From a virus: 41,579 nt of DNA. A program made the translations under genes and the position numbers. The stretch is from IMG/VR virus record IMGVR_UViG_3300008108_000259, positions 1 to 41,579 of that record. One strand, written 5' to 3'. Each line of letters starts with the position of its first letter. Positions within the stretch are counted from its first letter, which is position 1. Positions 1 through 41,579 of this stretch are shown here, piece after piece. The notes below the pieces were generated by a model. The model did no database searches. It was not told where the DNA came from and was given only the letters and a program-made list of their open reading frames with translations.

Positions 1-118
1 GACTAGGGAGAACTTTAGCCCCTCCCCTATAGAACTCGTCCATCTGGTGTGGGGCCCCATCTAGAAATTCTTGGGCAATTTGTAGTAGGCTTATTTGTCC
101 AGAACTAGGAAGTGGCAT
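1..118 (-). CDS. Structural/tail protein, N-terminal fragment (runs off the window)
   Basis: An ATG at 118 opens a frame that stays open for 39 codons to the window edge. The peptide starts MPLPSSGQISLLQIAQEF, then has a small-residue segment. N-termini of the form MPLPxSGxIS are common on cyanophage and pelagic-phage tail or fibre proteins, so a virion role is inferred. Only the beginning is visible, so family and length cannot be judged. A T4-type late promoter lies about 30 bases upstream and overlaps the stop of the preceding gene, which supports late expression. Confidence 0.6.
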   Translation of the reverse strand, partial: MPLPSSGQISLLQIAQEFLDGAPHQMDEFYRGGAKVLPS

Positions 119-146
119 ACTATCAGATTATTTCTCTATTATTTTA

Positions 147-154
147 TATTTATT
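147..154 (-). promoter_or_regulatory. T4-type late promoter (AATAAATA)
   Basis: AATAAATA on the minus strand matches the T4 late -10 element except at the first base. It lies upstream of the partial gene starting at 118. Its internal TAA (152-150) is also the stop codon of the oxygenase gene upstream. Confidence 0.6.
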
Positions 155-752
155 TCCATCTAGGTCCAACAACCCACCCTACAATCGATTTTCTGCATCC
201 AGATTTTACTTTTCTTACTCTATGTTTAGCTCTGCTATCAAAAATAATTATAGTTCCTCTAGATTTTGGTGCAGTATAAAGTTGGTTATTGTCATCTAAA
301 AACTGCATTTCGCCACCTTCATATTCATCTTCTCCAGATAGCTGTAAACTAACTGACAATTTTCTAATACGTTCTGACTTTAATTTTATAAAATCTTCTT
401 CTTTATTTTTTGTGGGGTGATAAAAATTTGGAAGGGACATATCAGTGTGCCAAGTATAATGACTATCTTTATTATAAATGCTGTATTGGATAGTGTCTCC
501 TTCAAAACCCTCAATATCATAGAAAAAGTTTTCGTTATTTGCTTTCAGAATATATGAATGCAAAAGTCCAGAAAACCAACAATTTGCTCCAATCCAACCA
601 ATTTTAGATTTTCTTGTTTTATATGAAATTCTAAAATTATCTACTTGACCTACTTGACCATCTTCTGTTGGAACATATTCTAGTTCTTTCTCGAAGATGT
701 CAATAATTTCTTCTGGCATTTTGGTTTCATACCAAACACTTTGAAATGACAT
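150..752 (-). CDS. 2OG-Fe(II) oxygenase (prolyl-4-hydroxylase/PiuC-like)
   Basis: A 200-residue protein with the double-stranded beta-helix signature of Fe(II)/2-oxoglutarate oxygenases. The first metal ligands are HTD (H102, D104), the distal ligand is H177 in AKHRVRKV, and R187 in GCRKSIVGW is placed to bind 2-oxoglutarate. The stretch LSVSLQLS followed by EYEGGEMQF is typical of this hydroxylase group. Such enzymes are frequent in cyanophages, but their substrates are mostly unknown. An AGGAT Shine-Dalgarno lies upstream of the ATG. It sits among fibre genes, so modification of a virion protein or host surface molecule is possible, but that is inference. Confidence 0.85.
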   Translation of the reverse strand: MSFQSVWYETKMPEEIIDIFEKELEYVPTEDGQVGQVDNFRISYKTRKSKIGWIGANCWFSGLLHSYILKANNENFFYDIEGFEGDTIQYSIYNKDSHYTWHTDMSLPNFYHPTKNKEEDFIKLKSERIRKLSVSLQLSGEDEYEGGEMQFLDDNNQLYTAPKSRGTIIIFDSRAKHRVRKVKSGCRKSIVGWVVGPRWK

Positions 753-793
753 AAAATAATAATCCTATTGCATACTAGATATATATTTACTTT

Positions 794-1162
794 TTATTCG
801 ACAAGATTTTTCCATTTTAGTTCAGACTCAACCCAAACGTAAAATGTTCCAGCAATAATTGGTTTAGGCACTGGAGGATCCCATTCCATAGTTTCTTCAT
901 TTAAAGACCAACTTGGGAATGGTTGTTCTCCTATAAAGCAATCTTTATCCTCTCTATAGGTATCACCTATACAAGCATATTTTTTTCTAAAATTATTATT
1001 ATAAGAAGTCTGCTTCCAATTTCTATGACCGAATAGATCTTCTAAAAAGTTAACCCCAAGTTCTTCAACTTCTTCACCATTTTCATTTATCAAATTCTCG
1101 TTACCGACAACAATAACTTGCTTTACTGTATTATTTTCATCAAGTTCAGCAAAGTGTGCCAT
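794..1162 (-). CDS. Conserved cyanophage protein, MAHFAELD family, copy 1
   Basis: A 122-residue protein starting MAHFAELDENNTVKQVIVV, with the block GHRNWKQTSY near residues 65-75 and QPFPSWSL with PPVPKP near the C-terminus. It is clearly paralogous to the protein at 1817-2194; the two align end to end. This small family recurs in cyanophage and pelagic-phage fibre regions, usually as an unknown or tail-fibre-associated protein. The start is supported by a strong AAGGAGG five bases before the ATG. The Trp- and Pro-rich C-terminus and the location suggest a virion or fibre-assembly role, which is inference. Confidence 0.75.
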   Translation of the reverse strand: MAHFAELDENNTVKQVIVVGNENLINENGEEVEELGVNFLEDLFGHRNWKQTSYNNNFRKKYACIGDTYREDKDCFIGEQPFPSWSLNEETMEWDPPVPKPIIAGTFYVWVESELKWKNLVE

Positions 1163-1180
1163 TTTTACCTCCTTAAGAAT

Positions 1181-1792
1181 TTATCTACTACAATAGTCAT
1201 AATTAAAGAAAATTTGGTGACTGAAGAAATTGTTTGGTATTAGTTTTTTGATAACATTGTTAGAGTCACCAACGTTTTTAATAGATACTTTTCTTTCAAT
1301 GTTGTTTTTATAAATTAATGCTCCACCATTACATAAATTAACCTCATGTATTTCGTTTGTATCAGTTTCAATATAAACAATTGTTTTATTCGAATTCGAA
1401 CTTAATTGATATCTGACACAAATATTGGAATTTTGATTAAAATAATCTAGATTTCCACTAGAAGTAGTAAAAAATTTATCATAATATGATTTTTTATATA
1501 GACTTGTATCAAAAACACTCTCTAAAATGTTTTTGATTTCTTCAAAACATTTATAATAATCCTCGGAAAAAATACTACAAATGTTATTTTTTCTGAGGAT
1601 TTTGTCATAGTCATTTTTAAAATATCCCGAATTATATAAATCTTTCACCAACAAATATCCATACTTTTCAAAGTATTTAATTGCTCCATAAGGAACTGCT
1701 GGATATCCTTCGTCAATAGAAAAATAAACACCTAATGCGTTGTGCTTCTCCATGATAGTAGGAGCTTGCTTAATAATCTTTTTCATATTCAT
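1181..1792 (-). CDS. Degenerate 2OG-oxygenase-like (cupin fold) protein
   Basis: A 203-residue protein whose C-terminal half follows the pattern of phage 2OG-Fe(II) oxygenases: strand VRYQLSS (126-132), then IVYIET, then GGALIYKNNIER (156-167), then SHQIFFNYDY (191-200). At the position of the usual HxD motif it reads LDYFNQ (F118, Q120), and at the distal His position it has R167. All three metal ligands therefore appear to be lost. Structural similarity is inferred from pattern only. No clear Shine-Dalgarno is seen. It lies between the two MAHFAELD paralogues, so it could be a binding protein within a fibre-gene cassette. Confidence 0.55.
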   Translation of the reverse strand: MNMKKIIKQAPTIMEKHNALGVYFSIDEGYPAVPYGAIKYFEKYGYLLVKDLYNSGYFKNDYDKILRKNNICSIFSEDYYKCFEEIKNILESVFDTSLYKKSYYDKFFTTSSGNLDYFNQNSNICVRYQLSSNSNKTIVYIETDTNEIHEVNLCNGGALIYKNNIERKVSIKNVGDSNNVIKKLIPNNFFSHQIFFNYDYCSR

Positions 1793-1816
1793 TAAAACAA
1801 ATTAATAATTGTATAT

Positions 1817-2194
1817 CTATTCTGGGTTTAAAATATCTACCCAATTTCCAATCTCTTCATTCCAAATAAACAATGATCCGTCTTTTGGAGTTGGTTTTGG
1901 TATAGGGGGTTTCCAAGTGTTATTTTCAATATTTAAAACCCAACTAGGAAATGGCTTCTTATGAATGAAAATATCTTTTTCTTCATCATAAGTTCCTCCA
2001 ATCTGAGCATAATGACATCTAAAATTTCCATTATATGAGGTTTGTTTCCAATTCCTATGTCCATATACTTCTTCTAGAAAATCAACTCCAAGTTCTTCAA
2101 CTTCTACTTCATTTTCATCCAAAATAATACTATTATCAACAACAACAACTTGTTTTACAATATTATTTTGGTCTAATTCTGCGAAATGTGCCAT
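1817..2194 (-). CDS. Conserved cyanophage protein, MAHFAELD family, copy 2
   Basis: A 125-residue paralogue of the protein at 794-1162. It shares the MAHFAELDxNNxVKQV start, the block GHRNWKQTSYNGNFR, and KPFPSWVLN with PPIPKP before a Trp-containing C-terminus. A GGAGAG sequence lies just upstream of the ATG. It directly follows the Gly-rich adhesin-like gene, with about 18 bases between them. The function is unknown; a role in fibre assembly or as a small fibre-attached protein is inferred from location alone. Confidence 0.75.
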   Translation of the reverse strand: MAHFAELDQNNIVKQVVVVDNSIILDENEVEVEELGVDFLEEVYGHRNWKQTSYNGNFRCHYAQIGGTYDEEKDIFIHKKPFPSWVLNIENNTWKPPIPKPTPKDGSLFIWNEEIGNWVDILNPE

Positions 2195-2212
2195 ATCTCT
2201 CCAATATTTGTA

Positions 2213-3205
2213 TTATGCAGTATAAGTTGTTAAATATCTGACAATAACAATTCCAGATCCGCCAGCGGCACCAACTCCGCTACCAGTAGGTCCTTGGTAA
2301 GGAACAAAATCTGCATTAGCTCCTCCACCTCCACCTCCACGGTTTGTGGTTCCAGTTTGTGCAGCAGTAAATCCTACTCCACCGTTACCTCCACCACCAG
2401 ATCCACCAGTTCCTGCAGGTACAAATGGTTGTGTTGGGTCATAATATTGACCACCTCCACCACCACCAGCATATACAATACTAGTTCCTGATATAGTGGA
2501 AGTGTTTCCAGACCCACCATTACCAGGTCCCGAAAATGTGCTGGTTCTATTTCCACCACTTGCTGAGGCACCCCCACCTCCTCCACCACCAGGCATGAAC
2601 CCTGGACCAGCTTTACCATATCCACCAGGATTTCCTTGTGAAGGTGAAGTTGCCGGAGTATTTCCTGCTCCTCCAGGTCCTGTATATGGTGAAGGATCAT
2701 ATGGGCCTCCTCCACCACCAGATCCACCACTTCCACCAGAAGATCCATATACTGCCCCACTACCACCTCCAGTGGAAATGACAGCAGATCCAATGGAACT
2801 ATCTCCACCAACTCCACCAGAACCACCAACAGTTCCAGATCCACCACCACCAACAGTCATTGTATATGATGTGCCTGTGGTCATGGACATAGTTCCTGTC
2901 CTATATCCACCAGCTCCTCCTCCACCACCTTGATATGCTCCACCACCAGCTCCACCTGCAACTACCAAATATTCCATAGTTGCTCCTGGTGGAGCATAGT
3001 TTATTGAGAATGTTTGTGTAGAAGTAAATGTGTGAATTGTATATCCACCAGAAGTTGTTGTAGTGCCACCAGAAGCACTGATGTATAGCTTTGGCCAATT
3101 ACCATTACGAAGTGCGGAAAAAACTTCTTTTATACCCCAAACACCATAAGCATTATTTGAATTGGAAGTCGCTACTGTACCAATAAATCCCCCATTTCCT
3201 GGCAT
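2213..3205 (-). CDS. Glycine-rich tail-fibre/adhesin-like protein
   Basis: A 330-residue protein. The N-terminus contains WGIKEVFSALRNGNWP, a common phage fibre motif. From about residue 75 it reads MEYLVVAGGAGGG and continues as long Gly-rich runs (GGGGGAGG, GGSGGGGG, GGGGGG) to SGIVIVRYL at the C-terminus. This layout is typical of marine phage Gly-rich fibre proteins. By analogy with the polyglycine-sandwich adhesin gp38 of some T-even phages it may form a receptor-binding tip; this is inference. Its ATG overlaps by one base the TAA of the frameshifted gene upstream (TAATG), suggesting translational coupling. Confidence 0.75.
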   Translation of the reverse strand: MPGNGGFIGTVATSNSNNAYGVWGIKEVFSALRNGNWPKLYISASGGTTTTSGGYTIHTFTSTQTFSINYAPPGATMEYLVVAGGAGGGAYQGGGGGAGGYRTGTMSMTTGTSYTMTVGGGGSGTVGGSGGVGGDSSIGSAVISTGGGSGAVYGSSGGSGGSGGGGGPYDPSPYTGPGGAGNTPATSPSQGNPGGYGKAGPGFMPGGGGGGGASASGGNRTSTFSGPGNGGSGNTSTISGTSIVYAGGGGGGQYYDPTQPFVPAGTGGSGGGGNGGVGFTAAQTGTTNRGGGGGGANADFVPYQGPTGSGVGAAGGSGIVIVRYLTTYTA

Positions 3206-3640
3206 TATGAAATCTCCTCGTAACTAATATGAACGTCTATTGAAGTTGAAGAAGCTGCATAAGCTTGTATTTTTTCGTTCTCTTCTAAGTAAAATGTTGC
3301 ATCATCCTTACCAATAAGAACCAAAGTTGCCCCAAGAGGAACTGGAATATCATATGCTAGATAATAAGTTGTAGAAGAAGAAACAATTGCAACTCTTACT
3401 GGAACAGTGGCTGCTCCTTTGTTTGCAAGAATAATGCTATTTATCTTAAAAACTTTATTACTTCCACTAGTGTTTGTAACACCAGTATCTGCTAAAGAAG
3501 TTGTAGCTGTGTAATGAACGGATTTGCCAGTAATTGTAGAAGTGTTTACCTGTTACAATTCCGGTATAATTTGCATTAGGAACATTAACTATATTTCTGG
3601 CATCATCAATAACGGTCGTATTGCTAATTTTGATTGCCAT
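3205..3640 (-). pseudogene. Fibre-like structural gene interrupted by a frameshift
   Basis: An ATG at 3640, preceded by TGGAG, starts MAIKISNTTVIDDARNIVN, a typical phage fibre N-terminus, and is open to about 3550. The frame then runs into unrelated sequence and a TAG. From the same point, the frame offset by one base encodes a good protein of about 115 residues with TSTITGKSVHYTATTSLADT and TYYLAYDIPVPLGATLVLIG, ending HISYEEIS at 3205. The second frame has no plausible start of its own. The span is 436 bases, one more than a multiple of three. This is either a real mutation, an assembly error, or less likely programmed +1 frameshifting. The intact product would be about 144 residues. Confidence 0.65.
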
Positions 3641-3671
3641 TTTCGTGTCTCCACTAGGCTAGGGATATTAA

Positions 3672-3679
3672 TATTTATA
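3672..3679 (-). promoter_or_regulatory. T4-type late promoter (TATAAATA, perfect)
   Basis: TATAAATA on the minus strand, identical to the T4 late consensus, upstream of the gene starting at 3640. The TAA inside it (3677-3675) is the stop codon of the 773-residue fibre gene. Confidence 0.75.
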
Positions 3680-5996
3680 ATAACTTACGTTCAAGGTCTT
3701 CGACTTTCAAACTCAATTCTTTAACAGCTTCGATCAATATTCCAATAAAACCATTATAATTGACAGTTTTAGAATCTCCTACCGAAACTAGTTCTGGTAA
3801 AATTTCTTCGACTTGTTGTGCAATAACACCTATTGAAGGTTTGCTATTAAACTTCCACTTGAATCTAACTCCTTCGATTGAATTGATCAATTCTAAAGCG
3901 TTATCAATTACACTAATATCGTCTTTTAAATTAATATCAGAAGTTGAATTGAAATCTGTTGCAGTTATAACTCCAACACCAGCATTAACACCAGTACCAT
4001 TAGCCTTCACTACAGAACCAAAAGTTACTGTAGTTCCATCAAATGTTAAGTTACCTGATCCGGCAAACGCTCCACCATTATTATATTGAATAGTTTGATT
4101 TGCTCCTGCTGGGTTTCCTGGAGGAGTGTTTGTTAAATTAGACCCATCACCATAATAATAAACCGTAATTCCAATACCACTTACATTTCCATTTGATATT
4201 AAGACATTACCAATAGTTGCAATTCCAGTATAATTTAAGTTAGTACCTCTAGTATTGACAATATCGGCTACAGTGTAATTGAGACTTGTTCCTGAAGCGG
4301 CAGTAATTGTAGATACTCCAGTATAGTTAATATTATTGCCCCTTAGTGCAGCAATTGTTCCTACTCCAGAATAACTTATAGAAGATCCTGTTAAAGTTGT
4401 TACAATACCAGAAGTTGCATACAAATTACCAACATAAGAATTTGTATTATTTGAAGTAGTGGAATTTAGTGTTACAATTGTACCAATTCCACTATAGTTT
4501 AAATTGGTGCCTCTGACTGATGTAATATCACCAATTGAATATGTTGCAGTTGATCCTGATATAGATGTAACTACACCAGTATTAATATAAGAATTTGTAC
4601 TGTATAAGTTTGTATTATTAATTGTTGTTGGATTTAATGTAGTAATCGTAGAGGTTGTTGAATTGAAGGTAACTATCGTACCAATTCCACTATAGTTTAA
4701 ATTGGTGCCTCTAACTGCTGTAATATCACCAACTGAATATGTTGCGGTCGATCCTGATATTGATGTAACTACGCCTGTGTTAATATATGCATTAGTACTG
4801 TATAAGTTTGCATTATTAATTGTTGTTGGATTTAACGTAGTTATTGTTGAAGTTGTGGAATTAAATGTAGCAATAGTGCCAATTCCACTATAGTTTAGAT
4901 TAGTGCCTATTACATTAACTATGGTACCAATACCAGTATAATTTAGATTGGTTCCTGTTAAAGTCGTTGTTATACCAACAACAACATATGAATTTGTATT
5001 ATATAAATTTGTAATATTGCTTGTTGTTGAATTTAAAGTAGCAACGGTTCCAATTCCACTGTAGTTTAGATTAGTACCTCTAACTGAAGTAATGTCCCCA
5101 ATTGAATATGTTGCAGTTGATCCTGATATAGATGTAACTACACCCGTGTTGACATAAGCATTAGTATTATATAAATTTGTAATATTGCTTGTTGTTGAAT
5201 TTAGTGTGACAATGGTTCCTATGCCACTATAATTTAAATTAGTACCTACAGAATTAGTAATAGTACCAATTCCACTATAGTTTAAATTAGTGCCTCTTAC
5301 ATTAACTATAGTACCAATACCGGTATAATTTAGATTGGTTCCCGTTAGTGTGGTAATTATTCCAGTATTTACAAATGCATTTTGCGAATATAAATTTGTA
5401 TTGCTTATATTGGCAATTGTGCCGATTCCACTATAGTTAAGATCTGTACCTCTTACATTAACTATTGTGCCAATACCGGTGTAACTAAGATCCGTACCTC
5501 TTACATTAACTATGGTTCCAATTCCACTATAACTTAGGTTAGTTCCTCTAAGAGTAGTAACTACACCTACAGCAAAAGTTGAGATTCCTGAGAGATTTAT
5601 ATTTGTAAGTTCGATTCCATTCGCATTTACATTATTTACGATAAGATTTCCATTAAATATAGAATTTCCATCTACATAAAATGAAGTTGTCCCTGCTCCA
5701 GTAGAAAATCCTCTTATTTCTACCTGATATATGGGCAAATTCGTTCCAAATCCAACATATGCATCGTCTTTTCCGGCAGTCATTACAATGCCGTCTAGAC
5801 CAACTTGAAGCTTTTCTCTAACGGTAGATACCCCAGTGGTATAAATGTCAGTAACCCCAATACCACCACTTACATGAAACAAATATTTTGCAATAGAAGT
5901 ACCGATTCCCACCTTATTGGTTAAGGAATCGGCAACAATTAGATCTGTATCAACTTCTAATCCGTTTTTTACTACAAAGTTTTTATTGATTCCCAT
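3675..5996 (-). CDS. Repeat-rich tail-fibre-like protein with S74 chaperone domain
   Basis: A 773-residue protein. Residues 1-145 begin MGINKNFVVKNGLEVDTDLIV, a cyanophage fibre N-terminus. Residues 150 to about 590 carry some 14 copies of a short Tyr-Ser/Thr-Gly-Ile-Gly unit, often in a 16-residue period (GTNLNYSGIGTIVNVR). The last 88 residues form an intramolecular chaperone of the peptidase S74 type: SDINLKDDI with the expected Ser-Asp self-cleavage point (S686/D687) and Lys (K691), then GVIAQQVEEILPE. In that family the domain trimerises the fibre and then cuts itself off. The adjacent 1955-residue gene has the same C-terminal domain. A late promoter precedes it. Confidence 0.85.
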   Translation of the reverse strand: MGINKNFVVKNGLEVDTDLIVADSLTNKVGIGTSIAKYLFHVSGGIGVTDIYTTGVSTVREKLQVGLDGIVMTAGKDDAYVGFGTNLPIYQVEIRGFSTGAGTTSFYVDGNSIFNGNLIVNNVNANGIELTNINLSGISTFAVGVVTTLRGTNLSYSGIGTIVNVRGTDLSYTGIGTIVNVRGTDLNYSGIGTIANISNTNLYSQNAFVNTGIITTLTGTNLNYTGIGTIVNVRGTNLNYSGIGTITNSVGTNLNYSGIGTIVTLNSTTSNITNLYNTNAYVNTGVVTSISGSTATYSIGDITSVRGTNLNYSGIGTVATLNSTTSNITNLYNTNSYVVVGITTTLTGTNLNYTGIGTIVNVIGTNLNYSGIGTIATFNSTTSTITTLNPTTINNANLYSTNAYINTGVVTSISGSTATYSVGDITAVRGTNLNYSGIGTIVTFNSTTSTITTLNPTTINNTNLYSTNSYINTGVVTSISGSTATYSIGDITSVRGTNLNYSGIGTIVTLNSTTSNNTNSYVGNLYATSGIVTTLTGSSISYSGVGTIAALRGNNINYTGVSTITAASGTSLNYTVADIVNTRGTNLNYTGIATIGNVLISNGNVSGIGITVYYYGDGSNLTNTPPGNPAGANQTIQYNNGGAFAGSGNLTFDGTTVTFGSVVKANGTGVNAGVGVITATDFNSTSDINLKDDISVIDNALELINSIEGVRFKWKFNSKPSIGVIAQQVEEILPELVSVGDSKTVNYNGFIGILIEAVKELSLKVEDLERKLL
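4215..5550 (-). repeat. Coding tandem repeats, basic period about 48 bases
   Basis: Within the fibre gene, the minus strand repeats units encoding TNLNYSGIGTI-like segments about 14 times. Adjacent units are 48 bases apart, and longer composite units (for example the STATYS/GDI and NSTTSN segments) are interspersed. Copies differ at synonymous and replacement sites, so the array is diverged, not freshly expanded. Spacing and in-frame coding rule out a CRISPR. Confidence 0.8.
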
Positions 5997-6032
5997 TGGG
6001 TTTCACTCTCCACCCGAGTAGATTGTTTCTAC

Positions 6033-6040
6033 TATTTATT
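6033..6040 (-). promoter_or_regulatory. T4-type late promoter (AATAAATA)
   Basis: AATAAATA on the minus strand lies about 37 bases before the ATG of the 773-residue fibre gene. Its internal TAA (6038-6036) is the stop codon of the 1955-residue gene upstream. Confidence 0.65.
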
Positions 6041-9000
6041 GTTTTTTCAGTTCATTAACCTCTTCTCTTAGTTCTTTAACTGCTTCAATTAGGACTGCAA
6101 TTAGATTATTATATCTAATTGTCTTAAATCCATCCTCACTTTCACCAATCATCTCTGGGAATATTTTTTCAACTTCTTGTGCAATTAAACCTATAGATTT
6201 TTCTTCAGTTGATTTCCATTCAAAACTTACACCTTGAAGTTGTGCAATTTTATCTAGAGAATTCTGTAGTGGTTCAATGTTCTTTTTCAGATTAATATCT
6301 GAACTAGAGTTGAAGTCTGAAGCAGTTACTATTCCAGAAACACTTACAAATGGCGCAGTTATTGAACCTCTGAATGTCACACTATTGCTATTGTAAGGAT
6401 ATGAGAAAACTACTTCATTTGTAGAATTATCCTTTCTATAGAATGAAATTTCATCCGAAGTCTCGCCAGTAGCAAATCCTGGAGTTCCATCACCATTATA
6501 GTATACGCCTCCACCATATATACTGGATTGTCCTACAAACATATATCCTGTTCCTTGAACGGAACCATGTGCCTCAAATCCAGCAATATTGTTATCACCA
6601 GCAAGAACTCTAACGTAAGAATCAGACGCTCTAGTAGATGATCCTATTGAAACATCACCATTGAAAGTGGTAATTCCACTTATAACTGTTGATAAATCTA
6701 GATTTGGTAGTGTTGTAATACCCGTGGATCTAATATTATTTGCAATTAATCTTTGGGATAGATTGACTTCTTTAGCGAAGTTAACAGGATCTGAGAAAGT
6801 AGATACACCAGAAACAACATTAATTCCACTATTAAATATCGAATTGTTATTGAATGTCGAAACTCCTGCGACGTTTAATGTTGCTGGTGCAACAGAACTT
6901 GAGAAGAATGTTAATGTAGTGATTCCTGTTGTATTATCATAATAATGTGCAATAGAAATACCGGTACCAACAAAGTTAATTAGAGTTGCAAGTCCAACAT
7001 AATTGTAATTTGAAGATATGCCTATCGTTAAGAAGTTGGTTAGTAATCCATTATCTGCAATATTTCCAAATGTCTCCCAACGATTGTTTTGTGTGTATAT
7101 CCAACCAACACTGCCTCCACTTAAAGGATTGCCGTTGTAAACAACATCTCCTGGGTTTGAAGCTGCAGTAGGAGTTGAAATACCTACAGTATACTTTCTA
7201 GATACCTGAACATCACCTTGTAGGAGTAGCGAAGAAGCTTCAATACCCTTTGTTGAATTTGAAGTTAATTTGTTGTTGAAAACAACAGGACCATCAAACT
7301 TCGAAATAATATTTCCATCTATACCACCCTCAACCCTAATTGATCTGCTAATGGTAGCTTCTAATGGGTTGATAACATTAAATCCAACATTGATATCATT
7401 TGAAATGATATCCTCACCAACAACTGTTGCAATTGGAGTGTCAAATACTTCTTCTTGACCAGTCGATGAATTTACTTTCTTATTTCCAGAGTATGTAATA
7501 CCCTTATCATTCATACCATTATAATAGTTAATACCACCATCAATTTTTGTTGACTGTGATAAAATTTCTTCTTGAGGAGTTATTTGTCTATCTTGTCTTT
7601 CTGGAAGTGATGAAGAGTAGTTGCCAGGACCATATCCAACATATTCAAAAGTATGACCAGATGCACGAATAATAGAATTTCTTCTCAATTCAACTGGTAT
7701 TGGTCTTATTCTTCTAATTACAGATCCAGCTTCGTGTGTCTGTCTTCTGGATCCAAGAACTCCTCTAAAGACAGTAACTGGATTTCCAGTAACTGTTGTC
7801 TTAATTCTAAGGATCTCGTCATTTATTTGTAAGAAATCGCCAATTTGTAAATTGAGATTTTCTACGTTTACGATAGATATCGTTGTAGTTGTTTGTGAAG
7901 AAATTGTGGATTGTAGTGTTGTTGTAATACCAGCATATTCTGATATTAAACGTCCAGAAAGATTTTCGTCGTCTCTCTTAATAATTCCAGCATTTGAAGT
8001 ATATCCAAGTCTATAAAGATATTTTGTGCCACTTGTATCATAGTTTGCTGTTCCGACACCAATATTGGCAATAAATGTAGTTAGTCCAACAACACTCTTA
8101 ATAACAAAGTCTCCATTGAATACTGAAGAGTTTGCTCCACTAAATCTTACTTTGTTATTGGTAAACAGACCATGATTTTGATCCGTTGTAACAGTAGCCA
8201 GTCCTGTTACTGGATTATATGCAATGGTAGTTATTCCTAAAGTTTTTCCTGTAAGAATTGCTTCAGAATAAAGTGAAGCAGTAATTCCAATACCAGTTAT
8301 TGTGGAGACACCAGATATGGGACTGGAAGACTCTACTGTAATAGTTCTTGTGGAAATTCCAGTAATTCTATATGAAGTGTTGTAATCTTTGTATGATAAG
8401 GAAGAAATTCCAGAAAGGACAAGAGTATCATTTATATTATTTGTCGTTGCTGTTACGCTTACGATTCCAATAATATGTCCTGATGTAGTTGCTACTCCGA
8501 CAACAGCAAGACTGTTTCCTATTCCATAACCACTACCACCATTAATAATGAAAACATTAGTTAGTTTTCCAGCAGTATCAAAGGATATTCTGGCAGTAGC
8601 ATTAATGCCTGTGACAGAACCAGCAAGTCCAACTAAACGAGCATTGTAAAGAGTACCAGAAGATCCAGAACCATATGCATACCCAGAACTTACAATTCCA
8701 ACTTTAGTTATTCCATTCAACCCATGATCATAAGAAGTGAAGAATGTGTGAGCAGTTCCTGCAACATTCGAAATAATATTGGTAAGACCTATTCCAATGT
8801 TATTGTCATGAGACAGTTTTTCAATCGTTTCTTTTGTAATGCTGTATTGTGAATTATTAACGATAACTTGTCCTGCTGGTTCTGATAAAGCAAAACATGT
8901 TGCAGATTGAGGATCCGATATTGGATTATCTCTATCTAGTTGTGGATATAGATTCTGCAGCGGTTGAGAGAATCTATAACCTGTGAATGGTGAAGAAGTT

Positions 9001-11903
9001 GGAGAATTTGAGGAATTTACTATGTGTAAATGATAAATTCCATCCTGTTTTCCTGAAATATATTCTTGAACTTCTTGACTCTTGTAGATATAATATGTTC
9101 CAGAGTATCTTTTCTTCTTAAAATATGGAAGAGATACATTTCTAGAAGAGTTATTATTCGTATAGGATCCTGGATCTTTGCTTAAGGCAATACTAAAATG
9201 CTTAGAACTACTAATTCCAGTAACAGTGAAAGTTCCATTAAATCCAGTATTTGCAATACCAGTCGTATTATTTGAACTGGTTATATTATTAATTTCAACC
9301 TCAGATCCAACTTTAAGGTTGTGTGGAATTTCTGTTAAAATGTTTGCAGTTCCAATGTTCCAACTTGCATTAGAAATTATTCTAAAGTTCCTTAATTCGG
9401 TTGAATTTGATAGACTTGCTGAAGAAGGATTAAACTGATATGCAACTTCAGAGTCTGTAGATCCTATTGACGTATTTGATTCTTGGATTACATATCCTTC
9501 AACAGGAGGTCTTGAAACAATTGTCGAATCGGAAGGAATTACATAACGAACTCTATAAATTGTATCATCTAGAGATCTATTATCAGGTTTTCTTGTGATA
9601 AATGTTCTAGGACTTGCCTGTCCAAGAGAAGTTGTTCCTGCACTAATAATTGTTGGATAAATTGAATTTTCGGTCGAAGCAGTTGCAACGTTGATATACC
9701 ATTGGCTTCCATCCCATTGAATTGGGTGTCCAATATCTCCCGACTTTTTATCGGATACTCTACTTATTACTTGAAGTATTCCACCCTTGCTATTAATAGT
9801 AATCTCATCATCATTGATAGCATCATTTAAAGTCTGTGCAAGTTTAAGTTGCTTACCATTGCTAATATTGCTGCCACTAGTAATTGCATAATAAATTTGA
9901 TTATTCGAAATTCCATCTGGAATTTGACCAGTTTCACTTATAACTCTTACAGATTCTCCATTAATAAACGAATGAGTTTGATTTAGTGTAATTACATTGC
10001 TTGTAATACTATTAATTCCAGTTACACTTCTATCAACAACAAATATTTTTTCTGAGGTTGTCTCAGAAGAAGTGAATTGAGTATTCGGCATGATGACTCT
10101 AGCCGAATATTGTGTACTAATTCCGCCCGAAGAGAAAAGTACATTTAAATTTTCGTTTCTCTTAGAACCAATCCTGTAACCTTCTATTACACCTTCAGGA
10201 GGTGAAGATTGATTTGTCTCGTTATAAAGATAAAGGCGATTAGTTGAAGCAATACTTACAGTTTTTGCAATGTCAATTGATAAAAATTCAACACTAGTTT
10301 CTGTTGTTTCTAATTCTCTTGGAGGAATAATATGAGTTATATATCCAACATCATCTCTTCTAAAAGCTTCTTTTTGGTATCCAGAAGCAACTAGGGCTTT
10401 GGCACCAAAGTTTGAGTTTGAGTTTGTTATTGAAAGATCTCCACCATCTTCAGCAATAAAATGTTGAGCATATCCAATAGCAAAAACAGAAACTACCTGA
10501 ATAAATGCATTATTTGTTGCTTTAATATGGAAGTTTGAATATGTTGGTTTATATCTTGCTCTAGAGTCCGTGTGAATATTTTCATTTCCACTAGCAGTTT
10601 TATCATTAAATGTTCCACTAGTAGAGTTGTATTTTACAAAAGCATTGTTGTCTTTTTGGAGTCCAATTCCTGTGAATTGGGCAACAACCATACTCTTAAA
10701 TCCATCTGCCTTTTCTCCATCTGCCAACATTCCACACATTCCATATACAGATCTCAATGAAATGTTAAAGATATATGGTGAGGAAGATGTAACAGTATCA
10801 ACTAATATACTTAAAGTTGCTCCAGAAACAGAAGGAAGAGGATCTAGTGGAGAGTTCTGTACCTTATATTTTACCTGAGTATTACTAATAACTTCACTAA
10901 GAACATATTGTCCGTCATATCCAGGAGCATTTACACCTTCAACTCTTATTGGAGTATCAACTTGTAATCCTGCATCATTAGTTTGAAGATCTACTGTAAT
11001 AGTTGTAGTAGGTGTTATACCATCACCAGATCTAATACTGGTTATTCCAATTTCAGCACCTTTTGATCCAACAATTCTAAATTCATCAATCTTTGTTTGG
11101 ATATCAATAGGATCTCCAACAAATTCTGGAGGAAGAGCTCTTCCACTTGTCGAACCATAAACTGCTCCGACCTTTTCATAATACATGTCAAGGTCAGTTT
11201 TCTCTGAATAATAAGATAAGAATGCGTCTTCAATTTCTACCTTATTGACACCATCTGCATATTCAAAACATGAAAGTTTATGATGAGAAAAATTGGGAAC
11301 AAAGACATTGCTTGTATAATCTTTATATACAACATCATTTGGATCAGCGTCAAAAATACTGAACTGCCAAATATAACAAGAACCTGTTACCCTAAAAATA
11401 CAAGATCTTTCAATATTATCATTCTCTGGATTTGGTACATACTTTGGTCGGATCTTAGTCTTTCTTAAATCCAATCCAACAATTGAAGTTCCTCTTGGAA
11501 CAATAACACCACCGTGAATACTATTAAGTTTATATAAAGTATTATCTTCAGTAGCTAGATCAAAATTAGTTTGAGAATCAAACGGAGACAAGTCATTAGT
11601 TGTTCCTCCATTTCTCAGAGTATAATCATTTATATTATTGACAAGATATCCAGGTCTATTATCAACTAAGTGTTCACCTGGATATAATAAAATTGTTGTT
11701 TTACCAAATCTATCATTATCTCTTCCCTTTTGATAAGAAAATCTTGCTGCCTCAACTAAAGCTCTTTGGATTGTTTTAAAGGGCCTCGTGAGAGAATTAC
11801 CTTGATTTTCTACACCATCTGTTGCGTCAATACTCGAAGGATCGACGTAGAGAATTGTTCCTTTTGTATTCTTAAGAAAATTATCTAAGCGACTAAGACC
11901 CAT
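6036..11903 (-). CDS. Very large tail-fibre-like structural protein with S74 chaperone domain
   Basis: A 1955-residue protein. The N-terminus MGLSRLDNFLKNTKGTILYV, with RPFKTIQRALVEAARFSYQ, is the start seen on long cyanophage fibre or baseplate-attached proteins and resembles the entry of a pectate-lyase-like beta-helix. The middle is beta-rich with Ser/Thr/Gly/Asn-heavy sequence and several GGSGYG-like elements. The last 88 residues are an S74-type intramolecular chaperone: SDINLKKNI (S1868, K1873) and GLIAQEVEKIFPE. The same 88-residue domain ends the next gene. A late promoter lies upstream at 11934-11941. It is likely a long or side tail fibre; the exact T4 counterpart cannot be assigned. 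Confidence 0.85.
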   Translation of the reverse strand: MGLSRLDNFLKNTKGTILYVDPSSIDATDGVENQGNSLTRPFKTIQRALVEAARFSYQKGRDNDRFGKTTILLYPGEHLVDNRPGYLVNNINDYTLRNGGTTNDLSPFDSQTNFDLATEDNTLYKLNSIHGGVIVPRGTSIVGLDLRKTKIRPKYVPNPENDNIERSCIFRVTGSCYIWQFSIFDADPNDVVYKDYTSNVFVPNFSHHKLSCFEYADGVNKVEIEDAFLSYYSEKTDLDMYYEKVGAVYGSTSGRALPPEFVGDPIDIQTKIDEFRIVGSKGAEIGITSIRSGDGITPTTTITVDLQTNDAGLQVDTPIRVEGVNAPGYDGQYVLSEVISNTQVKYKVQNSPLDPLPSVSGATLSILVDTVTSSSPYIFNISLRSVYGMCGMLADGEKADGFKSMVVAQFTGIGLQKDNNAFVKYNSTSGTFNDKTASGNENIHTDSRARYKPTYSNFHIKATNNAFIQVVSVFAIGYAQHFIAEDGGDLSITNSNSNFGAKALVASGYQKEAFRRDDVGYITHIIPPRELETTETSVEFLSIDIAKTVSIASTNRLYLYNETNQSSPPEGVIEGYRIGSKRNENLNVLFSSGGISTQYSARVIMPNTQFTSSETTSEKIFVVDRSVTGINSITSNVITLNQTHSFINGESVRVISETGQIPDGISNNQIYYAITSGSNISNGKQLKLAQTLNDAINDDEITINSKGGILQVISRVSDKKSGDIGHPIQWDGSQWYINVATASTENSIYPTIISAGTTSLGQASPRTFITRKPDNRSLDDTIYRVRYVIPSDSTIVSRPPVEGYVIQESNTSIGSTDSEVAYQFNPSSASLSNSTELRNFRIISNASWNIGTANILTEIPHNLKVGSEVEINNITSSNNTTGIANTGFNGTFTVTGISSSKHFSIALSKDPGSYTNNNSSRNVSLPYFKKKRYSGTYYIYKSQEVQEYISGKQDGIYHLHIVNSSNSPTSSPFTGYRFSQPLQNLYPQLDRDNPISDPQSATCFALSEPAGQVIVNNSQYSITKETIEKLSHDNNIGIGLTNIISNVAGTAHTFFTSYDHGLNGITKVGIVSSGYAYGSGSSGTLYNARLVGLAGSVTGINATARISFDTAGKLTNVFIINGGSGYGIGNSLAVVGVATTSGHIIGIVSVTATTNNINDTLVLSGISSLSYKDYNTSYRITGISTRTITVESSSPISGVSTITGIGITASLYSEAILTGKTLGITTIAYNPVTGLATVTTDQNHGLFTNNKVRFSGANSSVFNGDFVIKSVVGLTTFIANIGVGTANYDTSGTKYLYRLGYTSNAGIIKRDDENLSGRLISEYAGITTTLQSTISSQTTTTISIVNVENLNLQIGDFLQINDEILRIKTTVTGNPVTVFRGVLGSRRQTHEAGSVIRRIRPIPVELRRNSIIRASGHTFEYVGYGPGNYSSSLPERQDRQITPQEEILSQSTKIDGGINYYNGMNDKGITYSGNKKVNSSTGQEEVFDTPIATVVGEDIISNDINVGFNVINPLEATISRSIRVEGGIDGNIISKFDGPVVFNNKLTSNSTKGIEASSLLLQGDVQVSRKYTVGISTPTAASNPGDVVYNGNPLSGGSVGWIYTQNNRWETFGNIADNGLLTNFLTIGISSNYNYVGLATLINFVGTGISIAHYYDNTTGITTLTFFSSSVAPATLNVAGVSTFNNNSIFNSGINVVSGVSTFSDPVNFAKEVNLSQRLIANNIRSTGITTLPNLDLSTVISGITTFNGDVSIGSSTRASDSYVRVLAGDNNIAGFEAHGSVQGTGYMFVGQSSIYGGGVYYNGDGTPGFATGETSDEISFYRKDNSTNEVVFSYPYNSNSVTFRGSITAPFVSVSGIVTASDFNSSSDINLKKNIEPLQNSLDKIAQLQGVSFEWKSTEEKSIGLIAQEVEKIFPEMIGESEDGFKTIRYNNLIAVLIEAVKELREEVNELKKQ

Positions 11904-11933
11904 TTTATTGCTATGAGAAGTTCCGTTATAGAT

Positions 11934-11941
11934 TATTTATC
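11934..11941 (-). promoter_or_regulatory. T4-type late promoter (GATAAATA)
   Basis: GATAAATA on the minus strand lies about 30 bases before the ATG of the 1955-residue gene and directly after the terminator of the upstream transcript. Confidence 0.65.
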
Positions 11942-11949
11942 ATACAACG

Positions 11950-11972
11950 AAACCCCCCTTAAAGGGAGGTTT
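11950..11972 (-). terminator. Rho-independent-type hairpin downstream of the Mom-like gene
   Basis: An inverted repeat (AAACC, one mismatch, CCCTT pairing with AAGGG and GGTTT) leaves a very short loop. On the minus strand it is followed by TTTCG, a weak U tract. It separates the Mom-like gene from the late promoter of the long fibre gene. Confidence 0.55.
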
Positions 11973-12009
11973 TGAAGTCACACGGAAGGGAGTTTGGTTT
12001 TGTATCGCC

Positions 12010-12630
12010 TTAACTATTATACCACATCTCTTCTTTCCAAGTCAACCTTTCTTGAAGTTTTTTGTCGAATACCATAAGATATCTGTGCTTTCTACTTCGT
12101 TCTCTCCATTCTCCTTCAGCACCTTTTACTTTTCCACGAGAGTGTTTAGTTCCGTCTGAATAATAGAAATCTTTTTTTCGATCCGTGAGACCGTAATACT
12201 TAAAGTTGCAAGCACGATAAGTTGTACCAGAATGGAAATCTGAATCAGCATAAGAAAGGATTGCTTTAACCTCAGTATCTTTCCGAAGTTGTCTAATCGC
12301 CCGTGACACAAACCAAGAAGTGATGTTATATTCGCATGACTGCGTACTAGGTTCGATGCAAAGTCTTGAGAGTTCGAAAAGTCCTTGTTGTTCATTTCTT
12401 TCAAGTCCAAATGCTCCTTTTGCAATCTCAGGTACAGGCAATCCAGTGAATATACAAACTCCTTTAATTCCACCAATATTTAATGGCGCGAAATAATTAT
12501 TTTCAAAGAGACCATAGTTATACCCCGACTTAAATCCCTTTGAAAAATCTTTGAGGTAATGATATTGTAATAAAAGTTCCTTTGCTTGTTGTTTATTTAC
12601 TTTATCAATATAGAAATCACTCTTTGCCAT
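12010..12630 (-). CDS. Mom-like DNA-modification protein (GNAT-type fold)
   Basis: A 206-residue protein with the conserved pattern of the phage Mu Mom family: QYHYLKDF (22-29), a hydrophobic GVCIFTGLPVPE (57-68), ELSRL (86-90), SWFVSRAIRQLR (105-116), SYADSDFHSGTTYRACNFKYYG (126-147, the best-conserved block) and a basic C-terminus with HRYLMVF (182-188). Mom proteins modify adenine in phage DNA to evade restriction; Mu Mom makes the methylcarbamoyl form. Whether this homologue has the same chemistry cannot be read from sequence. The start overlaps the stop of the 55-residue gene upstream. A terminator follows it. Confidence 0.65.
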   Translation of the reverse strand: MAKSDFYIDKVNKQQAKELLLQYHYLKDFSKGFKSGYNYGLFENNYFAPLNIGGIKGVCIFTGLPVPEIAKGAFGLERNEQQGLFELSRLCIEPSTQSCEYNITSWFVSRAIRQLRKDTEVKAILSYADSDFHSGTTYRACNFKYYGLTDRKKDFYYSDGTKHSRGKVKGAEGEWRERSRKHRYLMVFDKKLQERLTWKEEMWYNS

Positions 12631-12784
12631 TCATTAGATATTCTACAGTAGTTGCAACATCATTCATAGCATCACGAAGATTTGGTTGCTGTCCAGATTC
12701 TTGTTTTATGATAGGTCTTGCGTCGTCAGTTAAAGTCCAACGCCACTGATTCATATCATTACAATACCAGAGATTAATTTTCAT
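12617..12784 (-). CDS. Small conserved cyanophage protein (55 aa)
   Basis: A 55-residue frame starting MKINLWYCNDMNQWRWTLTD and ending MNGKE. It is rich in Trp near the N-terminus, followed by an acidic/amide helix (LRDAMNDVATTVEYLM). The last codons overlap the first codons of the Mom-like gene (stop at 12617-12619, next start at 12630), and its own start overlaps the stop of the 51-residue gene upstream. This chain of overlaps is typical of a real phage operon. The sequence style resembles small cyanophage proteins of unknown function. Confidence 0.65.
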   Translation of the reverse strand: MKINLWYCNDMNQWRWTLTDDARPIIKQESGQQPNLRDAMNDVATTVEYLMNGKE

Positions 12785-12929
12785 TTTTTTGATATTCTAG
12801 TTTTACCCAATTTAGAAGAGCATTTAATTCCATTCTTTTCTCTTCGCTCATATCAATTCCTTTGCTAAAGAGATAGAAATCAAGTGCTTCGATTGTGGTT
12901 TTTCTATCTTGTTGTGAAATAAGTGACAT
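12774..12929 (-). CDS. Small hypothetical protein (51 aa)
   Basis: A 51-residue frame beginning MSLISQQDRKTTIEALDFYL and containing LFSKGIDMSEEKRMELNALLNWVKLEY, which reads as two amphipathic helices. It overlaps the next gene by about 11 bases. It begins about 20 bases downstream of the tRNA-Thr on the same strand, so it may be transcribed with it. No good Shine-Dalgarno is visible. Function unknown. Confidence 0.55.
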   Translation of the reverse strand: MSLISQQDRKTTIEALDFYLFSKGIDMSEEKRMELNALLNWVKLEYQKNEN

Positions 12930-12949
12930 TTGGAGTTTTATAGAACTCA

Positions 12950-13022
12950 AGCCCCCGACAAGACTTGAACTTGCGACAACCGCTTTACAAAAGCGGTGCT
13001 CTACCAGCTGAGCTACAAGGGC
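12950..13022 (-). tRNA. tRNA-Thr (UGU)
   Basis: The minus strand folds as a full cloverleaf: acceptor GCCCTTG/CGGGGGC (with G-T pairs), D stem GCTC/GAGC, anticodon stem CCGCT/AGCGG with loop TTTGTAA (anticodon TGT), and T arm GCAAG-TTCAAGT-CTTGT. No CCA is encoded. It reads ACA codons, which suit the AT-rich phage genes. Confidence 0.9.
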
Positions 13023-13024
13023 AA

Positions 13025-13294
13025 TTAATCGACAGGTAACATTTCAGGATTTTCTAGATCTAGTTCAAACATTAGAGGATGACATAGTTCATCAATTAAA
13101 TAAAAAGATGATTTATATAAATCATCTGGTTCAAACCTTCTTTCTTTATCTGCCAATTCTATGACTTCCAGATCGTATTGATAACTATCAGGAACATCAT
13201 CAAAAGTAAATGGTATTTGATTTATGAAATACATTAGAACTATTTGTGCTCCTTTATTATACCAAACGTATCTGGCATCTATTCTGTATTTCAT
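13025..13294 (-). CDS. Hypothetical protein (89 aa) between tRNAs
   Basis: An 89-residue protein, MKYRIDARYVWYNKGAQIVLMYF at the N-terminus and an acidic C-terminus ending PEMLPVD. No family is recognised. Its stop lies two bases from the tRNA-Thr, and tRNA-Leu lies about 50 bases upstream, so it sits inside the tRNA cluster. Its AGGAGG Shine-Dalgarno is strong but is contained in a small hairpin that reaches the start codon. Confidence 0.6.
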   Translation of the reverse strand: MKYRIDARYVWYNKGAQIVLMYFINQIPFTFDDVPDSYQYDLEVIELADKERRFEPDDLYKSSFYLIDELCHPLMFELDLENPEMLPVD

Positions 13295-13308
13295 AGGAGA
13301 ACCTCCTA
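13294..13308 (-). promoter_or_regulatory. Shine-Dalgarno sequestering hairpin
   Basis: The minus strand reads TAGGAGGTTCTCCTATG. TAGGAG pairs perfectly with CTCCTA around the loop GTT, enclosing the ribosome-binding site and the first base of the ATG. This could reduce initiation at the 89-residue gene. Confidence 0.45.
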
Positions 13309-13343
13309 CTTTTTTATATTTAGAGATTGTTTAAAACCTCTAA

Positions 13344-13427
13344 TAGGAACGGGGAGACTTGAACTCCCACGAGCAAATGCCCAACTGATTTTAAGTCAGG
13401 TGCGTCTACCGATTCCGCCACGCTCCC
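13344..13427 (-). tRNA. tRNA-Leu (UAA)
   Basis: An 84-base class II tRNA: acceptor GGGAGCG/CGTTCCT, anticodon loop CTTAAAA (anticodon TAA) on the stem CTGA/TCAG, a long variable arm, and T arm GGGAG-TTCAAGT-CTCCC. No CCA is encoded. It reads TTA codons. Confidence 0.92.
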
Positions 13428-13438
13428 ATGTATTTTGG

Positions 13439-13510
13439 TAGGACTGCTGAGACTTGAACTCAGTTCACACCGTTATAAGCAGTGGGCCTTAACCCATAGG
13501 CGACAGTCCC
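13439..13510 (-). tRNA. tRNA-Ile (UAU)
   Basis: A 72-base cloverleaf: acceptor GGGACTG/CAGTCCT, D stem GCCT/AGGC, anticodon stem CACTG/CGGTG with loop CTTATAA (anticodon TAT), T arm CTGAG-TTCAAGT-CTCAG. Reading AUA with a plain UAU anticodon avoids the lysidine-modified CAU tRNA used by most bacteria. Confidence 0.85.
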
Positions 13511-13518
13511 ATAAAAAC

Positions 13519-13674
13519 TCAAAAGAGATTGAGTTGATTGTCAGATTCTACCACATAAGTTGGGGGATGTAAACGGCAGTATTCATTAAACGTAATCTTC
13601 ATTTCTTTGTTGGTGAGATTACAGTTCTTTGCTGCCGTTGGAACATTCCATTTTGCTGTGAACAACATTTCCAT
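13519..13674 (-). CDS. Small protein (51 aa), possibly helix-turn-helix-like
   Basis: An ATG at 13674 gives MEMLFTAKWNVPTAAKNCNL, continuing with TNKEMKITFNEYCRLHPPTY to a TGA at 13519. The segment PTAAKNCNLTNKEMKITFNEYC has the spacing of a short helix-turn-helix, but no family is assigned. It overlaps by 56 bases, in another frame, the gene ending at 13619. The protein-like composition continues upstream of the ATG in the same frame (TRES), so it may instead be the 3' half of one frameshifted gene. Confidence 0.5.
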   Translation of the reverse strand: MEMLFTAKWNVPTAAKNCNLTNKEMKITFNEYCRLHPPTYVVESDNQLNLF

Positions 13675-13774
13675 TGATTCTCGTGTTTTCTTTTTCTGAC
13701 CCTTCGTTGGAAAAAAGATGAACTTTTCTAGAGATTGGATCGATCACACATCTAGTTAGATACTCATCATTCAT
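13619..13774 (-). CDS. Small hypothetical protein (51 aa), possibly frameshifted
   Basis: An ATG at 13774 preceded by AAAGGA begins MNDEYLTRCVIDPISRKVHLFSNE. The DPIxRKxxLxSNEG pattern resembles small conserved cyanophage proteins. After GSEKEN the sequence loses protein-like character and stops at 13619, while the frame shifted by one base continues convincingly to 13519. A longer GTG start at 13813 is open but lacks a good ribosome site. Either two overlapping genes or one gene with an extra base in the A-rich run near 13690-13700. Confidence 0.45.
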   Translation of the reverse strand: MNDEYLTRCVIDPISRKVHLFSNEGSEKENTRINGNVVHSKMECSNGSKEL

Positions 13775-13819
13775 TTGGTCGAATCCTTTGATTACCAAGT
13801 AATCATACCACACCAGACC

Positions 13820-14554
13820 CTACCCGTCAAGACCCCGAACGTCATAGTGATATCCAGAAATAGAATATTGAGTATTATCTCCTGGATAATTTTTTGGTGA
13901 TGCACCTTCATATTCAATAATTAAAGGATCTCCGTCCATTCTTGAAGCATTTACCAAATAATAACAATCTATATTTGCTCCATTTCCAGATTTTAATATA
14001 ATTTTTTGTCCCCATTCTATTTTTTCTACGATCAAATCTTGAGAATAACCAATTTGGGTTAATGAAACTGTAATTGTTTCTGGATCAATTAATCCATTCC
14101 AATAATCTGGCAAATTTATGACGTTAGAATTTGTGAGTCTTCCTCTAAAATAAACTCCTCCTTCAGGACCTTCCAAACAAATATGCCTTAGTCTATAATT
14201 TGGTTTATTTGGGTGTTTAATATCAAATCCTTTCCAAGACTGAACATTTATAGTTCCTTGAAAATTTGGTGCAGTTACTGTTCCTGAAAAATTTGTTTGT
14301 GATGCGTCAACAGTAAATGTTCCAATAGGTCCTGTGCTTCTTCCTAGAGTTACAGAACTTGTGTCATATCCATTGAGTTTTAAATATGCATAATCTGCGG
14401 TTGTGTTTAGTAGTACAACAGCAACATCATTTAAATTGAAGTCGCTACCAAAATCGTCCTTTTTCCACCAGTTTGGCTCACTGTCGTCAAAATTATAATC
14501 TCCATTGCCAGGTCCAGTTAGAACTGCATATTTTTTAAAATCAAACAAAGTCAT
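13820..14554 (-). CDS. Virion structural protein, paralogue A
   Basis: A 244-residue protein. The N-terminal 110 residues are beta-rich (for example GTFTVDASQTNFSGTVTAPNF). From about residue 110 it has a conserved block: WKGFDIKHP, RLRHICLEGPEGGVYFRGRL, LPDYWNGLIDPETITVSLTQIG, QDLIVEKI and CYYLVNASR. The next gene upstream carries the same block. This family is common beside spike and hub genes of cyanophages. Its start overlaps the upstream stop by ATGA. Its exact place in the particle is not known to me; a baseplate or fibre-attachment role is inferred. Confidence 0.7.
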   Translation of the reverse strand: MTLFDFKKYAVLTGPGNGDYNFDDSEPNWWKKDDFGSDFNLNDVAVVLLNTTADYAYLKLNGYDTSSVTLGRSTGPIGTFTVDASQTNFSGTVTAPNFQGTINVQSWKGFDIKHPNKPNYRLRHICLEGPEGGVYFRGRLTNSNVINLPDYWNGLIDPETITVSLTQIGYSQDLIVEKIEWGQKIILKSGNGANIDCYYLVNASRMDGDPLIIEYEGASPKNYPGDNTQYSISGYHYDVRGLDG

Positions 14555-15225
14555 TTTTTCAAAACCTCAACTTGTAATTTTGGAACGTCAACTCTCTCTG
14601 CATAAACATGATAAAAACAATCAATGGGAATACCAGATTTTGATTGTAAGAATATTTTATTTTCTCCTATTCTTTTTACAATAATATCCTGATGAGCGCC
14701 AATTGGTTGCAATTGAACAGTAATTGATTGTGGGTTTATTAATTTTGTCCAATAATTTGGAAGATTAATTTCTGTTTTGTTAGTTATTCTACCTCTAACA
14801 TAAACGCCAATTTCTGGACCTTCCAGACATGAATGGACCAAATTTTGTCTTTCTGGATCTAATGGGTGATCTATTTCAAAGTTTTTAACTCCAGCTTTTA
14901 ATACAGAAGTTAATATTACATGAGATTTTATATACTTAACTGATAGTAAATAATCAATCTTCAAATATCCTTTAATTCTAGCAAAAGTTTTTACAAATAA
15001 AGAATAAAATGGCAAAGGCTTCATATCAATATTTGTTGTTTCTGTACAAGTTACTGTACCAAACTCTGTTGGAATCGGTTTTGATACTGATGATGGATCA
15101 CCAACAAATTCAGGTCCTTGAATAAAGGCAGATCCTCTTACAACTCTCCTTCCTCTGCCTAAAATTTCTGGTCTTCCTAGACCACAAAAAAGTTGTCTTC
15201 CTATTGCTAAATCTGGAACTTTCAT
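14551..15225 (-). CDS. Virion structural protein, paralogue B
   Basis: A 224-residue protein. Its C-terminal half has the block shared with paralogue A: KNFEIDHPLDPERQNLVHS, CLEGPEIGVYVRGRI, LPNYWTKLINPQSITVQLQPIG, QDIIVKRI and CFYHVYAER. The N-terminal half is different and contains Gly/Arg-rich LFCGLGRPEILGRGRRVV and EFVGDP, the latter also seen in the 1955-residue fibre protein. A tandem domain duplication explains the pair. It lies just downstream of the beta-helical spike-like gene. Confidence 0.68.
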   Translation of the reverse strand: MKVPDLAIGRQLFCGLGRPEILGRGRRVVRGSAFIQGPEFVGDPSSVSKPIPTEFGTVTCTETTNIDMKPLPFYSLFVKTFARIKGYLKIDYLLSVKYIKSHVILTSVLKAGVKNFEIDHPLDPERQNLVHSCLEGPEIGVYVRGRITNKTEINLPNYWTKLINPQSITVQLQPIGAHQDIIVKRIGENKIFLQSKSGIPIDCFYHVYAERVDVPKLQVEVLKK

Positions 15226-15231
15226 AATTTT

Positions 15232-15798
15232 TTACTGATTTTCGTCTTCGTTTTCTGATTTGAGTAGAGACCTGACATTCACAGTCGCACCATCTGCACA
15301 ATCAATGAATCCAGAATATATATCCAAATAATTTTGAGATATAATTTTTGTACTTCCTGAAGAAAAGAATCTAGATGCAGTGCTAGATTTAATCTTAACA
15401 TTGTTACCTGTTATATTTACTGCTTCATTTCCGTGGATATTTACAACACCATTTTTATTATCACCACCAGTTGCAATTATATCAATATTTTCTGCATTAA
15501 TTCTTATCCTACCTCTCGGAGCATTTAACCAAAGATCTCCATTTAAAGCTTCGACAACAACCGCAAATTGATTTTTCTTAGTGTCTCTGCCTGCCTGAAC
15601 AGTAAAAGTTCCTGGACATACATTTGTTGTCCAACCTTTTCTTTTACTGTCGGAATCAAATTGCATGTAATGTTCGCTATCATATCCACTTCTAACCATA
15701 AAGGAAGATAGAACATTATCTTCGTGTATATGACCAAACTTTATTTCGCCATCCTTATTTCCGTATCTGATTGTATGATAATTTTCTTTTTTTGCCAT
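15232..15798 (-). CDS. Beta-helical spike-like structural protein
   Basis: A 188-residue protein. After MAKKENYHTIRYGNKDGEIK it has short beta repeats typical of VgrG/gp5 C-terminal needles: FTVQAGRD, GDLWLNAPRGRIRINAENIDII, GVVNIHGNEAVNITGNNVKI. It directly follows the gp5-like gene, with the ATG overlapping its TAA (TAATG), so it may supply or extend the trimeric needle of the central spike. That role is inference from repeat style and position. Confidence 0.6.
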   Translation of the reverse strand: MAKKENYHTIRYGNKDGEIKFGHIHEDNVLSSFMVRSGYDSEHYMQFDSDSKRKGWTTNVCPGTFTVQAGRDTKKNQFAVVVEALNGDLWLNAPRGRIRINAENIDIIATGGDNKNGVVNIHGNEAVNITGNNVKIKSSTASRFFSSGSTKIISQNYLDIYSGFIDCADGATVNVRSLLKSENEDENQ

Positions 15799-18101
15799 TA
15801 TACTCTACCTACACAATCGACTACGCTTAAAATTGAATTTGGAGAAACTTGATCTACTTCGTCTTGCAATTCATCTCCAATTCTTCTAATACAAAGAACA
15901 GGTAATAATTCTGCATTATAACCTGTTTCAGTTTCAATTGCAAATATTGGTCTTTCTTTGTAACCAATACCACTATTTTTAACTAATACTTTTTCTATAG
16001 ATCCAGATGAATCAAGGACGAGTTCTAAATCTGCTCCATTATTTGGTGTAACTGTTATTTTGTCATTCTTTGAATAGTTAATTCCACTATTTTGAACAAC
16101 AACTTCACACAGATATAGAACTACTGGGTAAACTCCTTCGGAACTTGTTGGATAATTGTCTAGATTTCTTGGAGAAATTGGAGAATTTTGTGTTGAAATG
16201 GTTACCGTCGATTTGTTATTTGCCACTATTTTTTCACCAGGAGGTATTGAAATGGTTCCAATTTCTTGATTATCTTCGTCCAAGATAATACCACTCGCAC
16301 CAATAGAATCTCTTGGAACATATATTTCATCTCCAGGATTCAACTCAACAGTTTCTCCGAGATCATATGGAGTATCATATGTTCCATCAGATCTAAAAAC
16401 AATCGCTTGATCTGGTCTTGCCCATTCTCTATCATCACCACCAAGACTTCCATCAGGTGCGGGAAGATAATCTGTTCCAGGATCAGTTATTACAACATCA
16501 CTAACGGTTCCGTCATCGTTTATTCTAACATATCCAGTTGCACCATCACCCTTTCCACAATCGTCTTTAAAGGATATAAAAGGAGGGTTAGTGTAACCTT
16601 GTCCAGGAGTTATAATATCTACACCTATTATATCGCCAATAGCACTAACTATCACATTTCCAGATGCTCCGGATCCACCTCCACCATAAAACTCTACTTT
16701 TGGTGGACCACAAAATACGGGACCAACATTGCAAGTATCTTGAAAGATATCAGAGAAATCCATATTAAAATTAAAGTTATCTAAGTTTGCTGCATTTTTG
16801 ACGGATAATCCAATACTTTTTGCTTTATTGAAAATAGAATTTATATCTACAGTTATATTTCCGCCATTATTACCAGCTCCGTCCCATATACTCCACTGAT
16901 CAATTTCTGGACATGAAGATTTTTCATCACAAGAAATAAAAGATAATATTTGTCTTAATGTTCCAAAAATCTCTTCGCCCAAACTTATTGCAGTCCCTAA
17001 TATTGCATTAATAGGACCCAATGCAGAGTCAACAAGACCACTTATCAATCCAAAAATTTTTCCTAGAATAGAAGCTATAATATTTTCAACTGCACATAAA
17101 GGAACATTTATGAATCTATCAATAAGTTTTTCCAAAAGAGATATTAGCATATTAATAAGATTGCTAATAATCTTATTAAAAATACATGAAATAGAATTGA
17201 CTGCCTTTTTAGTAGCCTTTAAAAGGTCATCTCTTTCATTTGGAAATAGATAATCATGAAATTCTTTTAACCTATCAACAGTTTGTTCTAAGACAAATTC
17301 TCTAATGCCATTGATAATATTTTTGAAAAATTTAGATACGTCCTCAGCAGCTTCTCTAAGTATTCTTTGAATATCTCCTTGTAAGTTTGAAACTGAAGAT
17401 TGCCAAGATTTAAGTTTTGAATTGACATCTTGAATTTTTTGTATTGCTTTTTGCAATGCTAATTGAATTCCCTTAGCATCATTTCCACCACAAGCAGATA
17501 CCTTCGCTGCAGAACTTTTCTTTTTCCCAGCTTTTTTCTGTTGCTGATCTGCAATATTTGTTCTATTTGAAGAAGATGCTGTTCCTCCTTCTATTGGTTT
17601 AGAATTGTTTGTTGCCTTTCCACCACTTCCCTCTGCAGGTATTCCATATACGGGAACAGTTTCTCCCGATAGTCCACTAAAAGGTTCGAATCCACTCTGA
17701 CCTTGTTTATATTTTAGTGGAGTTTGATCGTTATTTGCCAAACAACCAATGATAATTGGTTCATTTGCGTCTCTTCCGTCCTTGAAGAATCCTATTACAA
17801 TCGTACCCTTTCTAATATTTGGGGACTGATATGAAAGTGCATGACCACTACCTCCAGTGACAGGAAGCATCACTTCACACATTTCTAAATCATTATCAGA
17901 AAGACTGCTTTTTGTCTCAGCATGTCTTCCAACAATTCTTACTTTATATCTGCTTCCCCATCCAGGAAGTTGTCCAGACTCTTTCCACTTCGATCTTAAT
18001 TCATTTGTCTTCCAGACTTTATCATCAACAACTTCCCCAATCCACCAATAAAAACCATTACCACCAATTACTTCAGGGTTAAAAACTGCACTATCTGTCA
18101 T
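15798..18101 (-). CDS. gp5: gp5-like baseplate hub/spike protein, no lysozyme domain seen
   Basis: A 767-residue protein. Residues 1-130 match the T4 gp5 N-terminal OB-fold: NGFYWWIGEVVDD, YKVRIVGRH, EVMLPVTGGSG, GTIVIGFFKDGRDANEPIIIGCL. The middle (about 200-400) is helical and hydrophobic. The C-terminal third has beta segments such as ITPGQGYTNPPFISF. No T4-lysozyme-like catalytic block (as in T4 gp5) is visible. T4 gp5 forms the central spike together with gp27; the gp27-like gene lies upstream, separated by a 70-residue gene. Start and stop both overlap neighbours by one base (TAATG). Confidence 0.75.
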   Translation of the reverse strand: MTDSAVFNPEVIGGNGFYWWIGEVVDDKVWKTNELRSKWKESGQLPGWGSRYKVRIVGRHAETKSSLSDNDLEMCEVMLPVTGGSGHALSYQSPNIRKGTIVIGFFKDGRDANEPIIIGCLANNDQTPLKYKQGQSGFEPFSGLSGETVPVYGIPAEGSGGKATNNSKPIEGGTASSSNRTNIADQQQKKAGKKKSSAAKVSACGGNDAKGIQLALQKAIQKIQDVNSKLKSWQSSVSNLQGDIQRILREAAEDVSKFFKNIINGIREFVLEQTVDRLKEFHDYLFPNERDDLLKATKKAVNSISCIFNKIISNLINMLISLLEKLIDRFINVPLCAVENIIASILGKIFGLISGLVDSALGPINAILGTAISLGEEIFGTLRQILSFISCDEKSSCPEIDQWSIWDGAGNNGGNITVDINSIFNKAKSIGLSVKNAANLDNFNFNMDFSDIFQDTCNVGPVFCGPPKVEFYGGGGSGASGNVIVSAIGDIIGVDIITPGQGYTNPPFISFKDDCGKGDGATGYVRINDDGTVSDVVITDPGTDYLPAPDGSLGGDDREWARPDQAIVFRSDGTYDTPYDLGETVELNPGDEIYVPRDSIGASGIILDEDNQEIGTISIPPGEKIVANNKSTVTISTQNSPISPRNLDNYPTSSEGVYPVVLYLCEVVVQNSGINYSKNDKITVTPNNGADLELVLDSSGSIEKVLVKNSGIGYKERPIFAIETETGYNAELLPVLCIRRIGDELQDEVDQVSPNSILSVVDCVGRV

Positions 18102-18313
18102 TAGTCGTAAACTCTACATTCTGATGCGTCAGGATGGGTATCGCAATATAATTCAAGTGGAGTTGGATCATGATCCTCTCCTGGGTGATTTTCTCTATAT
18201 TTTTCTAAAGACTCAACTTCATCTTCTAAATGTCTTTTTCTTTGAGCACTAACTGTAGTGCTATCAATTTCTTTTCTATTATTGTCAATGTGTTGGTTGA
18301 TAGTTCTTTCCAT
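18101..18313 (-). CDS. Conserved small hub-region protein (70 aa)
   Basis: A 70-residue, highly charged protein: MERTINQHIDNNRKEIDSTT, then SAQRKRHLEDEVESLEKY as a predicted coiled-coil helix, then acidic HPGEDHDPTPLELYCDTHPDASEC with two Cys. This kind of protein recurs between the gp27-like and gp5-like genes of cyanophages. The position suggests a hub or spike accessory or assembly factor. No biochemical role is known to me. Confidence 0.7.
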   Translation of the reverse strand: MERTINQHIDNNRKEIDSTTVSAQRKRHLEDEVESLEKYRENHPGEDHDPTPLELYCDTHPDASECRVYD

Positions 18314-18319
18314 GGTTTT

Positions 18320-19657
18320 CTATGCTATTTTCCTATTTGGATTAGGCTTTCTGCCATAAGAATCCCTTACTAGATTTAATTTAGTATAGGACTTTTGAGG
18401 TTCGATTAAAGTTATAACATCTGATATCATATATATACCACTATCTTTAGTACTTACTTTCTGATTTTTTTCAGAAGACATTTCAATAAAATCACAAAAA
18501 ATTAAATCGCCTGCCCTAAGACTCATATCTGTTGCTATAGTTATGGACATTTTAATTGTGAACAATTGATTATATCTACTTGCGGATTGTGCAACAATAG
18601 ATTTTACGTCATAGTCAAATTCTTTTGATTTCTTAATTGGTTTTAATATACCAACAGGTTGTATTTTACTTATTATTCTTGTTGGTTTATCTGATATTTC
18701 TTTTGGAAAACATGGCAATTTATACCCCGCATAATTCAATCCGTCAGATTCTGATTCTGATGGGATTACTTCATTTTCGTCGTAATTATTTCTATAAAGA
18801 TCATATGTTCTAACTTGAGTTCCATATGCACCAATCATTAATTTTTCTTGAACGTCAATATTGATATGAAATGATTTACTTACAATTTTTCCATCATACG
18901 TCGGCGGTGGCAATCCTTCAACAACTCCGTCATGAATATAAGATTTATAAGATCTTTTTTCATGATCCAAAAGAGTGTCAATAGATTTAAACTGAAATCC
19001 ATTATAATTTTCAAAAAAGAAATATCCAGCAGTTTTTCCAGAAGCTCCTTTAATATCTGGAACAGATCTTTTTGCTAACCAAGTACATTTATATAAAGGT
19101 TTTTCCGTGTGACCATTAAAACTATATGAGTTAATCGTCGGATCTACATGTATATTTTTTTCAGTCTTTAAAGTCTTCTTCAAAATAGAAGTAACAGAAT
19201 CTGATATTTTTCCATCATATCGTTGCACAACTCTTGTTTCTTGTAATTCATTTATTAAAAATTCTCTTGTTACCAAGTCTATAACAAAAACCATATTCTG
19301 GTTGCTTTCTATTCTATTTCTTATTTTTCCAATATAAAGAGACTTTTCATTGGAAAATGAAATTTTATTTCCATATCCATCCACAAACTCTAATTCAACT
19401 TTTTCTCCACCACAAAGATCTAAACCTTCAATTAAACCAACTCGGTCTTTTGTATTTCCCTTAGATAATGCATATCCAGTATCTGCAATTGTTGCAGTTG
19501 CCTTTATACAGTTTTCAAGAACACTTTCGTGGTAAATTAAACTTACGAATCCATTACCACCAATAACATTGACAACATTATTATTGCAATTAGATGTTAT
19601 CTCAAATCTAGTTACATTTACTAAAAGTGATGCTTTATTTCCTAAAATTACTGACAT
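18320..19657 (-). CDS. Baseplate hub protein, gp27-like
   Basis: A 445-residue protein placed directly before the spike genes, the position of the hub ring protein that binds gp5. It starts MSVILGNKASLLVNVTRFEI and contains IYHESVLENCIKATATIADTG, an opening seen in hub proteins of the gp27/gpD type, then a long beta-rich body and MISDVITLIEPQKSYTKLNLVRDSYGRK at the end. Size (T4 gp27 has 391 residues) and context support a hub trimer. The assignment is mostly contextual. Confidence 0.6.
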   Translation of the reverse strand: MSVILGNKASLLVNVTRFEITSNCNNNVVNVIGGNGFVSLIYHESVLENCIKATATIADTGYALSKGNTKDRVGLIEGLDLCGGEKVELEFVDGYGNKISFSNEKSLYIGKIRNRIESNQNMVFVIDLVTREFLINELQETRVVQRYDGKISDSVTSILKKTLKTEKNIHVDPTINSYSFNGHTEKPLYKCTWLAKRSVPDIKGASGKTAGYFFFENYNGFQFKSIDTLLDHEKRSYKSYIHDGVVEGLPPPTYDGKIVSKSFHINIDVQEKLMIGAYGTQVRTYDLYRNNYDENEVIPSESESDGLNYAGYKLPCFPKEISDKPTRIISKIQPVGILKPIKKSKEFDYDVKSIVAQSASRYNQLFTIKMSITIATDMSLRAGDLIFCDFIEMSSEKNQKVSTKDSGIYMISDVITLIEPQKSYTKLNLVRDSYGRKPNPNRKIA

Positions 19658-19658
19658 C

Positions 19659-22600
19659 TTATACTAAGGATTCTGCAATATTATTACTATCTATAGAAGA
19701 ACTAGAAAATCCGCCCAAATACCCACCACCAGAAGTAGATTCTCTAATAACTTCTTTTTGTTTTATAATAATATAATTACTTGCGATTTCATAATCAGTT
19801 TGAGACTTTAATGGTCCCACTGATCTTAGATTCTGCTGTGGCATTAATGCAGATACATCATAATCACTTTTTGGTCTATATCCACCACCAGGAAGTTTCA
19901 TCTTGTTTGGATCAACAGTAGAAGCAATTCCAAAGGCTTGTTTATGATTTGATCTAATTGCAGCATATGTGCGTGAAGTTATTTCTTCAGTTTTTCCACC
20001 TTTTCTTTGCCAGTATTTTCCATTCGCATAAAAATATTCAGTATCACCAACCCTACCAAACCCAGAAACTCTTCCTGTTGGTTGTTCTGCAAGATTTGGA
20101 TTTTGTCTTGGTGGCGGATCTATTTTTGTTGGTGCAGATCCCAACTTTTCAACTCTAACATCAATAATACCACTTCCACCCAATCGGTCCATGGCAGCTT
20201 TACTTAAATCAATAATCCTTCTTGGATGAGGTCTTAATGGATAAATCGGTTCTCCATTAGAATGCATTGCAAAAGGTCCAGTATCATTTACTCTTACTCT
20301 TACTCTTTTTCCGTTTAAAAGATTTGTAACTTCAACGTAAAATGGTTTAGTTCCAACCCCCCATCCAGGTTGATACATAGCAGCTGTCAATCTATTTGTA
20401 TCGAACCTTTCACCAGAAGCAGTTCTTCTGCCTTGAAATCCAGGACCATACCAACTTGCTTGCCCTGTTATAGAATTTCCAGATCTTCTCATTGAAGAAA
20501 CTTTTGCTAAAGATTCCCCCAAATTTTGTCTCTGCAGTCTTGCCATTTCTTCTGGATTGGCGGGACCTTTTTTCAAGTGACCTAATAGATAAGTTTTTCC
20601 TGCAGAATCTTGGATTAGAAGAACATTTCCATATCCTGCATTATATCCAGGCACATATTTTACAAATTTTAAACCTCCTGTGAGTTGAATTGGTGTTCCC
20701 TCGGGTATTCCATAATCAAGTCCTTTATGCTCTTTACCCCATCTCCATCCCATTCCAGATGTAAATGACCAAGAATCTAAAGGTTTTCCTCCAACCATAA
20801 CATTTTTTAAAACATTTGCAGGTATACTTCCACCTGCACCACTATAACCATCACCAGTCTCAATGTGAATGTGAGGTCCAGTCGAACTTCCAGTAGATCC
20901 AACAAATCCAATGACTTGAGTTCCTGGCAAAAATCCTTGATAATCACCGTCTCCAGGGATTGGACCTCTTAAACTATCCGTTGCAGGATCCCTTAAAGAA
21001 AGTTCTTTTGTAATGTTTATAAAAATTTCATTTAATCTAGTTTGTATTAGATTTGAAAAAGACTTGTTTAAAATATCAGTAAGTTGATTACCAACATCTT
21101 GTCCAGCTTGAGGAATGACTCCACCATTTGCCATTCCATATATTTGTCTTTGTAACTCGGAAATAGATAATTGAACTTTATTGTCTATGATACTCTGTAT
21201 GGTTGCTCCGAAAAAGTTGCTGATAGATCCATAAACAGATCTGCTTGGTTTTTGTCCCATAGCAATATCAACAGAGGCTCCCATAACAGGACCAAATAAA
21301 GGAATTCTCTTCAATATTTCAGAAGTTTTCTTCAGAGACCTTAGAGCACTTTTTTGTCCCGGTACTTCTTTTGAGAATAGTTTTTCAATTTTTCCCTTAC
21401 CACCAACGTCCTTACCTGGAAGTGTCTTTTGTGGCGGAACTTTAGTGACCTTTGCTTTTCTAGTTCGTTTTATAGTTCTGCCAACAGAACCACCAACTAC
21501 TTTTCCAGATCTAGTAACTGGTCCACCCTTAGCATATTTTGTTGGTTTTTGTCTTTGGGATATTGTGTCATATAGTGCTCCACCAACGATATCTCCCAAA
21601 ATACCACCAAGAATAGTTCCGGCAAAAGGAATAGGAATAAAAGTTCCTAATGCGGATCCAATTGTAGCACCAACTGCTTTTGCTGCTGCTCTTCCTGGTT
21701 TTTCTCCAGACCATAAAGCAAATAGAAAATCGACTAGTCCACCAATAATTGGAATTCTACCAAAAACTTTTCCTGCTAATTTACCAGCAAACTTTTTAGA
21801 TCCAGACTTTGCAATTTGTCCTGCGGTTTCTCCAGAAATTCCTCTTCTTAATTGTGCCCCAGCAGCACGTCTAGCAGCCTTGTCTGCTGCCCGTTGAGCT
21901 ATTTTTTGTTGACTGGTTATTCCTTTTCCTTCTATAGTTCCGGGTTTTACACCTTCAGGAAGTGATTGAGGTTTATATCCATATCTTCCTGCAGATTGAG
22001 CCCCAGCAACAGTTCCTTGTGGTTTTATTTTTCTTTCATTGCTCCCTGTTTTTATGCCAGAGGCTGCCATCGCAGCAATTATTGTTGCATTTAATGCTAG
22101 ATTTAAATTTTTAGAAAATTCATCAAATTTTTTCCCAGCGTCCTTTCCACCAATATTTTCGACAATAGATTCAAATTTTTTCTTGGTATCATACCCAAAA
22201 TCAATAAAATTGACAATACCATTAAGTATATTACCAGAAAAGTCTTCTACAAAATTAAATATTGGAGATAGATTTCTAGCAATATTAAGCAACTGTGGTA
22301 TTTTTCCACTTAATTTATCAAAAATAAATCCAAAAAAAGTATATAAGAAAAATCTCTTAATGGCACCAAAAATATCAAACCCTACTTTTGGTATAACATT
22401 CTTTGAAGATAATCCTTTAGGTGAAGAAGATTCTAATTTTTTTTCTCTAGATACAAATCTTTTTTTCTCAGTTGCTCTTCTTTTTCTTTCTACTTCTTTT
22501 TTATTGTAAACTGTTGTATTTTCTAAAATTTTAGAAATAATTTGAAGCTTTTTCTTTATATCTAAAAATTGATCAGAAACAGAAACATTATCTTTTTCAG

Positions 22601-22742
22601 TCTTTAAATCTTCCGGATTGATTTTGGCATTATCCCTTTTCTTGACATTTGATATTGGTACCAATATTTTTTTGGCAGCAATACTTAAATTATTTGTTCT
22701 TTTTGAGGGTGGTAATAATTTTTTTGAATCTATTACTGCCAT
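19659..22742 (-). CDS. Large tail/hub-associated protein with M23 peptidase and RlpA-like domains
   Basis: A 1027-residue protein. Residues 1-110 are basic and helical. Hydrophobic helices lie around 122-145 and 330-390 (Gly/Ala-rich, tape-measure-like). Residues 600-725 contain all peptidase M23 motifs but in swapped order: GxHxH (GPHIH, H624/H626) first, then HxGxD-like EHKGLDYG (H672, D676) and LLGHL (H722). Residues 758-868 form an RlpA-like double-psi beta-barrel: ASWYGPGF, TASGERFD (E778), VRVNDTGPF (D820), RIIDLSKAA. The protein probably cuts peptidoglycan during DNA entry. It lies between the tape-measure-like and hub genes; the pair of large genes replaces the T4 28-29 region. Confidence 0.75.
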   Translation of the reverse strand: MAVIDSKKLLPPSKRTNNLSIAAKKILVPISNVKKRDNAKINPEDLKTEKDNVSVSDQFLDIKKKLQIISKILENTTVYNKKEVERKRRATEKKRFVSREKKLESSSPKGLSSKNVIPKVGFDIFGAIKRFFLYTFFGFIFDKLSGKIPQLLNIARNLSPIFNFVEDFSGNILNGIVNFIDFGYDTKKKFESIVENIGGKDAGKKFDEFSKNLNLALNATIIAAMAASGIKTGSNERKIKPQGTVAGAQSAGRYGYKPQSLPEGVKPGTIEGKGITSQQKIAQRAADKAARRAAGAQLRRGISGETAGQIAKSGSKKFAGKLAGKVFGRIPIIGGLVDFLFALWSGEKPGRAAAKAVGATIGSALGTFIPIPFAGTILGGILGDIVGGALYDTISQRQKPTKYAKGGPVTRSGKVVGGSVGRTIKRTRKAKVTKVPPQKTLPGKDVGGKGKIEKLFSKEVPGQKSALRSLKKTSEILKRIPLFGPVMGASVDIAMGQKPSRSVYGSISNFFGATIQSIIDNKVQLSISELQRQIYGMANGGVIPQAGQDVGNQLTDILNKSFSNLIQTRLNEIFINITKELSLRDPATDSLRGPIPGDGDYQGFLPGTQVIGFVGSTGSSTGPHIHIETGDGYSGAGGSIPANVLKNVMVGGKPLDSWSFTSGMGWRWGKEHKGLDYGIPEGTPIQLTGGLKFVKYVPGYNAGYGNVLLIQDSAGKTYLLGHLKKGPANPEEMARLQRQNLGESLAKVSSMRRSGNSITGQASWYGPGFQGRRTASGERFDTNRLTAAMYQPGWGVGTKPFYVEVTNLLNGKRVRVRVNDTGPFAMHSNGEPIYPLRPHPRRIIDLSKAAMDRLGGSGIIDVRVEKLGSAPTKIDPPPRQNPNLAEQPTGRVSGFGRVGDTEYFYANGKYWQRKGGKTEEITSRTYAAIRSNHKQAFGIASTVDPNKMKLPGGGYRPKSDYDVSALMPQQNLRSVGPLKSQTDYEIASNYIIIKQKEVIRESTSGGGYLGGFSSSSIDSNNIAESLV

Positions 22743-22743
22743 T

Positions 22744-24801
22744 TTATGCTATTCCATAAATTGACTTGTTAATCTTTTGATTAATGCTGTATTGATCAGG
22801 AATGTTGGGAACATTTGTAGAACCTCTTGTCTGAGCAATTGGACCAATGTTCCTAACAATATCTGGCAACTGAATAACACTAACATTTGCTCCACCTCTA
22901 ACTGGAGGTCCAGGAAGAGTAAGTTTTGATTGTGGTCCAATATTAATTGGTTGTCCGCGAAGATTTGCATATCCATCGGGTTCATAACCCATTTGTCTCA
23001 TTACTTCTTCTTGACGTTTTGCTGCACCTCTTATTGTTTGTACATTAGAACCAAAATTCCTAAAAGCATCTCTAATTATAGTTGACGAAGATGATGCTCT
23101 TTGTTTGGGAAAACTAACTTGTGTAGAATCATATGGACTCCATTCACGTATTACGCTAGGAGCATTTGGATTTTGATTATATCTCTGAACAGATTTTGGA
23201 GAAAATCTATGTCCCTCTTTCTGATTAACGACACTTCTGTTCAGCGGTATTCCAAGAAACTTATTCTGTATGCCCATTTCAGAATACCTTGGAGATATAA
23301 CGCTTCCAGTTCCAGGAAGAAATCGCCCAAGTTGATTTAGTATACCAGACCCCAATGGTTGTTGACTTCTATTATTTCTACTAAGTCCCTGTATTGATGC
23401 AAGAGTTTGATTTACCGACCCCATACCTATTCTAGGAGTTACTGAAGATCCAATAACTCCTCCATTTTTATGAGTTTCTATTCCAGATCCAAGAAACGTT
23501 GGTTTATTTGCATTTGGTCCACCAAAAATTCTATTCCAAGATAATAGACGATCTCTACCGATTGCGTTAACAGCATCGGTATTCATTACAACTTCACCTT
23601 TCTTTAGAATACCTGTGCCCCCTCCTTCTATTGGAAGTGCTTGAGTATCTTGCCCAGCACCAGAAACTTTAGTGCCAGTTTGATCAGTTACCAATCCACT
23701 AAAACCAGATACTGTGCCGCCACTAGAATACATTGCGCCAGGAACTGGTGCGACAATTGCTTGATTGGATTGTCCCAATTTTAATTCTTGACCAGCAAAA
23801 AAGTTGCCAAATTTTTTGTACCAAGGTAAGTTTGGATTTTTTTCTTCGATTTGGATATTTTTTCTTTGTTCTTCTAGAAAAGGTTTTATTCTTTCTCTTT
23901 CTTTAGATCTTGCAATTGTTCCCGCAACAGAAGTGGTTACAACTAAACTTGTTAAAGGATTTGCTTTTATTAGAGATAATATCTTTGGAGTGAATTTAGC
24001 AAGAGTCGCTATTGTAGATCTAACAAACTTTCCAAATGGAGTTGCAAATAATACAAACGCTGCTAATATACTGGGCCACCAATCTTTCAAAAATTGTTTT
24101 AATGTTGCTATTTTTTTCTTATTTTTTGGATCTGCAAACCATTTTGTGAGTTTTACAAATGCTCTACCCAATAATGTAAAAAATATAAATTTAAAAATAC
24201 TATCTAAAATGTTTTGGACCGGTGCTAGCATTTTAGTTGCTAGAGAAACCATTTTCTGTATTGGTTTTTCTAGTTCACTTTCTCTATTTCTTCTACTAGT
24301 ATTTTCTTCTTTCTTTCTTTCACTTTCTGCACTAGTTTTGGCATATTGATTTTGTACCAATAATCTATGCAATATATTATCTAAAGTAGAAGCAATACCT
24401 TCCAAAGATTTTTTAACACCTTTACCCAAAGAAGGTTCTTTAACTTCAGGAATTACTGCTTTTCCTGCAAGAAAAAATTTCTCTTTAGATACCCTAATTG
24501 GTCCAGTTACACCTATATTTTCTGCCGTTATCTTCTTTTTTTTAATTTTAAATTTGCCAATTTTATTTTTTACTCTTTTAAATTCATCCTGAAGGAGCAT
24601 AGCTCTATCAGTAGATTTTTCTTGTCCTTTATTTACTTTCTGTAGTTCTGTAAAAAGAATCTGCTTATATTCGCCATAAGTAAAATCGTAAAGTTCTTCT
24701 ATCCCAAGTATCTCAAGAATCCTTTCGTCAATGTCCTCAGTGACAAAATCAGATTCTCTCGTTCCCTCGTACAGTGCAAGTTTTCCTGCTTCAACTGCCA
24801 T
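22744..24801 (-). CDS. Tape-measure-like tail protein (gp29 position)
   Basis: A 685-residue protein. Residues 1-180 are charged and helical with coiled-coil character. Hydrophobic stretches lie at about 202-212 (IFKFIFFTLLG), 244-256 (SILAAFVLFATPF) and 283-296. The block GTGILKKGEVVMNTDAVNAIGRDRLL, followed by FGGPNANKP, resembles the GEVV motif frequent in phage tape-measure proteins. T4 gp29 (590 residues) fixes tail length. It directly follows gp26 and the gp51-like gene, where lambda-like phages place the tape measure after the tail chaperones. Its ATG overlaps the gp51-like stop. Confidence 0.6.
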   Translation of the reverse strand: MAVEAGKLALYEGTRESDFVTEDIDERILEILGIEELYDFTYGEYKQILFTELQKVNKGQEKSTDRAMLLQDEFKRVKNKIGKFKIKKKKITAENIGVTGPIRVSKEKFFLAGKAVIPEVKEPSLGKGVKKSLEGIASTLDNILHRLLVQNQYAKTSAESERKKEENTSRRNRESELEKPIQKMVSLATKMLAPVQNILDSIFKFIFFTLLGRAFVKLTKWFADPKNKKKIATLKQFLKDWWPSILAAFVLFATPFGKFVRSTIATLAKFTPKILSLIKANPLTSLVVTTSVAGTIARSKERERIKPFLEEQRKNIQIEEKNPNLPWYKKFGNFFAGQELKLGQSNQAIVAPVPGAMYSSGGTVSGFSGLVTDQTGTKVSGAGQDTQALPIEGGGTGILKKGEVVMNTDAVNAIGRDRLLSWNRIFGGPNANKPTFLGSGIETHKNGGVIGSSVTPRIGMGSVNQTLASIQGLSRNNRSQQPLGSGILNQLGRFLPGTGSVISPRYSEMGIQNKFLGIPLNRSVVNQKEGHRFSPKSVQRYNQNPNAPSVIREWSPYDSTQVSFPKQRASSSSTIIRDAFRNFGSNVQTIRGAAKRQEEVMRQMGYEPDGYANLRGQPINIGPQSKLTLPGPPVRGGANVSVIQLPDIVRNIGPIAQTRGSTNVPNIPDQYSINQKINKSIYGIA

Positions 24802-24958
24802 TTTGTTGTTGCTTGAGTTTTTCTTCTTCTAAATGATTTTTCAATAATGCAACGTAAACATCCCTTTCCCAAGGAATCATATTTTCAATCTCAGTTAATG
24901 AGTATTTATGATACTGCATTAAGGCAAAATTTAATTGAAAATAATTTTCAAGGTCCAT
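24791..24958 (-). CDS. gp51-like small tail/baseplate assembly protein (55 aa), possible -1 frameshift extension of gp26
   Basis: Starting at the second in-frame ATG (24958; AGGA nine bases before it) it encodes MDLENYFQLNFALMQYHKYS, then LTEIENMIPWERDVYVALLKNHLEEE and a Gln-rich tail. An upstream ATG at 24967 is also in frame. The gene occupies the position of T4 gene 51, whose product is an assembly catalyst for the hub. The same frame is open backwards into the end of gp26 and meets a T TTT TTC heptamer, so the segment can also be made as a C-terminal extension of gp26. The pattern of Leu, then SLTEIExM, then W resembles extensions of tail chaperones such as P2 E'. Confidence 0.7.
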   Translation of the reverse strand: MDLENYFQLNFALMQYHKYSLTEIENMIPWERDVYVALLKNHLEEEKLKQQQNGS

Positions 24959-24982
24959 ATGGACCATTCCTATGCGAAAAAA
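24952..24982 (-). promoter_or_regulatory. Candidate -1 programmed ribosomal frameshift site
   Basis: The minus strand carries the heptamer TTTTTTC (24982-24976), read in gp26 as AGT TTT TTC GCA TAG. Slipping back one base gives TTT TTT CGC ATA GGA ATG, which is in frame with the 55-codon gene. Ten bases after the heptamer lies the perfect palindrome GGTCCATATGGACC (24965-24952), a possible stimulatory stem-loop. The fused product would be about 299 residues. Confidence 0.6.
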
Positions 24983-25689
24983 CTTGATAATCCCTCAAGA
25001 ACTACCGTACTTTCAACTTCAGTATTTGGATTTGTAACCTTAATTTCATGAGATAACTTTGGCATACTTTCAAAAAACTTTTCAATCTGCTTAAATTGAG
25101 AAGAATTCATCTGATCTAGAAACTCAACAAGTTCTTTTTTGGTTACATCAGAAGAACTCCACACTTCCTCTTCTGTGTAGATTTTATCAATACAGGAAGA
25201 AACCAAGTCAAAAGATTGATCCATATTATTGTCACCCGAAAAATCAAAGTTACTCTTGATAAATTGATCTAGTGATGGATATTTCATTTCCATAATGATA
25301 TTTTCATCAACTTGAATTTTTGGATTGTGTTCTTCACTTCTCTGAACTTTAATATCGTCAATATTAATCTTTACCGGAACAGTTGTTTCGCCGTCGTCAG
25401 GACATATAATATTAACCTCTATTTCTTCTCCTACAGATTTTCCTCTAATATTCAAAAACAAATATTCTATATCAAATGTGGGCAAAAATTCAACTTTGAT
25501 ATTCTTTGTTTGAATGCAATTTTTAATTACAGTTTTAATTGCTGTAGTGATTTGTTTTGTATCCTCACTTTCCAGGGCAATTACAAGAAGTTTTTCTTCT
25601 CTTACCAGAAATGGTCGGTAATTAATTTTTTGTCCAGTAGAAGGCAATTCCAACTCATATGTTGGTGTAGAAATTTTTGGTAAAGGCAT
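24970..25689 (-). CDS. gp26: gp26, T4-type baseplate hub assembly protein (probable tail chaperone)
   Basis: A 239-residue protein of the T4 baseplate (gp26) family: MPLPKISTPTYELELPSTGQ, INYRPFLVREEKLLVIALES, TKQITTAIKTVIKNCIQ, TFDIEYLFLNIRGKSVGE, a beta segment with CPDDGETTVPV, and MEMKYPSLDQFIKSNFDF. T4 gp26 has 208 residues. It is the first gene of the series gp26, gp51-like, tape-measure-like, M23/RlpA, gp27-like. A late promoter precedes it. The last codons contain a slippery heptamer (see 24952-24982), suggesting a G/GT-like pair of short and long products. Confidence 0.85.
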   Translation of the reverse strand: MPLPKISTPTYELELPSTGQKINYRPFLVREEKLLVIALESEDTKQITTAIKTVIKNCIQTKNIKVEFLPTFDIEYLFLNIRGKSVGEEIEVNIICPDDGETTVPVKINIDDIKVQRSEEHNPKIQVDENIIMEMKYPSLDQFIKSNFDFSGDNNMDQSFDLVSSCIDKIYTEEEVWSSSDVTKKELVEFLDQMNSSQFKQIEKFFESMPKLSHEIKVTNPNTEVESTVVLEGLSSFFA

Positions 25690-25715
25690 AATGTCTTATA
25701 AAGATTCAGTTGAAT

Positions 25716-25723
25716 TATTTATT
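25716..25723 (-). promoter_or_regulatory. T4-type late promoter (AATAAATA)
   Basis: AATAAATA on the minus strand about 27 bases before the ATG of gp26 and just after the stop of gp54. It probably drives the whole hub series. Confidence 0.6.
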
Positions 25724-25726
25724 GCT

Positions 25727-26551
25727 TCAAGATAAACCTTGATTTAAATCAGTTTGTCCTGGAGTGAGGGGACTCGTAAAACTTGCTCCGCTTGATCTCA
25801 ATAGTTTATCAATATTAATTTCTGAAGGTTGTGTTTGAGTTTCCTCAGTTCCTGGAGTAGATGGTTCCGAAGATGATGTTGTTAACACATAATCTTGCTT
25901 ATTCACAACGTATCTTAAGTAAGTAAAAGATACTGTGCATTTTAAAAGATTTGATCCATCATAAGAAACCGGCATTGAGTTAATTGATATTGGATAAGCT
26001 TTTATAAATCTATATGTTAAACATTTGCCAGACATATCTCTTTCAAATTTGTTAATATACAAACTAGAGGCTCTATATCCACTTCCAGGACCTCCACTTT
26101 TTAGTTTGGTATGAGGTTCTCCTGTACCATCTGGATACCTTACTCTATAGTAATATTGAGATTCTGGCAACTTTCCAGAAAATTCTTCTCCTGCAATATA
26201 AGATATCCAACCCTCAAAAAATGAAATTATATTGTAATCATGGTCAACGTAAAAAGTAAAATCAGCTCTGTCATCATATATTCTTCTATATGCATGTCTT
26301 TCTGTTACTCCACTGAAATCATTATTAATTTCATGAGTTGCTAAGCTGCTACCTGGAAGAGATGCTTCAGAGCAAGAAAGTGAAATAAAACTAGAATCAT
26401 ACTCATATCTCCCAGATTTTTTTAACCAATTAGTTACATCATTTGGAGGATTGAACCAACACTCATAGTGAGATGTTAATGCTGGTCTAAGCAAGGTGGA
26501 TTTTATTGAACTTATTCCCTTGATACTAGGGAATGGGGATCCGAATGCCAT
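25727..26551 (-). CDS. gp54: Baseplate tail-tube initiator, gp54-like
   Basis: A 274-residue protein with a tail-tube (gp19-type) fold signature: SLSCSEASLPGSSLATHEIN (about 57-76), RADFTFYVDHDYNIISFFEGWISYI (95-119), a Tyr-rich segment and CTVSFTYLRYVVN near 205-217. The C-terminal 50 residues are Ser/Thr/Pro-rich and probably flexible. In T4, gp54 (320 residues) caps the baseplate and starts tube polymerisation next to gp48. gp48 here lies close by on the opposite strand, which supports the assignment. No clear Shine-Dalgarno is seen. Confidence 0.7.
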   Translation of the reverse strand: MAFGSPFPSIKGISSIKSTLLRPALTSHYECWFNPPNDVTNWLKKSGRYEYDSSFISLSCSEASLPGSSLATHEINNDFSGVTERHAYRRIYDDRADFTFYVDHDYNIISFFEGWISYIAGEEFSGKLPESQYYYRVRYPDGTGEPHTKLKSGGPGSGYRASSLYINKFERDMSGKCLTYRFIKAYPISINSMPVSYDGSNLLKCTVSFTYLRYVVNKQDYVLTTSSSEPSTPGTEETQTQPSEINIDKLLRSSGASFTSPLTPGQTDLNQGLS

Positions 26552-26552
26552 C

Positions 26553-26560
26553 TATAAATA
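26553..26560 (+). promoter_or_regulatory. T4-type late promoter (TATAAATA, perfect) on the plus strand
   Basis: TATAAATA lies 32 bases before the gp4 ATG in the divergent gap between gp54 and gp4. It is the natural late promoter of the plus-strand block gp4 to gp53. Confidence 0.75.
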
Positions 26561-26591
26561 ATTTTACCGTATATATTATGTATCAAAATAA

Positions 26592-27035
26592 ATGGCAGAA
26601 AGTATTAAAAGTAGGTATAAACCTTCGCATCCACAAAAATATAAAGGTGACCCAAATAATATTATCTGCCGTAGCAGTTGGGAGAGAAAATTTTGTCATT
26701 GGTGCGACTTAAACGAAAATATAATCGAATGGGGAAGTGAAGAATTTTGGATACCTTACATTTCTCCAGTAGACAATCGTGTTCATAGATATTTTCCTGA
26801 CTTTATAATAAAAGTTAAAGAAAAGACGGGAAAAACAAAAACTTATATTGTCGAAGTAAAACCAAAAAAACAAACTCTTCCACCAAAGCAAAAAACGCGA
26901 GTTACAAAGTCATTCATACATGAATGCAAAACATATGCAGTAAATCAAGCTAAGTGGAAAGCCGCAAAAGAGTTTTGTGACGATAGAATGATAGAATTTA
27001 AAGTCATCACAGAAGAAGAATTAGGTATCAAGTAA
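26592..27035 (+). CDS. gp4: Head completion protein, gp4-like (PD-(D/E)XK nuclease-like)
   Basis: A 147-residue protein, close in length to T4 gp4 (150). It has ICRSSWERKFCHWCD (E31), FWIPYISPVDNRVHRYFPDFII (D70) and TYIVEVKPKKQ (E88, K90), the E...D...ExK arrangement of endonuclease-like folds. T4 gp4 acts on the filled head before tail joining. It opens the plus-strand block; its stop overlaps the next ATG (TAATG). No strong Shine-Dalgarno is visible. Confidence 0.85.
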   Translation: MAESIKSRYKPSHPQKYKGDPNNIICRSSWERKFCHWCDLNENIIEWGSEEFWIPYISPVDNRVHRYFPDFIIKVKEKTGKTKTYIVEVKPKKQTLPPKQKTRVTKSFIHECKTYAVNQAKWKAAKEFCDDRMIEFKVITEEELGIK

Positions 27036-27421
27036 TGGAAAAAGGATTTGGACAAGAAATAGAAAAAAAATCTAGAAGAATTTCCATACTAAAATCAAAC
27101 ATAGAAAAAAATAATTATAAACAACCTGATGATATTATGCTAGCTATTATGGAAGTTTTTAAAATAGAAAAAGTTGTTCCTCAAGTTGGCAAATATTATA
27201 CATTCGTATATTCTACAAAAACAAAAAATATTAGATACGATGAATTTCCACTTGTAGCAGTGACTTCTGTAGAACCTTGGGGATTCGAGGGGATCAATTT
27301 TCACTGGGGAGAAATGAGAAGATATACTTGGAAAGAAGTCAGCGGAAAACTTTTGTACGTAGAAAGAAATGAAATTGATTATTTGAGATCTCTTGGATAT
27401 GCTAAGTTTAGAGCTAAATAA
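27035..27421 (+). CDS. Conserved cyanophage hypothetical protein (128 aa)
   Basis: A 128-residue protein, basic and helical for the first 40 residues (EIEKKSRRISILKSNIEKNN), then VPQVGKYYTFVYSTKT, YDEFPLVAVTSVEPWGFEGI, NFHWGEMRRYTWKEV. Proteins with the GKYYTFxY/YDxFPLVAV/NFHWG pattern sit beside gp4 in many T4-like cyanophages. The second half reads as a small beta barrel. It is translationally coupled to gp4 through TAATG. Function unknown; a role in head or DNA-end maturation is a guess from the neighbour. Confidence 0.7.
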   Translation: MEKGFGQEIEKKSRRISILKSNIEKNNYKQPDDIMLAIMEVFKIEKVVPQVGKYYTFVYSTKTKNIRYDEFPLVAVTSVEPWGFEGINFHWGEMRRYTWKEVSGKLLYVERNEIDYLRSLGYAKFRAK

Positions 27422-27501
27422 ATAAAAACTCACCTATAAATGTCTCTTACTTTACAAAAAATTGAGATACTGGCTCACCTTGTAAACGGGAGAGATTTCT
27501 G

Positions 27502-28992
27502 ATGGCTGATAAGATAAAATATATCTACGGCAATCAATTTGCACAAAAATTGCCTGGAAGTAATCAAAATTATTACTTTAGAACAATTACTGGATATAAA
27601 GTAGATAGTAATGGAAAACCTATAGAAGGAACAGCAAGAACTGATTTATATTATGCACCTAAACCTGCAGCAAGAACTTCTGACGGAAAAACATGGACTC
27701 CAGGAACTGCCGACTCTATAGATAATTTTAATCCAGGTGGATGGGTTAGGGCTGGATCTACTGCAGATAATGGAAGAACTTATGGGTTTAGAAATTACTC
27801 ACAAGAAGATGCAGATCTTGGAAAAATTCCTCCAGGAAAAAATGTAGGAGATCCTGTTTTAGGAGCAACCGCACAACAATCATTATCCACAAGTGGTGGT
27901 AAGTTTTATGATGCAGTTCAAAATAATCTCATCAATCTTGCGGCAAATACTCAACCAGGACTTGCTCAGGTAATATCTGCAAAGCAAGCAAATACTATAC
28001 AATCTAATAATAGAAGTAAATCTGATCAAGGGGCAGATGTAGATTCAGAAGAACCTACACCAACGGATGAATCAGATATATCAGAAGATCTAACTTCAGG
28101 AATACAGGCATTAGCACAAACAGGAATACCAAATCTTGAAGGATCTCCAGAAAGAAAAGAATATCCAGTTTTGCATTATCCAATTGACAGAAGCCCAACG
28201 CAAGATTATATTCAATTTAATATGCTCGAATATGGAACCAGATCACCATTAGAAAATAAGTTAGGTTGGGGCAATAGAACCTTAACAGAAATTCCTAAAG
28301 GATATGTAACGTTACCTATACAACCTACATTATCAGATCAAAATAGTGTTGATTGGAATGGACTTGGATTGAATGCATATCAATATGGATTAGCTTCAGG
28401 AGCTTTTTCTGCTATGGAAGGAAGTGATCCTGTGAATCAATTTATATCTCAAATCGAGGGAACATTGGGAGAAGGTGGTGTTGGCGATGCGCTCAAAACC
28501 GCCATAAAATTAGAACTAGCACAACAAGCAGTAAGTGCTCAAGGATTATTATCTAGAGTTTCTGGCGCTATCGTAAATCCCAACCTTGAACTGCTATTTC
28601 AAGGCCCACAACTAAGACCTTTTAATTTTACGTTCAGATTAAGTCCAAGAAGCAAAAGAGAATCTGAAATTGTTCTTGGTATAATAAGATTTTTTAAAGA
28701 AGGAATGGCACCAAAGAAAGGAGCAGGAAATTTGTTCCTTAAAGCTCCCAACGTATTTAAAATAGTATATAAGCATAAAGGTGATAACGAACATCCAGGA
28801 TTAAATAAAATCAAGACATGTGCATTACAAGCATGTACCGTAGATTATACCCCAGACGGTTCATATATGACTTTTGATGATGGTGTTATGACCTCATATC
28901 AATTAAATTTACAATTTAGTGAACTTGAGCCTGTATATTCTAGCGACTATTTCGATGAAAATGGAAAATCAATTTCAGGAGTAGGATATTAA
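27502..28992 (+). CDS. gp48: Baseplate tail-tube cap, gp48-like
   Basis: A 496-residue protein. The conserved C-terminal core reads LSRVSGAIVNPNLELLFQGP, LRPFNFTFRLSPRSKRESEIV, IIRFFKEGMAPKK, NLFLKAPNVFKIVYKHKG, CALQACTVDYTPDGSYMTFDDGV and LNLQFSELEPVYSSDYF, as in T4 gp48 homologues. The N-terminal 200 residues are less conserved and include an acidic linker near 180-200. With gp54 it closes the baseplate dome and starts the tail tube. GGGAG lies nine bases before the ATG. Confidence 0.85.
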   Translation: MADKIKYIYGNQFAQKLPGSNQNYYFRTITGYKVDSNGKPIEGTARTDLYYAPKPAARTSDGKTWTPGTADSIDNFNPGGWVRAGSTADNGRTYGFRNYSQEDADLGKIPPGKNVGDPVLGATAQQSLSTSGGKFYDAVQNNLINLAANTQPGLAQVISAKQANTIQSNNRSKSDQGADVDSEEPTPTDESDISEDLTSGIQALAQTGIPNLEGSPERKEYPVLHYPIDRSPTQDYIQFNMLEYGTRSPLENKLGWGNRTLTEIPKGYVTLPIQPTLSDQNSVDWNGLGLNAYQYGLASGAFSAMEGSDPVNQFISQIEGTLGEGGVGDALKTAIKLELAQQAVSAQGLLSRVSGAIVNPNLELLFQGPQLRPFNFTFRLSPRSKRESEIVLGIIRFFKEGMAPKKGAGNLFLKAPNVFKIVYKHKGDNEHPGLNKIKTCALQACTVDYTPDGSYMTFDDGVMTSYQLNLQFSELEPVYSSDYFDENGKSISGVGY

Positions 28993-28993
28993 A

Positions 28994-29662
28994 ATGGCAA
29001 CACCATACTTTAGCAAAGTACCAAATTTCAATTATGTCAGTAGATTGCCAGAATCTACAAATAATGACTTTATACAGGTAAAGAATCTTTTTAAAAGAGG
29101 AAAACTTCGTGACGATATTGTTGAAAATTTAAATTTTTTCACAAAATATAAAATTATAGGTGACGAGAGACCTGATAATGTCGCATTTAAATTTTATGAT
29201 GACGAAACTTTGGATTGGGTTGTATTACTGTCAAATAACATATTAAATGTGTACTCAGAATGGCCTCTGCCACAAATTACGTTTGACAAGTATTTGATTG
29301 AAAAATATGGAACTTACGATAAAATATATGACACTCATCATTATGAAACTACTGAAGTATACAACAGTTTAGGCGTTTTAATCTTGCCTGCTGGTCTTCA
29401 AGTTGATCAAAACTATAGCATAACATTCTATGACTATGGATTAGGTCAAGAAGTTACAAAAACAAATATTACAGTAGAAATAACAAATTATCAATATGAA
29501 GAAGATAAAGAAAATAAAAAAAGAAATATTTACATACTAAAACCAGTTTATCTAAACGTAATACTAAATGACATAGAAGAAATAATGTCATATAAACAGG
29601 GTTCTATCCAATATGTAGATAGAACCCTGAAAAAAGGAGATAATATTAAACTTTACGAATAA
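28994..29662 (+). CDS. gp53: Baseplate wedge protein, gp53-like
   Basis: A 222-residue protein, near the length of T4 gp53 (196). The start MATPYFSKVPNFNYVSR, then VKNLFKRGKLRDDI and FKFYDDETLDWVVLLSNNILNVYSEWPLP, are the gp53 hallmark. The C-terminal IYILKPVYLNVILNDIEEIM follows. GGAG and AGGATATT precede the ATG, one base after gp48. Its stop abuts the gp32 stop on the other strand with no gap, and its 3' end contains a hairpin that can end gp32 transcription. Confidence 0.85.
   Translation: MATPYFSKVPNFNYVSRLPESTNNDFIQVKNLFKRGKLRDDIVENLNFFTKYKIIGDERPDNVAFKFYDDETLDWVVLLSNNILNVYSEWPLPQITFDKYLIEKYGTYDKIYDTHHYETTEVYNSLGVLILPAGLQVDQNYSITFYDYGLGQEVTKTNITVEITNYQYEEDKENKKRNIYILKPVYLNVILNDIEEIMSYKQGSIQYVDRTLKKGDNIKLYE
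29597..29629 (-). terminator. gp32 terminator hairpin inside the gp53 coding sequence
   Basis: CAGGGTTCTATC (597-608) pairs perfectly with GATAGAACCCTG (618-629), a 12-bp stem with a 9-base loop. On the minus strand it is followed by TTTATAT. On the plus strand there is no T run (it is followed by A-rich sequence), so it works for the minus-strand gp32 transcript. Confidence 0.6.
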
Positions 29663-30640
29663 TCAACTTTCTGCCAGTCTCTGGAAATAACTCAGAGCAT
29701 CGTCTTCATCTTCTTCGTCTGCACTACTAGTAGAGGAACCCAAAGAGGCAAGTTGACGACTCAAATCTTCTGGAACGTTTTTGCTACGATTGTAAGATTC
29801 TTCAAGTTCTTTCTCTACATTTTTGGAAGAATTGTAAGATTCAACATAAGATTCATACTCTTCTTCCTGAGCAACGACAGATTGGGATTGGGTTGGAGGT
29901 GTTTTCTTACCCAAAACCATGTTTAGACGACGCTCAAGTTCTTCATAGGTTTTGAACTGATCTGGAGCTGTTACTGCAGTCAGAGAGTAGCACTTTTTCC
30001 AAATTGCTTCAAGAGCATCGTCGTCGTCCAGAAGAGATTCAACAGAACCAAATTCAGACTTATCATAATTCCAATATCCATCCTTCTTAACAATTTTGAG
30101 TTTGAAATTGGCACCTTGCCAGAAGTCAAAAGGATTGATAGGAGTTTCATCTTCAAACTCGGGTTGCATTGCCTCCATAATTTTATCAAAGATCTTCTTG
30201 CCGTACTTAAACAGGAAGACTTTACCTTCGTTTTGAGGATTTGCAGGATCTTTTACAACGTAGATATTGCTGTAATAAGACAGTTTACGCTTTTGCTTAC
30301 GAACAGTTTCTTTATTTGCTTCTGATCCCGTGTTCCACAGTTCACGGTTATACTCTCCAAGAGGATCTTTTTGTCCAATAGTGGTGAGAGAATTCTCAAT
30401 ATACCAACCACCAGGACCTTGGAAAGCATGTGAATACAGTTTTGCCCAGGGAAGTTCTTCTCCTTCTGGTGCAGGGAGGAAACGAATTACTGCAAAACCG
30501 TTACCTGTTTTATCCATTTCTGGTTTCCAGAGACGCTCATCAGCGCCACCAGAAGTTGTACTCATTTTCTCAACTTCTTTTACCAGTTTAGAAGTAAGAG
30601 AACCCAGTTTGGATTGTTTTTTGAGATCTGAAAAAGACAT
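29663..30640 (-). CDS. gp32: gp32 single-stranded DNA-binding protein
   Basis: A 325-residue protein (T4: 301) with gp32 landmarks: MSFSDLKKQSKLGSLTSKLV (N-terminal cooperativity region), FAVIRFLPAP, AFQGPGGWYIEN, KRKLSYYSNIYVVKDPANPQNEGKVFLFKYGKKI (116-150), DFWQGANFKLKIVKKDGYWNYDKS, and an acidic Ser-rich C-terminal tail (DEEDEDDALSYF). The T4 zinc ligands (three Cys) are absent: residues 84-97 contain no Cys. It protects ssDNA and coordinates replication and recombination proteins. It is preceded by GAGG and a near-consensus sigma70 promoter. Confidence 0.9.
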   Translation of the reverse strand: MSFSDLKKQSKLGSLTSKLVKEVEKMSTTSGGADERLWKPEMDKTGNGFAVIRFLPAPEGEELPWAKLYSHAFQGPGGWYIENSLTTIGQKDPLGEYNRELWNTGSEANKETVRKQKRKLSYYSNIYVVKDPANPQNEGKVFLFKYGKKIFDKIMEAMQPEFEDETPINPFDFWQGANFKLKIVKKDGYWNYDKSEFGSVESLLDDDDALEAIWKKCYSLTAVTAPDQFKTYEELERRLNMVLGKKTPPTQSQSVVAQEEEYESYVESYNSSKNVEKELEESYNRSKNVPEDLSRQLASLGSSTSSADEEDEDDALSYFQRLAES

Positions 30641-30684
30641 TTTTATACCTCGGATTAATTGGATTTGGCTTTTGGTACTTCATT

Positions 30685-30713
30685 ATTCTACAGGTCCGCG
30701 TCTGCCTTGTCAA
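30685..30713 (-). promoter_or_regulatory. Sigma70-type promoter for gp32 (TTGACA-N17-TAGAAT)
   Basis: The minus strand has a perfect -35 TTGACA (30713-30708), a 17-base spacer and TAGAAT (30690-30685). It is embedded in the last codons of the DUF1825 gene, whose TAG stop is the start of the -10 box. The gp32 ATG is 45 bases downstream. Confidence 0.7.
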
Positions 30714-31032
30714 TCTGTTTTCGCATGGTCTCAATGAGTCTCGACATGTTAGAAAATAATATTTTTATATCAACATTTGAAGGCAGTCCCATTAATTTAG
30801 CAGACTCTATTATTCTATTTTTCATTTGTATTGCTTCTGGGTCATCAGAAAGACACAATCTAGTATAAAGAATTTGCTGTTTATCTAAAAGTCTTCGTAG
30901 AAGATTGACATGAGTTATTTTTTCTTTTTTTCCCATCGTAGGGAATTTAAAAACACTCTGATAAATTTGCTCTTGCAGATTTGATATTTCTGCAATCTCT
31001 GAGCGAACTACCTCAGATTCAAAAAAACTCAT
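30688..31032 (-). CDS. DUF1825-type protein
   Basis: A 114-residue all-helical protein: MSFFESEVVRSEIAEISNLQ, KKEKITHVNLLRRLLDKQQILYTRLCLSDDPEA, then MGLPSNVDIKILFSNMSRLIETM. The MxFFxSExVxxE start and the ILYTRLxLSDDPEA segment resemble the DUF1825 family of cyanobacteria and cyanophages. It overlaps the gp59 stop (ATGA) and contains the gp32 promoter at its end. Function unknown; the replication-gene context is the only clue. Confidence 0.75.
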   Translation of the reverse strand: MSFFESEVVRSEIAEISNLQEQIYQSVFKFPTMGKKEKITHVNLLRRLLDKQQILYTRLCLSDDPEAIQMKNRIIESAKLMGLPSNVDIKILFSNMSRLIETMRKQIDKADADL

Positions 31033-31625
31033 GCTTCCTCCAAAATAATCTGCTTACAAATCTTTTTGTAATGAAATACATCTATATGTATGAAGGAAGA
31101 ATATTTTTTTAATTTTAAGCTAACAGTTTCCCAGACAGGATCTTTAAGTTTTTTGTCAAAATTATTCAAATATCCAAAAATTCGATCATAAATGATCATT
31201 GTTTCTGGTGAAATTTTTCCCGTTAAAAACTTCTTAAGTATAATCGGATGTCCTTTTGAGCAATCAAAAACATCATCCACCTTATTTTCTCCAAATAAAT
31301 TCTCAGTCTCTTGCTTGAAAAAGTAAGTTAGAGACTGATTTCTTTTTTGCCACCTTTTATAAGTATCTTCACCTTCTCTAATAATATTGCCAATCCATAA
31401 ATTGGTAGGATCATCAGAAGATACGAAATTTGAAACAAAAAAATCAACAACTTCCTCTTCAGTTTTGCTCCTAGAAAGTTTTTCAAACCAAAAGCGATCT
31501 TTTCTTTTATAAAAAGACTGCAAACTTGCTCTTGTCTTCCCAGCATACTTATGGTAATCGTAAGTATCTTTAGTGAAGTGATTTTTTAGAGCAAGATAAG
31601 TTTTATAAGCATCAAATGGCATCAT
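31029..31625 (-). CDS. gp59: gp59 helicase loader
   Basis: A 198-residue protein (T4: 217). The start DAYKTYLALKNHFTKDTYDYHKYAGK and RKDRFWFEKLSRSKTEEEVVDFFVSNF are characteristic of gp59, which loads the gp41 helicase on gp32-coated DNA. It lies two genes upstream of gp32 in the same operon. Two tandem ATGs (31625 and 31622) are possible starts; neither has a clear Shine-Dalgarno. Confidence 0.85.
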   Translation of the reverse strand: MMPFDAYKTYLALKNHFTKDTYDYHKYAGKTRASLQSFYKRKDRFWFEKLSRSKTEEEVVDFFVSNFVSSDDPTNLWIGNIIREGEDTYKRWQKRNQSLTYFFKQETENLFGENKVDDVFDCSKGHPIILKKFLTGKISPETMIIYDRIFGYLNNFDKKLKDPVWETVSLKLKKYSSFIHIDVFHYKKICKQIILEEA

Positions 31626-31681
31626 TAAAAAAATCTAATATGGGAATTTTTTGCCGGAAATTTTTTTCGGGAAAAATGCAA

Positions 31682-31939
31682 TCAAATTGGCAATTTTGCA
31701 CGGGAACTTTTCTTTAAAAAGTTTAATTCCATTGCTTCATACTTTATCTTTTCTTTCAATGGTTTTGAAAGAAGTTTAGGAACAGATTCAATGTCGATAT
31801 TATTTTCCGAGCAAAAATAAACTATCGCATCAATGTAATTCATTTCTTCATTTGTTTGAACTAAGAATTCAATTTCTTTAGCAAACCTTGAAGGACAAAA
31901 AAACTTATTTTCTAATGCCTTTTCTAATTCATTTCCCAT
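31682..31939 (-). CDS. gp33: gp33 late-transcription coactivator
   Basis: From the ATG at 31939 it encodes 85 residues: MGNELEKALENKFFCPSRFA, YIDAIVYFCSENNIDIESV, LLSKPLKEKIKYEAMELNFLKKSSRAKLPI. This matches the small cyanophage gp33, which links RNA polymerase and the sliding clamp for late promoters. A longer frame exists only with a TTG start at 31963. It overlaps the exonuclease stop by 11 bases. The many NATAAATA late promoters in the window are its expected targets. Confidence 0.8.
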   Translation of the reverse strand: MGNELEKALENKFFCPSRFAKEIEFLVQTNEEMNYIDAIVYFCSENNIDIESVPKLLSKPLKEKIKYEAMELNFLKKSSRAKLPI

Positions 31940-32609
31940 TTGACCCAAGATTGTTTGATACAAATTCTTTAATATAACGAACTAATAACTTAATATAATC
32001 ACTTTTGTTTCTTTTGTCAAATACTTTAACTTCGCCACCAGGAGTGACCATTAGCGTGATTAATTTTACTGGAGGAATATTCGTTAGTTCATAATATGCT
32101 GCTGCATAAAACATCTCTTGGACGAAATAATTTTCAATCCACTCTTCTGGTTTAATTTTTTCGGATGTCTTGAAGTCAATGACTGCAAGTTCTCCTTCAT
32201 ACTCTGCAATACAGTCTACTCTTCCAGCAAGTCCCAGATATTCAGAGTAGAGTGTTCTTTCAATTGCATGAATATTATTTATCTTATCAAGGTAAGGTTT
32301 TGCGTGATGGAACATAAACTTTGTCAGGGGTTGATAATTTGCCCAATCAAGTTCTTTGTTCTCAAGATAGTCTTGACAGACTTGGTGAAAATCAGTTCCT
32401 CTTGCCGTTGCCTTTCTTGTAATTGCGTTTGCCTTTTCTACACCAACTCTTTGTCTCCATTCAGTAAAGATCTGTCGATTATAAAAAGAAGTCACAGATG
32501 TAATGGATGGCACCCAACTCCCATTTGGCAAATTGTAGAGACGGATGCCATTTTGTTCTTTCTTTTCTAATTCAAGATCACCTAAGTAATTATGATGAAT
32601 AAATGTCAT
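31929..32609 (-). CDS. PD-(D/E)XK exonuclease (MGME1/Cas4-RecB-like)
   Basis: A 226-residue protein with nuclease motifs: ARGTDFHQVC (H75), AIERTLYSEYLGLAGRVDCIAEY (E117, D132), LAVIDFKTSEK (D145, K147) and YFVQEMFYAAAYY (Q164, Y168). The order resembles the MGME1-like branch of the PD-(D/E)XK superfamily found in cyanophages. It probably processes DNA ends in recombination or replication. Its start overlaps the phoH stop (ATGA), and its stop overlaps gp33. Confidence 0.8.
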   Translation of the reverse strand: MTFIHHNYLGDLELEKKEQNGIRLYNLPNGSWVPSITSVTSFYNRQIFTEWRQRVGVEKANAITRKATARGTDFHQVCQDYLENKELDWANYQPLTKFMFHHAKPYLDKINNIHAIERTLYSEYLGLAGRVDCIAEYEGELAVIDFKTSEKIKPEEWIENYFVQEMFYAAAYYELTNIPPVKLITLMVTPGGEVKVFDKRNKSDYIKLLVRYIKEFVSNNLGSNGK

Positions 32610-33358
32610 AGACCAACTTCCAGTTTAGAAATAATATATTCTTTAACAAATCCAGATCTTACAATATCTTCAACTTGGAATTCAATAATATCAACCGAGG
32701 GCATTACACGAAGAATTTTCATAAAATCAATAATACCATTCTTTTCATTTGTTTTAACTAAGTCTGATTGGGTAGCATCACCACAGAACATAATCTTAGA
32801 ATTTTCACCGACACGAGTAATGATACTATCAAGTTCATGGAAGTTTAGGTTCTGAAATTCATCAACAATAATAATTGCATTATCCAGAGTTGTACCACGA
32901 ATAAAAGAAGTGCTCCAGAAACTAATAGTACCTTGGGTTTTTAAGTTCCCATAAAGCATTTCAAAATCTGCATCCGTTGGCAACTGGAACATGTACTTAA
33001 CCATGTTCTTATATGGAATTTGATAGAGAGAAGATTTATCTTCATGGTCTCCAGGAAGAAATCCAATTTCTCTAGTTGCTACAAGAGATCTTACAATATA
33101 GATTTTTTCATATGGACTTCTCTCGTCCAAAACATCTTGAATGGCATTGTAAAGTGTTATGAATGTTTTTCCAGTTCCTGCACATCCGTATGCAACAATA
33201 TTTTTATTGGATTCATACGATTCATACAATCTTTTTTGATTCTCCGTTAAAGGATCAATGTCTTTCATTAAGTCGATATTGATTGGCTTTTTGCGTTTCA
33301 TTTGCTTAGCAGTCATTCCAACGCCAATCGGTTGATCCTCTTTTCTTCTTCTTGCCAT
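32606..33358 (-). CDS. phoH: PhoH-like ATPase
   Basis: A 250-residue P-loop ATPase: basic N-terminus, LTENQKRLYESY, Walker A GCAGTGKT (58-65), VRSLVATREIGFLPGD (sensor-like block), Walker B IIIVDEFQN (162-170), MFCGDATQSDL and the C-terminal FQVEDIVRSGFVKEYI. PhoH is widespread in marine phages; its cellular role is unsettled despite its name. It lies in an operon between the 82-residue gene and the exonuclease. Confidence 0.92.
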   Translation of the reverse strand: MARRRKEDQPIGVGMTAKQMKRKKPINIDLMKDIDPLTENQKRLYESYESNKNIVAYGCAGTGKTFITLYNAIQDVLDERSPYEKIYIVRSLVATREIGFLPGDHEDKSSLYQIPYKNMVKYMFQLPTDADFEMLYGNLKTQGTISFWSTSFIRGTTLDNAIIIVDEFQNLNFHELDSIITRVGENSKIMFCGDATQSDLVKTNEKNGIIDFMKILRVMPSVDIIEFQVEDIVRSGFVKEYIISKLEVGL

Positions 33359-33366
33359 ATAAAAAA

Positions 33367-33615
33367 TTAAATTGATTTTACTTTCGAACCAGGTACTTTT
33401 GAAGCTTTGTGGAGAACATCATTCCAACCAGGATGAGACTTTTTAAGTCTATCATAAACTTCACCAACCTCTCCAGAACTGGGACATGTTGAAGGATCAC
33501 TCCAATCCCTATCCCATTCTGGATTGTCATTTTTCCACTGGTCCCAATCATGAACACTCATTGTAACTTCTTTTTGTTCGCCAGTTACTTTATTGACTAC
33601 AGGATAAGTTGCCAT
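33367..33615 (-). CDS. Conserved cyanophage protein (82 aa)
   Basis: An 82-residue protein: MATYPVVNKVTGEQKEVTMS, VHDWDQWKNDNPEWDRDWSDPSTCPSSGEVGE, then HPGWNDVLHKASKVPGSK. It is Trp-rich. This pattern recurs in T4-like cyanophages without known function. The short MxTYPVxNKxTGEQ start resembles a small beta-hairpin protein. A late promoter lies directly upstream, overlapping the thyX stop, so unlike its neighbours it may be expressed late, for example as a virion or assembly protein. Confidence 0.7.
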   Translation of the reverse strand: MATYPVVNKVTGEQKEVTMSVHDWDQWKNDNPEWDRDWSDPSTCPSSGEVGEVYDRLKKSHPGWNDVLHKASKVPGSKVKSI

Positions 33616-33637
33616 AAATTACATAAAGATATAGGGA

Positions 33638-33645
33638 TATTTATT
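33638..33645 (-). promoter_or_regulatory. T4-type late promoter (AATAAATA)
   Basis: AATAAATA on the minus strand, 22 bases before the ATG of the 82-residue gene. Its TAA (33643-33641) is the thyX stop codon. Confidence 0.6.
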
Positions 33646-34366
33646 CAATAGTAATGGAAGGGGCGTCGGAACATTCAGAACAACCTTCACGAGTCCAACC
33701 AAGTGCTTCAGATACAGCAGGGAACTGACAGGTAAAAATACAACGAATCAATTCTGCAATCTCCATGTGTTCCTTCTGTGTACCGTGTGCAGACCGTAGA
33801 TCAATGTAATGGATCCATGACCTTACAGAACCGGTCATATAGAGGCGTGTAGGCGTTGCTAGGGGCAGTACAAACCTTGCACACTCCTTTGCCACACCCT
33901 TCTCCAGAAGGCGATTGTAGACCCTCTGAGACTGCTCAAACAAAACGCGAATGTCTTCTAGTAAAGTAAGTTTCAAATAGTCTGGAAGATCATCAATTGA
34001 GTTTTGCCGATTCTTATTATCTTGCCTACGAAGTTCTGGGAGTGGAATACTACCACCAAGAAGATTTGCATCTGCATAACGCTGCGAAAATTCCTGATAT
34101 GTAAAGCTCCTATGTCGGAGTATCTGTGCCGCAATGCCTCTTGTCGTATTAATCTCAACAGTCATTGTTGCTTGTTCAAAAATACTCCAATGCTGATGTT
34201 GAATGCAGTATTTTAATAGTCCAGAAAATTTTTCATTATCTTGATTTGCGGGATTACTGACCCTAGCACAATATGCCATGTGCTTTTCTGCATCGGGAGT
34301 AACGCTAATGAGTTTAACTTCTGGTTTCATAAACTCAAATTCAGTCTGGATATCCATCATCGTCAT
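33641..34366 (-). CDS. thyX: Flavin-dependent thymidylate synthase ThyX
   Basis: A 241-residue enzyme making dTMP from dUMP with FAD and methylene-folate. The signature RHRX7S is RHRSFTYQEFS (84-94), followed by QRYAD. Other family blocks: YCARVSNPANQDN, HWSIFEQATMTVEI, ECARFVLPLATPTRLYMTGSVRSWIHYIDLR (substrate site). GAGG lies seven bases before the ATG at 34366. It overlaps the 55-residue gene upstream by 26 bases. It supplies thymidine for an AT-rich phage genome. Confidence 0.95.
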   Translation of the reverse strand: MTMMDIQTEFEFMKPEVKLISVTPDAEKHMAYCARVSNPANQDNEKFSGLLKYCIQHQHWSIFEQATMTVEINTTRGIAAQILRHRSFTYQEFSQRYADANLLGGSIPLPELRRQDNKNRQNSIDDLPDYLKLTLLEDIRVLFEQSQRVYNRLLEKGVAKECARFVLPLATPTRLYMTGSVRSWIHYIDLRSAHGTQKEHMEIAELIRCIFTCQFPAVSEALGWTREGCSECSDAPSITIE

Positions 34367-34508
34367 AAAATACCTCGTCGTAATCTTCTATGTAAGGGGC
34401 AATTCTTTCGTACTTATATGAATCAACATCAGAGTAAACTTCTGATTTGAGACATTCTACTAAGGACTCAAGATTTTTTACTATAAGTTTGAGTTTTTCT
34501 TTATCCAT
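34341..34508 (-). CDS. Small conserved cyanophage protein (55 aa)
   Basis: A 55-residue acidic protein: MDKEKLKLIVKNLESLVECL, KSEVYSDVDSYKY, then an acidic tail EDYDEVFYDDDGYPD. It resembles small proteins located before thyX in cyanophages. One amphipathic helix is predicted at residues 3-22. It is the first gene after the promoter at 34530-34558 and overlaps thyX by 26 bases. Confidence 0.65.
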   Translation of the reverse strand: MDKEKLKLIVKNLESLVECLKSEVYSDVDSYKYERIAPYIEDYDEVFYDDDGYPD

Positions 34509-34529
34509 TTTTTAAACTCTGACAAAATA

Positions 34530-34558
34530 ATTATAGGTAAAAAAAAGAGGGGAGTCAA
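34530..34558 (-). promoter_or_regulatory. Sigma70-type promoter overlapping a terminator (TTGACT-N17-TATAAT)
   Basis: On the minus strand, -35 TTGACT (34558-34553) lies in the loop and first stem base of the terminator hairpin, and -10 TATAAT (34535-34530) follows the T run after a 17-base spacer. It should start the transcript of the 55-residue gene, thyX and downstream genes. Confidence 0.7.
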
Positions 34559-34567
34559 GTCCCCTCT
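34546..34567 (-). terminator. Rho-independent terminator of the riboswitch operon
   Basis: AGAGGGGA and TCCCCTCT form an 8-bp perfect stem with loop CTTGAC on the minus strand, followed directly by a T run (about six to eight T). It ends the operon of the 54- and 33-residue genes. Confidence 0.85.
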
Positions 34568-34571
34568 CACA

Positions 34572-34673
34572 TTAAGCAATCTGTGGTTGCTTTGCCATAT
34601 TAATCTGAGCAGCATGGAGAAGTTTTTCCCTCTTTGCTTTTTTCTTGAGATAACGAACGAAGTAAGTATTCAT
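34572..34673 (-). CDS. Tiny basic peptide (33 aa)
   Basis: A 33-residue frame: MNTYFVRYLKKKAKREKLLH, then AAQINMAKQPQIA. The ATG is preceded by a strong GGGAGG and overlaps the stop of the 54-residue gene (ATGA). The N-terminal half is a basic helix. It is the last gene before a strong terminator and belongs to the riboswitch-led unit. No known function. Confidence 0.6.
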   Translation of the reverse strand: MNTYFVRYLKKKAKREKLLHAAQINMAKQPQIA

Positions 34674-34834
34674 TTTACACCTCCCTTGGATTTTTCCATA
34701 TGGAGTTTGTTTCCATTTTCATCAACATAAAACAAAACGCCACGATAGATTTCTACGTGCGCTGGTGGTCTTACATTTTGATTTGGGCGATCTGTAGTGT
34801 CATATTCAACACCACGATAAACGACTTTAGACAT
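34670..34834 (-). CDS. DUF4278-like small protein (54 aa)
   Basis: A 54-residue protein beginning MSKVVYRGVEYDTTDRPNQN and containing EIYRGVLFYVDENGNK. The pattern YRGxxY followed by YRG resembles DUF4278, a short cyanobacterial family of unknown function. AAGGAG lies before the ATG. It is the first gene after a leader resembling a tandem glutamine riboswitch, fitting the Downstream-peptide arrangement known from cyanobacteria and their phages. Confidence 0.6.
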   Translation of the reverse strand: MSKVVYRGVEYDTTDRPNQNVRPPAHVEIYRGVLFYVDENGNKLHMEKSKGGVK

Positions 34835-34863
34835 TAGGGTTCTCCTTAATTGAAGTTAAAGAG

Positions 34864-34960
34864 CGTTCCTTCAGTCGGCGTTTGCGTCGGTTTCCCGATG
34901 AACGTTCCGTTCCGCGTCGGCTTACTTCCGTCCTATAGTACTTTAGTCATAGGATGAACG
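34864..34960 (-). promoter_or_regulatory. Tandem glutamine-riboswitch-like leader (glnA / Downstream-peptide type)
   Basis: The minus-strand leader starts CGTTCATCCTAT, a loop, ATAGGA, then CGGAAGTAAG, matching the glutamine aptamer layout (CGUUCA, stem, CGGAAGUAGG, ...GGAACG). GGAACG at 34908-34903 closes the first copy. A second CGTTCA, stem TCGG/CCGA, and final TGAAGGAACG (34873-34864) form an overlapping second copy with a diverged core. Family knowledge: these RNAs bind glutamine and often occur in tandem. Confidence 0.65.
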
Positions 34961-34970
34961 TTAGAGGATT

Positions 34971-35000
34971 ATTATACCTCTAGTTACAGTATATATGCAA
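34971..35000 (-). promoter_or_regulatory. Sigma70-type promoter of the riboswitch operon (TTGCAT-N18-TATAAT)
   Basis: Minus strand -35 TTGCAT (35000-34995), 18-base spacer, perfect -10 TATAAT (34976-34971). The predicted start, about 34963, lies immediately before the first conserved CGTTCA of the riboswitch. Confidence 0.7.
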
Positions 35001-35025
35001 GCACTTTTGTAACTTTTGTTACAAT

Positions 35026-35352
35026 TTATCTTTCAATATAACTCAAGGTATGATTGGTAGCATAAAGTTGTTGAATTATTATATCACATCCAATTTTTGG
35101 ATTACAATCTCCACAAGTATAAACATCTACTGCTGCCGTTCCTTCTTCTGGCCAAGTATGAATACTAATATGACTTTCGGATAACAAACACAAAACGGTC
35201 ACTCCTTGAGGTTCAAACTTTTTTGAGATTGTCTGTACCACAGTAGCACCACTTGCAGATGCTGCGTTTTCTAACAAGTCAATAAGACAACGCTCGTCGT
35301 CCAAAAGAACAAACGAGCATCCATACAAGTTAAGTAGATAATGCTTACCCAT
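35026..35352 (-). CDS. speD: S-adenosylmethionine decarboxylase proenzyme SpeD
   Basis: A 108-residue prokaryotic-type AdoMet decarboxylase, which supplies aminopropyl groups for spermidine. The self-cleavage motif LLSESHISIHTWPE has the E59-S60 break that makes the pyruvoyl group, with H65 and C80 (DVYTCGDC) as processing and catalytic residues. Known in several cyanophages. It follows the 62-residue gene with an 8-base overlap and ends the halogenase-containing unit. Confidence 0.92.
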   Translation of the reverse strand: MGKHYLLNLYGCSFVLLDDERCLIDLLENAASASGATVVQTISKKFEPQGVTVLCLLSESHISIHTWPEEGTAAVDVYTCGDCNPKIGCDIIIQQLYATNHTLSYIER

Positions 35353-35533
35353 CAGTTTCGTTCAAGTCTCCAAGTAAATCTCTAACAATTTTTTCGTTTC
35401 CGTCTATAGTTTTAATAGTATATAAAGAAGATTTCATATATTTTTTAATCTTTTTATATTTTTTCAATAAATTTTTTACTTCGTCAGTATTTATTGTAAC
35501 ATTTAAATTGTTATCTTTGAATCCAGAATTCAT
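35345..35533 (-). CDS. Hypothetical protein (62 aa) between halogenase and speD
   Basis: From the ATG at 35533, which has AGGAG seven bases upstream, it encodes 62 residues: MNSGFKDNNLNVTINTDEVK, then NLLKKYKKIKKYMKSSLYTI, a very basic helix, then an acidic end GDLNETDG. It overlaps the halogenase stop (ATGA) and the speD start. No family recognised. Its tight coupling to the halogenase-like gene suggests a partner or an unrelated passenger in the same transcript. Confidence 0.55.
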   Translation of the reverse strand: MNSGFKDNNLNVTINTDEVKNLLKKYKKIKKYMKSSLYTIKTIDGNEKIVRDLLGDLNETDG

Positions 35534-37014
35534 ACATTTTCTCCTACCGATTTCCAATGATCAATGTGAAAACTCTCTATCCATTTTATGTGGTCTATGG
35601 TGAGATATTCTTCATCTTCCAAAGCAAAAGGTTCTATTTCTAATTTAGTTTTCCAATTTATGTCTTTTGCTGCCATAGTAAAGGTAAACATATTAATATC
35701 TTCTTCTTTATTTGGATATTTTTCATCCAAACAATCAATATTTTCCATTATTTCATCATAATAATCATATTGAACATTTTTTTGGTCTATCCAAAAATCA
35801 GTGTCTTCTCTATAACAAGTTTTATATTGACAGAGTATAAATGATGTCCACCATTTCATAGAATCAACATACTCAGCATTAAGAGATTCAACTTCTCTCA
35901 AATAGTTTTCATTTTCTCCAAATACAGTACAGTCATAATATTTTGATAGTAACTGGGGGAGTTTTACTGAAAAATCATATGTAAAAGCTAACCCAGGAGC
36001 GTCTAGTGGTTCTAAAAATCCACCAGACAATCCTATGCTACATGTATTAAATTTAAAAGGTTTTTTATTATATCTTGGATTAAAATCAACTGTTCTTGGA
36101 GCAGCTCCATCTTCATACAAATCATCAATTAATTCATCAATAGCATTAGAAATGCTTGTATGATTTGAACTAAACACATATCCAGTTCCAACTCTAGACC
36201 AAACTGGAGTTATCCATCTCCATCCATAATCCATAGTCTTTGATATTGTATATGGATGAAGTTTATTTTTTTTATCTTCATAAGTTTCATATTCTATCGG
36301 ACAAAATACTGCTTTATTTGTAAGAAGAATGTTCGATAGATCTTGATACTTTTCATCGAAGACTTTAGTATTTACATCAGATGTACCACTCGAATTTATA
36401 AAGTAATCTGCCTTTACATGATTGCCATTAGAGAGAATAACAGATTCTATTAATCCTTTTTCATTTCTAACACAGTCAACAACAGTATCTTTTATTAATT
36501 TTATTTTTGTATTCTTTAAAGCAAGATTTTTTAAATATTTAATATACTTTGATGCGTCAAAATGCCAAGAATGTGTTTCTTCTGGACTAAGAAGAACCTT
36601 ATTATTTCTAATCAAATCAAAGAAATTTTTATTAATTAAATCATGATATGGTTTATTTTTTGACTTGTTACCAAAAGTTCTCATGTATTGATATACACTT
36701 TTGATCTTTAGATTGTCCAATTGTTTTGGTTTTTCATAAGCCTTAAATGAATGGATAAAATCATTTTCAGACCAATCCTTGTAATATACTCCATATTTAA
36801 CTGTAGCGTCAGAAGTTTTTATAAACTCCCTCATATCATGATCTTCTATATTTTTATGACACCTAATAACAGAAAGTGTTGTAGATTCTCCAACTCCTAT
36901 AGGAGGTATGTTAGGAGAACCTATAAGTGTTATTTCTCTAATAAAAGGAACTGATTTCAGAACATTGCAAGATATCCATCCAGCAGCTCCTGTTCCAACA
37001 ATACACACATGCAT
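35530..37014 (-). CDS. prnA: Flavin-dependent halogenase-like protein (PrnA family)
   Basis: A 494-residue FAD enzyme of the tryptophan-halogenase family. Visible motifs: dinucleotide-binding GTGAAGW (7-13), GVGEST (40-45), the catalytic Lys in ATVKYGVYYKDW (K73), WHFDASKY (150-157), the halogenase signature GWRWITP (264-270), and GGFLEPLDAPGL (331-342). In PrnA the last block is PLESTG, with the catalytic Glu and halide-contacting Ser-Thr; here these are Asp338, Ala339 and Pro340. The fold is clear, but halogenating activity is uncertain. Such genes are annotated prnA in other cyanophages. Confidence 0.75.
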   Translation of the reverse strand: MHVCIVGTGAAGWISCNVLKSVPFIREITLIGSPNIPPIGVGESTTLSVIRCHKNIEDHDMREFIKTSDATVKYGVYYKDWSENDFIHSFKAYEKPKQLDNLKIKSVYQYMRTFGNKSKNKPYHDLINKNFFDLIRNNKVLLSPEETHSWHFDASKYIKYLKNLALKNTKIKLIKDTVVDCVRNEKGLIESVILSNGNHVKADYFINSSGTSDVNTKVFDEKYQDLSNILLTNKAVFCPIEYETYEDKKNKLHPYTISKTMDYGWRWITPVWSRVGTGYVFSSNHTSISNAIDELIDDLYEDGAAPRTVDFNPRYNKKPFKFNTCSIGLSGGFLEPLDAPGLAFTYDFSVKLPQLLSKYYDCTVFGENENYLREVESLNAEYVDSMKWWTSFILCQYKTCYREDTDFWIDQKNVQYDYYDEIMENIDCLDEKYPNKEEDINMFTFTMAAKDINWKTKLEIEPFALEDEEYLTIDHIKWIESFHIDHWKSVGENV

Positions 37015-37016
37015 TT

Positions 37017-37235
37017 TTAGTCAGCTCTAAATCCAAATTTTTCAAATATAATTTTGAAAGGACAAACTCCAGTAATTGCTGCCAAAGACAAAACAATAGG
37101 TGGAATGTAAAGTACCCAACTAATAACTCCCCAACCTGTTAAGGTATTTCCTATTGCAACTACACATGCAATAGAAAGAAATGTCATACGAGTGGCAGAG
37201 ACATTTGATTTAATTTTACGAATAATTTTTTTCAT
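37017..37235 (-). CDS. DUF2892-type membrane protein (72 aa)
   Basis: A 72-residue protein with a basic N-terminus MKKIIRKIKSNVSATRMTFL and two hydrophobic segments (about 19-36 and 40-57), then TGVCPFKIIFEKFGF. The N-terminal Asn/Arg, the two helices and the closing GxCPxxxxF pattern fit DUF2892, the membrane part of YgaP-like proteins. Its ATG overlaps the preceding stop (ATGA), and it directly precedes the halogenase-like gene. Function unknown. Confidence 0.7.
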   Translation of the reverse strand: MKKIIRKIKSNVSATRMTFLSIACVVAIGNTLTGWGVISWVLYIPPIVLSLAAITGVCPFKIIFEKFGFRAD

Positions 37236-37540
37236 TTTCTTTTTTTTCTGTCTTCTTTTGCCTTATACCCCCACAATTTAGGATTTACTCTGCCGTACCC
37301 AAAATCTATCTTTTGTATTGATCCTGGCCCATATTTATCATAATACATATCAAAAATACGAACTCTCGATCCCCGGACAAGATCAAGTTGTTCCGAACCT
37401 TCTACGGTATACCAAATCAAATAAGCGTCATTTGGGAAAGAAATATCTTTTGCCTGCTCTAAAGTAGTTTTCTCTAATAATATTTGGCAATTATATGATG
37501 AGGGAATATTTGTATTCTGTTTATTTTCCCACTCTGTCAT
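37232..37540 (-). CDS. Conserved cyanophage hypothetical protein (102 aa)
   Basis: From the ATG at 37540 (GGAGAG six bases upstream) it encodes MTEWENKQNTNIPSSYNCQI, TTLEQAKDISFPNDAYLIWYTVEGSEQLDLVRGSRVRIFDMYYDKYG, and YGRVNPKLWGYKAKE. An earlier GTG at 37564 is open but poorly placed. The DAYLIWY...DLVRGxRVxIFDxYYDKYG pattern is a recurring cyanophage protein with no known function. Confidence 0.7.
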   Translation of the reverse strand: MTEWENKQNTNIPSSYNCQILLEKTTLEQAKDISFPNDAYLIWYTVEGSEQLDLVRGSRVRIFDMYYDKYGPGSIQKIDFGYGRVNPKLWGYKAKEDRKKRK

Positions 37541-37560
37541 TTTTCTCTCCGCAACTTTAC

Positions 37561-38148
37561 TCACGAACGACCTCCCCAGGTAATATCAGGGTAAGCCTCT
37601 TTAACATTTTCAAAAGATATCTTGTATTTATCTACTAATCTCTTATCTTTAACCAGGCAAAGAACTTCTGCTTCTTTAGAATGAAGAGATTGAAGCAGAT
37701 TTATAAACATCATTTCTCTGCGGATAGTCGTTAAACTATCATTTCCACCTTTTATATAATGATAGAGATTTTGATATTCTCTGCGAAGAGAAGTTCTTCC
37801 GCGAGCATTTAAGTCTTGTCCTGTTGCAGATTCTCCACCTTTTGATTCCATAAAAAGATTTTCAGAAAGAGTTCCTGAATAAACATTTTGATCATTTACA
37901 TCGCCATATGGAACATCTCCTTCAGGAAGGAGTGAGATAACACTTTCATCAAAGTTCCATATAAAAATTGCTTTCAAAGAATCATGTTCATATGTTTTAA
38001 GAACTTCTACTTTTTTTGCATTACTTTTTTGCTTAGAAGCAAGTTCTAGTATTTCAAATACAAAAGGATTTGTTGGAAGAGTTTCAATCTGTTTTTCAGT
38101 TGCCGTCTTCCTCTTCGTCGTCGTAGTCATAATAGTTTTCATTTTCAA
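37561..38148 (-). CDS. DUF6433-type cyanophage protein
   Basis: 195 residues as read from the first ATG; the conserved part begins at about residue 27: NPFVFEILELASKQ, NAKKVEVLKTYEHDSLKAIFIWNFDESVISLLPEGDVPY, then RREYQNLYHYIKGGNDSL, MFINLLQSLHSKEAEVLCLVKDKRLVDKYKI and AYPDITWGGRS. This is the DUF6433 family of T4-like cyanophages, function unknown. A start at the seventh codon is equally possible. The N-terminus overlaps the membrane-protein gene upstream by about 50 bases. Confidence 0.75.
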   Translation of the reverse strand: MKMKTIMTTTTKRKTATEKQIETLPTNPFVFEILELASKQKSNAKKVEVLKTYEHDSLKAIFIWNFDESVISLLPEGDVPYGDVNDQNVYSGTLSENLFMESKGGESATGQDLNARGRTSLRREYQNLYHYIKGGNDSLTTIRREMMFINLLQSLHSKEAEVLCLVKDKRLVDKYKISFENVKEAYPDITWGGRS

Positions 38149-38329
38149 ATCTTACTGATACTATTTCATCAGGAATTACCTGACCATTTTCATCAAAAAA
38201 CTCTGGGTGTAAATACGGAGGTTTTGATTCTTCCAAGTGTCTATAGGTTAACCAACCTATTATACTTCCAACCATAAAAAAGAGCAACGTGAACATTACA
38301 GTGAATGTTATGACATATGCTGTTTCCAT
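38096..38329 (-). CDS. Small membrane-anchored cyanophage protein (77 aa)
   Basis: A 77-residue protein with one N-terminal transmembrane helix (METAYVITFTVMFTLLFFMVGS, about 5-27), then WLTYRHLEESKPPYLHPEFF and an acidic tail ending DYDDEEEDGN. GGAG precedes the ATG. A short N-out or N-in anchored tail protein of this shape is frequent in cyanophage accessory regions. The role is unknown. Confidence 0.7.
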   Translation of the reverse strand: METAYVITFTVMFTLLFFMVGSIIGWLTYRHLEESKPPYLHPEFFDENGQVIPDEIVSVRFENENYYDYDDEEEDGN

Positions 38330-38347
38330 TTGTCTTCTCCAGAGAGT

Positions 38348-38554
38348 TTATTTTCTTCTAATATCAAAGTTAAATTCTATAAAGAAATGAAACTCTCTAC
38401 GGAAAAGAGAGATCATTTTACCAAACTTCACTTGAAAAGTTTTTGGTCTTTCTGATCTTCTCCTCCTATTCCTAAGTAATAACTCAACACCCCGATTAAT
38501 TTGGAGTTCTGATTTATTTAGTTTGCTTCTTTCGTCTTCCTGGTCTCTTGTCAT
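38348..38554 (-). CDS. Small basic cyanophage protein (68 aa)
   Basis: From the ATG at 38554 (GGAG eight bases upstream): MTRDQEDERSKLNKSELQIN, RGVELLLRNRRRRSERPKTFQVKFGKMISLFRREFHFFIEF. Strongly basic in the middle (RNRRRRSER). An upstream ATG at 38587 lies deeper in the overlapping gene and has no ribosome site. It overlaps the preceding gene by 41 bases. Possibly nucleic-acid binding by composition; no family is known to me. Confidence 0.6.
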   Translation of the reverse strand: MTRDQEDERSKLNKSELQINRGVELLLRNRRRRSERPKTFQVKFGKMISLFRREFHFFIEFNFDIRRK

Positions 38555-38873
38555 GACTATATCTCCAGGCATCCTCAAGAATACCATATAGATAATTTCT
38601 TATTTTTCTTGCTTGTGGTTTTGGAATATGTCCATATCCCTCACGAAGTTGTTTATGAATTTCATCTGATCCCCCCTCAAGATAATCATCCAAATCCATT
38701 ACTAAATTGTTAATTTCATTTGCAGTAGAACTTTCAATGAACTGCTCTACCTCTGCTTTTTTAGTTCCACGAACTTTTAAGTAATCATAAAAACCCAAAA
38801 CAAATTGACCATTAAAAGCATAATCAATTGCTTTTTCTACATCGTTACAAACTTCGTGAAGATTATTATCCAT
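38514..38873 (-). CDS. Hypothetical cyanophage protein (119 aa)
   Basis: Starts at the ATG at 38873 coupled to the glutaredoxin stop (TAATG): MDNNLHEVCNDVEKAIDYAF, LGFYDYLKVRGTKKAEVEQFIESSTANEINNLVMDLDDYLEGG, then a basic C-terminus YSHDKRPGRRKKQTK. It is predicted to be mostly helical. A longer frame upstream lies entirely inside the glutaredoxin gene and is unlikely. Function unknown. Confidence 0.65.
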   Translation of the reverse strand: MDNNLHEVCNDVEKAIDYAFNGQFVLGFYDYLKVRGTKKAEVEQFIESSTANEINNLVMDLDDYLEGGSDEIHKQLREGYGHIPKPQARKIRNYLYGILEDAWRYSHDKRPGRRKKQTK

Positions 38874-39109
38874 TAAACTAGATTTTGCTCCTTTAGATAT
38901 TGAACAGTATCTGTGCAACCACCAATATGTTGGTCATTTACAATCACTTGAGGAAATGTAGACCCCTCTCCAAATTCTGCATAGAATTCTTCTCGTGTAA
39001 AATCAGTATTCAGTTTATAAACTACATGCTGTAGTTGTGCCAATTCTAACACTTGCTGAACTTTTGTGCAATATGGGCAACCGTCTTTTGAATAAATTGT
39101 AAATTTCAT
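38873..39109 (-). CDS. nrdC: Glutaredoxin NrdC
   Basis: A 78-residue glutaredoxin with the active site CPYC (C11, C14) after MKFTIYSKDG, the cis-proline loop TFPQVIV and the glutathione-contacting GGCTDT (63-68). Phage glutaredoxins reduce ribonucleotide reductase, supporting dNTP synthesis together with thyX. It starts three bases after the oxygenase gene ends. Confidence 0.9.
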   Translation of the reverse strand: MKFTIYSKDGCPYCTKVQQVLELAQLQHVVYKLNTDFTREEFYAEFGEGSTFPQVIVNDQHIGGCTDTVQYLKEQNLV

Positions 39110-39112
39110 GTC

Positions 39113-39601
39113 TTAAAAATAGTTAAAGTTAATATTTGATCGATAATCTTTGGTAGTACATGTTGTACTTTTATGTGGAACATGTGGTTCAAAGAACAAC
39201 ATTCTATTTTCAATAGAATCAATCTCTACTTCATCATTTATAATAGTTTTTCCGTCATTTGTATTTAAATACAAAATGCAACCAATATGAGGAACATTAA
39301 AATCAATATGAGAATTGTGAATTTTCAATTGATCAGTTTTTGGATATAAATTTGCTTTGATTCTTATAAGTTTTTTGAATTGTAATTTGTCAATTATAGG
39401 ATTTAAAATATTGATTTTTTCACTATTGATCTCAAAATCATTCAGAAATATATGAGTAAAGTATATACCATCATTTGATTTTTGTCCCGAAACAGAGTTA
39501 TTTAAAAACCAGGGAAAATATGGGAAATCCAATATTTCATTTTTTATTTTCAAAAAAACATTAGCATCCAAAAAATTATCTACAATTTCGTAATTTGTCA
39601 T
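39113..39601 (-). CDS. 2OG-Fe(II) oxygenase
   Basis: A 162-residue compact oxygenase: N-terminal VDNFLDANVFLKIKNEIL, metal ligands HID (H98, D100), LNTNDGKTIINDE, MLFFEPHVPHKSTTC with the distal H143, and YRSNINFNYF with R154 for 2-oxoglutarate. All required residues are present, unlike the protein at 1181-1792. The substrate is unknown. It is coupled to the upstream gene by TAATG and lies before nrdC. Confidence 0.8.
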   Translation of the reverse strand: MTNYEIVDNFLDANVFLKIKNEILDFPYFPWFLNNSVSGQKSNDGIYFTHIFLNDFEINSEKINILNPIIDKLQFKKLIRIKANLYPKTDQLKIHNSHIDFNVPHIGCILYLNTNDGKTIINDEVEIDSIENRMLFFEPHVPHKSTTCTTKDYRSNINFNYF

Positions 39602-39876
39602 TATGGAACAAATATAATGTCATCATTTTTTTGTAGAAGTTTTTCTGACTTTGAAGAAGATAACGATTCTTTATATGCTGGAAGACCCAATTGACCTGGC
39701 AACTGCTTATCAGTTGTTGATACAATATCAATTATCTGGTCCAAAATAATCTTTTGCTTTCGATAAAATCTATTATGCAGGTTAAACTCAACCATCATTA
39801 TTGCGTCCTTTTCATCTCCACAATTGGCAATTATACGTCCTGTTGATTTTTCTATCACTACCCAATAATCATACAT
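39601..39876 (-). CDS. Conserved cyanophage protein (91 aa)
   Basis: Starting at the ATG at 39876 it encodes MYDYWVVIEKSTGRIIANCG, DEKDAIMMVEFNLHNRFYRKQKIILDQIIDI, STTDKQLPGQLGLPAYKES. The GDExDAIMMV/YRKQK/KQLPGQLGLP pattern is common in T4-like cyanophages. Upstream extension would place the start inside the promoter at 39899-39927, so this start is preferred. Function unknown. Confidence 0.7.
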   Translation of the reverse strand: MYDYWVVIEKSTGRIIANCGDEKDAIMMVEFNLHNRFYRKQKIILDQIIDIVSTTDKQLPGQLGLPAYKESLSSSKSEKLLQKNDDIIFVP

Positions 39877-39898
39877 TTTTTTTCTTATCACTTTTTGT

Positions 39899-39927
39899 AT
39901 TATACATTCGTTTTGGTGGCATGTAAA
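39899..39927 (-). promoter_or_regulatory. Sigma70-type promoter (TTTACA-N17-TATAAT)
   Basis: Minus strand -35 TTTACA (39927-39922), 17-base spacer, perfect -10 TATAAT (39904-39899), 22 bases before the ATG of the 91-residue gene. It lies downstream of the psbD terminator and probably opens the nrdC-to-speD series. Confidence 0.7.
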
Positions 39928-40059
39928 GTTGGGGCCAAGTGTCTCTAACAATCTCTGCAAGTTTATATGGAGTTGTAGATGATATCATAGATCTTGTGTG
40001 ACGGACATTATAAACATAAAAACTCCGAAGAGTATGAAACTTATAAGAATGAAGAACAT

Positions 40060-40083
40060 AAAAAAAGGAGTTCAGAGAACTCC
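40060..40083 (-). terminator. Rho-independent terminator after psbD
   Basis: On the minus strand GGAGTTC-TCT-GAACTCC forms a 7-bp stem with a 3-base loop followed by seven T. It starts 12 bases after the psbD stop. Confidence 0.85.
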
Positions 40084-40095
40084 CTTATTTATTTT

Positions 40096-41157
40096 TTAGA
40101 GAGCATTACCCCTCGGAAGAACTTCCTCTGGGAACACAAAGTTTTCATGTGGTTGGTCCACTGGAGCCATCCAAGCACGTAAACCTTCATTCAGAAGAAT
40201 GTTCTTCGTGTAGAAGGTTTCAAACTCTGGATCTTCTGCTGCTCTAATTTCCTGACTTACAAAATCATAAGCACGAAGATTAAGGGCAAGACCAATGATA
40301 CCAATGCTGGAAGTCCAAAGACCCATGACAGGAACAAATAGCATGAAGAAATGCAACCAACGCTTGTTACTAAAAGCAATACCAAATATCTGCGACCAGA
40401 AACGGTTTGCAGTAACCATTGAATACGTTTCTTCTTCCTGTGTAGGTTCAAATGCTTTGAAAGTGTTTGCTTGATCACTATCTTCAAATAGAGTGTTTTC
40501 AACTGTTGCTCCGTGAATAGCACAGAGCAGTGCTCCTCCTAGTATACCAGCAACTCCCATCATGTGGAAGGGGTTGAGGGTCCAGTTGTGGAAACCCTGA
40601 AGGAATAGAAGAAACCTGAAGATGGCAGCAACACCAAATGAAGGTGCAAAGAACCAACTGGATTGTCCCAGTGGATACATCAGGAATACAGAAACGAATA
40701 CTGCAATGGGACCAGAGAATGCGATTGCATTATAAGGACGGATGCCTACCAGTCGGGCAATCTCAAACTGGCGAAGCATAAATCCAATCAGAGCGAAAGA
40801 TCCGTGGAGCGCCACAAAAGGCCAGAGTCCCCCAAGTTGACACCACCTGACGAAATCTCCCTGAGCTTCTGGACCCCAGAGAAGTAGAAGGGAATGTCCG
40901 AGAGCATCAGCAGGAGTAGAAACAGCAGCGGTAAGGAAATTACAACCCTCAAGGTAACTTGAAGCAATACCGTGCGTATACCAACTGGTGACGAACGAAG
41001 TTCCCGTAAGCCACCCACCCAAAGCAAGATAAGCGCACGGGAATAGTAGAAGACCAGACCAACCGACAAAAACAAACCTATCACGCTTAAGCCAGTCATC
41101 GAGAACATCGAACCACCCCCTTTGTGTAATTGGTTGCTGTAAAGTAGATGAAACCAT
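40096..41157 (-). CDS. psbD: Photosystem II D2 protein PsbD
   Basis: A complete 353-residue D2 protein, one of the two reaction-centre subunits of photosystem II. It has the membrane helices and cofactor sites of the family: [94 protein letters not shown] and [11 protein letters not shown]. Phage D2 keeps host electron transport going during infection. A strong GGAGGATATAA precedes the ATG. It follows psbA in the same direction, with the psbA hairpin only 16 bases before its start. Confidence 0.97.
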
Positions 41158-41173
41158 TTATATCCTCCGAAAT

Positions 41174-41194
41174 AAAAAGGGGTCCGAAGACCCC
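41174..41194 (-). terminator. psbA terminator-like hairpin (UUCG loop)
   Basis: On the minus strand GGGGTC-TTCG-GACCCC forms a 6-bp stem closed by the very stable C(UUCG)G tetraloop and is followed by five T. It lies between psbA and the psbD ribosome-binding site. Confidence 0.75.
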
Positions 41195-41216
41195 AGTTTT
41201 AAGTTTTTATATTATA

Positions 41217-41579
<363 letters not shown>

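Follow-up and report, generated by a model that had tools for sequence, protein, structure and literature searches.

A conserved slippery heptamer in the gp26-like gene of a T4-like cyanophage suggests that short and long tail assembly chaperones are made by −1 frameshifting

Results

The stretch of DNA that was analysed, here called the window, is 41,579 nucleotides long and is a contig of a T4-like cyanophage, on which psbA (photosystem II D1) and a CP12 gene occur together with tail and DNA genes of the T4 type. The features of the locus studied here are collected in Table 1. The gp26-like protein scores 261 bits against PF12322, for which the curated cut-off is 24.5, and therefore belongs to that family; the −1 frame segment that follows it is labelled ‘gp51’ or baseplate hub assembly catalyst in other annotations. 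The gene order, namely a tube-like gene, gp26, the extension and then a long gene, is the same as that of lambda V-G-T-H and P2 FII-E-E'-T. The product of the long gene showed weak similarity to the P-SSM2 gene at the same place (E=0.003), and a BLASTP comparison with genes of Cr30, P-SSM2 and ValKK3, made to assess it as a tape measure, gave weak matches or none; it is its position that makes this gene a candidate for the tape measure.

Table 1. Features of the gp26-like locus, in window positions.
Feature	Position	Strand	Remarks
Tail-tube-like protein, 274 aa, upstream neighbour of the gp26-like gene	25727..26551	-	PF23849 E=2.3e-11; phrog_45 E=7.6e-32
gp26-like gene, 239 aa, short form (TAC-N)	24970..25689	-	PF12322 E=1e-77; phrog_150 E=7.9e-82
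AGGG, Shine-Dalgarno-like, 9 nt 5' of the heptamer	24992..24995	-	Possible dnaX-like stimulator
Slippery heptamer T TTT TTC	24976..24982	-	Phase X XXY YYZ, codons AGT TTT TTC
−1 frame extension, TAC-C domain	24791..24979	-	phrog_634 E=4.9e-28; phrog_150 positions 240-280
Palindrome GGTCCATATGGACC, possible 5-bp hairpin, clade-specific	24952..24965	-	10 nt after the heptamer
685-aa gene downstream, candidate tape measure by position	22744..24801	-	Pfam: no match

Four other features of the window were recorded. The CP12 gene (18101-18313), coding for a Calvin cycle regulator (PF02672, E=4.2e-15), sits within the tail gene cluster. Adjoining the tail genes, a 1027-aa protein (19659-22742) contains Peptidase_M23 and lytic transglycolase (DPBB_1) domains, and may be a tail lysin or a portion of another protein that resembles a tape measure. 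A tryptophan halogenase-like gene (35530-37014; PF04820, E=3.5e-72) is present in this cyanophage, and three tRNA genes, Thr(tgt), Leu(taa) and Ile(tat), are clustered at 12950-13510.

The gp26-like gene ends AGT TTT TTC GCA TAG, with the 0-frame stop at 24972-24970. A preliminary description of this DNA had placed the heptamer here in perfect slip phase, and both the coordinates and the codon phase agree with that statement. The −1 frame from 24979 (FRIGMVHMDLENYFQLN...) runs open to a TGA at 24793-24791; a −1 slip at the heptamer would thus enter the open frame of the downstream segment, and the predicted fusion, when recomputed, came to 237 + 62 = 299 residues, as had been proposed.

Conservation of the heptamer and of the −1 phase had been set beforehand as the test of this reading, and we measured it in 165 related loci, which gave 123 clusters when clustered under 92% DNA identity. 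One set of loci consisted of 80 viral contigs with gp26 identities of 81-100%, and a second set reaches about 50% identity. In all 80 contigs both T TTT TTC and the open −1 frame are kept; across the clusters the heptamer is TTTTTTC in 122 of the 123 and TTTTTTT in the remaining one, Methylophilales phage Melnitz, the T TTT TTT form being carried by phiN3 and Cr30 as well. The codon preceding the heptamer ends in T in every cluster (AGT, TCT, GCT, GAT or AAT). The serine and phenylalanine codon usage of these genes predicts S(xxT)-TTT-TTC in about 12.5% of sequences, compared with the 122/123 clusters observed, although this contrast is no independent-sample probability because the clusters are related. 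Over the 50 codons beyond the stop, the −1 frame is open in 123/123 clusters and the +1 frame in none, and amino-acid conservation starts at the very first codon after the heptamer (R, I/V/L, A/G, M/L, x, H, M, D/N, L). The groups that have the heptamer extend from the Kyanoviridae to Straboviridae such as ValKK3, LPCS28, Aeromonas 65 and PX29, and to DLP6, Marzo and OLIVR5; TTTTTTC was likewise found in locus L095, which is 87% identical to ValKK3. The test was thus passed both in the clusters and in distant phage groups.

The E. coli dnaX frameshift has an upstream Shine-Dalgarno stimulator, and an element that resembles it, AGGG, lies 8-9 nt upstream of the heptamer in 114/123 clusters (93%), where about 33% would be expected from Glu and Gly codon use. 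The dnaX stimulator is referred to in a passage of PMC5009743. The element falls in a conserved Glu-Gly pair, written GAG GGN in 78/123 clusters and GAA GGG in 36/123, and GGG codes 34% of the glycines of this pair compared with 7% of those elsewhere in the gene. Downstream of the heptamer, no strong 3' structure was found as a general feature across the clusters, and a search of the junction against Rfam gave one sub-threshold chance match and nothing else. The 14-base palindrome reported in the preliminary description does lie 10 nt past the heptamer, but as a general stimulator it was rejected: all five pairs are formed in 34/46 clusters of the window's clade compared with 23/77 outside it, so that it is conserved in that clade only. 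Within the clade, pair 2 shows eight two-sided GC/AT changes, and pairing was 4.43 of 5 compared with 4.28 in partner-shuffled controls, with 0/1000 shuffles as high, in a comparison that does not control for relatedness. The palindrome may therefore help in the window's clade, and is not a general feature.

Public records annotate the small ‘gp51’ separately, with a start somewhere downstream, and on that account gp26 and ‘gp51’ would be two proteins, the small one starting by translational coupling at its own ATG, 24967 or 24958 in the window. The TAATG overlap of stop and start in ValKK3, Cygsa01, VibK475 and VAP7 is in keeping with such coupling. It had also been proposed that an AGGA before the internal ATG would allow the short product; this holds for the second ATG (24958), at which the 55-codon gene named in that earlier proposal begins and which lies nine nt past the AGGA at 24971-24968, but not for the first (24967), which the AGGA cannot serve because it directly abuts it. 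The starts themselves, however, are poorly kept. Codon 4, where the window has its first ATG, is Met in 72/123 clusters and Leu in 51/123, codon 7 is Met in 84, and 17/123 clusters have no ATG, GTG or TTG in the first 16 codons; in P-SSM7, LPCS28 and Aeromonas 65 the first ATG comes no earlier than mid-domain, yet conservation of the domain sets in at the heptamer. Protein conservation reaches upstream of the starts, up to the heptamer, and when the extension was used as a tblastn query 545 phage records were matched, the matches listed all beginning at the slip-site residue. As two separate proteins would also leave unexplained both the near-invariant heptamer and the in-frame long form of T4, we regard that account as very improbable. 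A combined account, in which frameshifting gives the fusion and internal initiation adds a free C-domain in some phages, has in its favour the ATG and AGGA of the window and the presence in ValKK3 of both the TAATG overlap and the heptamer; we consider it unlikely, if less so, as the start codons are not conserved, and a free C-domain is therefore unlikely to be essential.

The frame might alternatively be changed by RNA polymerase slipping on the run of T, rather than by the ribosome, given that either mechanism requires such a run and that one relative has 8 T. The run is, however, exactly 6 T in 122/123 clusters, whereas bacterial transcriptional slippage is described, in the relevant part of PMC5009743, on runs of about 9, and the AGGG element fits a ribosomal event; of the accounts considered, polymerase slippage seems to us the least credible, with hardly any weight to be given to it. 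Ribosomal frameshifting is the preferred reading.

The heptamer is absent from Ackermannviridae and their kin (KFSST3, loci L195-L209, Cygsa01, VibK475 and VAP7), and Cygsa01, VibK475 and VAP7 have the TAATG overlap. The gp26 genes of the Ackermannviridae loci L190:3001-3980 and L195-L209 are followed by a conserved −1 extension without the slippery heptamer. Kuttervirus-type loci read ATT TTC ATT TAA TTTTTG, again with a conserved −1 extension, and have no usual start codon before mid-domain. A scan of the viral contigs with the gp26 of Vibrio K475 as query gave no matches. We hold as evenly balanced the proposal that the frameshift of the T4-like chaperones is driven by the conserved upstream AGGG, as in dnaX, with no general 3' structure, and that Ackermannviridae reach the same extension without the heptamer, via a slip on the tetramer T TTY or an AUU start.

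Both T4 gp26 (208 aa) and T4 gp51 (249 aa) match PF12322 (215.6 and 177.5 bits, respectively) and phrog_150. T4 gp26 stops at profile position 235, the end of the cyanophage short form, while T4 gp51 reaches position 280 and has a C-terminus that matches phrog_634, as the −1 segment does. An HMM built from the −1 extensions alone recognises the long forms by their C-termini (44RR, E=1.5e-7; T4, 1e-4; EC-F2, 2e-4), in matches that begin at model position 1-3, and matched none of the short forms. Judged by these profile matches, T4 gp51 is a gp26-like domain joined to the C-terminal segment that cyanophages would reach by the slip, and T4 would therefore have a separate gene for each of the two forms, where other phages would make both from one gene by frameshifting. 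When a tree was built from the domain common to all of them, one branch (support 98/95) set the frameshift types apart and another (100/99) set the long forms apart, the short forms being unresolved, a topology that would fit one duplication on the T4 side. In Enterobacter phage EC-F2, a Pseudotevenvirus (L187:4001-5294), the long and short gp26-family genes overlap in tandem, while the T4 pair is divergent. A passage of a 2010 paper (PMC3037559) remarks that cyanophage gp51 is without the first ~200 residues of T4 gp51, which we would explain by the segment being the tail end of a fusion and not a gene. In the part of a review that deals with them, T4 gp26 and gp51 are hub assembly chaperones and gp51 is absent from the particle. 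The suggestion that the two are the T4-type tail chaperones is supported, as they are a short and a long member of a single family.

AlphaFold models of good quality were obtained for the short form (pLDDT 83) and for a natural T4-type long protein (89.5), used in place of the −1 fusion; the latter model has extra C-terminal helices. A Foldseek search of the PDB with the short-form model gave its best probabilities for the HK97 chaperone 2ob9 (0.54 and 0.51) and then 3fgx (0.33), in partial matches of 51-63 columns with E of about 1 or more, nothing being significant. These two structures are grouped as phage tail assembly chaperones of the same structural family in a passage of PMC9603447. 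The long model found no chaperone among the 50 matches listed, and a PDB sequence search found no relative. With P2 E and lambda G, each entered as one sequence, hhalign found no similarity to gp26. The chaperone reading therefore rests on the short and long pair, the gene order, the T4 hub assembly chaperone label and a weak structural hint.

Discussion

A chaperone of the G/GT type is expected to come as two products at a set ratio, 30:1 in lambda, to be absent from the virion, and to bind the tape measure and tube proteins. The gp26-like locus has the conserved heptamer (122/123) and an open −1 frame with a conserved C-domain (123/123; phrog_634), together with a tube-like gene upstream and a downstream gene that fits a tape measure by position only. 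We consider it very probable, from sequence and its conservation, that the gp26-like gene makes two tail assembly chaperones, a short one by 0-frame reading and a long one by a −1 slip, as the preliminary description had proposed for this junction. In the mechanism that we infer, as regards the frameshift, its rate and the binding of partners, most ribosomes would read through to the TAG and give the 239-residue short form (TAC-N), and a minority would slip one base back on U UUU UUC, both phenylalanine tRNAs re-pairing with UUU UUU. The slipped ribosomes would continue in the −1 frame and give the 299-residue long form (TAC-NC), whose C-domain would be small and helical. If the two forms act as G and GT do in lambda, the tape measure protein would become coated by N-domains, the few C-domains present would bring in the tail tube protein, and both chaperones would then depart.

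If this is correct, many public gp51 annotations in cyanophage-type phages should be joined to gp26, and one control problem, the supply of short versus long chaperone, would have two solutions, recoding in most lineages and a pair of genes in T4. Vladimirov and colleagues are said to have found that frameshifting appears conserved in several T4-like groups, T4 using separate genes. A frameshifted T4-like tail chaperone, well supported here, is already known in kind, because Vladimirov, Gautam and Davidson (2022, Virology 566:9-15) identified tail assembly chaperones of T4-like phages, as can be gathered from passages of two papers that cite them: the PRFect paper (PMC10885494) for some T4-like phages in which a short gene is accompanied by a fused long one, and the Adele paper (PMC12846349) for the poly-T −1 signals that TAC-N genes carry in T4-like phages. 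What is added here is the conserved AGGG 8-9 nt upstream, the clade-specific nature of the palindrome, and the Ackermannviridae relatives without the heptamer.

Among known systems, phage P2 E/E+E' resembles gp26 in having a −1 frameshift near the gene end, between the tail tube and tape measure genes, and its annotated site, TTTTTTG, is near-identical to the gp26 heptamer; it differs in that P2 E has no detectable sequence similarity to gp26 and is 91 aa long compared with 239 aa. Lambda G/GT, as described in part of PMC5009743, likewise pairs a short chaperone with a −1-extended long one in the same gene order, although the sequence similarity of G to gp26 is undetectable. The HK97 gp13 chaperone family (2OB9, 3FGX) supplies the best-probability fold matches of the gp26 model, although these are partial and of E of 1 or more. 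Closest of all are the T4-like chaperones of Vladimirov et al. (2022), which, as far as the passages of the citing papers describe them (PMC10885494, PMC12846349), share with the window the phage group, the short and long chaperone and the poly-T −1 signals, and from which no essential difference can be shown.
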